This document shows, piece by piece, positions 1 to 53,775 of a stretch of 53,775 nt of DNA (its first letter is position 1; every line of letters begins with the position of its first letter). The DNA is taken from positions 1-53,775 of the forward strand of contig JAFYHG010000002.1 in NCBI GenBank assembly GCA_017539265.1, written 5' to 3'. A program made the position numbers and the translations under genes. The DNA is from Alphaproteobacteria bacterium (GTDB lineage Bacteria; Pseudomonadota; Alphaproteobacteria; CAAHEQ01; UBA3637). The notes beneath the pieces were generated by a model. The model was not told the DNA's origin. It did no database searches and worked only from the letters and a program-made list of their open reading frames with translations.

Positions 1-1120
1 GATTCGTTATTAATACGATCACTCAATTGGTTATCCATACGTGTCCGTACGCGAGCTTCATCATCTAATTGAGCTTCCAAATCTTCTTTGGTTTCATCAA
101 TCTTGTCGTCCAAAGCACTTTCTGCGTTTTGAGCACGTGTTGATTCGTTATTAATACGATCACTCAATTGGTTATCCATACGTGTCCGCACACGAGCTTC
201 GTCGTCTAATTGAGCTTCCAAATCTTCTTTGGTTTCATCAATCTTGTCGTCCAAAGCGTTTTCTGCGTTTTGAGCACGTGTCGATTCGTTATTAATACGA
301 TCACTCAATTGGTTATCCATACGTGTCCGTACGCGAGCTTCGTCGTCTAATTGAGCTTCCAAATCTTCTTTAACGGAAGCAATATCGTCAGATAATCCGG
401 ACACAGCATCCTGTGTACGAGAAGATTCTTCACTCAATTGGCTTTCCATTTCTGCTTTAATATCATCAATTTGCGTGGCCAAAGCACTTTCTGCATTCTG
501 GGCACGTGTCGATTCGTTATTAATACGATCACTCAATTGATTATCCATACGTGTCCGTACGCGGGCTTCGTCGTCTAATTGAGCTTCCAAATCTTCTTTG
601 GTTTCATCAATCTTATCGTCCAAAGCATCTTCCGCATTTTGAGCACGTGTCGATTCGTTATTAATACGATCACTCAATTGGTTATCAGCACGTGTCCTTA
701 CACGAGCTTCATCATTTAATTGTTCTTCTACATCTTCTTTACTTGCATCAATTTGCGTGGCCAAGGCACTCTCTGCATTCTGGGCACGTGTCGATTCGTT
801 ATTAATGCGATCACTCAATTGGTTATCCATACGTGTCCGTACGCGAGCTTCGTCGTCTAATTGAGCTTCCAAATCTTCTTTGGTTGTATCAATCTTGTCG
901 TCCAAAGCACTTTCTGCATTTTGGGCGCGTGTCGATTCGTTGTTAACCTGACCACTCAATTGATTGTCCATACGTGTCCGAATGCGAGCTTCATCATCTA
1001 ATTGAGCTTCCAAATCTTCTTTGGTTGCATCAATCTTGTCGTCCAAAGCACCTTCCACACTTTGAGCGCGCGTCGATTCGTTATTAACCCGATCGCTCAA
1101 TTGATTGTCCATACGTGTCC
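1..1120 (-). repeat. 141-bp in-frame tandem repeat array
   Basis: Eight unit starts (the GATTCGTTAT/GATTCGTTGT word on the + strand) are spaced at exactly 141 bp, apart from one 228-bp step. Units are nearly identical at DNA level, with mostly synonymous changes. This points to recent duplication or gene conversion and possible length variation between strains. The array encodes the coiled coil of the partial CDS. Confidence 0.9.
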
Positions 1121-1283
1121 GTACGCGAGCTTCATCATCTAATTGAGCTTCAAGTTCAGCTTGAACTCGAACAATAGCATCTTCCCAATCCGCCGCATAC
1201 ACTGTATTCGTCAGAGCTACACCCATCACAAACAACGCCACCGTTCCAAGCGTTGCCATCAGTTGTTTCTTATTGTTTAGCAT
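1..1283 (-). CDS. Secreted coiled-coil protein of 47-residue tandem repeats (partial)
   Basis: Reading leftwards from the ATG at 1283, the frame stays open for 427 codons to the window edge, so the C-terminus is missing. Residues 1-31 form a signal peptide (MLNNKKQLMATLG, hydrophobic core, cleavage near VYA/AD). The mature part is a charged coiled coil of near-identical 47-residue units carrying EAQLDDEARVRTRMDNQLSD and RINNESTRAQNAESALDDKI. Unit boundaries recur every 141 bp (1, 142, 283, 511, 652, 793, 934, 1075). One 228-bp spacing (283-511) holds a 29-residue variant insert. AAGGAAGG precedes the ATG. It could be a surface stalk or adhesin of the trimeric-autotransporter style, or a periplasmic structural protein; without the C-terminus the anchoring domain is unknown. 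The role is inferred. Confidence 0.85.
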   Translation of the reverse strand, partial: MLNNKKQLMATLGTVALFVMGVALTNTVYAADWEDAIVRVQAELEAQLDDEARVRTRMDNQLSDRVNNESTRAQSVEGALDDKIDATKEDLEAQLDDEARIRTRMDNQLSGQVNNESTRAQNAESALDDKIDTTKEDLEAQLDDEARVRTRMDNQLSDRINNESTRAQNAESALATQIDASKEDVEEQLNDEARVRTRADNQLSDRINNESTRAQNAEDALDDKIDETKEDLEAQLDDEARVRTRMDNQLSDRINNESTRAQNAESALATQIDDIKAEMESQLSEESSRTQDAVSGLSDDIASVKEDLEAQLDDEARVRTRMDNQLSDRINNESTRAQNAENALDDKIDETKEDLEAQLDDEARVRTRMDNQLSDRINNESTRAQNAESALDDKIDETKEDLEAQLDDEARVRTRMDNQLSDRINNE

Positions 1284-1328
1284 ATTTCGTCCTTCCTTTT
1301 TGTCTGGTTTTTCTGAAAAACTATCGCT

Positions 1329-1356
1329 ATTATACACTTTTTTACATTTTTGTCAA
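1329..1356 (-). promoter_or_regulatory. Sigma70-type promoter of the coiled-coil repeat gene
   Basis: On the minus strand TTGACA (1351-1356), a 16-bp spacer and TATAAT (1329-1334) both match consensus. The start codon lies about 45 bp downstream behind AAGGAAGG. This predicts strong constitutive expression. Confidence 0.8.
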
Positions 1357-1554
1357 GTGTTTTTTACATTTATTTTACTAGGATTAAATAAAGTTCTTTA
1401 ATTAACCATATGAAAAATATGATAAATATATCCGTTGTTCAAGTAAAGTTTTACTTTAAAAAAAGTGAAATTTCTTGACAAATTTGCTTTTTTTGACCCT
1501 CTCAACAAAAGAGAAAAATGAATTTCACCCCAGAACCGGCTGATTTTTATGTTT

Positions 1555-2079
1555 TTACTCTGTTATTCGACCGATATAGTATTCATCATACCATTTGTTA
1601 TTGATAAAAGTCGCACGCCTGCGCGTTCCTTCCAAAATAAAGCCATTTTTGATATAAAGGCCAATACCGGCTTTATTTTCGGCGTTCACGGTTCCCTCGA
1701 TGCGCGATATTTTGTTTTCTTTTGCCCAATCAAACATCAGGTTTAGGAATTTTTGCCCCAGCCCTTGCCGATAATAGTCTTTTAACATATGAACACAAAA
1801 TTCACATTCATGCTTCATCCAAGGATGATTCGGATGCGGCCAACGTGTTGCTACCAATCCAGCCACTTTTTCGCCGTCTAAGGCAATGATACCCCAACTG
1901 GTTCCCAATGATTTTTCAAAATGTTCCCTTGTTTGACGGGGCCTACCGGGGTATTGATAGGTAAAGATTGTTTCCCGCCCCAGTTGTTCGAAATAGTCCT
2001 GCACGGCCTCATAGTCCTTCTTTTCCGTCGGCCGCAATATCAACTGCCGCCCGTCTTTTAAGGTAAATTTCCCTGCCAC
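1555..2079 (-). CDS. GNAT family N-acetyltransferase
   Basis: This 174-residue single-domain protein fits the GNAT fold: N-terminal LRPTEKKDYEAV, central beta strands, the acetyl-CoA pyrophosphate loop YYRQGLGQKF (about residues 101-110), and a late NAENKAGIGLYIKNGF segment typical of RimJ/RimL-like enzymes. The start is GTG, preceded by AAGGAG lying in the last codons of the upstream Lon-like gene. The two genes are 3 nt apart and therefore translationally coupled. The acetylated substrate cannot be deduced. Confidence 0.85.
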   Translation of the reverse strand: MAGKFTLKDGRQLILRPTEKKDYEAVQDYFEQLGRETIFTYQYPGRPRQTREHFEKSLGTSWGIIALDGEKVAGLVATRWPHPNHPWMKHECEFCVHMLKDYYRQGLGQKFLNLMFDWAKENKISRIEGTVNAENKAGIGLYIKNGFILEGTRRRATFINNKWYDEYYIGRITE

Positions 2080-2082
2080 TTT

Positions 2083-4476
2083 CTACTCCTTCTTTTGATA
2101 CTGCCTCATTTGTTCAAAAAAGGTATTCAGGCGTTTTTCCACCAATCCGTTAATGGAATTTCTCGGCGAGCATCCTGTTTCATCACACATCCCCGATGGT
2201 AATCCCGTCAATAATTCCATGGCCTCATCAATGGTTTTCACCGCATAGATATGGAATTTTCCTTTTGAAACGGCTTCCACCACCTCGGGGTTAAGCATCA
2301 AATGCGGCATTGTTACAACCGGAATAATAACACCCTGTTTTCCCGTCAGGCCGTTCATTTTACACACATCAAAGAAGCCTTCTATTTTTTCGTTCACGGC
2401 ACCGACGGCCTGCACTTCACCCAATTGATTCACGGATCCCGTTACAGCAATTGATTGATCCAAAGGCACATTGGCGATTGCCGACAGCAAACAAGCCAAT
2501 TCCGCTACCGAGGCCGAATCGCCGTCCACTTCGCTATACGATTGTTCAAAGACAAGGCTTGCATCCAACGATATCGGCTGCTTTTGTGCGAATCGGGAAG
2601 CCAAAAAGGACGATAAAATCATCACACCCTTTGAATGGAGGGGGCCACCCAACTTCACCTCACGTTCGATGTCGATTACCGTTCCTTTTCCCAACCTTAC
2701 CTGACAGGTTACCCGTGCCGGTTTTCCGAATGAATAAATTCCAAAGTCATAAACCACCAGAGCATTCATTTGCCCCACACGTTTTCCCGTTACATCAATG
2801 GAAATCAGGCCTCGTTTAATCGCCGTCATCAATTCCTTTTGGTCGGCACCAAAGCGCTTGCGCCGCTCGGCCAAAGCCCGCTCCACATGCGCCACCGCTA
2901 CACAGGGGGATTTTTGGCATACCGCCAAATAATTTGCTTCCCGCATTAAGTCATTAGCGTGCACCAGATAAGTACTTAATTTTTGTTGATCGCCCGCCCA
3001 ACGGGAAGATTGTTCAATCACGCGCCGCAAAGCTTCTGCTTCAAACGGTTTCATGGACTCTTTGCGGATTAAATTCGCCAACAAACTGGCATAAGCCCGT
3101 TCGGTTTCCAACGTCCGTTCCATTTTCTCAACAAATCGGGATTGAATTTTAAAGAGTTCTCCAAACTCATCATCTTGTTCCGCTAATGCATAGTATAGCG
3201 ACGGTTCCCCAATCAATAAAACCTTTACCGTCAACGGTATCGGTGTCGGATCTTGTGAAATCACCCCGAAAATAGAGTTATCGTCAATTCCCGATTCCAT
3301 TTTAATCGTTTTGGAAAACAGGCACCGTTTTAAAGCACTCCAGGTCGGTTGATTTTCCAACAAATCATGTGCTTCAATTACCAAAAAACCGCCATTAGCC
3401 TGGTGCAAAGCCCCCGGTCTGATTAACGAAAAGTCCGTTGTAGATGTACCGGATAATTGAATTCGTTCAATTTTTCCGATCAGGTTCGACAATGTCGGGT
3501 GATTCACATGAATAACCGGCGCCCCTTCACCCGGTTTATGGCTTACGATTACGTTCACCGAATACCGTGACCACAAAAGGTCTGCTTTTTCTATGCCGGA
3601 ATCATCCATAATTTCATCATTGGGCAACAATAGATTGATGTTCTCCAAAATGCTTTCCTTAATCCCTTTAATTAAGTTTTTAGCACCGGCATGCTTGGCA
3701 TATGTTTTCAATAAGTTTTTAGAAATGGAATCAATCATTTGTGTTGCCAATGTTGTGTTTAAGGTCTCCATTTCTTTTTGCTGTTCGACCTCAAATTCCG
3801 GGATATTTCGAATAGCTTTTTCCAGCCTTCCTTGGGCTTTTTTCATTTGTTCCAGAATAGTTTTACGCCGGCTTTTAGGCAGTTTGTTAAAGGAATCCGG
3901 TTCCACAGCTTTCCCGTTTAATTTAGGCGCCACCACAACGCCGTCATCCGCCCGAATAAGGGTTACATTTTCGTCTTCCACGGTTTTTTTCAAGATTTCA
4001 AAGTAATCTTCTTTGGCCGCCCGATATTTTTGATCGATATGCGCCACTTTAATCTTATAAGATTCATCCGTAAACAACGCCATTAACTGCTTTTTAAGGG
4101 TTTCCGCAAACTTTTGAATATCCCGTTCGAATTGGCGCCCCTGCCCTGCCGGAAAATTCAAAGCGATCGGCTGATGTGGTACCCGAAAATTGTGCACAAA
4201 GCACCAATCATCCGGTGTTTTAAGGGTAGCGGCATATTTGCGTACGGCATCTACCGACAGGCTTGTCCGACCGACGCCCTTTGGTCCCGTACAAAAAATG
4301 TTATATCCGTTGGCATTCATACGAATACCGAATGCAATAGCCTCCAGGGCCTGGTTTTGCCCAATAATTTTCTGTCCGCTTTTTAACTTTACCAAATCCC
4401 GGTCCGTTAATTTAGACGGAGCATAGATTTGTTTTGCCGATAATTCCAGCCCTTTTTTGACCATTTTCAACCTCAT
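2083..4476 (-). CDS. LonC-like / AAA_32-type Lon-family protease
   Basis: The 797-residue protein has an N-terminal P-loop-like region, a long helical insert (about 150-300) and a C-terminal Lon protease domain. The Ser-Lys dyad is visible in GDSASVAEL (about residue 660) and the following VNEKIEGF. The P-loop reads GPKGVGRTS, with Arg where a canonical Walker A has Lys. This substitution is usual in the LonC/AAA_32 branch, where ATP-independent proteolysis is known for some members. The domain layout differs from classical Lon, which carries a LAN domain. A second ATG at 4464 with GAGG six bases upstream is an alternative start. It is probably cytoplasmic protein quality control, co-transcribed with the GNAT gene. 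Confidence 0.85.
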   Translation of the reverse strand: MRLKMVKKGLELSAKQIYAPSKLTDRDLVKLKSGQKIIGQNQALEAIAFGIRMNANGYNIFCTGPKGVGRTSLSVDAVRKYAATLKTPDDWCFVHNFRVPHQPIALNFPAGQGRQFERDIQKFAETLKKQLMALFTDESYKIKVAHIDQKYRAAKEDYFEILKKTVEDENVTLIRADDGVVVAPKLNGKAVEPDSFNKLPKSRRKTILEQMKKAQGRLEKAIRNIPEFEVEQQKEMETLNTTLATQMIDSISKNLLKTYAKHAGAKNLIKGIKESILENINLLLPNDEIMDDSGIEKADLLWSRYSVNVIVSHKPGEGAPVIHVNHPTLSNLIGKIERIQLSGTSTTDFSLIRPGALHQANGGFLVIEAHDLLENQPTWSALKRCLFSKTIKMESGIDDNSIFGVISQDPTPIPLTVKVLLIGEPSLYYALAEQDDEFGELFKIQSRFVEKMERTLETERAYASLLANLIRKESMKPFEAEALRRVIEQSSRWAGDQQKLSTYLVHANDLMREANYLAVCQKSPCVAVAHVERALAERRKRFGADQKELMTAIKRGLISIDVTGKRVGQMNALVVYDFGIYSFGKPARVTCQVRLGKGTVIDIEREVKLGGPLHSKGVMILSSFLASRFAQKQPISLDASLVFEQSYSEVDGDSASVAELACLLSAIANVPLDQSIAVTGSVNQLGEVQAVGAVNEKIEGFFDVCKMNGLTGKQGVIIPVVTMPHLMLNPEVVEAVSKGKFHIYAVKTIDEAMELLTGLPSGMCDETGCSPRNSINGLVEKRLNTFFEQMRQYQKKE

Positions 4477-4564
4477 TTCAAAATCATCCCTCTTATTTAT
4501 ACCGATTTTTTATCCAAAAAAAAAGGGGGCACCCTAAAAAAAATGAAAAAAAGTGAAATTTTTC

Positions 4565-4593
4565 TTTCCATTGGCCAAAATTTCGGGTATAAT
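4565..4593 (+). promoter_or_regulatory. Putative promoter of dnaN operon
   Basis: TATAAT at 4588-4593 with a weak TTTCCA -35 (4565-4570) and a 17-bp spacer lies about 40 bp upstream of dnaN. The ribosome site is GGAAAGGA. Confidence 0.55.
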
Positions 4594-4633
4594 TTCATCA
4601 TTCAAAATTAACTTAAAACGGAAAGGATAACCT

Positions 4634-5746
4634 ATGTTAAAACTGACGATTGAACGGGCTCATTTATTAAAGGCTTTAAAACATACACAAAGTATTGTGG
4701 AACGGCGCCAAACCATTCCCATTTTATCCAATGTTCTGATTGAAACAGGACCGGACGGAATTGTTATTCGTGCTACCGATAACGAAATCGAAATCGTTGA
4801 AAAAGTGCCCGCCACCATCACGGAAGCCGGCTCTCTTACGGTACCGGCTCATCGCCTGTGTGATATCGTCAGCCGCCTACCCGAAGGGGCCCAAATTTCC
4901 CTGACTTTGGCGGAAAATAATCAACTGTCCCTGACTTCCGGCCGTGCCAAGTTTTCTTTGGCCACCCTGCCGACGGACGGTTTTCCCACCATGGTTCAGG
5001 AAAATATGCCCTTTACATTCACGGTTGCGGGCTCTGATTTACTGGGCCTGATCGGTAAGACTTCTTTTGCCGTTTCCACCGAAGAAACGCGGTATAATTT
5101 GAACGGTATTTACCTACACGAAAAAGCGGGCGATTCGCCCCGTTTGACGGCCGTTGCAACAGACGGACATCGGCTTGCAAGTGCTTATATTCCACTTCCC
5201 GAAGGGGCCGCCGGTATGCCGGGTGTTATTATTCCGCGTAAAACTATTGGGGAAATTTCTAAATTAGCCTCCGAATCGGATACGGAAATCAGTATTTCTC
5301 TTTCCGCCAATCAAATACGCTTCCATTTAGGGGACGTTGTGTTAGCCTCACGCCTGATTGACGGTACTTACCCCGAATACGAAAAAGTGATTCCCGCAAG
5401 CAATGATAAGGTTCTTGAAGCCGACTCGGCCGTCCTAAGCGACGTTATCGAACGGGTTTCCGTTGTTTCCGAAAAATCGCGCGGGATTAAACTTTCCATT
5501 AAGAATAACCTTATTCAAGTAACCGCCGCCGCCGCTGATGAAGGTTCTGCCGAAGATGAACTGGATGCGGCCTACACGGGTGAAGATCTGGAAATCGGCT
5601 TTAACTTTCGGTATTTATTGGATATTTTGGGCCAAATCAAAGGCGGAACGGTGCAACTGTTGATGAACGATTCCGTTTCCCCCGTGATTTTAAAAGACAC
5701 GACGGATGCCAACGCGCTTTATGTCCTTATGCCGATGCGGGTGTAA
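4634..5746 (+). CDS. dnaN: DNA polymerase III beta subunit (sliding clamp)
   Basis: At 370 residues it has the normal bacterial beta-clamp length and three successive clamp folds. Recognisable segments are KALKHTQSIVERRQTIPILS (about 10-29), ATDGHRLA (about 174) and the C-terminal YVLMPMRV, with the conserved PMR end that forms the partner-binding pocket. The start ATG sits behind AAAGGA. The stop codon abuts the recF ATG with no gap. The product forms the ring that tethers polymerase to DNA. dnaA is not next to it in this window. Confidence 0.97.
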   Translation: MLKLTIERAHLLKALKHTQSIVERRQTIPILSNVLIETGPDGIVIRATDNEIEIVEKVPATITEAGSLTVPAHRLCDIVSRLPEGAQISLTLAENNQLSLTSGRAKFSLATLPTDGFPTMVQENMPFTFTVAGSDLLGLIGKTSFAVSTEETRYNLNGIYLHEKAGDSPRLTAVATDGHRLASAYIPLPEGAAGMPGVIIPRKTIGEISKLASESDTEISISLSANQIRFHLGDVVLASRLIDGTYPEYEKVIPASNDKVLEADSAVLSDVIERVSVVSEKSRGIKLSIKNNLIQVTAAAADEGSAEDELDAAYTGEDLEIGFNFRYLLDILGQIKGGTVQLLMNDSVSPVILKDTTDANALYVLMPMRV

Positions 5747-6880
5747 ATGAAGACGGGGATCAGCCGCCTCAGGCTTACCAATTTTCGTTCTTATCCGGAA
5801 CTGGATATTTCATTCGGAACGGGCGGTGAGCCGGTTGCTCTGTGCGGGGCAAACGGTGTCGGAAAAACCAATATCCTAGAGGCTATTTCCTACCTGACCG
5901 CCGGCCGCGGCCTCAGGGGCGCCAAACTTTCCGACGTTGCCCGCCATATCGGGGAAGAAGTCTACCCGCTTTGGAGCATTGTAGCCAATCTTTATTCCCC
6001 CTTCGGCGAACATCAAGTCGGCACAGGCATGGTTGCGGGGGCCGATCGCCGACAAATGCGAATCGACGGCAAAAGCACTTCTCATCAATCCGATTTAGCA
6101 GACGTTTTTCGTTGTCTTTGGCTCACCCCGGCGCAAGACCGCCTTTTTTGTGGTGATCCCGCCGCCCGTCGCCGGTTTTTGGATCGAATTGTCGGGGCTT
6201 TTGATCCCCTGCACACCAATCGCCTGTCGGATTATCAGGCGGTGCTAAAAGAATGGTTTTGCCTGCTCCGTGAAGGGCGGCTTGATAATGCTTGGCTTTC
6301 GGGACTTGAAGAGCAACTTGTCGAAAACGGAATTGCCATCGCGGCCAGTCGCTTGGATATTGTCGAACGCCTGGGCACCTACCTGTCCGTAACTGAGGAT
6401 GCCTCTTTCCCTGCCGCAGAAATAAAGCTTACCGGCCTGTTGGAACAGGCGCTCCTTACCCAAAGTGCCGTCGCGGTAGAAGATATGTTTATGGGGCATT
6501 TGCGTGCGGCGCGTAAATCCTGTGCCGAAGGCGGCAACTTAACGGGCCCCCACACATCGGATTTTATTGTGATTCATCGCCAACAAAACCGCTCGGCGGA
6601 TTTGTGTTCTACCGGCGAACAAAAGGCACTCCTTCTTTCCATTATTTTGGCGGAAATGCGGGCCCAAATGGCGGAACAAGGGCGTTGTCCGGTCCTCCTG
6701 TTGGACGAAGTTGCGGCCCATTTAGACGCCCGCCGCCGCCATACGTTGTTTGATGTTTTAACCACCCGTCCCGCCCAAGTGTTTATGACCACCACAGATT
6801 CGACGATTTTTGCAGATTTTACTGGACAAATCGCGCAATTTGATGTAAAAGAAAAACAGGAAATAATAAAGGTTGCTTAA
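5747..6880 (+). CDS. recF: DNA replication/repair protein RecF
   Basis: This 377-residue SMC-like ATPase shows Walker A GANGVGKTN (about 33-41), the signature STGEQKALLLS (about 288) and Walker B VLLLDEVAAHLD (about 310), plus the RecF start LRLTNFRSY. It loads recombination proteins at single-strand gaps together with RecO and RecR. Translation starts directly at the dnaN stop (TAAATG), so expression is coupled. Confidence 0.96.
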   Translation: MKTGISRLRLTNFRSYPELDISFGTGGEPVALCGANGVGKTNILEAISYLTAGRGLRGAKLSDVARHIGEEVYPLWSIVANLYSPFGEHQVGTGMVAGADRRQMRIDGKSTSHQSDLADVFRCLWLTPAQDRLFCGDPAARRRFLDRIVGAFDPLHTNRLSDYQAVLKEWFCLLREGRLDNAWLSGLEEQLVENGIAIAASRLDIVERLGTYLSVTEDASFPAAEIKLTGLLEQALLTQSAVAVEDMFMGHLRAARKSCAEGGNLTGPHTSDFIVIHRQQNRSADLCSTGEQKALLLSIILAEMRAQMAEQGRCPVLLLDEVAAHLDARRRHTLFDVLTTRPAQVFMTTTDSTIFADFTGQIAQFDVKEKQEIIKVA

Positions 6881-6881
6881 A

Positions 6882-7055
6882 ATGAAAAAATTATTATTTG
6901 TTATATTATTGTTTTTGGCAGGTTGTTCGCGTATTGACTATATTTGCTATGATAAAGATCCGAACGCCATGACCGAACGCGAATTTGAATTGTGTAAGGC
7001 TTATCTATCCCGTTCCGAAACGGTTATCACAAATAATAACAACATTAAAAAATAG
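6882..7055 (+). CDS. Small predicted lipoprotein
   Basis: The 57-residue product MKKLLFVILLFLAGC... has a short signal sequence ending in a lipobox (LAGC, Cys15). The mature part is about 43 residues, polar and Asn-rich at the end. I start it at the ATG two bases after the recF stop; an in-frame TTG at 6873 would overlap recF. The family is not recognised. Position in the dnaN-recF-gyrB operon suggests co-expression, not necessarily shared function. Confidence 0.7.
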   Translation: MKKLLFVILLFLAGCSRIDYICYDKDPNAMTEREFELCKAYLSRSETVITNNNNIKK

Positions 7056-7075
7056 CAAAGGCAGAGGGCGTAAAA

Positions 7076-8002
7076 GTGAAAAAATGGGCTTTATTTTTGA
7101 TTGGTGTGATGTCGCTTTCCTGCTTGAAAAGTATTTCAGGTATGGCGGCTGTGTGTCCCTCGGAACGACCTTTGGTAATCGGGGGCGTTTGGAAAAATGA
7201 AAATTGTCCCGAATTTCAAATTCCTTATTTTTCTACCCTAGAGACAACTTCTTTTCCTCAGTTAGAAATACCGCTTTTATGCGATTCTAAGCATTGTCTA
7301 AAAGAAGAAGATAAAGTTCTTTGCCAACACTTAGAAGAGACATATAAATTTTGGTCAACAGGTATTATCCCTCTTGAAGATCATTTAATAGCGGTCCTAA
7401 AACATTCATGTAAAGATGATAGGGATGATTGTTTAAAATTAAGGGATCTTGAAAAAAAATTGGATAGTATAAATTTTCGGCTTTCTCAGATTAACGATGC
7501 GATTCGAAACAGTAATGCGTCTATTCATGAAGTGAATCAAATTATAACCGAAAAAAATCACAGAAGAGAAAAGTATCTCGATCAGTGTATAATTGAACAA
7601 AATAAATATCATCATATTAAAAGGCATTTTCCTGACCCATTACCAGCCAAAATAGGTTGTCCATCAGATTTACTTCATAGTTATGTAGAAATTTTAGAAA
7701 ATCGTTTAGATTTTCGCACGACTTGGGTAAACCGGTTTGAACGGGATTATATACGTACACAGGGAAGAAATATGGAATTACTTTTAGAGTATATGAAAAG
7801 AGAAAAAGATGCCCTTGAATTTGAAAAATTTTATACACCGGAAAAAGAAAAGCAACTCTCAGAAGAGTATGAAAAAGCCCTCGCTGAAAAATGTGTCTCA
7901 TGTGATACACCCGATCCATTAGATAATATCCCAAAAGAAGATTGCAATCAATGTCCCAACCGCGAATACGTGGACGGAAAATGTGTTTTAAAAAAGGAGT
8001 AA
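7076..8002 (+). CDS. Exported protein with central coiled coil and Cys-rich tail
   Basis: The 308-residue protein starts at GTG (MKKWALFLIGVMSLSC...). It has an N-terminal signal peptide (to about residue 25), a charged helical middle rich in Lys, Glu and Asp (about 90-265), and a Cys tail (CVSC, then CNQCPNREYVDGKC) ending at residue 308. Paired Cys imply periplasmic or surface disulfides. It is noticeably more AT-rich than recF and gyrB around it, which suggests a later insertion into the operon. The family is not recognised. Confidence 0.7.
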   Translation: MKKWALFLIGVMSLSCLKSISGMAAVCPSERPLVIGGVWKNENCPEFQIPYFSTLETTSFPQLEIPLLCDSKHCLKEEDKVLCQHLEETYKFWSTGIIPLEDHLIAVLKHSCKDDRDDCLKLRDLEKKLDSINFRLSQINDAIRNSNASIHEVNQIITEKNHRREKYLDQCIIEQNKYHHIKRHFPDPLPAKIGCPSDLLHSYVEILENRLDFRTTWVNRFERDYIRTQGRNMELLLEYMKREKDALEFEKFYTPEKEKQLSEEYEKALAEKCVSCDTPDPLDNIPKEDCNQCPNREYVDGKCVLKKE

Positions 8003-10408
<2,406 letters not shown>

Positions 10409-10420
10409 TGGAGGTATATC

Positions 10421-10678
10421 ATGAAAATTATTAAAAGAAATGTTCAACTTAAAGATGGGACAATTGCCGAAATAGAAGAACATCCGAAAACGGAAATGCC
10501 GGCACATTATCCCGAAAAGACGGATTTATTGGATGATGGAACACTTGTGTTATCCGGGTGTCATAGTAAATACTATATACCCACACCAACGTCACAGGCA
10601 ATATTGGCCAAAAAGATTCAAGCGGCTAAATCGTGGGGTTATCTCACCAAAATATGTGGACGTGAGCGTAGTGCTTAG
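10421..10678 (+). CDS. Hypothetical 85-residue protein
   Basis: It starts 12 bp after the gyrB stop behind an excellent GGAGG site. The product is soluble-looking, with no signal or membrane segment, and is charged (IKRNVQLKDGTIAEIEEHPKT) with a single Cys pair region (SGCHSKYY and ICGRERSA). I do not recognise the family. Strong translation signals support a real gene at the end of the gyrB operon. Confidence 0.6.
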   Translation: MKIIKRNVQLKDGTIAEIEEHPKTEMPAHYPEKTDLLDDGTLVLSGCHSKYYIPTPTSQAILAKKIQAAKSWGYLTKICGRERSA

Positions 10679-10793
10679 ATAAACACACACCGGTCATTGT
10701 GCATTTTTGTGTATGGTTAACGCCAGAAAAAAATAGATTTAATAAAAAAAATTCGAAATGGCTGGATTTATATTGTGATATTTGTAGTTAATT

Positions 10794-10907
10794 CGTCATC
10801 CTGAACGAAGCGAAGGATCTTTTTATTCCACCTCGTCATCTTGAACGAAGTGAAAGATCTCCTAACCCTCACAAGATTCTTCGGTCATTGCATTTCCTCA
10901 GAATAAC
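10794..10907. repeat. Extragenic palindromic repeat element (GTCATCCTGAACGAAG type)
   Basis: Two direct copies of a 27-bp word, CGTCATCCTGAACGAAGCG plus a GATCT end (10794-10820) and a variant (10834-10860), are followed by an inverted, degenerate copy (AGATTCTTCGGTCATTGC...CAGAATAAC, 10874-10907). Close relatives of this word (GTCATCCTGAGCGAAGCGAAGGATCT) are scattered between genes in many bacterial genomes as REP- or MITE-like elements. It lies in the 276-bp gap between convergent genes, otherwise without features. Confidence 0.7.
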
Positions 10908-10933
10908 AAAAAACGCCCCCAACCGGGGGCGCC
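10908..10933 (-). terminator. Rho-independent terminator of pilin-like gene
   Basis: The 7-bp GC stem GGGGGCG/CGCCCCC (10914-10920 with 10925-10931), with an AACC loop on the + strand, is followed on the minus strand by a T run. Confidence 0.85.
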
Positions 10934-10954
10934 TTTGTATCCGTAAATTAACTC

Positions 10955-11392
10955 TTATGAAGATTTCTTCACAGAAGCAGACATATTCACATTAATCGTG
11001 TATGGACCGGTTCCAGTCGGTTTTGCAGTGTTTTCTACACGATTACCCGACAATGTATAAACAAGCTCCGCCACTTTCAAATAGTCTTTATTTACATTGA
11101 TTGTCACGTGACCGTTTGCATAACCGGTAATATCTTCATCCTTATCAATGGCCGGCAAAGTAATTGCCTCAACACCACCTAATTCGCTCAAATCTCTTGT
11201 TGCACCTGATCCACCTTCTGCAGAAGTTGCCGCAATGGCCACCAAAGCCGCTGCGTTCAAGATTTCATTTGCACGGTAACGGTTCATTGCTAAAGTATAA
11301 CCTGCGATACCACCGATAGACAGAACACCGATAATGGCTAACACACCCAACATTTCGACCATAGAACGGCCAGATTCATTTGTTTTTTTCAT
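10955..11392 (-). CDS. Type IV pilin-like / pseudopilin protein
   Basis: I start the protein at the ATG at 11392 (AAAGGAT upstream), giving 145 residues. A short positive leader ends in SG, followed by RSMVEMLGVLAIIGVLSIGG. This is a prepilin-peptidase motif with Glu at +5 of the mature chain, but Arg rather than Phe or Met at +1. The hydrophobic helix continues through AGYTLAMNRYRANEILNAA, then a small globular Thr/Gly-rich domain. Two further genes in the window share this N-terminus (45372-45983 and 47732-48406). No assembly ATPase or secretin is present here. Confidence 0.8.
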   Translation of the reverse strand: MKKTNESGRSMVEMLGVLAIIGVLSIGGIAGYTLAMNRYRANEILNAAALVAIAATSAEGGSGATRDLSELGGVEAITLPAIDKDEDITGYANGHVTINVNKDYLKVAELVYTLSGNRVENTAKPTGTGPYTINVNMSASVKKSS

Positions 11393-11554
11393 TTTATTTT
11401 TATCCTTTTTTAATGTTAACATTGTTATATGGATCGATTTCCTGATACCCCTTTGGGACATCCAAAAACCACCTTACACAACCCTCTTAACACACTTTTT
11501 TTCTGAAATCAATACCTTTTTCTAAAAAAAAAGAGTTTTTTTATACCCCACTAA

Positions 11555-11580
11555 AAAGCCCCCATAAAAAGGGGGGCTTT
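11555..11580. terminator. Bidirectional hairpin terminator
   Basis: AAAGCCCCC (11555-11563) and GGGGGGCTTT (11571-11580) pair around a 7-nt A-rich loop, with T runs on the minus strand. It lies just downstream of the DUF465 gene. Confidence 0.75.
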
Positions 11581-11603
11581 AAAATCATCTCTTATCTTAA
11601 ATT

Positions 11604-11777
11604 TTAGGCTTTTTCCAACTCTTCAATTTCCTGTTTAGCAGCCAACTTTTGTTTTTTATATTCTTGGATTTTCATATCATCCGGCATGGGCCTAGCCAAT
11701 TCTTCCGCAATTTTAGCATCCAATTCCGCATGCCGTTGTTTCAAAGCGTCTAAATGTTTTTGTGTTTTTTCTGTCAT
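11604..11777 (-). CDS. DUF465 / YdcH family small protein
   Basis: The 57-residue frame opens with ATG at 11777 behind an ideal AAAGGAGA site. It matches the YdcH/DUF465 pattern: a helical hairpin with L..RHAELDAKIAEE (about 12-26), then KIQEYKKQKLAAKQEIEEL (about 36-54), where the family usually reads LKKEKLRLKDEI. It is all-helical, charged and cytoplasmic. The function of the family is unknown; it is common in alphaproteobacteria. Confidence 0.8.
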   Translation of the reverse strand: MTEKTQKHLDALKQRHAELDAKIAEELARPMPDDMKIQEYKKQKLAAKQEIEELEKA

Positions 11778-11831
11778 AGTATATCTCCTTTACATAGAAT
11801 AATATAGTCTTTTTTTTCTCAAATGCAAGTA

Positions 11832-14057
11832 TTATTTTTCGCCGTTTATTAACTTCAACAAATTTTCGCAGTTATTTCGACTTTCCCAAAAAATTTCTTT
11901 ATTTTTGGCCGCAATTTCCGATTCTATTTGAAAGTTATTTCGGACGTAATAGGATACTTTTTCCAGCACTTCTTTTTCTTCATATAAACAGTTATATAAT
12001 TTTTTATCCTCTTGCATCGCGGAAATCGTGGCTTCCTGATCCACTTGATTTAGTGACATATCATCCTTATCAAACCGATAAAACACGACGGGCTTATCCA
12101 TATATATAAAATCCCAAAAAACAGAACTGTAATCCGTAATCAACATACTTGATGTCCGAATGGCCTTAGATACCTCTGACGTCGGTAAAATACGAATATT
12201 TAAAGCCTCCAAATCCGGAAAATTTATATCCCTGCGCAACGTTTCGTGGTGCAGAGCAACATCTATGGATGTGTTGGGAATCGATTGACGTAGTTTCTTT
12301 AAAAATTCCCCTATATATGCCATATACCTTGATCCGAATTCAATGTTTTTTTGAAACGTTTTTCGCCACGTAAAGAAAACAAAAATATGGCCATTATTTT
12401 CTTTGTGTGCCAACAAATCCCACCTCGGCATTCCAGCACACACTATTCGCGAATCATCCCATCCCTTTTCTTTGTATAATCCATATGTTAATCTATTAGA
12501 TGCTAATATTTTATCATAGCGATCAAGGTTGAAAATATCAAAAACCCATTTTTTTAAAAGAATTGCACCATGATCAATATAGAAATAAGTCAAATAGTCT
12601 AACTCTTTTAAACACCTATCCATTTTTATCCCGAAACTGGTTATAATATACTTTGATTTTCTGATAACATCCGAGCATTCTTTATAGAAATTTTTATACT
12701 CATTTACCACCACAACATCTGGCATGCCTGCAATTTTCTCTTCCAACTTATTCCCTTTTATTATAGCATATTTTGATGGTATTTTTTGACTTTGTAAGTA
12801 CTTAAAGAGAGTCCAAGCGTCAACGGCTTCTTGTCCCTTATCATACAAGCAATCAATGCATAAAATATAACGTTCATTCTCCGGAATAGGTATGGGTGTT
12901 TTTAATTCACTACAATCAATCTTTTGGGGTTCTGATTTCTTTTTCGTTTTTTCAAATACTTTTACACCAAATACATAATATATCTTCCCCGTCTGTGTCT
13001 TTTTCCGTTTGAAAACAGGGATTCCCAACAAGTAAAACCGTTTTTTATCTCCGCTTTTAATATTACCGATTATTTTAGCAAACAAATGGGATTTTTTCCT
13101 TAAAAGGATGGACTGGTAATTTCCCACAAGGCAAGCACATGTTAGGGGATATACATCTTCTTTTCCGGCAAGGGCTTCCTTTACTTCAGGTGCATCTAAA
13201 ACTTCTTGTTTAAATAATTTTAAGAATTTAATTTGACCTTTCTTATCTAAAAAAGGGCGCATCCATTTAATGGCATCTTCTATTTTGTATATAAAAAAAT
13301 CTTTACTTTTTAATATGTTATTATTTTTTAGAAAACCGAAGAAATGTTTAATTGCATAAACTTTATCATAAATTTTTTCCGTTCGCTTTTGGGCATAAAT
13401 TTTACCCATAATAGAATTATTTAATAATCTGTAATTGTACAATTTTTGATTTAATCCATAAAAACTATCGGCCACGCTTAAATATTGCCAAATAAATGCC
13501 GTATCATCAAATTCATATCCGATCGGAAAAGACAAATGATATTTTTTGATTAGCCTCATTTTAAAAATTTTATTCCAAAGCATCACATTTATTTTCGTTC
13601 GCATCCAGAGCGTTAACGGTTTATACCCAAAGTGCTTAATATGGAGATAGTTTACTCTGCTATCCCGACCATGATCTTCATCCCCAACAACAATATTGGT
13701 GTCACACACAGCAAAATCTACATTATTTTCTGTAATGGCACGATGCATTTCTTCACACATTTCGGGTTCATAAGTATCATCCGCATCACAAAACATCAGG
13801 TATTCTCCCCGCGCATGTTCCAAACCGACATTCCGTGCCTTTGCCGGTCCGGCATTTTCCTGTGAAAACACCTTTATTCGATTATCTTTTTCTTTAAATG
13901 TATTCAAAATATCCAACGAAGAATCTTTCGATCCGTCATTTATGCATAAAATTTCTATATCCTGAAATGTTTGATTTAAAAGACTATTCAAACATTCTTC
14001 CAGATATTTTTCCGCATTATAAACCGGCACAACTATCGAAATTTTAGGTTCAACCAT
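11832..14057 (-). CDS. GT2 glycosyltransferase fused to CDP-glycerol glycerophosphotransferase-like domain
   Basis: The 741-residue protein has two domains. The N-terminal GT2/GT-A part (about 1-230) shows SIVVPVYNAEKYLEECLNSL, INDGSKDSS and the metal-binding FCDADDTYEP. A linker (about 335-370) holds the LLGIPVFKRKK-type motif. The C-terminal part (about 390-735) resembles TagB/TagF-type CDP-glycerol transferases: YFYIDHGAILLKKW, AGMPRWDLL, FFTWRKTF and ITDYSSVFWDFIYMDKPVVFY. No membrane segments are seen, so it is probably peripheral at the inner membrane, building a surface polysaccharide with glycerol- or ribitol-phosphate. The donor and acceptor are inferred only. AT-rich composition fits a variable surface gene. 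Confidence 0.85.
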   Translation of the reverse strand: MVEPKISIVVPVYNAEKYLEECLNSLLNQTFQDIEILCINDGSKDSSLDILNTFKEKDNRIKVFSQENAGPAKARNVGLEHARGEYLMFCDADDTYEPEMCEEMHRAITENNVDFAVCDTNIVVGDEDHGRDSRVNYLHIKHFGYKPLTLWMRTKINVMLWNKIFKMRLIKKYHLSFPIGYEFDDTAFIWQYLSVADSFYGLNQKLYNYRLLNNSIMGKIYAQKRTEKIYDKVYAIKHFFGFLKNNNILKSKDFFIYKIEDAIKWMRPFLDKKGQIKFLKLFKQEVLDAPEVKEALAGKEDVYPLTCACLVGNYQSILLRKKSHLFAKIIGNIKSGDKKRFYLLGIPVFKRKKTQTGKIYYVFGVKVFEKTKKKSEPQKIDCSELKTPIPIPENERYILCIDCLYDKGQEAVDAWTLFKYLQSQKIPSKYAIIKGNKLEEKIAGMPDVVVVNEYKNFYKECSDVIRKSKYIITSFGIKMDRCLKELDYLTYFYIDHGAILLKKWVFDIFNLDRYDKILASNRLTYGLYKEKGWDDSRIVCAGMPRWDLLAHKENNGHIFVFFTWRKTFQKNIEFGSRYMAYIGEFLKKLRQSIPNTSIDVALHHETLRRDINFPDLEALNIRILPTSEVSKAIRTSSMLITDYSSVFWDFIYMDKPVVFYRFDKDDMSLNQVDQEATISAMQEDKKLYNCLYEEKEVLEKVSYYVRNNFQIESEIAAKNKEIFWESRNNCENLLKLINGEK

Positions 14058-14117
14058 TTCTACCCCTTATTCCCCTTTTAAGACTCCAATTTCATATCAT
14101 AGTATTCAAAAAAAGTA

Positions 14118-14161
14118 AAGAAAAAACGGCTTTAAAATCCCCTTTTCAAAACCGTTTTTCC
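14118..14161 (-). terminator. Terminator after phosphofructokinase gene
   Basis: On the minus strand AAAAACGG and CCGTTTTT pair as the base of a long imperfect hairpin (inner TTTTGAAAA against ATTTTAAAG), ending in a T tract. Confidence 0.6.
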
Positions 14162-14167
14162 TCTTTA

Positions 14168-15262
14168 TTATTTTTCGCCGACATATATTCCCAAACTTTG
14201 GGCAATTTTTACCATTTCCCCGTCGGGATTGACCGGACTGTTCGCTAAATGCAGGATAACATCCAAATCCTCATCGGCAAAGTGCCCGTCTTTATGGATT
14301 ACAACACGGTTATTTTTGCCGGCGGCCAACAAATCAATGGCCCGCACAGCCAAACCGGAAGCCAAGATTCGATCTTCCGCAATCGGTGTACCGGCACGTT
14401 GCGTATGCCCCAAGACATTTGCCCGTACATTAAAGCCATCCTTTGCCAATTTTTCCGCAAAATAGGCCGATATTCCGCCAAAAGTCCGCCCGTTTGAAGA
14501 ATATGAATATTCTCCATCGGGTTTTTTAATACCTTCTGCAATTACCACAAGGGCATGCTTACGTCCTTCTGCAAAGGCCAATTTCAGGCGTTCCACAACC
14601 TTTTCATAGCGATAGGGTATCTCGGGTATCAAGGCCACATCTGCAAACCCCGCTATTGCGGATTCCAGCGCCAAATGGCCGGCACCACGTCCCATAGCTT
14701 CAGCAATCATCACCCGGTGATGGCTACTGGCGGTCGTGTCTAACTTATCCAAAGCTTCCGTTACAACCGATCTGGCGGTTGCAAAACCGATAGCCATATC
14801 TGTTCCCGGCGCATCGTTATCAATTGTTTTAGGAATTCCAATCATAGAAATTCCCGCTGCTTTACAATACTTACTCACAATCGCCATAGAACCGTCTCCA
14901 CCAATGACGATTAAGGCCGACAGCCCCAATTCCTCCACACCGGCTTTAAAGCGTGCCAGCAATTCCTCGTCTGTTACTTCTTCGGTTGTTCCGTCCCAAT
15001 GCGTTACCTTGTGCGGGTTGCCCGAGTTATTTGTCCCCAGCATCGTTCCACCCAACGTTGCAAAAGGAAATTCGAAATCAGCCATAGTCAATTTTTGATA
15101 ATCCAGCGGTCGCACAATCAGGCCATCCGTTGCATTATGGATACCATAGACTTCCCATCCCTTAGTCGTCGCACTGGAAACAACGGCGCGAATAGCGGCG
15201 TTCAAACCCGAACAATCGCCACCGCTTGTCAAAACACCAATTCTTTTTGTTCCTTCAGTCAT
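14168..15262 (-). CDS. pfkA: 6-phosphofructokinase (ATP or PPi type)
   Basis: The 364-residue PFK phosphorylates fructose 6-phosphate in glycolysis. Visible motifs are GVLTSGGDCSGLNAAIR (about 8-24), LGTNNSGNP (about 75-83), GGDGS (about 123), PKTIDNDAPG (about 143-152) and MGRGAGHLA (about 190-198). The phosphodonor is ambiguous: Gly in GGDGS is typical of ATP use, whereas Lys in PKTIDND is typical of PPi-dependent enzymes, and the mixed combination occurs in group III PFKs. AAGAGG precedes the ATG, and TATAAT lies at 15301-15306. Confidence 0.93.
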   Translation of the reverse strand: MTEGTKRIGVLTSGGDCSGLNAAIRAVVSSATTKGWEVYGIHNATDGLIVRPLDYQKLTMADFEFPFATLGGTMLGTNNSGNPHKVTHWDGTTEEVTDEELLARFKAGVEELGLSALIVIGGDGSMAIVSKYCKAAGISMIGIPKTIDNDAPGTDMAIGFATARSVVTEALDKLDTTASSHHRVMIAEAMGRGAGHLALESAIAGFADVALIPEIPYRYEKVVERLKLAFAEGRKHALVVIAEGIKKPDGEYSYSSNGRTFGGISAYFAEKLAKDGFNVRANVLGHTQRAGTPIAEDRILASGLAVRAIDLLAAGKNNRVVIHKDGHFADEDLDVILHLANSPVNPDGEMVKIAQSLGIYVGEK

Positions 15263-15341
15263 TATAAAAAACCTCTTATTGTAATCAATTAAGTGGCGCG
15301 ATTATAGCCGATTTTTTTTTAATTTACCAGTAAAAAATGCC

Positions 15342-16091
15342 CTATAAGGAAAAATTCTTCCCCAGGTACGTTTTACGCACACTTTCGTCCGCGATAATTT
15401 CTTTGGGTGTTCCCTGTTTTAGCACAACACCATCGTGCAAAATATAGGCTCTATCAATGATTCCCAATGTTTCCCGAACATTGTGATCCGTAATCAAAAC
15501 CCCCAGCCCCCGATTTTTCAGTTGCGCCACCAAATCCTTAATTTCTCCCACGGCAATCGGGTCAATTCCGGCCAACGGTTCGTCCAACAAGATATAAGAC
15601 GGCTTTGATGCCAACGCCCGTGCGATTTCAAGGCGCCGCCGCTCACCGCCCGATAGCGCCCGTGACGGCGAAAAGCGTAAATGTTCAATCGAAAATTCTT
15701 TTAAGAGGGAATCTAATTCCTGTTCAATTTTATCGGGATTTTTTTCCACAATTTGTAAAACGGCGCGAATATTATCCTCGACATTTAATCCCCGGAAAAT
15801 AGAGGCTTCCTGCGGCAAATATCCGATCCCGAGTCTTGCCCGCCGATACACGGGGAATTTCGTAATATCAATCCCGTTTAAATAGATATGACCGGCATTC
15901 GGTGAAATCAATCCCGTCACACAGTAAAACGATGTCGTTTTTCCGGCTCCGTTCGGCCCCAATAACCCCACGGCTTCCCCCAGTTCTACCGACAAAGACA
16001 CATCCTTTAAAACCATCCTTTTTTTATAACTTTTGCTGATATGCGAAATAACAAGCCCTTTATTATGGTTTTCCGTTTTTACCGTTTTCAT
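15342..16091 (-). CDS. lptB: LPS export ABC transporter ATPase LptB
   Basis: The 249-residue ABC ATPase has Walker A GPNGAGKTT (about 43-51), the Q-loop YLPQEASIF, signature ALSGGERRRLEIARAL (about 144), Walker B YILLDEPLAGIDP and the switch His in ITDHNVRETL. These are characteristic LptB sequences. It powers lipopolysaccharide extraction from the inner membrane with LptF and LptG. Its start overlaps the upstream LptC/A stop by 4 nt (ATGA). Confidence 0.95.
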   Translation of the reverse strand: MKTVKTENHNKGLVISHISKSYKKRMVLKDVSLSVELGEAVGLLGPNGAGKTTSFYCVTGLISPNAGHIYLNGIDITKFPVYRRARLGIGYLPQEASIFRGLNVEDNIRAVLQIVEKNPDKIEQELDSLLKEFSIEHLRFSPSRALSGGERRRLEIARALASKPSYILLDEPLAGIDPIAVGEIKDLVAQLKNRGLGVLITDHNVRETLGIIDRAYILHDGVVLKQGTPKEIIADESVRKTYLGKNFSL

Positions 16092-17134
16092 TTTTTTGAT
16101 CCTTTCAATTCTGTCGGGATAAGGGTTCCCTTTACGCGTCCTTCTTTTTGATCGGCTCCTTTTTTAGGCACCAAATGGCTTTCCCCCGTAATCATGTTCA
16201 AGGTTGCTTTTTCCCCCGCCATATGGCTGTTCCCCTGATACAGGACAACATTTTCCGTTACGACAATTTCACCGCTTTTCGGATTATAAACACCTTTTCC
16301 TCCCGTTACTTTATAAGTTCCGGTCGTTGCTACAACATGTCCCAAGGCTTTAATTTGTTTAATTCTGGAATCCGAATTTTGTTGCTTCGTTAAGTAATCC
16401 AAAATCATTTTATCCGCCGTAATGACCTGCCCTTTTTGTGTGACGCGTACATCTTTTATGGCCACAATGGTTTGTTTTGCCCGATCTATATTCAGGCCGT
16501 CTGCCGAATCAATATGCACCTTACCGTCTTTATTGTTCAATATACTGTTTGTTTTACCGGTAAAATCGATATTTTCCCCTTTGTTATACAGCCGAAATCC
16601 CTGCGCCTTAATTTGTCCGTCCGGCCCCGTAACGGTTACCGGTGATTTGCCCGTCACGACTCCTTCCTTATTATCGCAAGTAACATTTTTGCTCACCGCC
16701 CGATAACCGGTATCCGTCGTTGCCACGACCTGATCTTCAAAAATCATCATTTGATCATTTTGATTGATTAAACCATAAGGTGTTTCCCCTTTAATTTCCT
16801 CGCCCGATTCCATTTTATAGGTTGCTATCGGCTTATACAAGGTAATAATTTGTTTTTGCGGATCTGTTTCCAATACGCGCGGGGCCACCACCGTTAAGGG
16901 CTGTTTTTTCTTATCTTGGGCAAAAAAGCGCACCTTTTCCATATTGATTTTGGCACCCGTCATTTCTTTTCCCGACGACACGATCGTTGAAAACTGTTCT
17001 TTTTGTTCCGCCCTCATCAGGGGCCATACGAGCATCAAACTCGCCAACAAAAATGAAAACACCGGTAAGCTGCGCTTAAAAATTAAAACGCGTCTGGTAT
17101 GCATTTTGATTTTAAACAAGCGTGGTGTAAACAT
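16088..17134 (-). CDS. LptC-LptA fusion, LPS transport periplasmic bridge
   Basis: I start this at the ATG at 17134 behind AAAGGGA, giving 348 residues. A basic N-terminus and a transmembrane helix (about 22-42) are followed by an LptC-like domain (about 55-200: MEKVRFFAQDKKKQPLTVVA, DQVVATTDTGYRAVS). A second domain (about 205-330) has LptA/OstA features: VRVTQKGQVITADKMILDY, IKALGHVVATTG, YNPKSGEIVVTENVVLYQGN. Separate LptC and LptA are each roughly 180-200 residues, so the total length fits a fusion. The LptA part would be tethered to the inner membrane rather than free. It sits between rnd and lptB, where alphaproteobacteria normally have separate lptC and lptA. Confidence 0.85.
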   Translation of the reverse strand: MFTPRLFKIKMHTRRVLIFKRSLPVFSFLLASLMLVWPLMRAEQKEQFSTIVSSGKEMTGAKINMEKVRFFAQDKKKQPLTVVAPRVLETDPQKQIITLYKPIATYKMESGEEIKGETPYGLINQNDQMMIFEDQVVATTDTGYRAVSKNVTCDNKEGVVTGKSPVTVTGPDGQIKAQGFRLYNKGENIDFTGKTNSILNNKDGKVHIDSADGLNIDRAKQTIVAIKDVRVTQKGQVITADKMILDYLTKQQNSDSRIKQIKALGHVVATTGTYKVTGGKGVYNPKSGEIVVTENVVLYQGNSHMAGEKATLNMITGESHLVPKKGADQKEGRVKGTLIPTELKGSKK

Positions 17135-17145
17135 CAAAATTCCCT

Positions 17146-17757
17146 TTAATGGTTAAAGATATCCGGATTATCAAAATCCAACAAATCCAATTCCGCCCTT
17201 ACCGGCAGGAAATCAAAACATTTCTGGGCCAATTTATCCCGCCCTTCGCGCTTTAATAACTTATCCAGTATATCCTTTAACCGGTGTAAATACAACACAT
17301 CTCCCGCGGCATAGGCCTGTTGTTTTTTATTTAAGGTTTCCGCGCCCCAATCCGATGTTTGTTGTTCTTTGAACAGCTCTACCCCCAACAAATCCCAGCA
17401 CAGGCTTTTCAAGCTATGCGAAGGGCTTGATGTCCGACAGAGTTTTGAAGCTATTTTCGTACAATACACGGGATTTACCACAACCCCTAAATCTTCTTTA
17501 ATTTTCGCCACATCAAAGCGGGCAAAATGGAAAATTTTCACAATTTTCGGATTCGTCAGTAACGCTTTTAAATTCGGACAATTTTTTCCTTTTTTAATTT
17601 GCACCAAATACACATTTTGCTTTTCATCCGACAGCTGCACCAAACACAATCTGTCGCGCTTTAGGTTTAACCCCATAGTTTCGGTATCCACGGCAACGGA
17701 TTTTGAAAATTTGGCCGTTTTCGGTAAATCCCCGACACATAATTGAATTTTAGGCAT
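17146..17757 (-). CDS. rnd: Ribonuclease D-like 3'-5' exonuclease
   Basis: The 203-residue protein has a single DEDDy exonuclease domain: Exo I AVDTETMGL (about 22-30), Exo II FHFARFDVAKI (about 76) and Exo III Y..GDVLYLHRL (about 149-158). It lacks the HRDC domains of E. coli RNase D, as is usual for the alphaproteobacterial protein encoded upstream of lptC. It probably trims the 3' ends of structured RNAs. AAGGGG precedes the ATG. Confidence 0.88.
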   Translation of the reverse strand: MPKIQLCVGDLPKTAKFSKSVAVDTETMGLNLKRDRLCLVQLSDEKQNVYLVQIKKGKNCPNLKALLTNPKIVKIFHFARFDVAKIKEDLGVVVNPVYCTKIASKLCRTSSPSHSLKSLCWDLLGVELFKEQQTSDWGAETLNKKQQAYAAGDVLYLHRLKDILDKLLKREGRDKLAQKCFDFLPVRAELDLLDFDNPDIFNH

Positions 17758-17828
17758 ATTTGTCCCCTTTCATCATTTATTTTTTTCGTTATACAACAAA
17801 GCCCCCAAAAATGCAAGAGCATTTTTAT

Positions 17829-17857
17829 TTGACACGCCTACCCTTTTATGATATATT
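17829..17857 (+). promoter_or_regulatory. Sigma70-type promoter
   Basis: TTGACA (17829-17834), a 17-bp spacer and TATATT (17852-17857) lie 16 bp upstream of the ATG at 17874, so the leader is very short. Confidence 0.7.
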
Positions 17858-17873
17858 GATTGCGGGTTTTAAC

Positions 17874-18458
17874 ATGAAAAACATTAAATATTACTATTAT
17901 TCTCTGTTATCGCGCTTGGCTTCCCCCGATTTAAAGGATCACTATCGGGAAAAGAAAAACAGATACAGATATTCTCCCCGTGAGCGCACAATGGTTCTTT
18001 TAGAGCGCATTGAAAACCACATGGCTTTCGAACGGTTCTATGCTTATTTTAAGAAAAATTATCACATAGAAATCCCGATGGAAGCCGACGGTATCGGTAA
18101 CCATTATGAATATGTGAAGGTTCGGTTAAAAGATTTAAAAGGATATTGTCCCGGCTCCATGCCCCGTTTTAAACCGCTTTCGGAAACTTTTCAATATCGG
18201 TTTTTAACGTCTCGTAATACTGATTTTTATCAGTCCTATCTGGCCAACAGCCATCATTTGAATAGTCTCCATTTTTCATCTGAACACTTTTTGGATTTGG
18301 AAAAAAGCTTAAAAAAGACCGGTTATGATCCTTCTCAATCTGTCATTGTCATTGACGGCGATAACCGTGTTCGAGATGGTTTACATCGAGCTAGTATTTT
18401 ATTACACCTCATGGGTCCGGAAACAGAGGTTCCGGTTATTCGTATTACTACCCGATAA
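17874..18458 (+). CDS. Hypothetical protein with ParB/sulfiredoxin-like C-terminal motif
   Basis: The longest frame opens at 17760, but a promoter at 17829-17857 favours the ATG at 17874 (194 residues, MKNIKYYYYSLLS...). The N-terminal part is Tyr- and basic-rich. The C-terminal VIVIDGDNRVRDGLHRASILLHL followed by a VPVIRI strand resembles the ParB-N/Srx fold, where a D-G-HR motif binds nucleotide. Such domains also occur in proteins encoded near LPS and capsule genes. It lies between rnd and the MsbA-type exporter. The function is unknown. Confidence 0.65.
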   Translation: MKNIKYYYYSLLSRLASPDLKDHYREKKNRYRYSPRERTMVLLERIENHMAFERFYAYFKKNYHIEIPMEADGIGNHYEYVKVRLKDLKGYCPGSMPRFKPLSETFQYRFLTSRNTDFYQSYLANSHHLNSLHFSSEHFLDLEKSLKKTGYDPSQSVIVIDGDNRVRDGLHRASILLHLMGPETEVPVIRITTR

Positions 18459-20261
18459 TTATTTCAATTGCGTTTGATAAAGCGAGGCATAAATGGAATC
18501 CGGCCGCGAAATTAAATCATCATGGCTGCCGACTTCCGCGATTTTGCCGTTATTCACAACCACAATTTGATCGGCATTACGCACCGTAGAAAGCCTGTGC
18601 GCCACAATAAAGACCGTTCTGTCTTCCATCAGGTTATAAATAGCTTGCTGCACGATTTGCTCTGATTTATTATCCAATGCTGATGTTGCCTCATCCAAAA
18701 TCACAATCGGCGCATTTTTAATAAAAGCTCTGGCAATGGCAATCCGCTGCCGTTGGCCTCCTGACAACAAAATCCCCCGTTCCCCGATCGGTGTATCCAA
18801 CCCTTTGGGTAACGTTGAAACAAATTCATCCAAACAGGCGTTTTTCACGGCTTGATTTAGTTCTTCATTTGTAGCGTTTTCTTTCCCCAACAAGATATTA
18901 TCCTTAATCGTTCCGCCAAACAAGATATTATCCTGAAACACAATAGCAATCTTATCCCTTAAAGAATATAAATCAATATCCCGAATATCCACTCCGTCAA
19001 TTGAAATAGATCCTTCCGTCACATCATAGAACCGAGGCAATAAGTTCACAAAAGTCGTCTTTCCGCCACCCGAATTACCCACAAAAGCAATTGTGTGCCC
19101 TTTAGGAATATTTAAACTAACACCTTTTAAAACAGGGCGTTTAGGAACATATTCAAACCAAACATCTTTATATTCAATGCCGGTTTTAATCCGCTCTAAT
19201 TTTTTGGCACCTTCCTTATTTTGAATTTTAGGGGCAGCCTCCAACCGACTGAACACGCGTTCAATCGCCAAGAAGGAAACCTGCACGTTTGCAAAACTGC
19301 TTCCCATGGATTTAATCGGATGGTACAACATCAACAATGCCGTAATAAACGACACAAATCCCCCCGGTGTAATTTGATTATGCGTAATCAGATAGCTTCC
19401 ATACCATACCACGCCCGCAATCCCGATTGAGATCATAAAGTGCATGAAAGGCGTCACCATACCGGTTTTTTTCACCATCTTCATCGCCAGTTTAAAGACG
19501 GATTTTAATGTTTCGTTAAATTGTGTTGTTTGATAGTCATACAGGTTATACGAAGTAATCACCCGATTACCGATAAATGCCTCATTATAATGCGTTACAA
19601 TTCTGGATCCCGAATAAACGGTTTGTGCCATAATATTTTTAATCTTCTTACGCATGTTCTTCAAGGGATACATCGCCAAGAACAAGACCACCAATGCCAC
19701 AACCGACAGCTGCCACGAATTCCAAATCAAAACCGCAATTAAAGCGATAGATGAAAAAATCCGTGTTGAAAAAACTTTCAGGTTGTTTAATAACCCGTTA
19801 CACGCCGATTCAGCATCCGTATTAAACCGGTATTGAACCTCACCGGACGTATTTTTATCAAAAAAGGCCGGATCATTATGGATTAATTTTTTAAACAGAT
19901 CGAACTTTAAATCAATTGTAATGCGGTGTCCCACCCAACTGTTCAGGTAAGTTGAGGCATAATTCAAAACGCTCTGTAAAAAGCTGAAAACAATAATCAA
20001 GGCCGGCACCAACGACATCGTTTGGGCTTTTTTCTCAATCATAACCGTATCCATATAAGGCTTCAAAACCCACGCAATAACCGCATCCATCGAACCGATG
20101 GGGATAGTAATAATTAACGCCAATATCGCCCGCCACAAGTATGGCCGAACATACGGAAACATCTTCCGATAATTTTGGATAAGATTCATATTCTTCATTC
20201 TGTCCACAAAGGACATTTTTCTTAACTTTTCCTTATCCGAACTTTTGGTTTCGTATGCCAT
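18459..20261 (-). CDS. msbA: MsbA-type ABC exporter (lipid A flippase family)
   Basis: The 600-residue half-transporter has six predicted membrane helices (about 40-330) fused to an ABC ATPase: Walker A GNSGGGKTT (about 400), Q-loop VFQDNILFGGTI, signature LLSGGQRQRIAIARAF (about 500), Walker B IVILDEATSALDN and switch VAHRLSTVRNAD. Length and the conserved YRFNTDAESA segment fit MsbA-like lipid exporters. It works as a homodimer moving lipid A-core across the inner membrane. The LPS genes beside it support this assignment, but other multidrug-type substrates cannot be excluded. Confidence 0.85.
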   Translation of the reverse strand: MAYETKSSDKEKLRKMSFVDRMKNMNLIQNYRKMFPYVRPYLWRAILALIITIPIGSMDAVIAWVLKPYMDTVMIEKKAQTMSLVPALIIVFSFLQSVLNYASTYLNSWVGHRITIDLKFDLFKKLIHNDPAFFDKNTSGEVQYRFNTDAESACNGLLNNLKVFSTRIFSSIALIAVLIWNSWQLSVVALVVLFLAMYPLKNMRKKIKNIMAQTVYSGSRIVTHYNEAFIGNRVITSYNLYDYQTTQFNETLKSVFKLAMKMVKKTGMVTPFMHFMISIGIAGVVWYGSYLITHNQITPGGFVSFITALLMLYHPIKSMGSSFANVQVSFLAIERVFSRLEAAPKIQNKEGAKKLERIKTGIEYKDVWFEYVPKRPVLKGVSLNIPKGHTIAFVGNSGGGKTTFVNLLPRFYDVTEGSISIDGVDIRDIDLYSLRDKIAIVFQDNILFGGTIKDNILLGKENATNEELNQAVKNACLDEFVSTLPKGLDTPIGERGILLSGGQRQRIAIARAFIKNAPIVILDEATSALDNKSEQIVQQAIYNLMEDRTVFIVAHRLSTVRNADQIVVVNNGKIAEVGSHDDLISRPDSIYASLYQTQLK

Positions 20262-20360
20262 AACATTCCTTTTTCGATTTTAAACGCGAGTATTATACCC
20301 AAGTTTATTTCTTCTGTCAAGAATAGATTTTTTTATCCCGCGCCGGCGTTTTAATTTCCC

Positions 20361-20389
20361 TTGCTTTTTTCTTTGCTTTGTGCTATAAG
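20361..20389 (+). promoter_or_regulatory. Promoter of aldolase gene
   Basis: TTGCTT (20361-20366), a 17-bp spacer and TATAAG (20384-20389) lie about 37 bp upstream of the ATG at 20426, which follows AGAAAGGA. Confidence 0.65.
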
Positions 20390-20425
20390 GTTTCCACTTA
20401 TTTAAACAAAAAGAAAGGAAAAAAA

Positions 20426-21487
20426 ATGTTAGTTTCTCTACGTCAATTACTGGATCACGCCGCTGAAAACGGCTATGGTATTCCGGCATTTAATGTCAAC
20501 AATATGGAACAGGTTCTGGCTATTCTGGCCGCTGCCAAAAAAGTCAATGCCCCCGTCATTATCCAAGCCTCCAAGGGTGCCCGCGCCTATGCCAACGATG
20601 CTGTTTTAAAGCACCTAATGATGGCCGGCGCTGAAATGTATCCTGAACTTCCCATTTGTGTCCACCAAGACCACGGCCCAACCCCCAACGTCTGCTATTC
20701 GGCCATGACAAACGGTTTTACTTCCGTGATGATGGATGGCTCTCTCATGCCGGACGGCAGCCCTGCTACGCATGAATATAACGCTTCCGTCACACATGAT
20801 GTGGTTAAGGTTGCCCATGCCGTCGGTGTCTCCGTGGAAGGCGAACTCGGCTGTATCGGTTCACTCGAAACCGGCAAAGGCGAAAAAGAAGACGGCCACG
20901 GGTTTGAAGGCGCCATTGATAAATCCAAACTCTTGACTGACCCCGATGACGCCGTTCGTTTTGTGGAAGAAACACATGTGGACGCGTTGGCCGTTGCCAT
21001 CGGAACATCGCATGGGGCTTATAAATTCACCCGTAAACCCGATGGCGAGATTTTATCCATCGATACGGTGAAAAAGATTCACGAAAAATTACCCTATACC
21101 CACCTTGTTATGCACGGTTCTTCTTCCGTTCCGCAAGATTTGCAAGACATCATTAACACTTACGGCGGGAAAATGCCGCAAACTTACGGTGTACCTGTGG
21201 AAGAAATTCAAGAGGCCATTAAACACGGTGTGCGCAAAGTCAATGTGGATACCGACCTACGCATGGCAATGACGGGCGCAATCCGGAAAGTTTATGTGAC
21301 CAAACCCGAAGAATTTGACCCGCGCAAATACTTAAAACCGGCTATGGAAGCCATGCAGGCTGTCTGTGAAGCCCGTTATCAACAATTCGGTGCGGCGGGC
21401 CGTGCCGATGGGATTAAGCCGATTTCTTTGGCCGATATGGCCAAGCGTTATGCTTCCGGCGAACTTAATCCGAAAATTGTCAAATAA
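20426..21487 (+). CDS. fba: Fructose-bisphosphate aldolase, class II
   Basis: The protein is 353 residues when started at the ATG behind AGAAAGGA. The class II zinc-dependent signature is clear: YGIPAFNVNNMEQ (about 16-28), HQDHGPTP (about 82-89) with metal-binding His, SVMMDGSLMPD (about 102), EGELGCIGSLETGKGEKEDG (about 142), and VMHGSSSVPQ. The length and the long insertion match the CbbA/Calvin-type branch of bacterial class II enzymes. It cleaves fructose 1,6-bisphosphate in glycolysis and gluconeogenesis, complementing the PFK and PEPCK genes nearby. Confidence 0.96.
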   Translation: MLVSLRQLLDHAAENGYGIPAFNVNNMEQVLAILAAAKKVNAPVIIQASKGARAYANDAVLKHLMMAGAEMYPELPICVHQDHGPTPNVCYSAMTNGFTSVMMDGSLMPDGSPATHEYNASVTHDVVKVAHAVGVSVEGELGCIGSLETGKGEKEDGHGFEGAIDKSKLLTDPDDAVRFVEETHVDALAVAIGTSHGAYKFTRKPDGEILSIDTVKKIHEKLPYTHLVMHGSSSVPQDLQDIINTYGGKMPQTYGVPVEEIQEAIKHGVRKVNVDTDLRMAMTGAIRKVYVTKPEEFDPRKYLKPAMEAMQAVCEARYQQFGAAGRADGIKPISLADMAKRYASGELNPKIVK

Positions 21488-21503
21488 CGATTTTCTCCAT
21501 TTT

Positions 21504-21531
21504 AAAAGCCACCGTTTTCGGTGGCTTTTTT
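21504..21531. terminator. Bidirectional terminator between fba and SUKH gene
   Basis: An 11-bp perfect stem AAAAGCCACCG/CGGTGGCTTTT with a TTTT loop and a T run serves convergent transcripts. Confidence 0.9.
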
Positions 21532-21551
21532 GTTTACCTATTCTTATTTCG

Positions 21552-22028
21552 TTACCCCTGCCCTTCTCCCATTCCTTCCGGCAACTGTTTTTGCAGGGGC
21601 TTAATAACGTGTTTTAGAAAGTCTACCAATGTTGAAAACTTCATTATCGGCTCATACGAATACCGGTCCAACAAAACGTATTCTTTCTCCAGGAAATCAT
21701 AGGCTAAAATCGTTTCCCATCCCAATCCCAACAACAATTTTTTCCGCATAACGGCATTGTTTTGACAGAACGAAAAGTTTTGCATAATCCCCGGATGAAA
21801 GAATTGCCCTTTATTGCGTTCAATATTTTCCAAAGAAAACAGCACCACGCCGTTCCAAGACAATCCGTTTGTCGCCGCCAAAAAGGATACATAGTCTAGC
21901 GGAATCGGCGGCACCCCCGATTTTACAAGCTTTACCGACGCCTGTTGTGCGGTTTTCGGCTCAATCGGCGGAAACACGACCGCATAGTTTTCATAAAGCG
22001 TTTTTAAGCATCCGTTCAATTCCGACAT
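21552..22028 (-). CDS. SUKH/SMI1-KNR4 family protein, probable immunity protein
   Basis: The 158-residue soluble protein has the SUKH core: SGVPPIPLDYVSFLAATNGLSWNG (about 37-60), WETILAYDFLEKEYVLLD and a terminal helix FSTLVDFLKHVIKPL. It looks closest to the YrhA-like branch. SUKH proteins are well known as immunity proteins for nuclease toxins. It starts 2 nt after the upstream HNH-like gene, with its GGGAGG site inside that gene's last codons, so the two products are made in step. Immunity to the neighbour is an inference from family and arrangement. Confidence 0.8.
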   Translation of the reverse strand: MSELNGCLKTLYENYAVVFPPIEPKTAQQASVKLVKSGVPPIPLDYVSFLAATNGLSWNGVVLFSLENIERNKGQFFHPGIMQNFSFCQNNAVMRKKLLLGLGWETILAYDFLEKEYVLLDRYSYEPIMKFSTLVDFLKHVIKPLQKQLPEGMGEGQG

Positions 22029-22030
22029 TC

Positions 22031-22708
22031 TTACCTCCCCGGCATCGTGCGCAAGGCCAAATCTTTTAACGCGCTTTGCGTAAAGCCCGACATCACGGAC
22101 CGATCCTGCTTATTTTTTCCGCCCGATCCTGTAAAAAGTCCCATCGGCACATACACTTTTCCCACCGGCACCGGCACATACAACTGTTTCGGACATACCC
22201 GCCCCTCCGGACCGATAAATTGCTTATCCAAATACCGATGAATTAACTCATGAAAAGGCCGCGCTTGTAAAAAAACCATGTTATCAAACGTTATCTTTCC
22301 GCCGTAATCCAACGGGTATTTCAAATGCACCACAAAATTTTCCGGCTGTTGCCCACGTTTCATGTAAAACAGGCCTTCCTCACTTACTCCTGCCGACCGT
22401 AAATCATTTGCGTGATGATAGGATAAAAACCGCACAAAATCCCGGATCGTTCGATTTAAAAGTTTTTGCTGTTCTAAAATATCATCGCCTACCGGTTGAT
22501 GGGTTACTGCCATTAGGTCCATCCCTGGAAAGTTCATTTCATTAAACAAGGCTTCCCAATAGGCTTGTCCTTGTTCTTCCAACTGTAAATCATTTAAATC
22601 GGGGCTGTCGAAAATTGGAGATTCCAATAAACTTTCCCAATCATGAAAAACATCTTCGGCATTCAAAGTTGTTGACATTGATAAGGTTTGGTTTATGTTT
22701 TCCGCCAT
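22031..22708 (-). CDS. Colicin-type HNH nuclease-like protein, candidate effector
   Basis: The 225-residue protein has no signal peptide. The N-terminal half (about 1-95) is acidic and helical and of unknown family. About residues 120-163 carry an HNH pattern like that of colicin and pyocin DNases: VVHLKYPLDYGG (H128, GG136-137), FDN (N143) and HELIH (H153, H157). The distances between H128, P132, GG and the final H-x3-H equal those in colicin E9. Three metal-ligand-type His are present, but the second His of the usual HH pair is Leu129. Hence it is active by another base, weakened, or inactive. It starts 3 nt after the VirD4 gene. Confidence 0.7.
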   Translation of the reverse strand: MAENINQTLSMSTTLNAEDVFHDWESLLESPIFDSPDLNDLQLEEQGQAYWEALFNEMNFPGMDLMAVTHQPVGDDILEQQKLLNRTIRDFVRFLSYHHANDLRSAGVSEEGLFYMKRGQQPENFVVHLKYPLDYGGKITFDNMVFLQARPFHELIHRYLDKQFIGPEGRVCPKQLYVPVPVGKVYVPMGLFTGSGGKNKQDRSVMSGFTQSALKDLALRTMPGR

Positions 22709-22711
22709 ATT

Positions 22712-24901
22712 TTATCCCTTCAAATTGCTATCTTCTTCTTCCAGTTCCAAAATATCACTTTGCATCATGGATTTCAGGGCATCCATATCCGTATCTTCAC
22801 GTTGCGCCACCACCCAATAAGGCACAAAGGGTGCCGTCGGCAACGAACACTTTTTCTTCATCTTTTTATCCAAATACCACCGCGGCGCATCGGCCAAAAT
22901 CGGCCGATTCAAGTGCCCCTGGAACAAAACATATTGCTTTAACATATCCAAACTCATCATTTCGGACGATCCCACCACGCTCGAACTCTGCAAGGATCTG
23001 CTCACATTACTTGCAAACGGATTCGTCTGCATGGAAACACCTTCCGTTCGGGACGAACTCGCCACTTCAATTGTGCGGTTTCCGATCATTTTTGAGAATC
23101 GCTCTGCCGTCTGTTCGTTGTTCTGCGCCAAAATCACTTTAGCCGCCGTTGTTGTAATAATCGTTTCCAAATCGTCTTTACCGTATTGGCCGGAAATCTG
23201 ACCCAAATCCTGCCCGATCAACAAATAGGCCACTTTCTGACCACGACCGACCGCCGGCCCGTCTTTCACTGCGGCTAATTTCGGCATTTGCGGGAACTCG
23301 TCTAACACGAACAACACGGGATAAGGCCCGACTTTTACGCCGTCCGCCCCCATATCATTCGGCTTATTGGAAATCAAATAAGAACTCATCAATTCCACAA
23401 ACACACCGGTAATCACGTTTAAAGTTCTCGCATCAACCTGATTAACCGACAAATAAACGGAAATCGGCTTCATTTCTCCACTAATCGGGTCAACCATCCC
23501 ACGCATATCACGGAAAGTCAAATCGCTGAATTTCGTTCTGGTTCGAACAGCCGAGTTTTTAAAGATGTTAATTCCCGTAAAGGCCGTCGATAAAATAGAT
23601 CCCCGTTCCTTATCCGGCGTACCTGCTAACTGCGACAATTCCACCGTAGCACGTCTGGCATATCCGAATCGTTCACTTTCGGCAATGGCCAATTTTAAAG
23701 CATCAGCCCCCGGGTCGGCAAAAGCCGCCGCCTGATCCCCTTCATCCTGGCGCCGCTTTAAATCTGCATTGATTTTCATTTGAATATCGGTCCACCAATC
23801 GAAAATCATGGCGATACACGGCTCTTTACCGTGCCAACTTTCGGGGAGTCCCTCCCATGTTCCCACCGGCACATAATTTTCCAACGACAAAGTCCCGTTT
23901 TTCAAAGCATCCAATGAAATTCGCGCACTGGCATCGGTCATGTCCATGTAATATGTTTCCAACACTTCCGCGTCTTCCTTGTCAAAGGATCCCTCGCTTA
24001 ATTTAGCCATAAAGTAATCATTTGCCCTGGCGCGTTCACACTTACTGCAAATAAAATGCAAAAAGCCCGACATGGCATTTCGCCCTGTCTTGGCCCAGTG
24101 CGGATCCGCCCCGCCTTTCGGTTCTTCCACCAACACCGCCACCATAGAGTCGATATACATATCACGTCCCGGCCCCAACGGCGGTAAACAGTTCGGCGAC
24201 AGCGGGTTCCAGCTCGGGTAATAAATACCTTTGTCCGGTTCATCTTCCGCACCCCAGTTAATCACAAATACCGGTCCTTGTGTTGCCCTATATCCCGTTG
24301 TATTATAGCATAGTTCCGGCTTCGGGTCGTTCACGATTAAGCTCAGTCCCGGCGATTCCAAAATAGTCGGAATCACCACGCCCGCTGTTTTACCGGTCCC
24401 CGGTGGCGCCACAACAAGCGCTGACAATGTTTCCGGCATTTTAAGGAGCTTTCCTTTAAACCGCCCCAACACGATCACGAATCCTTTAAACAGGCCCATT
24501 TTTTCCACGTCTGCATAAGTGGCTTTCCGGCCGCTTCCGAATATATTCGGCCGATAATTATACGGGTTTGTGATAATCATATACAGCGCCCATACAAACG
24601 GCCATATAAACGAAAAATAAGGCAGATACAGAATTGGCGACGGATTATCCAGCATCCCCAACTTTACTTGATAGTTATGAAATCTATCATAGATATAGGA
24701 AAACTGAAACGTGTGTTTCCAAAGGCCGTTCCATGCATCCCCCAGCGAGTTCACACCAAACCCGTTCACGATAAACTGTGTTATCGGCAACAAAACTAAC
24801 AGTGTCAAATACGCAAACACCGGCACCATTAATAAACTGCCGATTATGCGTTTTACACATTTAAATTGCTCATCATAGGCTTCGTCTCTTTTAAACGCCA
24901 T
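22712..24901 (-). CDS. VirD4/TraG-family type IV secretion coupling protein
   Basis: The 729-residue protein has two N-terminal membrane segments (about 20-50 and 90-112) and a hexameric ATPase domain. Visible are Walker A VVAPPGTGKTAGVVIPTIL (about 165-183), LIVNDPKPEL (about 193) and Walker B PVLFVLDEFPQMPKLA (about 528), followed by AYLLIGQDLGQISGQYG. It is the inner-membrane receptor that feeds substrates to a type IV secretion channel. No VirB genes or relaxase are present. GAGGGG precedes the ATG. The 3' end contains the ribosome site of the HNH-like gene. Confidence 0.93.
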   Translation of the reverse strand: MAFKRDEAYDEQFKCVKRIIGSLLMVPVFAYLTLLVLLPITQFIVNGFGVNSLGDAWNGLWKHTFQFSYIYDRFHNYQVKLGMLDNPSPILYLPYFSFIWPFVWALYMIITNPYNYRPNIFGSGRKATYADVEKMGLFKGFVIVLGRFKGKLLKMPETLSALVVAPPGTGKTAGVVIPTILESPGLSLIVNDPKPELCYNTTGYRATQGPVFVINWGAEDEPDKGIYYPSWNPLSPNCLPPLGPGRDMYIDSMVAVLVEEPKGGADPHWAKTGRNAMSGFLHFICSKCERARANDYFMAKLSEGSFDKEDAEVLETYYMDMTDASARISLDALKNGTLSLENYVPVGTWEGLPESWHGKEPCIAMIFDWWTDIQMKINADLKRRQDEGDQAAAFADPGADALKLAIAESERFGYARRATVELSQLAGTPDKERGSILSTAFTGINIFKNSAVRTRTKFSDLTFRDMRGMVDPISGEMKPISVYLSVNQVDARTLNVITGVFVELMSSYLISNKPNDMGADGVKVGPYPVLFVLDEFPQMPKLAAVKDGPAVGRGQKVAYLLIGQDLGQISGQYGKDDLETIITTTAAKVILAQNNEQTAERFSKMIGNRTIEVASSSRTEGVSMQTNPFASNVSRSLQSSSVVGSSEMMSLDMLKQYVLFQGHLNRPILADAPRWYLDKKMKKKCSLPTAPFVPYWVVAQREDTDMDALKSMMQSDILELEEEDSNLKG

Positions 24902-24917
24902 TTAACCCCTCATTTAT

Positions 24918-26018
24918 CTAAAACAATTCTCGCACAGCATTCAAATCCGCCTCTGTTCCGCGATCCTCTGCTCTGGGCAAAGCCGCCGCGAACGAAGGCA
25001 ACTCTTCCGGTCCGCCCAAATCCGTTCTGCAAACGATAATATTCATTTTTTTCCACGTTTCCGCCATATCGTTTGCGTTAATAATCGTGCCTTCTTTTTC
25101 CACCAACATCGGCACGACGGCTTTAGCCAAACCTTTATCCGCTATTTTTTTAGCAAACATTTTCGCTTCTGTCAAGAGGCGATAAACCGGTGATGTCCGA
25201 TGTGCAGTTTCCGAAAACCACAAAGGTTCTTCTTCATTAAAGAATTCCTCATCTGCCAGCCAATCTCCTTTTTCCAAATCCATCAGACACATCACCACTT
25301 TATCTGCCGATATCCCCACAAACCCCAGCGGCACTTTTCCGATTGTTACATCCTTTATCACCTGATAGTTCGCTTCCGACAAAATCGCCACCAAATCTTC
25401 CTCAAGCCTCATCCGTTCCGGCAATTGAATATCGTTTAAGGGGATATTACTGATTTCTTCATCCAAAAATGCCGGTTGAGGCTGTGCTTGTGCGGATCCC
25501 ATCGGCGGCATCGATGACGAGAACATTGGTTGCATTTGCGGTTGCGGCTGCATAAAAGCCGGTGTTTGTGTTGTTTTTTGGGCATCCATCGTCCGCCCTG
25601 TTTGTTTCATGGCCGGCCGCCCCACAACATTGATCGGTTTTGGCCGCACTTTTTTATGGGAAGCTTTTGCCTTAATTTTAATTTTTTTCTGAATGATTTT
25701 CTTTTCGTTATTTCTGAAAAACAAGGATTTAATTTTCCGAAATACGATCATAAAAGATTTACGCCATGAAATTTTAACCGACACCCACCACAAAATCAGG
25801 AATACCGGAATCATCAACAGAACAGATAAAGCAAATATCCAATCACTGGTGGTTTTGATAACCCAACCTTCTTTAAATTCGTTCCAAGTATAGGCCCAAT
25901 GCTTTGCCGAGAACAGTTTAAAAGACCAATTTTGGCGGAAAAAGTCGCGCATATACCACGCAAAGAAGAATAGCGCTACCGTAATGCCAACCCGCAATGT
26001 GCGTCCCCAACGTTTCAT
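24918..26018 (-). CDS. Membrane protein upstream of VirD4, coupling-complex candidate
   Basis: The 366-residue protein has two N-terminal membrane helices (about 11-27 and 59-83), a basic segment rich in Lys (about 90-135), a Pro/Gln/Met-rich linker (about 150-185), and a C-terminal domain (about 195-345) with an alternating alpha/beta pattern (LEEDLVAILSEANYQVIKDV, VGISADKVVMCLMDLEKGDW). This is compatible with a nuclease-fold or DotM-like cytoplasmic domain, but the family is not recognised. It is first in a four-gene operon, 16 bp ahead of VirD4. Confidence 0.75.
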   Translation of the reverse strand: MKRWGRTLRVGITVALFFFAWYMRDFFRQNWSFKLFSAKHWAYTWNEFKEGWVIKTTSDWIFALSVLLMIPVFLILWWVSVKISWRKSFMIVFRKIKSLFFRNNEKKIIQKKIKIKAKASHKKVRPKPINVVGRPAMKQTGRTMDAQKTTQTPAFMQPQPQMQPMFSSSMPPMGSAQAQPQPAFLDEEISNIPLNDIQLPERMRLEEDLVAILSEANYQVIKDVTIGKVPLGFVGISADKVVMCLMDLEKGDWLADEEFFNEEEPLWFSETAHRTSPVYRLLTEAKMFAKKIADKGLAKAVVPMLVEKEGTIINANDMAETWKKMNIIVCRTDLGGPEELPSFAAALPRAEDRGTEADLNAVRELF

Positions 26019-26049
26019 TTAAAACCTTTCTGTTTTTTAAGCTGCCGTT

Positions 26050-26055
26050 ATTATA
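26050..26055 (-). promoter_or_regulatory. -10 element of the VirD4 operon
   Basis: On the minus strand TATAAT (in GTGTATAAT) lies about 30 bp upstream of the membrane-protein ATG. The -35 is poor, so control by an activator is possible. Confidence 0.45.
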
Positions 26056-26219
26056 CACTTAAAATTCACAAAATACCAGAAAAAAATGCTTTTGGAGGGA
26101 AATAAATCCGCCCATCCCTTTTAAAGGTGCCCGATTTCCCGTTTTTCTGCTTATTTATCGATTGTTTTTACGGGAATTTTAATGTTGCTTTTCTGCTTTT
26201 TCATCCACTTATTTTCCTA

Positions 26220-26248
26220 TTGACAAAAGGCATATTATTGTATATACT
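26220..26248 (+). promoter_or_regulatory. Sigma70 promoter of outer-membrane protein gene
   Basis: TTGACA (26220-26225), a 17-bp spacer and TATACT (26243-26248) lie about 34 bp upstream of the ATG at 26283, preceded by GAAAGGA. Confidence 0.75.
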
Positions 26249-26282
26249 GACGCCACTTAACAACAAACTGAAAGGACAAAAA

Positions 26283-27173
26283 ATGTCATTTACGAAATAT
26301 TTGCTCGCCGGTGCTTTATTTTTGGCGCTTCCGGCTGTTGCCGCCGAATCCACAGCCGATAAATCGGCCGACAAACCGGCCGAACAATCCGCCAGCACCC
26401 TAAAGGCCAATCTTCGCCGTCTGGGCTTTGATTTTTCTTCAACAACGGTTAAGAACGCCCGTATTTATCAAAATTCACCTGTATCACAATTCAATGCCGA
26501 CAGTCAAACGGTTATCAAAGGCGTTTTTGATGGGGCTTTGGAATATGATCGCAGCAATTTAAACTGGACGAACAGCCTTTTAATGGAATACGGCAAAACA
26601 AAATTAAAGCCAGTTAATGGTCCCGATACGACAAACGAAAGCGCGGACCAGATCTTATTTACCAGTGAATATACACATAAACTCTGGTCGCATAACGGGT
26701 TAGATTTCGGTCCGTTCGTCAGTGCCGGTTACCAAACCGAATTTACGGAATCCCAAGACGCCCCCCGCACTAAGATTATCCGCGGTAAAGCCGGTGTCAA
26801 ACTCTTTAATGGTACTATTTTAAAAGATTTATATGTTGCCGGCGTTTACGAATACGATATGACCTATCCCGAACACGTCAGTAAATCCGCCGGTGAAGTT
26901 GGCTGGCGCGCAGAATATACATTACGCGAAGGCGTTCAATTTTCGACCGATGGTTATTATCGGGACTATTTTTCCTATAGCCACTACATTGCCGAAGATT
27001 TGGAGTATGACTTAAAAGCAACGGCACGTATGGACGTCATTTTGATGAATAACCTGACATTCGGTCCTTATGTTTCTTATCGTCAAGGTAAATCCCGTGT
27101 TGCCGACAAAAAGGCCAGTAACACTCAAATTGGTGTTTCCTTGACATACAAGAATTTATATGATATTTTTTAA
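26283..27173 (+). CDS. Predicted outer-membrane beta-barrel protein
   Basis: I start at the ATG at 26283 behind GAAAGGA, giving 296 residues. A signal peptide (MSFTKYLLAGALFLALPAVA, cut before AES) is followed by an Ala/Lys/Asp-rich linker. The rest has alternating aromatic and polar residues typical of beta strands (LNWTNSLLMEYGKTKL, HKLWSHNGLDFGPFVSAGYQ) and a C-terminal Phe, as in BAM substrates. The pattern resembles the DUF3078-like porin family. The substrate is unknown. mscL follows 24 bp later, possibly co-transcribed. Confidence 0.75.
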   Translation: MSFTKYLLAGALFLALPAVAAESTADKSADKPAEQSASTLKANLRRLGFDFSSTTVKNARIYQNSPVSQFNADSQTVIKGVFDGALEYDRSNLNWTNSLLMEYGKTKLKPVNGPDTTNESADQILFTSEYTHKLWSHNGLDFGPFVSAGYQTEFTESQDAPRTKIIRGKAGVKLFNGTILKDLYVAGVYEYDMTYPEHVSKSAGEVGWRAEYTLREGVQFSTDGYYRDYFSYSHYIAEDLEYDLKATARMDVILMNNLTFGPYVSYRQGKSRVADKKASNTQIGVSLTYKNLYDIF

Positions 27174-27197
27174 AAACTCAACTGAAAGGAAAATATA

Positions 27198-27692
27198 ATG
27201 ATTAAGAATATTTTGATTGAATTTAAAAAGTTTGCCATGCGCGGTAATGTGATGGACATGGCCGTCGGTATCATCATTGGTGCTGCGTTTGGAAAGATTG
27301 TTGATTCGCTTGTAAAAGACATCATCATGCCACCACTCGGTTGGTTGATGGGGCGTGTCGATTTTGCGAACAAGTACTGGATTTTACCTGTTAATGACGT
27401 CAACGGCCCGTTCCCCAGTTTGGATGCGGCTCAAAAAGCCGGTGCCGTTACCGTCAATTGGGGTTTGTTCGTCAATGCGGTTATCAGCTTCCTAATCGTT
27501 GCTTTTGCCGTTTTTATGTTGATCAAAGCAATGAATACGCTCCAAGCCAAGCTGGAAGCCAAAGAAAAGAAAGAAGCAATTGCGGCAGCTCCTACAACCA
27601 AAAAATGTCCGTATTGTTGTTCGGATATTCCTGTGGAAGCTACTCGTTGTCCGCATTGTACTTCTGAATTGGATGCCAAGAAAAAGAAGTAA
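27198..27692 (+). CDS. mscL: Large-conductance mechanosensitive channel MscL with zinc ribbon
   Basis: The 164-residue protein has the MscL start (EFKKFAMRGNVMDMAVGIIIGAAFGKIVDSL), two membrane helices (about 19-45 and 90-112) and a cytoplasmic helix. It extends beyond the usual 130-150 residues with a C-terminal zinc ribbon (CPYCCSDIPVEATRCPHC, about 135-152), a variant known from several phyla. It releases solutes on osmotic down-shock. AAAGGA precedes the ATG, and the stop overlaps the next start (TAATG). Confidence 0.95.
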   Translation: MIKNILIEFKKFAMRGNVMDMAVGIIIGAAFGKIVDSLVKDIIMPPLGWLMGRVDFANKYWILPVNDVNGPFPSLDAAQKAGAVTVNWGLFVNAVISFLIVAFAVFMLIKAMNTLQAKLEAKEKKEAIAAAPTTKKCPYCCSDIPVEATRCPHCTSELDAKKKK

Positions 27693-27997
27693 TGGCGTTT
27701 TATTCACAAAATAAAAACCAACTTATTCTGACCGTCCGTGTTTCTCCAAACGCGCGACGGTCAGGTTTTGATGGCCTTTGGGATGAGGCCCTTAAAGTGG
27801 CTCTCTTCGCTCCTCCCGTTGACGGGAAAGCGAATGAGGCCCTTATAAAATTCCTCTCTGATTTCTTTGCCGTGCGTAAAAGCGCGATTGAAATTCTCTC
27901 GGGCACCACTTCTCGCATGAAGCGTGTTTCTCTTGCTTTTCAAACCGAATCCGATGCCACCCGTGCCGCGGAAAAATTAAAGGATATCTTGTCGTGA
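27692..27997 (+). CDS. DUF167 / YggU family protein
   Basis: The 101-residue protein shows the DUF167 pattern: LTVRVSPNARRSGF (about 13-26), LKVALFAPPVDGKANEALIKFLSDFF (about 35-60) and IEILSGTTSRMKRV (about 67-80). The fold is a small alpha/beta domain and the function is unknown. It overlaps mscL by one base and the following phosphoesterase by four (GTGA), so the three genes form a tight operon. Confidence 0.93.
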   Translation: MAFYSQNKNQLILTVRVSPNARRSGFDGLWDEALKVALFAPPVDGKANEALIKFLSDFFAVRKSAIEILSGTTSRMKRVSLAFQTESDATRAAEKLKDILS

Positions 27998-28890
27998 AAC
28001 TGCGTGTTTTATCCGATCTTCATGTTGATATCAACAATCGTTATATGCCCAACAGATCTTTGCGGTTAGAGGGGGATGTATTTACCCTTATTGCGGGCGA
28101 CACGGCCGACTCCCCCAAAAAAGCCATTGATTGGATTCAAAAAAATATTCAAAACGGTTTGGTTATTGCCGGAAACCATATTGTTTATTCCGGTGATAAA
28201 CGCGCGCTTCAGGATTTAAAACTGCAACTCGCCCAAGCCTTTCCCCCAGACTCCCCCATTACCTTTTTGGATCACATGACCGGTGTCATGCATAAGGAAG
28301 TGGATAATATCTTGTTTATCGGAACAACACTATATACCGATTATTCTTTATTGCCGGATGTTTCCGTTCGGGAAGCCATGCTTCATTCCTGTCGGCGATC
28401 CGGTTTAATGGATTTTCGCACCGGTTATACACAAGATCAAGGCCGGCTTCGCCATATAACACCCCTGGATTATTCTCGGTGGTTTACCGAATCGCTTCAA
28501 GAAATAACCCGTCTTGTTGAGGCTAATCCCCAAAAAGAAATCGTTCTTTTGACGCATCATTGTCCGTCCGCCCGTTGCTGTTCAGATTATTACGGCATTT
28601 TAAATGCCGCTTTTGCATCAAATCTGGAACCGTTTATTACCGCACATCCCAACATTAAACTTTGGGTTGCAGGCCATACACATCACCGAAAAAACTTTAA
28701 AATCGGAAATTGTTTGGTTTTATTAAATCCTCGCGGTTATGAACACATAGGCCAAGGGCTCGGTTTCAACCCGAACACCTTTGTTGATACATCCGATTGG
28801 TCCGTTCGGCAAAGTCCGCTTAAAACGAACCCCAAGGAAGATAAAGCCGTTATGGACGAACTTTTAAAACAGGCGTGTCTTACGCTCTAA
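27994..28890 (+). CDS. Calcineurin-like metallophosphoesterase
   Basis: The 298-residue protein starts at GTG and has the dinuclear metal motifs in order: SDLHVD (about 7-12), AGDTAD (about 35), AGNHIVY (about 60-66), LTHHCPS (about 189) and AGHTHHRKN (about 228-236). There is no signal peptide, so it is cytoplasmic. The substrate is not deducible. It overlaps the YggU gene and converges on pckG with a 2-bp gap. Confidence 0.88.
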   Translation: MKLRVLSDLHVDINNRYMPNRSLRLEGDVFTLIAGDTADSPKKAIDWIQKNIQNGLVIAGNHIVYSGDKRALQDLKLQLAQAFPPDSPITFLDHMTGVMHKEVDNILFIGTTLYTDYSLLPDVSVREAMLHSCRRSGLMDFRTGYTQDQGRLRHITPLDYSRWFTESLQEITRLVEANPQKEIVLLTHHCPSARCCSDYYGILNAAFASNLEPFITAHPNIKLWVAGHTHHRKNFKIGNCLVLLNPRGYEHIGQGLGFNPNTFVDTSDWSVRQSPLKTNPKEDKAVMDELLKQACLTL

Positions 28891-28892
28891 AC

Positions 28893-30704
28893 TTATTCCA
28901 TTCTTTTCTTAAGCCGTTCATCCAACAACACCAATTCCGCATCCAGCTCAATCGGTAATTTGTTGTTTTTCCGGAACGGTTCAAAGTGCTCCGCAATGGC
29001 AGCCACATCCTGACGCGCCAATTTTAAATCAATGGCCATCAATGCATCAAACTGCTTCTCTGTCATCGCTAGCCCTTTCCAGTTCATGTCACTGTATGTC
29101 GGCATTTGCCCCAGGGCTGTTTGTCTGGCGGCGGCTTTACCGGCTGTCCGCTTTACAATCCATTCCAAAACACGCATATTTTCACCGAATCCCGGCCACA
29201 TAAAGTGTCCCTTGGCATCTTTTCTGAACCAGTTCACACGATAAATGTTCGGTAATTTTTGAACGCGTCCCACCATGGATAACCAATGATTCCAATAATC
29301 GCCCATATTGTATCCGCAAAACGGCAACATTGCGAACGGATCACGCCGAATTTCACCCATTTTACCTTCCGCCGCGGCCGTTTTTTCCGACCCCATGGTG
29401 CTTGCCAAGAATACACCATGCGACCAATCAAAGGCTTCATAAACCAATGGCGTATTGGTTGCCAATCTTCCGCCAAAGATAAATGCGGAAATCGGAACGC
29501 CCGCCGGATTTTCCCACTCTTTATCAATCGTTGGGCATTGTTTTGCCGGTGCCGTGAATCGTGAATTCGGATGTGCCGCCGGCCGCCCGCAATTTGGCGT
29601 CCAGTCATTTCCTTGCCAGTCAATTAAGTGTTTCGGCGCTTTATCCGTCATGCCTTCCCACCATACATCTCCGTCATCCGTTAAAGCCACATTTGTAAAA
29701 ATAGTGTTTTTCCGACACGATTCCATTGCGTTTTTATTGGTTTTAACGCTTGTCCCCGGCGCTACACCAAAGAAACCCGCTTCGGGGTTAATAGCGTACA
29801 ATTTTCCGTCTTTTGCCGGCTTAATCCACGCGATATCATCTCCCACGGTAGATACTTTCCAATCTGCCATCGCTTTTGGCGGGATTAACATCGCCATATT
29901 TGTCTTACCGCAAGCACTCGGAAATGCCGCCGCCACATAAGCTTTTAACTTTTCTTTCTTGTTTTCCAATCCTACAATCAGCATATGTTCCGACAACCAC
30001 CCTTCCTCTCGGGCCATTGTTGACGCAATCCTAAGGGCCAGGCACTTCTTCCCCAACAAAGCATTTCCGCCATATCCTGATCCGAAAGAGATGATTTCCC
30101 GTGTTTTTGGAAAATGTGTAATATAGGTATTTTCCGGATTGCACGGCCAGGCTACATCTTTTTGTCCTTTTTTAAGAGGCGCCCCCACCGAATGGAAACA
30201 TTTTACAAAATCATCCCCTTTCAGGTATGTCCAAACTTTTGCTCCCATACGGGTCATAATCCGCATATTCGCAACCACATAGGGCGAATCGGTCAACTCA
30301 ATCCCGATTTTAGCAATATGCGACCCCAACGGTCCCATCGAAAACGGAATAACATACATCGTCCGACCCTTCATGCACCCTTTCATTAATTTATTTAAGG
30401 TTGCTTTCATCTTCTTAGGCGCCGCCCAATTATTGGTAGGGCCCGCATCAGCTTCTTTTTCCGAGCAAATAAAAGTCCGTGCTTCCACCCGCGCTACATC
30501 TTTCGGGTTTGACCGTGCCAAATAGCACCCCGGCCGTTTTTTCGGATTTAATTTAATAAAGGTCCCGCTTTTGACAAGCCTCTCACAAATCTTTTTGTTT
30601 TCGGCTTCTGTTCCGTCGCACCAATAGATTTTATCCGGCGTAACCCAATCCGCAATTTGTTTCACCCAATTTAAAACATATTTATTTTTTGTAGGACACC
30701 CCAT
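28893..30704 (-). CDS. pckG: Phosphoenolpyruvate carboxykinase (GTP)
   Basis: At 603 residues this is the GTP-type enzyme. The kinase loop [18 protein letters not shown] (about 255-272), the GTP-family [16 protein letters not shown] segment, FGVAPGTS (about 316) and [26 protein letters not shown] (about 473-498) are diagnostic. It interconverts oxaloacetate and PEP. GTP-PEPCK is unusual for alphaproteobacteria, which mostly carry the ATP form, and fits anaerobic PEP carboxylation. TAAAGGAG precedes the ATG. Confidence 0.95.
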
Positions 30705-30737
30705 TTTTTTCTCCTTTACTTCAAAATCTCTTATTCT

Positions 30738-30766
30738 GTTTTACGCCAATTTTTCCTCCGAGTCAA
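30738..30766 (-). promoter_or_regulatory. Promoter of pckG
   Basis: On the minus strand TTGACT (30761-30766), a 17-bp spacer and TAAAAC (30738-30743) lie upstream of the PEPCK start at 30704. Confidence 0.55.
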
Positions 30767-30807
30767 GTATTTTTACCATAAAAGATACCCCTCTGTTCCC
30801 TAATAAC

Positions 30808-30836
30808 AAAAAACCCCGCCAAATGGCAGGGTTTAA
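30808..30836 (-). terminator. Terminator of rubrerythrin gene
   Basis: On the minus strand AACCCTGCC and GGCGGGGTT pair around an ATTT loop, with one G-T pair, followed by a T run. Confidence 0.8.
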
Positions 30837-30849
30837 AATTACATTATCC

Positions 30850-31392
30850 TTAATAATTTTCTGCTTTAATTTGGAAATAGGCTTTGGCATGCGCGCATAC
30901 CGGACATACCTCCGGAGCCTTTTTCCCAATCACGATATGGCCGCAATTTGAACATTGCCACACCATGTCGCCATCCCGCGAAAAGACAATGCCGTCTTTG
31001 ATATTTTTCAACAGCTTGCGATAGCGTTCTTCATGATCTTTTTCGATTTTTCCCACCAATTCAAAAAGGGCTGCAATTTGCGTAAATCCCTCTTCTTTCG
31101 CCGTTTTGGCAAAGCCGGCATACATATCCGTCCATTCATAGTTTTCACCGTTGGCTGCATCTTCCAAATTAGCCACGGTATCCGGCATATTACCGCCATG
31201 AAGCAACTTGAACCAGATTTCCGCATGTTCTTTTTCGTTTGCGGCTGTTTCTTCAAATATTTTAGATATTTGGACATATCCTTCTTTTTTTGCTTTTGAT
31301 GCATAATAGGTATATTTATTCCGTGCCTGCGATTCGCCCGCGAACGCAGTCATCAGGTTTTTTTCTGTTTGTGTTCCTTTAAGTTCTGCCAT
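30850..31392 (-). CDS. rbr: Rubrerythrin
   Basis: The 180-residue protein combines a ferritin-like diiron four-helix bundle (E-rich helices: [15 protein letters not shown] about 15-29, [16 protein letters not shown] about 46-61, [15 protein letters not shown]) with a C-terminal rubredoxin domain (CSNCGHI and [11 protein letters not shown], about 142-172). It reduces hydrogen peroxide in anaerobes and microaerophiles. Strong AAAGGA ribosome site, its own promoter and terminator make it a single-gene unit. Confidence 0.95.
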
Positions 31393-31421
31393 AGTAAATT
31401 CCTTTCATAAATAGCTTCATT

Positions 31422-31450
31422 ATCATACTTATCTATTTTTTAAAAGTCAA
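31422..31450 (-). promoter_or_regulatory. Promoter of rubrerythrin gene
   Basis: On the minus strand TTGACT (31445-31450), a 17-bp spacer and TATGAT (31422-31427) precede the start at 31392. Confidence 0.7.
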
Positions 31451-31474
31451 GTTTTTATTCTTTTTCCCACAAAA

Positions 31475-31505
31475 AAAACCGCCGAGGTTATCGGCGGTTT
31501 TTGTT
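31475..31505. terminator. Terminator of the 31.5-kb unknown gene
   Basis: AACCGCCGA and TCGGCGGTT pair around a GGTTA loop, with T tracts on both strands. Confidence 0.85.
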
Positions 31506-31515
31506 TTTCTTTTAT

Positions 31516-32208
31516 CTACGTATATTGATTGGGCAAAGGTACCCGCGTTGGCACCGGTTTTTTAACAATCGCATACGCTCTTTGGAACGCATCTGCCTGT
31601 ACCATACGCATACCGGCGCTGTCGCTGACGATATAGGCGCCGCCTTTTTCCGCAATTGGTGGTGTTTTAGTTGGTCCTCCTTCAAATTCAACACCTTCGG
31701 CTACCTTAAAGGCTTTAACGGTTTCTTTCTTTTTGGCGCCGACAAATGTCATCCCCGGAACGATTTTATCTTTCGCCGGTGCACCGATTAATCCCGCGGC
31801 AAAGGCTGTATCAGTATCATATACATCGGCTTTACCTGTATTAGGATCCAATGCATTTTTTGAAAGTAATTCCAACAATCCGCGCACACCATCGGCGGTT
31901 TTAAAGGTATCAGGATGCTCTTTAATATAGGCATCTACTTTTTCTTTTAACCCCGGTGCATCATAACAAATAATGCAACCGTCGGCTTGTTTTAAAACCT
32001 GTGTGGCATTATCTTTGGGATTAAAAAATTCCAATCCGACAACATCCTGCATTTCCATATGATAATCTGGCGGCACGTATTCCGGACGTTTTGTCTGAAT
32101 TCCGCCCTCAAACCCGAATGCCGGAATAATTAGCCGTTTTTTATCTGTCGGCGTACAAATAAGTGTCTCGCCTTCAAATCGTTTAGCTGCTTGTTCTTGT
32201 GTAATCAT
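31516..32208 (-). CDS. Hypothetical soluble protein, PGDYG-like C-terminus
   Basis: I start at the ATG at 32208 (AAAGGAGA), giving 230 residues (MITQEQAAKRFEGE...). It has no signal or membrane segment. The N-terminal half carries aromatic and charged segments (VVGLEFFNPKDNATQVLKQADGC). The end (VAEGVEFEGG, then GGAYIVSDSAGMRMVQADAFQRAY) resembles PGDYG-type small domains, but the match is weak and by eye only. It has its own promoter and terminator. The function is unknown. Confidence 0.7.
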   Translation of the reverse strand: MITQEQAAKRFEGETLICTPTDKKRLIIPAFGFEGGIQTKRPEYVPPDYHMEMQDVVGLEFFNPKDNATQVLKQADGCIICYDAPGLKEKVDAYIKEHPDTFKTADGVRGLLELLSKNALDPNTGKADVYDTDTAFAAGLIGAPAKDKIVPGMTFVGAKKKETVKAFKVAEGVEFEGGPTKTPPIAEKGGAYIVSDSAGMRMVQADAFQRAYAIVKKPVPTRVPLPNQYT

Positions 32209-32257
32209 TTTTCTTCTCCTTTCTTTTAATGATGAAAAAATCATCTCTTACTCTTTT

Positions 32258-32286
32258 ATTTTATCACGGGATCGCATTTTTGTAAA
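32258..32286 (-). promoter_or_regulatory. Promoter of the 31.5-kb unknown gene
   Basis: On the minus strand TTTACA (32281-32286), a 17-bp spacer and TAAAAT (32258-32263) lie 50 bp upstream of the start. Confidence 0.6.
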
Positions 32287-32321
32287 GCATTTTTTCTGTT
32301 TCCTTTTTTTTCAAAGTATGA

Positions 32322-32327
32322 TATATT
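32322..32327 (+). promoter_or_regulatory. -10 element of xseA placed for a leaderless transcript
   Basis: TATATT ends 6 bp before the xseA ATG. No Shine-Dalgarno sequence is visible, so transcription probably begins at or very near the start codon. The -35 (TTTCCT) is weak. Confidence 0.5.
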
Positions 32328-32333
32328 GCCGAT

Positions 32334-33611
32334 ATGCAAGAACAACCTATTTTATCCGTGACTGAGGTTTCCTTAACCCTTAAATCCTGTGTAGAACAGG
32401 TTTTTTCCCATATTCGTGTCCGAGGTGAAGTATCGGGTGTTAAGACGGTTTCCTCCGGTCACACCTATTTTTCTCTAAAGGATAAAGATTCCGTTTTATC
32501 TGCCATTTGTTGGCGCGGGACAGGAGTTTCCACACGTGCCGCCCTTCAAGAAGGCCTCGAAGTCATCTGTACCGGTAAACTTTCCACTTACCCCGGTCGC
32601 TCTACTTATCAAATGATCGTCGAATCGGCTGAACCGGCCGGCATCGGCGCCCTCTTAAAACTTTTGAATGAGCGCAAAGAACGCTTTGAAAAGGAAGGCC
32701 TTTTTGACCCTTCTCATAAAAAATCTATTCCTTTTTTACCGACCTATATCGGTGTTATCACAAGCCCTACCGGTGCCGTTATTCGTGACATCATGCATCG
32801 CCTGAACGATCGCTTTCCTCGCTCCGTTTATTTGTGGCCGGTGGCGGTCCAAGGTGAAGGGGCCGCCGATCAGGTTGCGGCCGCCATTCGCGGTTTTAAT
32901 ACCCTTCCCGCCGGTGGGCTGGAAACCCCTGACGGGCTCATCCACCGTCCTGACGTTCTTATTGTGGCGCGCGGTGGTGGTAGTTTAGAGGATCTATGGT
33001 GCTTTAATGAGGAATCTGTTGTTCGCGCCACTTACGAATCAGATATTCCTATTATTTCAGCCGTCGGACACGAAACAGATACCACTCTTATTGATTATGT
33101 ATCGGATTTGCGCGCCCCGACACCGACCGGTGCCGCCGAAAAAGCAGTCCCTGTGCGTAGCCAACTGATTTCACAAATTCAAAATTTGAATGCACGACTG
33201 ACCGATTCGCTCTATCGATTGACGGATACCAAGGCACTTCAATTAAAATCATTAACGCTCCCTGACCTTTCTGAAATTATCAATATGCAGTTTCAAAAAC
33301 TCGATGACCGTTCCGAACGCTTTCAATCGGCTTTGCGAACCTATTGGCAGCAAATCAATTTAAAATTTGAGTCAGTATCTAAGTTATTGAAATCATATTC
33401 ATATCATTCAATTTTAGAGCGCGGCTTTGCCCTTGTTTCAGGCCCCTCCGGCCAAATTATCAGCCACTTATCCGATGCTCGGCGTGAAAAACGGCTTCAA
33501 ATTTCGTTTTCCGATGGCTCTCTTGCGGTTATGCCAACCACACATTCTGTCGTTCATGGCTCAAAAACCCCTCAATTTTCCGTTCAAGGAGATCTTTTTG
33601 ATGAAAAATAA
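32334..33611 (+). CDS. xseA: Exodeoxyribonuclease VII large subunit
   Basis: The 425-residue protein has the N-terminal OB fold (ILSVTEVSLTLKSCVEQVFSHIRVRGEVSG, about 5-34; GHTYFSLKDKDS) and the catalytic region PTYIGVITSPTGAVIRDI (about 138-155), VLIVARGGGSLEDLWCFNEE (about 208-227), SAVGHETDTTLIDYVSDLRAPTPTGAAE (about 238-265), then a coiled coil. It degrades single-stranded DNA with XseB. The length is slightly short of the usual 440-460. Its last 11 bp overlap the M23 peptidase gene. Confidence 0.95.
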   Translation: MQEQPILSVTEVSLTLKSCVEQVFSHIRVRGEVSGVKTVSSGHTYFSLKDKDSVLSAICWRGTGVSTRAALQEGLEVICTGKLSTYPGRSTYQMIVESAEPAGIGALLKLLNERKERFEKEGLFDPSHKKSIPFLPTYIGVITSPTGAVIRDIMHRLNDRFPRSVYLWPVAVQGEGAADQVAAAIRGFNTLPAGGLETPDGLIHRPDVLIVARGGGSLEDLWCFNEESVVRATYESDIPIISAVGHETDTTLIDYVSDLRAPTPTGAAEKAVPVRSQLISQIQNLNARLTDSLYRLTDTKALQLKSLTLPDLSEIINMQFQKLDDRSERFQSALRTYWQQINLKFESVSKLLKSYSYHSILERGFALVSGPSGQIISHLSDARREKRLQISFSDGSLAVMPTTHSVVHGSKTPQFSVQGDLFDEK

Positions 33612-34566
33612 TCACAATGTAATTACATTTTTTAAAGAATTATACAAAGTAATTACACAAAATATAAGTAATTACAAAGTATATACATATTTTTACAGTA
33701 ATAATAACGTAATTACATATTTCAAAAATAATCACAATGTAATTACAAAAATTATACTATATTACATTGTAATTACATTTTCTTTTCCGGCATGGTCCCT
33801 CTCTTTTAATTCTGATTTAACGGAAGGCAGCCTTATCTTCGGGCAATTAGATCCAGGTGAAACCGTTTTTATTGAAGAATCCGATTTAAATATCGGAAAA
33901 AACAGTAATAATCTCTTTCAAATTCACAAGGATAAAAATAATCGTTTTATCATCGGTATTCCCCAAGATGCCAAAGAAATTACTCTAACAATTAAAAATG
34001 GAAGTACTTCAAAAACAAAAACTTTTCCGGTAAAACACCGTTCATGGGATGAAGATTATGTAACAGGGCTTCCCTCCGCGAAAGTAAATCCGAACCCCGC
34101 CAATCAAAAACGCATTACCGATGAATCCCTTCAAATGCGGCGGGCACGTCAAAATTCAAATTATGCTTCCTTTCCCGAAAAATGGACTTGCCCTGTTCCT
34201 GAACACACACGTATTTCAAGCCGTTTTGGCAGCCGTCGTATTTTAAATAATGTTAAAAAACAAGGACATAGCGGAACTGATTTAGCTGCCCCCGTCGGCA
34301 CGCCCGTTTTGGCACCTGCCGATGGTAAAGTCGCTCTCATTCATCCGGATATGTTTTTAACCGGTAAAACTATTTTAATTGATCATGGGTTTGGCGTATT
34401 TTCCAGTTATTCCCATTTAAATTCAATTAATGTTAAATTAAATCAAACAGTTAAATCAGGTGATTTATTGGGAACCGTTGGGCAAACCGGCCGTGCCACA
34501 GGGCCTCATTTACATTGGACAATAACCTGGTATGGTGTCCGCGTCAATCCGGAAGATTTAATTTAA
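33601..34566 (+). CDS. M23 family (LytM) peptidoglycan endopeptidase with repeat-expanded N-terminus
   Basis: The 321-residue protein starts at the ATG at 33601 (AAGGAG nine bases upstream). The C-terminal LytM domain has RISSRFGSRR (about 201-210), GHSGTDLAAPVGTPVLAPADG (about 220-240) with the zinc His and Asp, and GPHLHWTI (about 300-307), so the active site is complete. The N-terminus is odd: residues 5-57 are a 10-residue repeat around NVIT/KVIT, produced by GTAATTAC words every 30 bp. The true export signal seems to be its last part (KIILYYIVITFSFPAWS). It cuts peptidoglycan cross-links in the periplasm. Confidence 0.85.
   Translation: MKNNHNVITFFKELYKVITQNISNYKVYTYFYSNNNVITYFKNNHNVITKIILYYIVITFSFPAWSLSFNSDLTEGSLIFGQLDPGETVFIEESDLNIGKNSNNLFQIHKDKNNRFIIGIPQDAKEITLTIKNGSTSKTKTFPVKHRSWDEDYVTGLPSAKVNPNPANQKRITDESLQMRRARQNSNYASFPEKWTCPVPEHTRISSRFGSRRILNNVKKQGHSGTDLAAPVGTPVLAPADGKVALIHPDMFLTGKTILIDHGFGVFSSYSHLNSINVKLNQTVKSGDLLGTVGQTGRATGPHLHWTITWYGVRVNPEDLI
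33619..33776. repeat. GTAATTAC palindrome array A (30-bp period)
   Basis: The perfect 8-bp palindrome GTAATTAC occurs at 33619, 33649, 33709, 33739 and 33769, with GTATATAC at 33679, giving an exact 30-bp period over six units. An extra copy lies at 33668, 19 bp after the second. Many copies extend to ATGTAATTACAT. The array begins just after the xseA stop and is translated as the start of the M23 protein. A 24-bp stretch at about 33604 recurs 120 bp later, showing tandem duplication. Confidence 0.9.
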
Positions 34567-35624
34567 ATTATTTTAAGAACAGATTGTACTTGATTAATCT
34601 TTTTTATATATTTCTTATATTTCTCTTCTTTAACGAACCAATAAATCCTTTTTTTAAAATGAAAAAGAAAAAATAATGCCCATAATTTTATTTTAGAATA
34701 TCGTTTAATCAAAAAAACACTCCTATCCCCAACAACAAGATATGCATTTGATTTTAAGTTATTTTTTATAAGATTATTTAATATTTCACAATACTCTTTC
34801 AATTTTTCCATAGGTACAACCTCAACACTTTCACACATTTCATTTTTGAATACTTTCAATATTAAATTCTTATGTTTATTTAGTATATTATGAATTGATA
34901 AAAAATTAAAAATAGCCATACAGATCTGAAATCTATCGCTGGGATTTTTAGGTTTTTTATGAAAAGCCAAACTCATAATTGAATTTTTTCTTAAAAAATA
35001 ATGATATAATTTTTCTTTTAAATAATAGATGGTTGATCCGATTGATGCATACATATACCAAAAAGCATCGTCATCATGTTCATTTTGTAGAATAAATCGA
35101 ATATTATAACGTTCAATCAAACTCCGCCGCCAAATTTTATTCCATAAAACGACATTTGCTTTTAAAATATGATTTTTTGCCGGATATATATTTAAATTTA
35201 AAGGAAAAGATTGATTTTTTGATCTTTTATTTCTTTCTGCCTTCGATAGTCCGTCTTCAATATCATAAAAGTTTTGACAGCAAACAACATCAACTTGATA
35301 TTTTTCAATAGTATCATACATTTTCTGACACATATTCGGTTCATACCAATCATCCGAATCACAAAACATAACATATTTACCGGTTGCTTTTTCAAGGCCT
35401 AAATTTCTTGCCCCACCCGGACCAAAACCATCCCCTTTATGGAACAGAATATGTAATCTATTATCTTGATAACCCTTTAAAATATTTATAGAATTATCTG
35501 TTGAACCGTCATCAATAACAATAATTTCAATATCTTGAAACGTTTGATGTATCAAACTATCCACACATCGCGCAATGTATTTTTCTGTATTAAAATTCGG
35601 AACAATAATTGATATTTCAGGCAC
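34563..35624 (-). CDS. GT2 family glycosyltransferase
   Basis: The 353-residue protein starts at GTG (GGAG ten bases upstream). The GT-A domain shows EISIIVPNFNTEKYIARCVD (about 3-22), DDGSTDNS, GPGGARNLGLE and the metal site FCDSDDWYEP (about 95). The C-terminal third is Lys/Ile/Phe-rich, possibly membrane-associated. It is strongly related in sequence to the N-terminal GT of the 741-residue fusion at 11832-14057. Very AT-rich. Likely surface polysaccharide synthesis; the sugar is unknown. It overlaps the M23 gene's end by 4 bp. Confidence 0.88.
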   Translation of the reverse strand: MPEISIIVPNFNTEKYIARCVDSLIHQTFQDIEIIVIDDGSTDNSINILKGYQDNRLHILFHKGDGFGPGGARNLGLEKATGKYVMFCDSDDWYEPNMCQKMYDTIEKYQVDVVCCQNFYDIEDGLSKAERNKRSKNQSFPLNLNIYPAKNHILKANVVLWNKIWRRSLIERYNIRFILQNEHDDDAFWYMYASIGSTIYYLKEKLYHYFLRKNSIMSLAFHKKPKNPSDRFQICMAIFNFLSIHNILNKHKNLILKVFKNEMCESVEVVPMEKLKEYCEILNNLIKNNLKSNAYLVVGDRSVFLIKRYSKIKLWALFFLFHFKKRIYWFVKEEKYKKYIKKINQVQSVLKII

Positions 35625-35640
35625 TTAGAAAATTCTCCAT

Positions 35641-36480
35641 TTACAACCCAATCATTTTTTTAATAAAATTATTCATCGGACCGGACTTGGAATCACATAT
35701 TGTTTCCCGAATAGAATAGAGTCCCGTTTTTTCATCCAATTTATATCCGTCTTTACAGCAAATATACAAGGGTAAGCCAACATTTTTCATTTCCCCGTTT
35801 TCCGGACATCCGCAAAACATAAAATCCAATTTTTCTGTGGCTCTACCACCCATTGACGGATTTTCTATCGCATATCCCTGTTTATTCTTTAAGCAACAAA
35901 TATTATATTTGGCATGTTGTGTTCCTTTTGGACAGCCGCAGATTTCATAATTAATTCGATAAGAATCCTTGTCGTAAAGTTCATATCCGTCCTTACAACA
36001 AAATCCTTCAACATATTCTCCTTTTGGTTTATATTCATGCCCTTCGGGACATCCGCATTCATCCGGTTTTAACCAAGGATCCCCTTTATTAATATATAAA
36101 AAGCCGTTTTGGCACCAAGATCTTCCATGACTTTCCTTTGGTTCATACCCTTCCTCAGGGTGACCACAAGCTTCTATGTCAATAGCCACATAATCTTTTT
36201 TATAATCTACGTATCTGTACCCGTCTTTACAACAAGCACTTTCATTTTTAACGCCTTTTTTACCGCCATCGGGACATCCACATAAACCACTAACACTGTT
36301 ATATCCTTCAAAAATAAGGCCTTTTTCCGTATGCCTGTAGGTAGCGTAATATCCGTCTTTACAGCAAATACGGCCTTTTTTAATTCCTCCTTCCGGACAA
36401 GTTGAAGGCAAATCACCACTATCCCAAGCCCAGATAGGAAAAGAAAACATAACCATCATAAAAATAAGAATTTTATTCAT
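35641..36480 (-). CDS. Secreted cysteine-rich repeat protein
   Basis: The 279-residue protein has a signal peptide (MNKILIFMMVMFSFPIWA, cut near AWD). The mature chain is about six units of roughly 40 residues with the plan C-G-C-P-x-G ... C-C-K-D-G-Y (CGCPDGGKKG ... ACCKDGY; CGCPEGHEYKP ... FCCKDGY; CGCPENGEMK ... ICCKDGY). The Cys density predicts many disulfides, so it is probably a periplasmic or surface protein needing Dsb. No family recognised; the repeat resembles EGF-like folding only in spirit. It lies between cysS and GT2 genes, 3 bp after cysS. Confidence 0.75.
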   Translation of the reverse strand: MNKILIFMMVMFSFPIWAWDSGDLPSTCPEGGIKKGRICCKDGYYATYRHTEKGLIFEGYNSVSGLCGCPDGGKKGVKNESACCKDGYRYVDYKKDYVAIDIEACGHPEEGYEPKESHGRSWCQNGFLYINKGDPWLKPDECGCPEGHEYKPKGEYVEGFCCKDGYELYDKDSYRINYEICGCPKGTQHAKYNICCLKNKQGYAIENPSMGGRATEKLDFMFCGCPENGEMKNVGLPLYICCKDGYKLDEKTGLYSIRETICDSKSGPMNNFIKKMIGL

Positions 36481-36483
36481 AAT

Positions 36484-37881
36484 TCAAATAATCTTCCATA
36501 CCGGACCGGTTGGTGTATCTTTCACTTCTACCCCTTGATCCAGTAATTGTTTTTTAAGATTATCTGCCGTCGCCCAATCCTTTGCAAGACGTGCCTCTTG
36601 ACGCCGCTGAATTAATGCTTCTTGTTCAGGGGTTAAAGATTGTTGTTTACTTTCAGGAAATACCGCCAGCACAGTATCAAATTTTTTCATAACCTTTATA
36701 ACTTTATCTGCATCTTCCCGACTTAATTTTTCGAAGTTTTTATTCACATTTGTCATAAAATCAAATACCGCCGCCAAAGCAATAGATGTATTTAAATCAT
36801 CATCCATTCCTTTTTCAAAAGCCTCCTGTACCTGATTTAGTACGGCTTGCAGATCTGACCACCCTGCCCCATTGGCTTCATTTTGAAGACGTGTCAAAAA
36901 GTTTCCAAATTTATCAATCACACTTTGATTACCGGACAAAGCGCTTTCTTGAAAATCCATTTTTTGCCTGTAATGAGCTTTAATAAACTCATAACGAATC
37001 GCTTCTGCGGAATAACCTTTTGCCAATAACTCATTCAAAGTAAAGCAATTTCCGAGTGATTTTGACATTTTTTGGCCATTTACGGTAATATGTTCGTTAT
37101 GCATCCAATAGTTCACATATTTTGTACCATAAGCACATTCGGATTGCGCAATTTCATTTGTATGATGCGGGAAAATTAAATCCACACCGCCCATATGGAT
37201 ATCAAACGGCTGCCCAAGATATTTTTTCGACATAGCCGAGCATTCGATATGCCATCCCGGACGTCCTTTTCCCCAAGGCGTTTCCCAGAAATTATCGCCG
37301 TCTTGCTCGTCCCAACCTTTCCAAACAGCAAAATCCTGTGCGTTTTCTTTCTCATACTCATCAGCCGTCAATCGTCCGTCGGCATTAAACCGCAGGCTCG
37401 ACATATCAATGCCAGCCATTTGCCCATAATTCGGATCTTTATTGATTTTAAAATAAACATCTCCTTTTTCTGTTTTATAAGCATATCCTTTATCCAATAG
37501 ATTTTGGATAAGTTCAATCATAGCCGGCACTTCTTCCGTAGCCCTAGGCACAATATCCGGCTTTTGAATATGAAGCGTCTGGCAATCTTTCATAAACTCT
37601 GCCCCATAAAAATCCGTAAATTCGCGTAATTTTTTACCAGCTTTTTTCGAATCCCGAATCGTTTTATCATCAATATCGGTTAAATTCATACAGAATGTAA
37701 CTTTATACCCTTTATAACGTAAGTATCTGTTTAGTAAATCATAAAATACAAATGCCCGCATATTTCCTATATGCGCATAATTATAAATTGTCGGGCCACA
37801 GCCATAAAAACGAACTTCACCTTCATGGATAGGTTTGAAAACTTCTTTTCTGTGATTGGCTGTATTATAGATAGTCAACAT
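36484..37881 (-). CDS. cysS: Cysteinyl-tRNA synthetase
   Basis: The 465-residue class Ia synthetase has FYGCGPTIYNYAHIGNMRAF (about 28-47) containing the HIGN-type signature with zinc-binding Cys, WHIECSAMSKKYLG (about 213), GGVDLIFPHHTNEIAQSE (about 232-249) and KMSKSLGN (about 275-282), all required elements. It charges tRNA-Cys. Directly downstream, 3 bp away, is a gene for a Cys-rich secreted protein, a neat but probably coincidental pairing. Confidence 0.97.
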   Translation of the reverse strand: MLTIYNTANHRKEVFKPIHEGEVRFYGCGPTIYNYAHIGNMRAFVFYDLLNRYLRYKGYKVTFCMNLTDIDDKTIRDSKKAGKKLREFTDFYGAEFMKDCQTLHIQKPDIVPRATEEVPAMIELIQNLLDKGYAYKTEKGDVYFKINKDPNYGQMAGIDMSSLRFNADGRLTADEYEKENAQDFAVWKGWDEQDGDNFWETPWGKGRPGWHIECSAMSKKYLGQPFDIHMGGVDLIFPHHTNEIAQSECAYGTKYVNYWMHNEHITVNGQKMSKSLGNCFTLNELLAKGYSAEAIRYEFIKAHYRQKMDFQESALSGNQSVIDKFGNFLTRLQNEANGAGWSDLQAVLNQVQEAFEKGMDDDLNTSIALAAVFDFMTNVNKNFEKLSREDADKVIKVMKKFDTVLAVFPESKQQSLTPEQEALIQRRQEARLAKDWATADNLKKQLLDQGVEVKDTPTGPVWKII

Positions 37882-38252
37882 CTGTATTCTCCTTTTCTTT
37901 CAGAAAAGAGTATCATATTTTTTACTGGTTTTCAAGGGATTTTTACCGAAAAAATTTATCCACTTTTTTCCTTTCATTATTATAATAAAAATAAATTAGA
38001 ATTAGTAGAGGGTGTGAATTATGTGCAAAACTTTTTTTATTTTTTCTTGACACTCCCTTTTTATTTTTATCGAATCGTTAAAAATAGTGGATCCTGATTT
38101 TTATTAAGGTCTAAAATTTACTAGCTACCCTCTGTGGATTTAGACATGAATATTTTTGAATAAAAAAATAGGATTTTGTAAAAATAAAAAAGTTATCCCC
38201 ATGATTCACAATTTTCTTGTCTCTTTTTTATTTTTTTGATATAATCTTCGGC
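37882..38252. other. Candidate replication origin (oriC) region
   Basis: This is the longest gene-free stretch, about 370 bp and very AT-rich, between divergent cysS and dnaQ. Near-consensus DnaA boxes (TTATNCACA) are TTATCCACT (37956-37964), TAATTCACA (minus, 38013-38021), TTATCCCCA (38193-38201) and TGATTCACA (38202-38210), each one mismatch off, plus a two-mismatch box at 38133-38141. The last two are adjacent. parS-like sites and parAB follow within 3 kb. The strand bias of base use appears to flip near here by eye. Origin function is inferred. Confidence 0.55.
38217..38245 (+). promoter_or_regulatory. dnaQ promoter predicting a leaderless mRNA
   Basis: TTGTCT (38217-38222), a 17-bp spacer and TATAAT (38240-38245) are followed by 7 bp and the dnaQ ATG. 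No Shine-Dalgarno is present, so transcription likely starts at the ATG. Confidence 0.7.
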
Positions 38253-38942
38253 ATGAGAGAAATTGTCCTAGATACAGAAACAACAGGGTTGGATCCCGAA
38301 CAAGGCCATAAAATTGTTGAAATCGGTTGCGTGGAATTGGTAAACCATATGCCGACAGGGCGGACTTTTCAAGAATATTTAAATCCGGAACGGGAAATGG
38401 GTGAGGATGTTATTGCTGTTCACGGAATTACAAATGAGTTTTTGAAAGATAAGCCAAAATTTAAAGAAGTTGCTGAAAAATTTATAGAATTTATTGGAAC
38501 TGATTCAAAACTTGTTATTCATAATGCGGCGTTTGATATGAAATTTTTGAATGCTGAATTGTCTACGGCCGGTTATGAAAAATTATCTTTTGATCGCGTT
38601 ATAGATACATTAATTATGGCGCGGCAAAAATTTCCCGGCAGTCGTGTCAATTTAAATGAACTTTGTAAACGGTTTAATGTGGATGCCTCACGTCGAACTG
38701 TTCACGGGGCATTGTTGGATAGTGAATTATTGGCAGAGGTTTACTTAGAATTAATTGGTGGTCGTGAACCGGGGTTGGTTTTGAATGCCCAAAAATCTTC
38801 TGTTCAAAAAACTGAACAAGTCCATGAAAAAGTAGAACATATCTTTCATGAGCCACGCTCTTTTCCTGTCCCCTCGGAAGAGTTGGCAGCACATCGGGAA
38901 TTTTTGAAAAAAATATCTGATAATTTATGGGAAAAATCATGA
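38253..38942 (+). CDS. dnaQ: DNA polymerase III epsilon subunit (proofreading exonuclease)
   Basis: I start at the ATG at 38253 (229 residues, MREIVLDTETTGLDP...), since the promoter lies just upstream. DEDDh exonuclease motifs: VLDTETTGLD (about 4-13), HNAAFDMKFLNAEL (about 87-100) and the final HGALLDSELLAEVY (about 150-163). The C-terminal 60 residues form the link to the alpha subunit. It provides proofreading in the replicase. The stop overlaps the next ATG by 4 bp. Confidence 0.95.
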   Translation: MREIVLDTETTGLDPEQGHKIVEIGCVELVNHMPTGRTFQEYLNPEREMGEDVIAVHGITNEFLKDKPKFKEVAEKFIEFIGTDSKLVIHNAAFDMKFLNAELSTAGYEKLSFDRVIDTLIMARQKFPGSRVNLNELCKRFNVDASRRTVHGALLDSELLAEVYLELIGGREPGLVLNAQKSSVQKTEQVHEKVEHIFHEPRSFPVPSEELAAHREFLKKISDNLWEKS

Positions 38943-39382
38943 AAAAATTATTATTTTTTATTGCGTTATCTGTTTCATTTCCAATCCATGCGCAAATGAT
39001 TGATGTCTTAGGTACTTTGGGTGTTCAAGGTGCTATGACGGTTGGCGATACGCAATCGGCTGCAATGGGAATGTCCGCATTAAAGAAAAATAAAATTTTA
39101 CAGGATATTACACAAACAGCTATGCAAATAAAAACGCAATTTATGGGCGACTATTCTTCTGTTAGTAGGGATTCCGTATTCGGTAATCCTTTTTCAGGCA
39201 TTGATTGGGATATCGGATCAGAATCATCAAATTTGTTTTATATTCAATTAAATCAAATAAATAAAACTACCTGTTCTTCACTTTTGTCGGCTCGGGTTCC
39301 AACTGTTTGGACAGAATTAAACGGGGATGCCGGATCAAGAGCTTGTGAAGAGAGTAATGAAATTAAATTTGTTTTTGATTAA
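38939..39382 (+). CDS. Hypothetical secreted protein
   Basis: I start at the ATG overlapping the dnaQ stop (ATGA), giving 147 residues. A signal peptide (MKKLLFFIALSVSFPIHA, cut before QMI) is followed by a Met/Gly/Thr-rich helix region (TLGVQGAMTVGDTQSAAMGMSAL) and a C-terminal part with three Cys. The family is not recognised. Its coupling to dnaQ suggests a locally evolved exported gene using the dnaQ promoter. Confidence 0.65.
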   Translation: MKKLLFFIALSVSFPIHAQMIDVLGTLGVQGAMTVGDTQSAAMGMSALKKNKILQDITQTAMQIKTQFMGDYSSVSRDSVFGNPFSGIDWDIGSESSNLFYIQLNQINKTTCSSLLSARVPTVWTELNGDAGSRACEESNEIKFVFD

Positions 39383-39397
39383 GTTTCACGTGAAATA
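39382..39397. other. parS-like centromere site 1
   Basis: AGTTTCACGTGAAATA differs from the parS consensus TGTTTCACGTGAAACA at two outer positions and keeps the full GTTTCACGTGAAA core. It lies in the gap just before rsmG. Confidence 0.8.
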
Positions 39398-39444
39398 AAA
39401 AAAGTTAAAAAATATATTGCAAATTGGAATAAAATTTGCTAGAT

Positions 39445-40053
39445 ATGTTTCACATGAAACAAATTGATATATTTTTAAAAGCGTCCGAAAAAGATATATA
39501 TATATATATTGACACATTAAAAAAGTGGCAAAAAGCCGTTAATTTAGTGTCAAATGCCTCTTTAAATGATGTTTGGAATAGGCATATTGTGGATTCTGCT
39601 CAACTGTATCCACTTATTCCTTCATCGGCAAAAACGTTGATAGATTTTGGCAGCGGTGCCGGTTTTCCGGCCTTAGCATTGGCAATTTTGAATAAAAATA
39701 ATCAAGGGCCCCTAACCCAAATTATTTTGATTGAAAGCGATACTAAAAAATGCCTGTTTTTAAAAGAAATTGCTCGTGTTTTAAAATTACCTGTTCAAAT
39801 TTTAAATCAGCGTATTGAAAATATTCAAAATATTTCGGCAGACGTAATTACATCTCGTGGTTTGGCCGATGTGGATACCCTTTTAAACTTAAGTCGCCCC
39901 TTTATTCAAAAAGATACCGTTTGCCTATTTTTAAAAGGGAAATCTGTTCAGAAAGAAATTGAAGAGAATACAGTTCCCTGTTCTATAGAAAAAATAAAAA
40001 GTATAACAAATTCAGATAGTTTTATATTAAAAATCACGGAGGTTTTGAAATGA
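39445..40053 (+). CDS. rsmG: 16S rRNA m7G527 methyltransferase RsmG
   Basis: The 202-residue Rossmann methyltransferase has motif I TLIDFGSGAGFPALALAIL (about 65-83), IILIESDTKKCLFLKEIARVL (about 94-114), the upstream NLVSNASLNDVWNRHIVDS and VITSRGLADVDTLL (about 133-146). It methylates G527 of 16S rRNA. The start is uncertain: TTG 39436 (weak GGA upstream), ATG 39445 or ATG 39454. A parS-like site covers the last two. The stop overlaps the parA ATG (ATGA). Confidence 0.93.
   Translation: MFHMKQIDIFLKASEKDIYIYIDTLKKWQKAVNLVSNASLNDVWNRHIVDSAQLYPLIPSSAKTLIDFGSGAGFPALALAILNKNNQGPLTQIILIESDTKKCLFLKEIARVLKLPVQILNQRIENIQNISADVITSRGLADVDTLLNLSRPFIQKDTVCLFLKGKSVQKEIEENTVPCSIEKIKSITNSDSFILKITEVLK
39446..39461. 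other. parS-like centromere site 2, over the rsmG start
   Basis: TGTTTCACATGAAACA has one central mismatch to the parS consensus. It lies 64 bp from site 1 and overlaps the rsmG start codons, so ParB spreading could affect rsmG-parAB expression. Confidence 0.82.
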
Positions 40054-40826
40054 CGCGTATTTTTTCTTTATCTAATCAAAAAGGCGGAGTCGGTAAAACA
40101 ACAACGACGGTTAATGTGGCCACGGCTTTGGCGGCACTTCGGAAAAAAGTTCTGATTATTGATTTGGATCCGCAAGGTAACGCAACTGTTAGTCTTGGTG
40201 TTCAGCGGCGCCAAGGTGGGCAGAATTCTTATACTGTTTTGACGGGACGATATAAAGTTTCCGAAAGTGTTGTTCAAACGAACATTCCTTTTCTTTATGT
40301 TTTACCCGCCAGTCAGGAATTATTGGGGGTGGATTTAGAATTGGCCGGTGTTGAAAAACCTCAATTTTTCCTTAAAAATGCATTATCGGATGTATCTGAT
40401 TTTGATTATATTTTTATTGATTGTCCGCCGGCTGTCGGGTTGTTGACGTTAAATGCATTGGTTGCTTCAACTTCTGTTATTATTCCGGTTCAATGCGAAT
40501 ATTTGGCCCTGGAAGGTGTGGCAGATTTAATGAAAACAATTGAAAAAGTTAAGAAAAACTTTAATCCCTCTTTAAAAATAGACGGCATTGTCATGACGAT
40601 GTTTGATGGGCGTTCGCGTCTATCCAGGTCGGTAGATAATGATGTGCGATCCTTTTTTAAAGACTTGGTTTACGATACAGTTATTCCGCGTAATGTGCGT
40701 ATTCCTGAGGCACCTTCGCACGGAAAACCCGTTATGCTGTATGATTTTAGGAGTACCGGTGCCCAAAGCTATATTCGCTTGGCCGGTGAAATTTTAAATC
40801 GTGAGAAAGGAGAAAATCATGGATAG
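40050..40826 (+). CDS. parA: Chromosome partitioning ATPase ParA
   Basis: The 258-residue deviant Walker ATPase begins ARG-free with TRIFSLSNQKGGVGKTTTTVN (KGGVGKTT at about 11-18), VLIIDLDPQGNATVSLG (about 34-50) and IFIDCPPAVGLLTLNAL (about 118-134). It forms the nucleoid-bound gradient that moves ParB-parS complexes after replication. Its end overlaps parB by 8 bp. Confidence 0.96.
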   Translation: MTRIFSLSNQKGGVGKTTTTVNVATALAALRKKVLIIDLDPQGNATVSLGVQRRQGGQNSYTVLTGRYKVSESVVQTNIPFLYVLPASQELLGVDLELAGVEKPQFFLKNALSDVSDFDYIFIDCPPAVGLLTLNALVASTSVIIPVQCEYLALEGVADLMKTIEKVKKNFNPSLKIDGIVMTMFDGRSRLSRSVDNDVRSFFKDLVYDTVIPRNVRIPEAPSHGKPVMLYDFRSTGAQSYIRLAGEILNREKGENHG

Positions 40827-41694
40827 GAATTTAGGTTTAGGTAAAGGATTGAGTGCGTTAATGGGGGAAGATTTTTCTAGCTCCCCTGCCCCATCGGAAA
40901 ATAACGGTATTACATTGGTGGATATTGATTCGTTGGTTCCCAGCCCCTATCAACCGCGCCGTGTTTTTGCCGAAAGCGCTTTATCGGATTTAGTTTTATC
41001 CATTAAGGAAAAAGGTGTCTTACAGCCACTTTTGGTGCGTAAGCGTTCTGACGATTCTTATGAAATTATTGCCGGTGAAAGAAGGCTTCGGGCTTCTAAA
41101 CAGGCAGGATTATCACAAGTCCCTGTTATTGTTAAAGATTTTGATGATAAAGCTGCTTTGGAAGTTGCCTTGATTGAGAACTTGCAACGCGAGGATTTAA
41201 ATCCGCTTGAAGAAGCGGAGGCATATAAACGCCTTTTAAATGAATTTCAATATACACAAGATGAACTTTCGCGTGTTGTCGGTAAAAGTCGCAGCCATGT
41301 GGCCAATATGATGCGCCTTTTGGATTTGCCGGCAGATATAAAGCAACTTGTTGAAAATAAAGAATTAACTATCGGGCATGCGCGGGCGCTTTTAAATGCG
41401 CAAAATCCATCTTTGTTGGCTTCGGAAATTATTGAACGGGGCCTAAGTGTTCGACAGGCCGAAAAAATGGCCACCACCAAAGGGCATGTGCCGACCAGAG
41501 CCCGTGCCCCTAAAAAAGTATATCAAAAGGATGCTGATATTTTAGCGTTGGAAAAAGAAATGTCAAATTTGCTTAAAACACAGGTTTCAATCAATTGGAC
41601 CGGTGTGGACGGTACGGTTGTGATATCCTATAATAATTTGGATACATTAGATGTTATTTTACAAAAGTTAACTGCTATGGGATCATTGCAATAA
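40819..41694 (+). CDS. parB: Chromosome partitioning protein ParB
   Basis: The 291-residue protein starts at the ATG behind AAAGGAG. It shows LGLGKGLSALMGED, the CTP-binding GERRLRASKQAG (about 90-101) and ENLQREDLNP (about 122-131), and the DNA-binding helix-turn-helix TQDELSRVVGKSRSHVANMMRLLDLP (about 145-170), followed by a dimerisation tail. It clamps DNA from parS, two candidate copies of which lie about 1.4 kb upstream. Confidence 0.96.
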   Translation: MDRNLGLGKGLSALMGEDFSSSPAPSENNGITLVDIDSLVPSPYQPRRVFAESALSDLVLSIKEKGVLQPLLVRKRSDDSYEIIAGERRLRASKQAGLSQVPVIVKDFDDKAALEVALIENLQREDLNPLEEAEAYKRLLNEFQYTQDELSRVVGKSRSHVANMMRLLDLPADIKQLVENKELTIGHARALLNAQNPSLLASEIIERGLSVRQAEKMATTKGHVPTRARAPKKVYQKDADILALEKEMSNLLKTQVSINWTGVDGTVVISYNNLDTLDVILQKLTAMGSLQ

Positions 41695-41695
41695 C

Positions 41696-41830
41696 ATGTT
41701 GAATAAAATTATTCTTTTCTTATGGTGGCTGATTAAATTACCCTTTCGGATTATCTTTCACTTATTGGGCGTTTTAATGATGATTCTAACAGCTTATTGG
41801 TTTGGAATAATCGGTGAGAAAAAGAAGTAA
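41696..41830 (+). CDS. Small membrane protein (44 residues)
   Basis: The short frame starts one base after the parB stop (TAACATG). It encodes one or two amphipathic/hydrophobic segments (ILFLWWLIKLPFRIIFHLLG, then VLMMILTAYWFGIIG) with a Lys-rich end. No clear ribosome site is seen, so translation probably depends on coupling to parB. It ends 3 bp from the convergent miaA. The function is unknown. Confidence 0.5.
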   Translation: MLNKIILFLWWLIKLPFRIIFHLLGVLMMILTAYWFGIIGEKKK

Positions 41831-41833
41831 TTT

Positions 41834-42676
41834 TTAAATAATATCAATTTGTTCTTTTGGATTTACACAGGTAATATCCGCCCGGATTTGATGTTTGAAC
41901 CAGGTTATTTGGCGTTTGGCATAGTGGCGGGTGGATAAAATTGCCTGTTCGATCATCTCTTCTTTAGTTATATTCCCCTGTAAATAAGATATAATTTCCG
42001 GAACACCAATGGCTTTTAATATGCCCCCGGTCGGTTTTAAATTCATTAAATGCCGAACTTCTTCGATACCCCCCTGCTCTATCATTTGGCGGAAACGAAT
42101 ATCGCAATTCCTATATAATAATTCACGGGGTGGATTTAAAAAAATAGTTTTGAAATCAGCATCATAAACTTTCTTTTTGGGTAAAGATTGAAAATAAATT
42201 AAAGTTTTTCCGGTGGATAATTGGACTTCCAAAGCTCGCCTGAGTCTTTGCGGGTCTGTAAAAGGACACTCTTTTACTTTTTGTTTGACTTCGGTAATCG
42301 GCATTTGTCGCACCTGTTTGCGAACATCCTCATCAATCTCGGGTATTTCATTTATCCCGTTGATTAAAGATGAAAAATAAAGGCCTGTTCCTCCGACCAG
42401 AATAGGATTTTCCGCTTCTTTTAAAACAGGTACTACCCGTTCCAACCAATCTTGAACCGTGCCTTGTGTCCAGGCATCCAAATATCCGTATAGTAAGTGG
42501 GGAATGCCTTCTGTTTCTGCCTCTGTCGGCCGGGCTGAAATTAGGTTTAAGTCTTTATATATTTGCATAGAATCGGCATTGATAACCGTTCCTTTTTTTT
42601 CTTTGGCCAAGCGTAAAGCCAATCCGGATTTACCGCTGGCGGTGGGTCCCATAATACAAATCACTTTTTTCATCAT
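41834..42676 (-). CDS. miaA: tRNA dimethylallyltransferase MiaA
   Basis: The 280-residue enzyme has P-loop GPTASGKSGLALRLA (about 10-24), NADSMQIYKDLNLISARPT (about 34-52), LVGGTGLYFSSLINGI (about 96-111), DPQRLRRALE (about 144) and AILSTRHYAKRQITWF (about 243-258). It isopentenylates A37 of tRNAs reading UNN codons. It is near the short end of the family range (about 290-310). Confidence 0.95.
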   Translation of the reverse strand: MMKKVICIMGPTASGKSGLALRLAKEKKGTVINADSMQIYKDLNLISARPTEAETEGIPHLLYGYLDAWTQGTVQDWLERVVPVLKEAENPILVGGTGLYFSSLINGINEIPEIDEDVRKQVRQMPITEVKQKVKECPFTDPQRLRRALEVQLSTGKTLIYFQSLPKKKVYDADFKTIFLNPPRELLYRNCDIRFRQMIEQGGIEEVRHLMNLKPTGGILKAIGVPEIISYLQGNITKEEMIEQAILSTRHYAKRQITWFKHQIRADITCVNPKEQIDII

Positions 42677-42711
42677 TTTAATCCTTTTTTTCTAAAATAT
42701 CTTGTTTTTTC

Positions 42712-42740
42712 TTGTTTTTCAAGTTTAAAATCGTTATAAT
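42712..42740 (+). promoter_or_regulatory. Promoter of lptE-holA
   Basis: TTGTTT (42712-42717), a 17-bp spacer and TATAAT (42735-42740) precede the lptE ATG at 42762 and its AAAGGA site. Confidence 0.65.
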
Positions 42741-42761
42741 CTTCTAAAAAAGGATCGAAAC

Positions 42762-43253
42762 ATGTCAAAATATATTGTTCTTTGTTTGGGATTTTTATTG
42801 GCGGCCTGTGGTTTCCAGCCCCTATATGTAACACATGAGGATACCCTTTCTCAAACAGCAGCCGTTCAAATTGAACCGATTTCGGGTGAGGGTGGCTATC
42901 AAGCAGAATTAATTTTAAAAAAGCGCTTAAATCCCGAACAAATGAAAATTGCCCCAAAATATCGCTTGGTTGTAACGTTGAATAAACCATCCTATTCCAA
43001 CCAAAGTATTAGATCGGATAACTTTGCCTCATTGGAAAAAATGGAAATAACAGCCGATTATAAGTTAATAGATATTCAAAAAAAGCAAACACTTATTTCT
43101 TCATCTGTTGATTCAAACGGGATTTATAATTTGATTAAAGATCCGTATGCAACCGTAATGGCCAAAGATAAATTATACGAAAATTTAATTCGAACGATGG
43201 CAGATGATATTGCAACACATATTTTGTCTTATTTTAAAGGGGTTAATCCGTGA
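42762..43253 (+). CDS. lptE: LPS assembly lipoprotein LptE
   Basis: The 163-residue protein has a lipoprotein signal (MSKYIVLCLGFLLAAC, lipobox LAAC) followed by GFQPLY, the hallmark start of mature LptE. The rest is consistent with the LptE alpha/beta fold (LILKKRLNPEQMKIAPKYRLVVTL, ITADYKLIDIQ). It plugs the LptD barrel in the outer membrane. lptE-holA is a conserved alphaproteobacterial pair; the two overlap by 4 bp. Confidence 0.9.
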   Translation: MSKYIVLCLGFLLAACGFQPLYVTHEDTLSQTAAVQIEPISGEGGYQAELILKKRLNPEQMKIAPKYRLVVTLNKPSYSNQSIRSDNFASLEKMEITADYKLIDIQKKQTLISSSVDSNGIYNLIKDPYATVMAKDKLYENLIRTMADDIATHILSYFKGVNP

Positions 43254-44272
43254 AAGCCAAGCCTTATCAAGTGACTTCCCTTGTGCCGCAAATACAAAAC
43301 GGATTTAAGGGGGCTTTGATTTTCGGACCTGATTTCGGTGTGGTTCAGGAAATATCGGAAAAAATTGCTTCTTTTATTGTTCCGGATATATCGGATGCAT
43401 TTGGTGTTATTAAAATAACCCCACAAAAAATAAAGGAAATTCCAAGTATTTTATTAGATGAAGGAAACGCTGGAGGATTGTTTGGTGGGCGTAAAATTTT
43501 GTGGCTTAAAAATGCGGACAACGCTATTTTAAATGCGGTTGAGGATTATTTGGATCATATTCAAAATAATACTTTTTTATTAATAACTGCCGATAATTTA
43601 ACAAAAAATTCAGCACTGCGTGTCTTTTGTGAATCCCATCCAAATATATTGTGTGTGGCATGTTATGCCGATTCGGAACGGGATGTTGCCGAATATATTC
43701 GTGAAACTTTGAGCGGGCAGGGGATTCGGATTTCAAATGCGGCCATGCCAATGTTGATGGATCGGTTGGGGGAAAATCGGATTTCTACAAAAAAAGAACT
43801 AGAAAAATTAATAACTTATTTAGGTGATAAAAAAACAGTTGAAGAAGCCGATGTAATGGCTGTTGTGACGGATACCCAAAATTCATCAGTGGATTTATTT
43901 TGTTCGGCTGTGGCCATGGGAAATCAAAAAATGGCCGAAAAAGAGTATCAATTAATGTTGGCAAATGGTGAAAATCCTGTTGGTATTATAAGAATATTAT
44001 ATTTATATTTTAATAAGTTATTAGATGCTGTTGCAACAGCTGAAACTCAAGGAATTGATGCTGGAATCAAAAAAATCATGAAACCGGCACAATTTCGGAT
44101 GGAAGCAGGCTTCAGAAAACAATTGACTATTTGGAAAAAGTCTTTTGTTTTAAAAGTATTAGATTTGTTGTTGGAAACTGAAAAGCAAGCAAAAAGTACC
44201 GGTTTTCCGATAGAAATAATCTTGGGACGTATCATTATACAAATTACGCATGTGGCACAGCGAAAATCGTAA
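43250..44272 (+). CDS. holA: DNA polymerase III delta subunit
   Basis: The 340-residue clamp-loader subunit starts at GTG overlapping lptE. Seen are GALIFGPDFGVVQEISEKIA (about 20-39), LLDEGNAGGLFGGRKILWLKNA (about 66-87), LMDRLGENRISTKKELEKLITYLG (about 166-189) and the C-terminal helical collar domain. It opens the DnaN ring. The stop codon TAA is part of the first GTAATTAC word of array B. Confidence 0.92.
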   Translation: MKAKPYQVTSLVPQIQNGFKGALIFGPDFGVVQEISEKIASFIVPDISDAFGVIKITPQKIKEIPSILLDEGNAGGLFGGRKILWLKNADNAILNAVEDYLDHIQNNTFLLITADNLTKNSALRVFCESHPNILCVACYADSERDVAEYIRETLSGQGIRISNAAMPMLMDRLGENRISTKKELEKLITYLGDKKTVEEADVMAVVTDTQNSSVDLFCSAVAMGNQKMAEKEYQLMLANGENPVGIIRILYLYFNKLLDAVATAETQGIDAGIKKIMKPAQFRMEAGFRKQLTIWKKSFVLKVLDLLLETEKQAKSTGFPIEIILGRIIIQITHVAQRKS

Positions 44273-44348
44273 TTACAATGTAATTATTTACCTATTTTGT
44301 AATTACTTTATAATTACATTTTAATCAAAGGATATACATTGTAATTAC
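44269..44348. repeat. GTAATTAC palindrome array B
   Basis: GTAATTAC lies at 44269, 44299 and 44341, with one-base variants GTAATTAT at 44280 and ATAATTAC at 44310. Spacing alternates 3 and 11 bp between words (19 + 11 = 30 bp period), the same geometry as array A (33668 lies 19 bp after 33649). It begins at the holA stop. The rest of the 44273-44512 gap holds the DUF3841 promoter. Confidence 0.85.
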
Positions 44349-44436
44349 ATTTTGAGTCAATATTTATTCATAAATTATTCATTAATAAAATTGTCAGAAA
44401 GTTTTAAGGAGATTTTGAACGGATTATGAATTGAAC

Positions 44437-44464
44437 TTGACAAACAGGGGAAAAATGATAGAAT
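44437..44464 (+). promoter_or_regulatory. Promoter of DUF3841 gene
   Basis: TTGACA (44437-44442), a 16-bp spacer and TAGAAT (44459-44464) lie about 48 bp upstream of the ATG. Confidence 0.7.
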
Positions 44465-44512
44465 GATGAGGAGAAAAACTGTTATTCTATCAATTAGTTA
44501 GGAGTGAAAAAA

Positions 44513-45169
44513 ATGAAATTGGTGACTTTTCAATCTGGGGAGGCTTTTGAAATTCTGAAAAAAGCAGGGGTTTTGAGGGTTGATGAGAGCAAAATCGATT
44601 TCCCCAGATATGAAAGGCCATACAATTTTATTGTAAAAAGTATGCTATCGCGCTGTATAAAGCCGGCAGCGGGGCAGGGATATCCTTTGTGGGCTTGGGC
44701 TAAATGCGGGGCACATATCGGGCCAAAGAAAATTCCGAATAAAACACATAAAGTTCAAAATAAAGTAAAAATTACTTTTGAAAAGAAAGATTCGGATGTA
44801 TTGATTTCGGATTATATGGCCTATTCTTTTATCTTAAGTGGGCAAATCGTTCCGAAAACACGAGCGGAATATGAGCACTTTGAGCAAGAGTTAATCCGTT
44901 TGGGGATTTCTAAGGACGCTTTGAAAGCGTGGGTGAGGGGACAGGATAATTCCAAAATACCCGCCCCAAAAATAGAGGCAACATGGAAAAATATTTTTGA
45001 TTTAAAATCAAATGTTTATCAGTGTTGTTTTTGGGAGTTAAAACTTGATGAAATTATCCGTGTGGATAAGTTGGAAGACAGGGATTATCTGTACGGATCG
45101 ATGAACGCCGTGCGGGCCGACGGAACGCGGCCGGATTGGAAACAAAAATACATGCGGTTTTTGCGGTAA
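44513..45169 (+). CDS. DUF3841 domain protein
   Basis: I start at the ATG at 44513 (AGGAGTG upstream), giving 218 residues. The DUF3841 pattern is visible: MKLVTFQSGEAFEILKKAGVLRVDE at the start, YPLWAWAK (about 61-68), FEKKDSDVLISDYMAYSFIL and VYQCCFWELKLDEIIRVDKL (about 170-190). It is soluble and cytoplasmic. The function of the family is unknown; it is often found in mobile or host-interaction contexts of gut bacteria. Confidence 0.8.
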   Translation: MKLVTFQSGEAFEILKKAGVLRVDESKIDFPRYERPYNFIVKSMLSRCIKPAAGQGYPLWAWAKCGAHIGPKKIPNKTHKVQNKVKITFEKKDSDVLISDYMAYSFILSGQIVPKTRAEYEHFEQELIRLGISKDALKAWVRGQDNSKIPAPKIEATWKNIFDLKSNVYQCCFWELKLDEIIRVDKLEDRDYLYGSMNAVRADGTRPDWKQKYMRFLR

Positions 45170-45371
45170 AAATGTATTAGGTGGGGCAGGTAAGAAATTT
45201 TAATCTTTAAATCAATATAATACAGTATTTCTACCTATTATTGTATCTTTGAATTTATAGTGCAGATAGTTGTTGAAATCACTTGTATTTATGAAATATA
45301 TGTGGTACAAAGAGACATCTAAAGTTTTTGCACAGGTAAAAAGAATAATTTAATGAAAGGGGAAATGATAA

Positions 45372-45983
45372 ATGTTTAAACAAATTAAGAGATTTTTTCA
45401 TTGGAGTTCAAACGAATCGGGACGTTCAATGGTAGAAATGTTAGGTGTTTTGGCGGTTATCGGTGTGTTGACGGTAGGCGGTTTGGCCGGTTATAATTAT
45501 GCTATCACCAAACATCGGGTTAATACGATTTTAAATGAAATAAGTCTGCGCTGGGTTGTTGCCGAACAGCAATTAACAATAGGTGCGCCTATTGACATGT
45601 CGGAATTTGAAGATACAATTTTAGGGCGCTATGCGATTGATGTGTATAAGACGGAAGGGAAAGGTAATTCTGTAACTTTTCAGATTTCTAATTTATCGCC
45701 TGATATCGTTAAACGACTCTTTAGCCCAGGAAGCAGTTTATATGATTTACCCATAAAGCATTTTAGCATCGGTACCATAAAAAGTGGTGTCGCGCAATCA
45801 GAATCCGATTATCCGCAACTGGTACCTAAAGCGTATGCGGCATCCGATGGTAATGATTGTATGAGGATACGGCTTGAACTAGCTACCAATACTCTTATGA
45901 ATGATTGTAAAAAAGGTGATTTTGGAGAGAAGACCTATCAAAAAATTGTTGATATAATGAATGATTGTTCTGTGTGTAAATAG
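45372..45983 (+). CDS. Type IV pilin-like protein
   Basis: The 203-residue protein starts behind AAAGGGG. Leader MFKQIKRFFHWSSNESG, then RSMVEMLGVLAVIGVLTVGG with Glu at mature +5, followed by AGYNYAITKHRVNTILNEI. The globular part is unlike the other two pilin-like genes and ends with a Cys cluster (NDC, MNDC, MNDCSVCK). The segment YPQLVPKAYAASDGND is low-complexity. Probably processed by a prepilin peptidase into a surface or periplasmic fibre component. Confidence 0.75.
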   Translation: MFKQIKRFFHWSSNESGRSMVEMLGVLAVIGVLTVGGLAGYNYAITKHRVNTILNEISLRWVVAEQQLTIGAPIDMSEFEDTILGRYAIDVYKTEGKGNSVTFQISNLSPDIVKRLFSPGSSLYDLPIKHFSIGTIKSGVAQSESDYPQLVPKAYAASDGNDCMRIRLELATNTLMNDCKKGDFGEKTYQKIVDIMNDCSVCK

Positions 45984-46006
45984 AAAGAAGCAAAGGAGAA
46001 TATGTT

Positions 46007-46264
46007 ATGGCAAGAAGAATTAAGCGATTTTTGGTTTTTATGTTTTTTTCGTTGTTTTTTACGACATCTTCCAAAAAAGTTCAAACAACAGACGGATCTG
46101 TAGCCGCGAATAATTCTGTTCATGGTATAGCAGGAAAATTAGGAGGTTTTTTACCTAAGGGGATTAATTCGGCAAGGGCGGATATGGAGTGCTCGATTTC
46201 GTGTGGTGCTGGTAATGGAAACCTTATGGAGGTCTCTATATATTGCTCGGGAACATGTGATTAA
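46007..46264 (+). CDS. Small exported peptide with Cys-rich C-terminus
   Basis: The 85-residue product starts behind AAAGGAG, 23 bp after the pilin-like gene. A basic, hydrophobic N-terminus (MARRIKRFLVFMFFSLFF) is followed by a Ser/Thr/Gly/Asn linker and a compact C-terminus, with Cys in ECSISCGAG and YCSGTC. The layout (signal, spacer, short 4-Cys end) suggests a disulfide-bonded secreted peptide, perhaps a minor pilus component, toxin or bacteriocin-like product. No family is recognised. Confidence 0.6.
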   Translation: MARRIKRFLVFMFFSLFFTTSSKKVQTTDGSVAANNSVHGIAGKLGGFLPKGINSARADMECSISCGAGNGNLMEVSIYCSGTCD

Positions 46265-46274
46265 AGAATTTATC

Positions 46275-46916
46275 TTACCAATTATTGCATAAAGCGGTGG
46301 TTTCGGCGTATGATTCGGGTGTGTCGATAATGTAGTTCTTTTCGGCGATCTTATTATTAATATGATCAATTAAGGGTTGGATTTCGCGCATGACCCGATT
46401 AAATTGGCGATTAAAAATTTGTTGAGCCTGAGCCGAGGAGTAGGCATATTCGGGTTCGATATGTGATAGGGCGGTTTCGAGCGCTTGTTCAATATCTTGT
46501 TTGAAAAACATCATTGCTTCTTGGGAAACACGAACATGATAGTTTTCATGTTCTTTAACAACCTCGTATTCGCAAGAGCCCGGTTTATACTTTTTATCAA
46601 TATAAACATCCAAAGTTTTATATCCGATAGTTAAATCCATTCTTTTGATTTGAACACAAAAAGAGCCGCTACCAAGGTATTGAATCTCGGGTTCGGCAGA
46701 GCCGGTAATTCCCAGTTTGGAAACGGTTAGTCCCAAAGTATTAGGAGACATCTTTTGTGGGGCGTTTCGTAAAAATTCAGATTTGGATAAATGAGTAATA
46801 TAGCGGACGGTTCCCGTTTGTGTATCGACGTTTACCCAAGGAGTAATCGTTCGACAAAAAGCGTTTGCTTTTCCCGATAAAATCAGGCATAATAATAAAG
46901 CTAGTCCATATTTCAT
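46275..46916 (-). CDS. Exported HExxH putative metalloprotease
   Basis: I start at the ATG at 46916 (213 residues); a longer frame uses TTG inside the divergent promoter. A signal peptide MKYGLALLLCLILSGKANA is cut before FCR. EVVKEHENYHVRVSQE (about 130-145) contains HENYH, a gluzincin-type HExxH with preceding PGSC and following helices, resembling DUF922-like periplasmic proteases. The downstream third zinc ligand is not certain. No Shine-Dalgarno, but TATAAA lies 7 bp upstream, so the mRNA is probably leaderless. It converges on the peptide gene. Confidence 0.7.
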   Translation of the reverse strand: MKYGLALLLCLILSGKANAFCRTITPWVNVDTQTGTVRYITHLSKSEFLRNAPQKMSPNTLGLTVSKLGITGSAEPEIQYLGSGSFCVQIKRMDLTIGYKTLDVYIDKKYKPGSCEYEVVKEHENYHVRVSQEAMMFFKQDIEQALETALSHIEPEYAYSSAQAQQIFNRQFNRVMREIQPLIDHINNKIAEKNYIIDTPESYAETTALCNNW

Positions 46917-46923
46917 AAAGCGC

Positions 46924-46952
46924 TTTATAGCACGGGGAAAATAAAAATGCAA
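46924..46952 (-). promoter_or_regulatory. Promoter of the HExxH gene over the xthA start codon
   Basis: On the minus strand TTGCAT (46947-46952), a 17-bp spacer and TATAAA (46924-46929) end 7 bp before the ATG at 46916, predicting a leaderless transcript. The -35 overlaps the xthA start. Confidence 0.5.
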
Positions 46953-47738
46953 AGAATAATTTCATGGAATGTTGCTTCCGTTCGGGCAAGAATGCCTGTT
47001 TTTGTTGATTTTTTGCGGGCGGAACAGCCGGATTTCGTCTTTTTACAAGAAATTAAAGCAACGGAAGAGACATTCCCGTTTATGGATTTGCAAATAGAGG
47101 GATATCGTGCCGTTATATCAGGGCAGAAAAGTTATAACGGAGTGGCGATTTTGGCAAAAGAATATCTTAAAAACGTGCAAGATGTATTGGTAGGGTTTGA
47201 AGATCAGGCGCGGTTTATTCAGGCGGAAGGGACAGAGGGGCTTGTCTTAATATCTGTCTATGTGCCGAACGGTAATCCGCCGGAAAAAAATCCGGAGGAT
47301 AAAAGCAGGCTAGCGTATAAATTGCGGTGGATGGAGGCCCTAAATCAACATATTCGGGAATTGATAGAGGCCGGAAAAAAGGTAATTTTAGGCGGTGATT
47401 TCAATGTGATTGAGCGGGACACCGATGTGTATAATCCCGATGTGTTTCGGGGGGGAGCCCTGCTAAACGATTCCGTGCGCGGGGCGTATGGAGAATTGGG
47501 GAAAATGGGCCTTTTAAACCCGATTCGTGCGTTTAATCCCGCGCCGAATACGTATTCCTTTTGGGATTTTCAAGGCGGGGCGTGGCCGCAAAATAGGGGA
47601 ATTTTGTTGGATGCGTTTTGGATAACGCCGAATATTCGGGTTAAAGGCGCCAAAATCTATCGAGAAATGCGCGGTGTTTCGGGAACGTCCGACCATGCGC
47701 CGATAGGGATTTTAATAGAAAAACAACTGAATTATTGA
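46947..47738 (+). CDS. xthA: Exodeoxyribonuclease III (AP endonuclease)
   Basis: The 263-residue EEP nuclease has ISWNVASVRAR (about 4-14), FLQEIKATEE (about 32-41, catalytic Glu), YNGVAIL (about 65), GGDFNVIERDTDV (about 152-164), SFWDFQGGAWPQNRGILLDAFW (about 207-228) and GTSDHAPIGI (about 247-256). It repairs abasic sites. Strong use of GGG and CGG codons sets it apart from the left half of the window. Confidence 0.93.
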   Translation: MQRIISWNVASVRARMPVFVDFLRAEQPDFVFLQEIKATEETFPFMDLQIEGYRAVISGQKSYNGVAILAKEYLKNVQDVLVGFEDQARFIQAEGTEGLVLISVYVPNGNPPEKNPEDKSRLAYKLRWMEALNQHIRELIEAGKKVILGGDFNVIERDTDVYNPDVFRGGALLNDSVRGAYGELGKMGLLNPIRAFNPAPNTYSFWDFQGGAWPQNRGILLDAFWITPNIRVKGAKIYREMRGVSGTSDHAPIGILIEKQLNY

Positions 47739-48406
47739 CAGATACCGTGACTTTTCATGATTCCACAACCAGCCTGCCATTGAGAAGTTTTTGTGATACA
47801 AGCCATACAGGGGCCAAAAATAGGCGTATTAGGGGTACAATGAGCAATTGTGCAAGTTGGCAATGTCATTTCTGTCGACGAAGAAGCACTACCGCTGCCA
47901 GCGGAACTATTTCGACTGGTAGATGGGTCATTTTGAATTGACATATCATTGTTATATACAAAATAAACCGTGTTGTCTTCCGTGCAATCGGAAAGAGTCA
48001 TATCGGGGGCCCCTTCTTCCACTTTGGCGATGGCTTGTAATGTTGCTTTTTCCCCTGCTACACGAATCAGATTTTCACAAACCGGTTTGGAAATACCGCT
48101 GACTTTTAAGCCAAATTGTCCAACCCAAGCCGTAGCAACAGTATCAAATGTGCCACCGGCGGTGACATCAAATTCTTTAAATTCATCCAAACTAACTTCT
48201 TCGGGTTCTTTACCCAAGGATATTTGAGTTGAGATAGTGTAGGCGCGTTTATTTCCTCCGTCCAGTAATTCATTTGTTCGATATTTGTTCATGCCGTAGA
48301 TATATCCGGCAATTCCACCAATGGAAATAACACCGATAATGGCCAATACCCCCAGCATTTCTACCATGGAACGACCTTGCTCTTCCGATTTTATTCCTAA
48401 TTCCAT
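47732..48406 (-). CDS. Type IV pilin-like protein with Cys/Ser-rich tail
   Basis: The 224-residue protein starts behind AAAAGGAG. The leader MELGIKSEEQG precedes RSMVEMLGVLAIIGVISIGG, with Glu at mature +5. Then comes AGYIYGMNKYRTNELLDGGN, a globular middle with CENLI and LSDCTEDNTVYFVYNND, a Ser-rich low-complexity run (about 163-182) and a Cys-rich end (PTCTIAHCTPN, GPCMACITK, GCGIMKSHGIC). It overlaps the convergent xthA by 7 bp. Sequence after the helix is unrelated to the other two paralogues. Confidence 0.78.
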   Translation of the reverse strand: MELGIKSEEQGRSMVEMLGVLAIIGVISIGGIAGYIYGMNKYRTNELLDGGNKRAYTISTQISLGKEPEEVSLDEFKEFDVTAGGTFDTVATAWVGQFGLKVSGISKPVCENLIRVAGEKATLQAIAKVEEGAPDMTLSDCTEDNTVYFVYNNDMSIQNDPSTSRNSSAGSGSASSSTEMTLPTCTIAHCTPNTPIFGPCMACITKTSQWQAGCGIMKSHGICQ

Positions 48407-48493
48407 TTTATTTATCTCCTTTTTATAATTGAAAAACTATATTTGGAAGGCATTTTAGCATATAGGGATTTTAAATGCAAATTTTTTATTCGC

Positions 48494-48518
48494 AAAAAAA
48501 CCACCCCGAAGGGTGGCT
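48494..48518 (-). terminator. Terminator of cold-shock gene
   Basis: CCACCC/GGGTGG stem (48501-48506 with 48511-48516), CGAA loop, flanked on the minus strand by a long T run. Confidence 0.85.
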
Positions 48519-48534
48519 TTGAAGCAATGCGTTC

Positions 48535-48735
48535 TTACACCAACTTAATATTTGTGGCGCAGGTTTTTCCGTTTTCTTCCTTTAATTCAAAAGTGACCTG
48601 TTGATTTTCTTCCAACCGGCGCAGATTTGACTCATGGACAGCCGTCACATGAACAAAAACGTCTTTACCACCGTCTTCCGGCACGATAAAGCCATAACCG
48701 TTTTTATAATTAAACCACTTTACTGTTCCTTGCAT
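48535..48735 (-). CDS. cspA: Cold-shock domain protein
   Basis: This is 66 residues from the ATG behind AAAAGGAG. The CSD nucleic-acid binding motifs are present: [15 protein letters not shown] (about 3-17, RNP1-like) and DVFVHVTAV (about 25-33, RNP2-like). It binds single-stranded RNA/DNA as a chaperone. The long leader (about 125 nt from the predicted promoter) is typical of cold-inducible csp genes. Confidence 0.93.
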
Positions 48736-48865
48736 TTTTAGGACTCCTTTTAAAAACCGCCTTATCATCGGCACAAATTCGATAGACACCTTCTTTGGAA
48801 AGGAAGTTATGGAAAACCATCCCTCTTGTCCCCCCGCGATACATATCAACCGAAGACAGGAAAAC

Positions 48866-48894
48866 TATAATCCCTTTTTTTTAAAAAAACAAGA
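48866..48894 (-). promoter_or_regulatory. Promoter of cspA with long 5' leader
   Basis: On the minus strand TTGTTT (48889-48894), a 17-bp spacer and TATAGT (48866-48871) imply a start near 48860 and a leader of about 125 nt. It contains a potential CTTCC/GGAAG hairpin, suitable for temperature-dependent folding. Confidence 0.55.
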
Positions 48895-48905
48895 GAAAAT
48901 AAAAT

Positions 48906-49622
48906 TTATTTTTGGGTGGGGGTGGGATTGAGTAAGCCGTGCTCGGAAAACGAATAGATTTTTCGGTTTTCACCGATAATCAGATGATCTAAAAATAAGA
49001 TGTTGCCGGCCGTCAGGGTTTTATAAAGTTCGGCAGTCATGCTTAAATCCGCGGGGGAGGGGTCGGAGTTGCCGGACGGATGATTGTGTGTAATGATAAC
49101 GGCATGAGCGCCCAAAATTAAGGCCTGTTTTAAAATTTCACGCGGGTAAATGGATACACGGTCCGTTGTGCCGGTTTGCGGAATTTCACGCCGGATAAGG
49201 CGAAAACGCTTATCCAAATACAAAATCATAAAATGTTCGATACGCTCTTTTTGCAGGCACAGGCAACAGTAATCGATAACTTGTTCCCAATGCTCTAAAA
49301 CCGGCGTTTCTTGAAGTTTATCCGATAGAAGACGGGTATTTGCTTCCCGAATGAGTTTGAAAAGAGTAAGTGTTGACTTTTTTATATTGGGAAAAGCCAC
49401 CAATTCTTCGGGGGAGGCCGATAAAACACCGCCAAGAGAGCCAAACCGGTTGATGAGATCTTTGGCCAATCCCTTTACATCAATGCGGGGAATGGATTTC
49501 ATCAAAATAAGTTCCAGAAATTCATAGTCCGGCAAAACGGTGGTGTCCGGCATTTGGAGAAATTTGTCTTGAGCCCGCTGCCGATGTCCCGTCTTGTCCA
49601 AAATTAAGTGCTGATTATGCAT
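48906..49622 (-). CDS. radC: RadC/JAB-domain protein
   Basis: The 238-residue protein starts at the ATG at 49622, 8 bp inside the map 3' end. Helix-hairpin-helix segments (YEFLELILMKSIPRIDVKGLA about 33-53, FGSLGGVLSASPEEL) precede the JAB/MPN domain with catalytic HNHPSGNSDPSPAD (about 180-193). Despite the name the family is not proven to repair DNA; JAB domains are usually isopeptidases. Frequent in mobile elements but here next to map, as in many chromosomes. Confidence 0.92.
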   Translation of the reverse strand: MHNQHLILDKTGHRQRAQDKFLQMPDTTVLPDYEFLELILMKSIPRIDVKGLAKDLINRFGSLGGVLSASPEELVAFPNIKKSTLTLFKLIREANTRLLSDKLQETPVLEHWEQVIDYCCLCLQKERIEHFMILYLDKRFRLIRREIPQTGTTDRVSIYPREILKQALILGAHAVIITHNHPSGNSDPSPADLSMTAELYKTLTAGNILFLDHLIIGENRKIYSFSEHGLLNPTPTQK

Positions 49623-50406
49623 AGGGCGGTTTAGTGTATCCTTTGGGGGAGAGGGTGAAAATTTCGTACCCGTCGGGCGTGATACCGATGGTGTGTTCAA
49701 ATTGGGCGGAAAGAGTCCGATCCCTTGTAACAACGGTCCAACCGTCGGATAAAGTCATTGTATCGGGTCGGCCGATGTTGACCATCGGTTCAACCGTGAA
49801 AACAAGGCCGGGGACTAATTTTAAGCCTTGGCCCTTTGTGCCGTAATTGAGAACGTTTGGCAGGCTATGATACACGCGGCCGATACCGTGCCCGCAATAA
49901 TCTTCAACAACGCTATAGCCATGGGCTTCGGCCACACTTTGCATGGCAAAGCCTAAATCACCTAAGGTGGCGTCGGGTTTGGCGGCACGAATACCGGCCA
50001 TCATCGTTTCATAAGTGGTTTCAACCAGACGCTGTGCTTTAATAGAGGGCTTACCCACGTAGTACATGCGGGAAGTATCACCGTACCAACCGTCTAAAAT
50101 AACAGTAATATCTATATTGATAATGTCGCCGCTTTCCAAAATTTTGTTTTCCGAGGGAATCCCGTGGCAAATGACGTGGTTTGGAGAAATACAGCTGGCC
50201 TTGGGAAAACCGCAATAACCGATGTTGGCAGGAATACCGCCGTTATCACGCATGAATTTTTCCAATAAGTCATCCAGTTTGCCGGTGGAAACGCCGGGGG
50301 TGACGTAATCCGTGATGAAATCCAATGTGGCGGCAGCCAAACGGCCGGCCCGACGTAAGCCTTCAAAATCGGAAAGGGGATAAATGGTAATGTCTTTTTT
50401 GCTCAT
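49615..50406 (-). CDS. map: Methionine aminopeptidase, type I
   Basis: The 263-residue enzyme has the metal ligands in INIDITVILDGWYGDTSRMY (about 100-119), GHGIGRVYHSLPNV (about 170-183), FTVEPMVNIG (about 203-212) and the late QFEHTIGI (about 239-246). It removes initiator Met. No Shine-Dalgarno precedes the ATG; TAAAAT (minus, 50414-50419) lies 7 bp upstream, suggesting a leaderless mRNA. A 9-residue longer start exists at 50433. Confidence 0.95.
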   Translation of the reverse strand: MSKKDITIYPLSDFEGLRRAGRLAAATLDFITDYVTPGVSTGKLDDLLEKFMRDNGGIPANIGYCGFPKASCISPNHVICHGIPSENKILESGDIINIDITVILDGWYGDTSRMYYVGKPSIKAQRLVETTYETMMAGIRAAKPDATLGDLGFAMQSVAEAHGYSVVEDYCGHGIGRVYHSLPNVLNYGTKGQGLKLVPGLVFTVEPMVNIGRPDTMTLSDGWTVVTRDRTLSAQFEHTIGITPDGYEIFTLSPKGYTKPPYA

Positions 50407-50492
50407 GGCGAGTATTTTATGCTTTTTTTTCAAAAAATGCTAGTCTTTTTTCAAAAAATGTTATAAAGTTTTCGGGTAAGGAGTTTTTGAGT

Positions 50493-50597
50493 ATGTTTTC
50501 ACGTCGCGCCCATATTATTATCATTTGTGCCATTATCGGGATTGTGATTTATTATTTGTTGCAAAATTCGCCCTTGGTAAATCATATTGTGAAATGA
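50493..50597 (+). CDS. Small single-pass membrane protein (34 residues)
   Basis: A short frame starts at ATG with AAGGAG nine bases upstream and TATAAA about 30 bp upstream, divergent from map. It has a basic N-terminus (MFSRR), one membrane helix (HIIIICAIIGIVIYYLL) and a short polar tail. The good translation signals support a real gene. The function is unknown. Confidence 0.5.
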   Translation: MFSRRAHIIIICAIIGIVIYYLLQNSPLVNHIVK

Positions 50598-50631
50598 AAA
50601 CGGGGTGCCGAACAGAGCAGTAAAATTTTTC

Positions 50632-50660
50632 TTGACATTTTGGGAAAAAGCGTATATGAT
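50632..50660 (+). promoter_or_regulatory. Strong promoter of tRNA-Gly
   Basis: TTGACA (50632-50637), a 17-bp spacer and TATGAT (50655-50660), 17 bp upstream of the mature tRNA. Confidence 0.85.
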
Positions 50661-50677
50661 AGCGCTATCTTGCGCAT

Positions 50678-50751
<74 letters not shown>

Positions 50752-50755
50752 ATAA

Positions 50756-50784
50756 AAAAGACGGCATTAAAGGCCGTCTTTTTA
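50756..50784 (+). terminator. Terminator of tRNA-Gly
   Basis: GACGGC (50760-50765) pairs with GCCGTC (50773-50778) around a 7-nt loop, followed by TTTTTAT. Confidence 0.85.
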
Positions 50785-50836
50785 TATTTTAGAGTGAAAT
50801 ATATAAAAATTGTAAATTATAACCCCAAATTAAATA

Positions 50837-51190
50837 TTAGCGGCGGGTGGAAACATCATTATGAATGATTTTGATGAATTTAGGATCAGTTTTGTGTTGT
50901 GGTGGAGTATGATCCACTAAACGGGGAGGGGTTATTTTTTTCTCGGTCCGATTGCGGTACCTGTGGTTCACACCGGCGGCGTATCCGGCAGCACCAAACG
51001 CCGCCATGTAAAGAGCAATATATTGAGAGCAAAAACGAGCTTTTCCTTTATTCTCTTTTGCCGCGTTGATTATGTTGTAACCGCTTAAAAGCATACCGGT
51101 AACCGCTATACCCATAAAAAAAGGATGAATTTTAAGGGGATTAAAATCCGATCTTTTTATGCGGGAAGGGTTTTTGGTTGCTTTTTCCAT
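50837..51190 (-). CDS. Hypothetical two-helix membrane protein
   Basis: The 117-residue protein has a basic N-terminus, two hydrophobic segments (about 23-44: HPFFMGIAVTGMLLSGYNII; about 55-75: QYIALYMAAFGAAGYAAG), a short loop with one Cys, and a basic, Pro/His-rich C-terminal tail. A weak GGAAAAAT ribosome site precedes the ATG. The family is not recognised. Confidence 0.6.
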   Translation of the reverse strand: MEKATKNPSRIKRSDFNPLKIHPFFMGIAVTGMLLSGYNIINAAKENKGKARFCSQYIALYMAAFGAAGYAAGVNHRYRNRTEKKITPPRLVDHTPPQHKTDPKFIKIIHNDVSTRR

Positions 51191-51273
51191 GATTTTTCCT
51201 TTTCGTAATTTCAGGCTAACAGAATTTTATTTTGATTACAAGTTTTTTCTTTTTGGAGGCTGCTAAAAAATTC

Positions 51274-51302
51274 TTGACAAGCGATTAAAAATCGGCTATG
51301 AT
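51274..51302 (+). promoter_or_regulatory. Consensus promoter of tuf
   Basis: TTGACA (51274-51279), a 17-bp spacer and TATGAT (51297-51302) are of the same quality as the tRNA-Gly promoter. They lie 220 bp upstream of the tuf ATG, giving a long leader. Confidence 0.85.
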
Positions 51303-51525
51303 GGCACCCGCACTAAACGGACAGTGGCAAAGAAACGAAGTTGGCCAAAAAATGTTCAATCTATTGAATTGCTTACGTTTTCTTGACATTTGATGTTTAG
51401 TCTTTGAACGATAAATTTCCAATTTCCATTTGGGATTTATCTGGGTGAGAGAACACCTTAAAAAATCATGAACCGAAGTCGAAAGGCTTCATTTTACTAA
51501 CTGATCAGTTAATGAAAGAAAGAAA
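51303..51525 (+). promoter_or_regulatory. Long structured leader of tuf
   Basis: The leader of about 215 nt holds a second TTGACA (51383-51388), a TCTTTGAACGA segment resembling rRNA-operon boxA, a GGTG/CACC hairpin (about 51444-51457) and a 6-bp hairpin GAAGTC/GGCTTC with a GAAA tetraloop (51475-51490) followed by ATTTT. It is probably the site of antitermination or attenuation coupled to ribosome synthesis; the function is inferred. No Shine-Dalgarno stronger than GAAAGAAAG is seen before the ATG. Confidence 0.4.
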
Positions 51526-52716
51526 ATGAGTAAAGAAAAATTTAACAGAAGTAAACCGCACTGCAATATCGGTACGATTGGTCACGTGGACCATGGTAAA
51601 ACGACATTGACGGCGGCTATTACCAAAATTTTGTCCGAAAAAGGCGGCGCTGCCTTTGTTGATTATGCAAACATCGATAAGGCTCCGGAAGAACGCGCTC
51701 GCGGTATTACGATTAATACATCTCACGTGGAATACGAAACAGACAAACGGCACTATGCCCACGTTGACTGCCCGGGCCACGCTGACTATGTGAAAAACAT
51801 GATTACGGGTGCTGCACAAATGGATGGTGCTATCTTGGTGGTTTCGGCTGCTGATGGTCCGATGCCTCAAACACGTGAACACATCTTGCTCGCCCGTCAG
51901 GTGGGTGTGCCGGCCATCGTTGTCTATTTGAACAAAATGGATATGGTGGATGATCCGGAATTGTTGGACCTCGTGGAAATGGAAGTTCGGGAACTTTTGT
52001 CCTCTTACCAATTCCCGGGCGACGAAATCCCCATCATCAAAGGTTCTGCTAAAGTGGCTTTGGACGGCGGTGATCCGAAAATGGGTCGCGATTCCATTAT
52101 CGCTTTGATGGACGCTGTTGATTCCTACATTCCGCAACCGGAACGTCCGTTGGATCAACCGTTCTTGATGCCGATCGAAGACGTGTTCTCAATCTCGGGC
52201 CGTGGTACTGTGGTGACCGGTCGTGTGGAACGCGGTGTTTTAAAAGTTGGTGACGAAATCGAAATCGTTGGTCTTCGTCCGACACAAAAAACAGTTTGTA
52301 CAGGTATCGAAATGTTCCGCAAATTGTTGGATCAAGGTCAAGCCGGTGATAACATCGGTGTGTTGCTCCGCGGTACAAAACGTGAAGAAGTTGAACGTGG
52401 TCAAGTTTTGGCTGCTCCGGGCACCATTACACCGCACACAAAATTCGAATCCGAAGTTTATGTGCTGAGCAAAGATGAAGGCGGACGTCATACTCCGTTC
52501 TTTGCGAACTATCGTCCGCAATTCTACTTCCGTACCACAGACGTGACCGGAACAATCGAATTGCCGGCCGGTGTTGAAATGGTTATGCCGGGTGATAATG
52601 TGAAATTGACTGTCACATTGATCGTGCCGGTGGCTATGTCCGAAGGATTGCGCTTCGCTATTCGTGAAGGCGGTCATACGGTCGGTGCCGGTGTTGTTGC
52701 CAAAATTTTTGAATAA
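51526..52716 (+). CDS. tuf: Elongation factor Tu
   Basis: The 396-residue GTPase has G1 GHVDHGKTT (about 19-27), switch [13 protein letters not shown] (about 59-70), [12 protein letters not shown] (about 81-92), NKMD (about 136-139), and domain II/III with C-terminal [15 protein letters not shown], all canonical. It delivers aminoacyl-tRNA to the ribosome. Rich in GGT/CGT/GTT codons as expected for high expression. It stands alone here, without fusA or rpsJ, so it may be the second or only tuf copy. Confidence 0.99.
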
Positions 52717-52743
52717 TTTTGCATCGACATAAAATCGATAAAG

Positions 52744-52772
52744 AATCCCCTGACTTCGGTCGGGGGATTTTT
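52744..52772 (+). terminator. Terminator of tuf
   Basis: An 11-bp stem AATCCCCTGAC/GTCGGGGGATT with a TTCG tetraloop (one T-G pair) is followed by TTTTTG. Confidence 0.92.
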
Positions 52773-52797
52773 GTATAAATATTGTTTTGATGGTGCA

Positions 52798-53616
52798 TTA
52801 TTGTTGATATCCGCCGCCACGAAAACGTGCAGCGAGATCAAAAATACTTTGTTGCGAACCTTCCCTTTCGCTGGGACGAACGGTTTCAAGTCGTTTTTCG
52901 TAATTGGCTCTTTCTGAAATTTTATGTCCGTTTTGATATATGGAACGGAATTCGGTCGCTCTATCAGTAAGAGGGATCATTTGACCCTCTTTTGTTTTTT
53001 TCCAACTCAATTCATTTTTGATATACTCTCCGTCTAAAACGCCATTCTTTTTGAAGCCGGATTCTTTTAGTTGACCTTCCTTTAGTTCAGGATTAGAAAA
53101 ATAAGTTTTAAACTCTCCCGCCCGGAAATCATTTTTGGTGTAGTCATCTTTAAGTTGAAGGGGTTCCCGCAGCATTCCTTCAGCGATTAAACGTCCATCA
53201 CAAAAAACAGTATGTTTCATTTCACCGTTGGGTTGAATTTTTCCAAATATTTGGATTTTTTTGCCATTTCTTGTTTCAACACGTTCAAAGGAGACTTTTT
53301 GCCCGTTCCGATTGACACCAGCTTCTACTATGTTTCTGCCTGTTTCATCATAAATAGTGTATCTTCCGTTTTTTTCGCCTTGACGAAAAGTTTCAACTTT
53401 TTCACGTGTCCCGTTTTCACGATAAAGGGTGCGTTCACCTTCAACTTCACCATTTACCTTTTTCATTTTGGCTTTGGTGTTACCATTGGGCCAGAAAGAT
53501 TCATAGGGTCCATTTTCCACACCATCATTGACGGTATAAATAGCCTTTACGGTTCCATCCGGATTGCGTTCAGTGACTTCACCACTTATAATCGTTTGTT
53601 TGTATTCTGATGCCAT
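52798..53616 (-). CDS. MORN-variant (YwqK-like) repeat protein
   Basis: The 272-residue protein starts at ATG behind GGGAGATAGGAT. It consists of MORN_2-type repeats of the form G-x-x-N-G-x-Y (VENGPYESFWPNGNTK about 33-48, VEGERTLYRENGTRE about 58-72, KNGRYTIYDETGRN), continuing to about residue 240 (VLDGEYIKNELSW). There is no signal peptide. Such YwqK-like repeat proteins are often annotated as antitoxin-like, but no toxin is seen beside it. The C-terminal SQQSIFDLAARFRGGGYQQ is a separate short tail. Confidence 0.75.
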   Translation of the reverse strand: MASEYKQTIISGEVTERNPDGTVKAIYTVNDGVENGPYESFWPNGNTKAKMKKVNGEVEGERTLYRENGTREKVETFRQGEKNGRYTIYDETGRNIVEAGVNRNGQKVSFERVETRNGKKIQIFGKIQPNGEMKHTVFCDGRLIAEGMLREPLQLKDDYTKNDFRAGEFKTYFSNPELKEGQLKESGFKKNGVLDGEYIKNELSWKKTKEGQMIPLTDRATEFRSIYQNGHKISERANYEKRLETVRPSEREGSQQSIFDLAARFRGGGYQQ

Positions 53617-53636
53617 ATCCTATCTCCCACAGGACC

Positions 53637-53664
53637 ATTATATCATATTTAGGGAAAATGTCAA
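53637..53664 (-). promoter_or_regulatory. Promoter of MORN-variant gene
   Basis: On the minus strand TTGACA (53659-53664), a 16-bp spacer and TATAAT (53637-53642) lie just upstream of the start. Confidence 0.8.
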
Positions 53665-53704
53665 ATTTTCTGCTTTTGAATGCTTTATAAAGCTGAAAAG
53701 GTAT

Positions 53705-53732
53705 CAAAAAAAGCGCCCGGGGAGGCGCTTTA
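53705..53732 (-). terminator. Terminator of the partial tRNA
   Basis: On the minus strand AAAGCGCC and GGGCGCTTT pair around a C-rich loop, followed by a T run. Confidence 0.8.
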
Positions 53733-53737
53733 AATTT

Positions 53738-53775
53738 TGGTGGAGATAAGGGGGGTCGAACCCCTGACCTTCGCA
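53738..53775 (-). tRNA. 3' half of a tRNA, probably tRNA-Ala (partial)
   Basis: On the minus strand the end reads TATCTCC, discriminator A and CCA, preceded by a T arm (AGGGG/CCCCT around TTCGACC) and variable loop AGGTC. U at position 70 would pair with G3, the alanine identity element, and TATCTCC is the usual 3' strand of tRNA-Ala starting GGGGATA. The anticodon is outside the window, so identity is provisional. Confidence 0.65.

Follow-up and report, generated by a model that had tools for sequence, protein, structure and literature searches.

The gene-free gap between cysS and dnaQ (positions 37882 to 38252) is, with a probability of roughly 0.93, the chromosome origin (oriC) of this alphaproteobacterium. 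The strand skew reverses at the gap, its anatomy is conserved among relatives and so is its place near dnaQ. The window, meaning the whole stretch of 53,775 bases that was analysed, is one complete contig (C3) of a 33-contig genome totalling 1,467,681 bases (1.47 Mb), and its nearest relatives in a named collection are uncultured Alphaproteobacteria, e.g. isolates SIG53, SIG52 and UBA7488, which would suit a place in the gut order RF32. An earlier note on this DNA had proposed the origin, and that reading stands because of evidence beyond what the note contained: skew resolved by gene strand, a module conserved in the family, skew reversal in relatives, and, at 39 of 62 loci of named alphaproteobacteria, a DnaA-box cluster upstream of dnaQ. 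The strongest evidence is comparative, coming from a sequence profile trained outside the genus.

The gap contains 25.3% GC, against 41.5% for the whole window, and a search for RNA families found none in it. Its flanks are divergent, with cysS (36484 to 37881) on the minus strand and dnaQ (38253 to 38942) on the plus strand. To the right, on the plus strand, lie two parS-like sites (39382-39397, two mismatches; 39446-39461, one mismatch), rsmG (from 39436), parA (from 40050) and parB (40801 to 41694). The dnaN-recF-gyrB genes are located at 4634-10408, 28-33 kb from the gap, and dnaA is on a separate contig, C30. In its account of composition, flanking genes, the nearby rsmG-parAB-parS and the distant dnaN-recF-gyrB, the earlier note was accurate. 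A small conserved gene of about 150 aa with a signal-peptide-like start follows dnaQ (38927-39382). No Pfam or NCBIfam family was found for it, and comparison of its alignment with a structure library gave weak matches (E no better than 0.16), mostly to type IV pilins; SecB, which might be expected at this place, was not supported.

Summed along the window, the GC skew reaches its minimum at 37975, within the gap. G and C were counted at fourfold-degenerate third positions in order to part the effect of the replication strand from that of the gene strand. On the left side of the gap, the plus strand is C-rich at these sites in both sets of genes, with a skew of -0.29 for 10 plus-strand genes (366 G/668 C) and -0.37 for 19 minus-strand genes (500 G/1075 C), while right of it the plus strand is G-rich, with +0.23 for 10 plus-strand genes (294 G/183 C) and +0.30 for six minus-strand genes (201 G/109 C). 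Since the reversal is the same on both gene strands, it reflects replication, not coding; the flip that had been judged by eye was borne out over the pooled genes, and within the window the sign of the skew changes independently of gene strand. As the genome is in 33 contigs, no whole-chromosome curve was possible, and the skew evidence covers the window and a 0.45-Mb sample (a third of the genome). The sampled stretches elsewhere were mostly one-signed or weak per contig. Based on 5-kb tiles, one place on contig C29 has a local V-shaped skew (126) that equals the origin tiles (up to 156) in depth; gene orientation can produce such a shape. Ten relatives with long contigs were picked by us out of 57 for the same analysis. 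Along arms of up to 20 kb from the homologous site, the right arm was G-rich (positive) in 10/10 and the left arm C-rich (negative) in 8/10, the left arm of G021 and G013 not being negative over its full length. Within 5 kb of the site (for one side of G007, 4.2 kb) the expected signs were observed on each side in all ten.

Exact copies of the DnaA box TTATCCACA were searched for in the gap and none was found. The earlier note had counted four one-mismatch boxes, two of them adjacent. Against TTATCCACA just two boxes qualify, TTATCCACT at 37956-37964 and TTATCCCCA at 38193-38201, both on the plus strand and the former aligned with a box in relatives; the count of four holds solely under the looser consensus TTWTNCACA. 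At zero to one mismatch to the latter the gap contains seven sites, two abutting pairs among them. One is the adjacent pair of the earlier note, formed by the 38193 box and TGATTCACA (38202-38210, plus strand), and is real. The more important pair, which had been missed, is on the minus strand and consists of a degenerate box 1 (TAATTCACA, 38013-38021) and box 2 (TTTTGCACA, 38022-38030), both aligned in relatives.

Two one-mismatch boxes in 371 bp are unusual for the sequence of the gap (p 0.004 by shuffling), so that the cluster is above chance, though the genome sample contains denser ones. Seven sampled stretches elsewhere in the genome, intergenic or not, hold three one-mismatch boxes per 400 bp; a denser cluster, named in the earlier note as an observation that would speak against this location, therefore does exist in the literal sense. 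This test is weak here because the boxes of the window are degenerate. Box density was dropped as proof of an origin, and on its own it would not have located the gap. Origins of a sister branch are far richer in boxes, with 11 one-mismatch boxes per 400 bp in L241 (G011), 8 in L244/L143 (G007) and 7 in L148 (G010), the cluster of the last lying about 5 kb downstream of dnaQ. Near the contig end, a tandem array (positions 1-1151) with a 141-bp unit in 2.6 copies (96% matches) and 4.8 copies (84% matches) raises the box and GANTC counts, TTATCCATA and GATTC coming back every 141 bp; these may be repeats within coding sequence.

Of the 57 relatives, 52 yielded a DnaQ, and the order dnaQ-X-rsmG-parA recurs. 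Thirty loci upstream of dnaQ were compared with shuffled sequences; an excess of one-mismatch boxes was present in 20 (p<0.05 each) and absent in 10. A single anatomy is common to many of the sequences upstream of dnaQ. It consists, in order, of a left DnaA box, an A/T-only tract, TAG trios, two abutting reversed DnaA boxes, a 16-nt T-rich spacer, TTGACA, 16-19 nt and CGA[AC]TCG. Twenty-three aligned origins were picked by the pattern TTGAC[AG]...GA[AC]TCG, and these letters are therefore conserved by choice. The features that were not selected for are the A/T-only run, the TAG-rich trios and the abutting minus-strand boxes at a near-constant distance to TTGACA. All 23 of the 23 origins contain an A/T-only run, 16-28 nt long with a median of 21; that of the window, 23 nt at 37976-37998, is likely the DNA-unwinding element. 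TTGACA, a -35-like hexamer, is at 38047-38052 on the plus strand, 16 nt 3' of box 2 as in the module-bearing branch. The distance from the best box to TTGACA was 25 nt in 16, 34 nt in 5 and 26 nt in 2 of the origins. In 21/23 origins, versus 1/305 control TTGACA sites, a box of no more than two mismatches precedes TTGACA by exactly 25 or 34 nt. The distance from TTGACA to CGANTCG was 18, 17, 16 and 19 nt in 11, 10, 1 and 1 origins, respectively, with one (L009) having AGACTCG.

A nucleotide profile was built from 19 origins, excluding the window and three congeners, and run on the window and the 0.45-Mb genome sample. The best match was 37946-38081 (62.1 bits, E 1.5e-17), the next being the inverted right half of the gap (15.5 bits), and the best beyond the window scored 14.6 bits. 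A profile lacking only the window's own sequence matched the same 37946-38081 at E 7.8e-21. Among the fetched loci, a match was obtained in 34/48 and none in 14/48. In G020, G011, G007 and the more distant G037 the profile matched the unwinding half and stopped short of the CGANTCG end (model positions 4-94, 14-97, 13-97 and 35-112, respectively). The intergenic sequence is thus conserved at the same place in relatives, although that place is not universal, given the 10 of 30 dnaQ-upstream loci with no box excess and the 14 of 48 stretches with no profile match. The weak second copy of the unwinding half, with its box pair facing dnaQ (38180-38250, minus strand), reached 18.0 bits (E 5.6e-4) in a profile match, and second, inverted matches were also present in the sister-branch relatives L020 and L244. 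The geometry TGTGGATAA-N16-TTGACA, allowing one mismatch, was found in 31 of 240 genomes of the class, three of them family members. The matched strings outside the family were judged unlike origins and the fixed geometry was rejected there; the sensitivity of this search is low, as even the window's own degenerate copy escaped it.

The first half of the module matches, in order and polarity, the published basal unwinding system (BUS). As described in PMC8287927, the latter comprises a single DnaA box or two, a spacer no longer than 16 bp and three or more trios with a central A (NAN), the trio consensus being 3'-GAT-5', i.e. 5'-TAG-3'. The window contains two boxes at two mismatches each, a 4-bp spacer and five candidate DnaA-trios, AAT TAG AAT TAG TAG (37994-38008, plus strand), which places it within a definition of a box pair (one member having no more than two mismatches), a spacer not exceeding 16 bp and a minimum of three NAN trios. 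In 17/23 origins three or more such trios precede the boxes, and this rule is easily satisfied in AT-rich DNA. In the 22 nt 5' of box 1, TAG occurs 33 times over the 23 origins versus 0 for CTA, and 19.6 (sd 2.6) in shuffles. Paired boxes, a short spacer, TAG-rich trios and an A/T tract in the same order and polarity are shared with the BUS of Bacillus subtilis and others. The differences are that the boxes are degenerate in the species of the window, that some relatives have TTG or TAT for TAG, and that the box pair is trailed by a second fixed half (TTGACA and CGA[AC]TCG).

Based on named alphaproteobacterial records (80 loci, of which 18 were dropped as not full length; a cluster being three or more boxes), the best cluster was upstream of dnaQ in 39 of the 62 full-length loci, downstream in 1 and absent in 22. 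Rhodobacteraceae, Azospirillum and Thalassospira have a box cluster 5' of dnaQ as the window does; the distance to dnaQ is about 2.3 kb in the first and 3.2-3.5 kb in the other two (2.2-3.5 kb overall), whereas in the lineage of the window the cluster directly abuts the gene. The rival reading is that the gap is just a regulatory region shared by cysS and dnaQ, its boxes purely transcriptional and the true origin elsewhere. In its favour, a dnaQ promoter candidate, TTGTCT-17-TATAAT, occurs at 38217-38245 on the plus strand, in a stretch where promoter-like sites are at a chance-level number; cysS is also divergent in many relatives. The module is kept, however, in five loci where no cysS was seen adjoining (L015, L016, L018, L019 and L022), and in three relatives (G005, G022 and G026) it lies 1.6, 1.3 and 3.3 kb from dnaQ, which argues that it is not merely the cysS/dnaQ promoter region. 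A strand-independent skew reversal is likewise not expected of a promoter, and a purely regulatory role is highly improbable. Within 38240-38255 the -10 candidate TATAAT stops 7 nt short of the dnaQ ATG, so the dnaQ message may be nearly leaderless.

The Cori of Caulobacter crescentus is also alphaproteobacterial, has DnaA boxes and GANTC and belongs to a lineage with GcrA and CcrM. It differs from the gap in that the latter has neither the CtrA site TTAA-N7-TTAA nor a consensus IHF site, and CtrA and IHF sites were rejected as origin parts. The CtrA pattern was found 0 times in the gap and in 1/23 origins, which does not place the gap with Caulobacter-type CtrA-controlled origins.

The second half of the module is particular to one branch of the family, where it has a fixed orientation and fits a GcrA target on the minus strand. 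The extended GcrA motif YGAKTCK was reported for Caulobacter, and no such preference for Brevundimonas, in PMC7987155. CGAATCG at 38071-38077 is a GANTC site reading CGATTCG on the minus strand and fits this motif; the minus-strand reading CGA[TG]TCG does so in one fixed orientation at 22/22 origins. TTGACA-N15..20-CGANTCG occurs at least once in 32/43 family genomes and in two copies in the whole genome of the window, the non-origin copy having T as its centre base. A or C occupies the centre at 22/22 origin places versus 23/64 elsewhere (Fisher p 2.6e-8, kinship uncorrected). GcrA was identified in 34/43 family genomes, including that of the window. A 30-row DnaQ tree groups the eight module-less family members in a single branch (97/96). 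The GcrA family model was matched as two separate halves in 20/20 module genomes with a GcrA match, and in one stretch in eight module-less genomes (G007, G009, G010, G011, G014, G020, G023 and G024). This correlation between GcrA build and module counts as one event because it is a single split on the tree, and GcrA control of the origin is offered as a possible lead, not as a finding.

TTGACA and the minus-strand GcrA-type GANTC may tentatively be viewed as a GcrA/sigma70 promoter-like element tying origin use or transcription to the cell cycle; a YGAKTCK site and GcrA are both present, yet TTGACA is not followed by a consensus -10. In most origins the hexamer 17-18 nt after it is CGAATC or CGACTC, and the spacing and orientation preferences of the origins are absent among the 64 matches elsewhere, which speaks against a general promoter class. 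Both observations would suit a binding site for some other origin protein in place of a promoter or a methylation site, and this is a serious possibility, if short of even odds, with the one-strand fit to YGAKTCK and the distribution of GcrA weighing against it.

GANTC is also the site of CcrM, and in E. coli GATC and SeqA hold back re-initiation, so that the second half could instead be a CcrM methylation sensor delaying re-initiation, with no role in transcription. A CcrM-type RAMA domain is present in 38/43 family genomes, and Caulobacter origins contain several GANTC motifs, though CcrM is described as not required for initiation control in that organism (PMC3973325). No RAMA domain was found in the genome of the window or in G001, G012, G018 and G032, and CGANTCG is retained in G000, G001, G012 and G032, where none was found; incomplete assemblies could explain part of these absences. 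A search for CcrM in the genome of the window gave two N6/N4 methyltransferase matches, of which the 235-aa one was judged unlike CcrM, and the assignment was rejected. General enrichment of GANTC in the origins was likewise rejected (16 versus 11.5 expected, sd 3.0). A palindromic methylation site needs no single orientation, yet 22/22 origins share one, and a methylation sensor seems quite unlikely. A fuller form of the GcrA/sigma70 proposal is that in one branch the melting module was fused at near-fixed spacing to the promoter-like element, GcrA or transcription within oriC directly helping or timing opening, while the sister branch has a differently built GcrA and, in two of its origins, forward-facing boxes after the pair instead; this is more doubtful than the promoter-like element itself.

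With the gap taken as oriC, DnaA binding and melting there can be inferred from the BUS literature. DnaA would load on the abutting reversed boxes (38013-38030), and the oligomer would grow leftward across the TAG trios and melt the A/T tract, with the left box at 37956 and the right boxes at 38193-38210 completing the assembly. Forks would then depart in both directions, leaving the skew record, and the parS sites and parAB, 1-3.5 kb rightward, would segregate the new origins. Origins of this kind are already known; for the variant with a fixed second half, a literature search of limited depth found no description, nor one of a link between GcrA and origin opening. The origin is placed firmly enough to orient genomes of this uncultured lineage and to help in interpreting growth rates estimated from read depth. 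Kept beside dnaQ or displaced from it, the rigid second half is a testable candidate for a site at which GcrA could act directly on origin opening.

Follow-up and report, generated by a model that had tools for sequence, protein, structure and literature searches.

In the plasmid operator-centromeres of ParG, of omega from pSM19035 and of TubR, a small dimeric DNA-binding protein controls its own operon and occupies repeated sites that are usable as a centromere. Neighbouring sites are also bound in toxin-antitoxin modules, where the MazE/MazF and Kis/Kid complexes occupy several adjacent promoter palindromes as chains (PMC4803016); in M. tuberculosis, a MazE dimer recognises an operator of 18 bp located at the -10 region (PMC9477884). 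Of the membrane proteins that will concern us, Agrobacterium GPR has two N-terminal membrane segments and long helices (PMC8262873), and Caulobacter TipN functions together with ParA, at the new cell pole (PMC10127582). A search of the literature found no paper on arrays of the palindrome GTAATTAC, or on an antitoxin of the AbrB type that functions at a centromere.

Here we describe two such arrays on either side of a candidate replication origin in an alphaproteobacterium, which its gene content and the relatives of its ParB mark as an uncultured inhabitant of gut or rumen. The window is the whole stretch of DNA analysed, 53,775 nt long, and comparisons covered this genome (G000) and 42 related family genomes, 43 in all, from 13 genera. 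Judging from sequence comparison, we propose, at a probability of about 0.65, that the arrays are binding sites of a MazE-like protein of the AbrB fold, acting alone or with a MazF-like partner.

Paired palindromes on both sides of the candidate origin

The array unit consists of two 8-bp palindromes with a 3-bp gap, RTAATTAC-N3-GTAATTAC, each pair approximating a 19-bp palindrome, GTAATTAC-N3-GTAATTAC. Array B (44269-44348) contains three such pairs, with exact copies of GTAATTAC at 44269, 44299 and 44341, one-mismatch copies at 44280 and 44310, and a degenerate partner at 44330. Pair 1 (44269-44287, GTAATTAC-AAT-GTAATTAT) has one mismatch to the 19-bp palindrome and overlaps the holA stop codon; pair 2 (44299-44317, GTAATTAC-TTT-ATAATTAC) follows after 11 bp, also with one mismatch, and pair 3 (44330-44348, GGATATAC-ATT-GTAATTAC) after 12 bp, with three. 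Array A (33608-33776) comprises six pairs with an exact period of 30 bp (33608/33619, 33638/33649, 33668/33679, 33698/33709, 33728/33739 and 33758/33769), a period also returned by a tandem-repeat search; its partner at 33638 is strongly degenerate. No strand is assigned to the arrays, to their pairs, or to the lone palindrome, candidate origin and parS-like site described below. The 3/11-bp spacing that the first-pass annotation had reported for both arrays is therefore real, with three and six pairs confirmed in the sequence.

Exact GTAATTAC occurred 10 times in the window against 0.83 expected (0/100 shuffles), and pairs with at most three mismatches 8 times against 0.33 expected. Pattern searches over the complete draft assembly (33 contigs totalling 1.47 Mb, unordered relative to oriC) found 7 pairs with at most two mismatches. 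Array A accounts for four of them and array B for two, the last being at C1:115490; a reversed control pattern gave none at the same threshold. The pairs were thus neither scattered evenly nor at the level of AT-rich background, the two outcomes that the annotation had named as speaking against its proposal. Single copies of GTAATTAC were not enriched genome-wide (28 places, versus 34 for a control word), so only pairs count as signal, and the lone copy inside rsmG (39844-39851), which lacks a partner and had been counted as a further site, is probably background.

When copies no more than 80 bp apart were counted as close pairs, the origin regions of 38 genomes contained 55 such pairs of GTAATTAC, and 0 or 1 for each of seven control palindromes. 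A centre distance of 11 bp was dominant in these regions across the family, accounting for 45 close pairs; pooled over all distances there was no clean 10.5-bp phase, and hence no fixed helical phase. The array region is AT-rich, as would suit an origin of the arrays by chance, from low-complexity sequence or from a decaying mobile repeat. Nevertheless, the shuffles, the reversed control and the palindrome controls, together with the presence of pairs in 12 of 13 genera, make that origin so improbable that we give it practically no weight; plain AT-richness is excluded by the near-zero control counts.

Array A starts at the 3' end of xseA (32334-33611, + strand; exonuclease VII large subunit, Pfam PF02601, Exonuc_VII_L) and lies within the 5' coding region of an M23 peptidase gene (33601-34566, + strand; PF01551). 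In the M23 frame the motif reads GTA ATT ACA, giving repeated V-I-T tripeptides near the N-terminus (33601-33800), and the array extends into the region of the probable signal peptide. Other genera show the same V-I-T coding, and the xseA-side sites fall within the M23 reading frame in this genome and in four others (G003, G012, G013 and G027); the sites may place a DNA-level constraint on the M23 5' coding region. A convincing promoter was looked for at array A and none was found. Array B begins at the end of holA (43250-44272, + strand; DNA polymerase III delta, PF21694/PF06144), and these Pfam matches bear out the earlier assignments of both xseA and holA. Adjoining array B is a DUF3841 gene (44504-45169, + strand; PF12952) with a candidate sigma-70 promoter at 44437-44464 (+ strand; TTGACA-N16-TAGAAT), 89 bp downstream of the array. 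At the contig end (1-1151), the window also carries a 141-bp tandem repeat (47 codons) that is repetitive and probably coding.

The GC skew switches near 38.0 kb, with rsmG-parA-parB to the right. We take the intergenic region at the switch (37882-38216), flanked by cysS and the gene for a dnaQ-like exonuclease, as the candidate oriC; it holds only two DnaA boxes, each with one mismatch, and the only perfect TTATCCACA of the window is at 45061. A parS-like palindrome with a TTTCACGTGAAAT core lies at 39383-39397, just upstream of rsmG-parA-parB. The annotation had rightly set the arrays apart from parS, which here takes the form TTTCACGTGAAA: the array motif is unlike it and does not agree with the parS consensus TGTTTCACGTGAAACA. 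ParB was rejected as the array binder, given its own canonical site at ~39.38 kb. Between the dnaQ-like gene and rsmG, most family genomes keep a 151-aa gene with no Pfam match (38927-39382 here). Its product was weighed as a binder because the gene is conserved near oriC, and was rejected on its signal-peptide-like start and the lack of a site upstream.

The pairs and the coiled-coil/mazE/mazF operon

Pairs with at most one mismatch were present in 23 of 33 sampled family genomes (this genome counted), and pairs with at most two in 38 of the 43; at one mismatch, none was found in 24 genomes of other alphaproteobacterial families. Near parB, sites recurred at two junctions. One borders the miaA-lptE-holA block on its distal side; the other is at the 3' end of xseA, the next gene being that of the M23 peptidase (genus g3 has a gene reading as greA instead). 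Outside the parB contigs, many pairs lay directly upstream of one coiled-coil gene family. The encoded protein (~430-570 aa) has a long coiled coil and two apparent N-terminal membrane segments, as judged by eye. Immediately after its gene come those for a 72-aa MazE-like and then a 99-aa MazF-like protein, usually overlapping, as the two small ORFs do in most genomes.

In most genera a pair immediately precedes the -35 box of this operon, ending a few bases before it, and the pair travels with the operon, which is found on contigs other than that of parB in several genomes. Here the operon lies outside the window (C1:115569-117610), preceded by the pair at C1:115490. A sample of 240 alphaproteobacterial genomes yielded members of the coiled-coil family in 87, often 700-2400 aa long; the class-wide relatives share the same two ends, and the operon version is a short form. 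Neither mazEF nor GTAATTAC was found in 27 loci around class-level relatives, a limited test in that the loci are short, and the combination of coiled-coil gene, mazEF and pairs therefore appears specific to this family.

The operon follows miaA near parB in many genera, and the position of array B is on this account that of the ancestral operator. G001 shows holA followed by two pairs, the promoter and the operon; this order spans a break in the G001 assembly, which falls after holA and just before the array (L125:1-130 and L066). The two pairs in front of the G001 operon have their counterparts in pairs 1 and 2 of array B. In this genome array B is not at the mazEF operon promoter: the next gene is that for DUF3841, with its promoter 89 bp away. 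The best reading of these gene orders is that array B was probably orphaned when the operon moved. The DUF3841 gene occupies the place that the operon holds in G001, and array B may have been put to a different use after the move.

Among the matches listed, 75 pairs had at most one mismatch. Classified by approximate operon-start positions, 24 were at the operon promoter, 38 elsewhere in the origin region (near parB or on origin-block contigs), 4 at a miaA block elsewhere and 9 in other places. The xseA/M23 junction accounts for part of the 38 listed origin-region pairs, and G008/G017 and G007/G016, being close relatives, share their sites, so that fewer independent events stand behind this count. 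The enrichment at the origin exceeds the operon sites, and neighbourhood inheritance explains part of it.

These placements bear on whether the sites serve autoregulation only, array B being a relic operator and origin proximity simply reflecting where the operon (in the order parB-holA-lptE-miaA-operon) and xseA-M23 stood ancestrally. The match between the G001 layout and array B agrees with this, as does the place of the operon beside miaA in many genera. However, array B retains two one-mismatch pairs although its spacer and downstream promoter have changed, and in G003 the convergent genes parB and miaA still have sites between them, with no operon there. In addition, G008 and G017 have several perfect pairs at non-promoter places in the origin region, such pairs being reported for genus g6, and the 38 listed origin-region pairs outside the operon promoter compare with only 9 elsewhere. 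We regard autoregulation alone as a serious possibility, though on balance less likely than not. The perfect non-promoter pairs of genus g6 and the parB/miaA sites of G003 lead us to favour, tentatively, a function in the origin region beyond autoregulation.

A MazE-like protein as the candidate binder

The MazE-like gene is present in 38 of 43 family genomes and in all 13 genera, and its product is the only protein of the MazE/AbrB type in this genome and in nearly all of the family. It scored above the PF04014 cut-off in five family genomes and below it here (20.2 versus 24.7 bits). The predicted model has the swapped-hairpin element order of AbrB and MazE, and an N-terminal IGNSxGxRxP motif is near-invariant. 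A fold search placed MazE (1ub4, 2mrn) and DNA-bound VapB at the top of its PDB matches, 3zvk also being matched, with modest or weak E-values and Z scores; a sequence search against the PDB, unlike the fold search, gave nothing credible.

The MazF-like protein is a clear PemK/MazF member (PF02452, 54.9 bits against a cut-off of 23.1), and its model (pLDDT 92.5) aligns with MazF structures at a TM score, by query, of ~0.8-0.9. The catalytic Arg is kept in this genome, G001 and G013 and is Lys in most other members; Thr is mostly kept, and the beta1-beta2 loop that carries the Arg is shortened by ~7 residues. Arg-to-Lys replacement and the short loop together suggest that RNase activity may have been lost or changed in most members. 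The observation of Lys and the short loop is keyed to L148:8305-8610 and the family. Where the spacer is ATT, the arrays (33608-33776 and 44269-44348) also include TACAT, which in RNA is the target of MazF enzymes of the Bacillus type. The location of sites upstream of promoters argues against a role of the arrays at the RNA level.

Sites and genes largely co-occur. Of the 38 MazE-positive genomes, 36 have at least one pair; G006 and G060 have MazE and no pair with at most two mismatches, and G024 (98% complete) has pairs, with no mazE or coiled-coil gene found. In the clade of G028, G057 and G058 (support 100/99), the coiled-coil gene is kept, mazE and mazF are lost and there are no pairs, a coincident loss that represents a single event in one clade.

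Operators of an unrelated transcription factor, for example an OmpR-type protein such as CtrA, could also control the operon and the M23 gene. The sites do lie in operator position just upstream of -35, a cell-cycle regulon could well include an M23 peptidase together with a pole-type membrane protein, CtrA-like proteins are found in all family genomes, and the half-sites of CtrA are likewise 11 bp apart. Yet CtrA is equally present in the site-less clade, where mazEF is not, and the array motif is palindromic and unlike the CtrA motif, TTAA-N7-TTAA. Sites at only three loci in this genome would also be narrow for a global regulator. We therefore consider such a factor unlikely; CtrA itself was rejected as binder because all family genomes have it, the site-less ones too.

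The clustering of sites around the origin in most genera, and their regular 3/11-bp spacing, might instead reflect a nucleoid or origin-domain protein that is unrelated to MazEF and also touches the operon promoter. This is very doubtful: operon and pair are on non-parB contigs in several genomes, pair loss coincides with mazEF loss, and a motif restricted to one family argues against a general nucleoid protein.

Proposed role and comparison with known systems

Taken together, the 24 of 75 listed pairs that lie upstream of the operon promoter and move with the operon, the position of array B at an ancestral operator site and the overlap of array A with the M23 start lead us to conclude that the arrays are primarily operator-type sites of a toxin-antitoxin-like regulator. 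The first-pass annotation had envisaged a dimeric, cooperative binder that marks the origin domain. The arrays do look like cooperative palindrome arrays, and the annotation did not foresee the share of pairs at the coiled-coil/mazE/mazF promoter. Its origin marking is partly supported by the 38 listed origin-region pairs outside that promoter, with the reservation that these partly reflect neighbourhood inheritance and that the sites are primarily of operator type.

The following scheme is consistent with the observed site geometry, conservation, operon linkage and loss together with mazEF. Each 19-bp palindrome would take neighbouring MazE dimers, and MazF-like dimers would bridge them, the chain of pairs being filled cooperatively. 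The pair upstream of the -35 box would autoregulate the operon, and those at the xseA/M23 junction and around parB/miaA/holA would be further sites of the same MazE-like protein. At xseA/M23, bound protein could control or road-block M23 transcription; the sites there and around parB/miaA/holA could also load the MazE-like protein onto the origin region, binding, its cooperativity and any effects on transcription or the origin being the conditional parts of the scheme. In a bolder version, which we think improbable, a domesticated MazEF complex would coat the arrays on both sides of oriC/parABS, a membrane coiled-coil partner of the GPR/TipN type would tie the origin to the membrane or pole, and array occupancy would set expression of the operon and of M23.

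A regulator derived from a toxin-antitoxin module thus appears to mark the origin region of this alphaproteobacterium, linking a DNA-binding pair conserved across a family to origin-flanking arrays and a pole-type membrane protein. This offers a concrete, testable case of a toxin-antitoxin module turned housekeeping regulator or chromosome-organising factor, a conversion that is usually argued without a defined chromosomal target.

The closest described systems are the mazEF and kis-kid operators (the alternating palindrome of E. coli mazEF; regions I and II of R1 parD), which likewise combine an AbrB-fold antitoxin, a MazF-type partner and palindromes at the operon promoter. The region upstream of E. 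coli mazE contains GTATCTAC-AAT-GTAGATTG, which shares the 8-3-8 layout of the array with a TAC-AAT-GTA core and is identical at 13 of 19 positions; the match is weak (p ~0.035 against mono-nucleotide shuffles), and we read it as a weak but independent pointer to a MazE-like binder. In contrast to those modules, the operon described here opens with a membrane coiled-coil gene, its mazEF is conserved family-wide, the catalytic Arg is Lys in most members with a shortened beta1-beta2 loop, and arrays of sites are also present elsewhere than at the operon, mainly close to the origin. The ParG, omega and TubR systems resemble it in having arrays in or near promoters; they differ in that our operon, with only coiled-coil, MazE-like and MazF-like genes, has no NTPase of the ParA or TubZ type, and in that normal ParABS, including a canonical-looking parS, is present in the host. 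Like the arrays, ParB/parS and further origin-domain sites of chromosomes are palindromic and placed around oriC; the parS found here is unlike the array motif. Finally, the coiled-coil protein, at ~430-570 aa, can be likened by description to Agrobacterium GPR, Rhizobiales RgsE and Caulobacter TipN, its layout being GPR-like.
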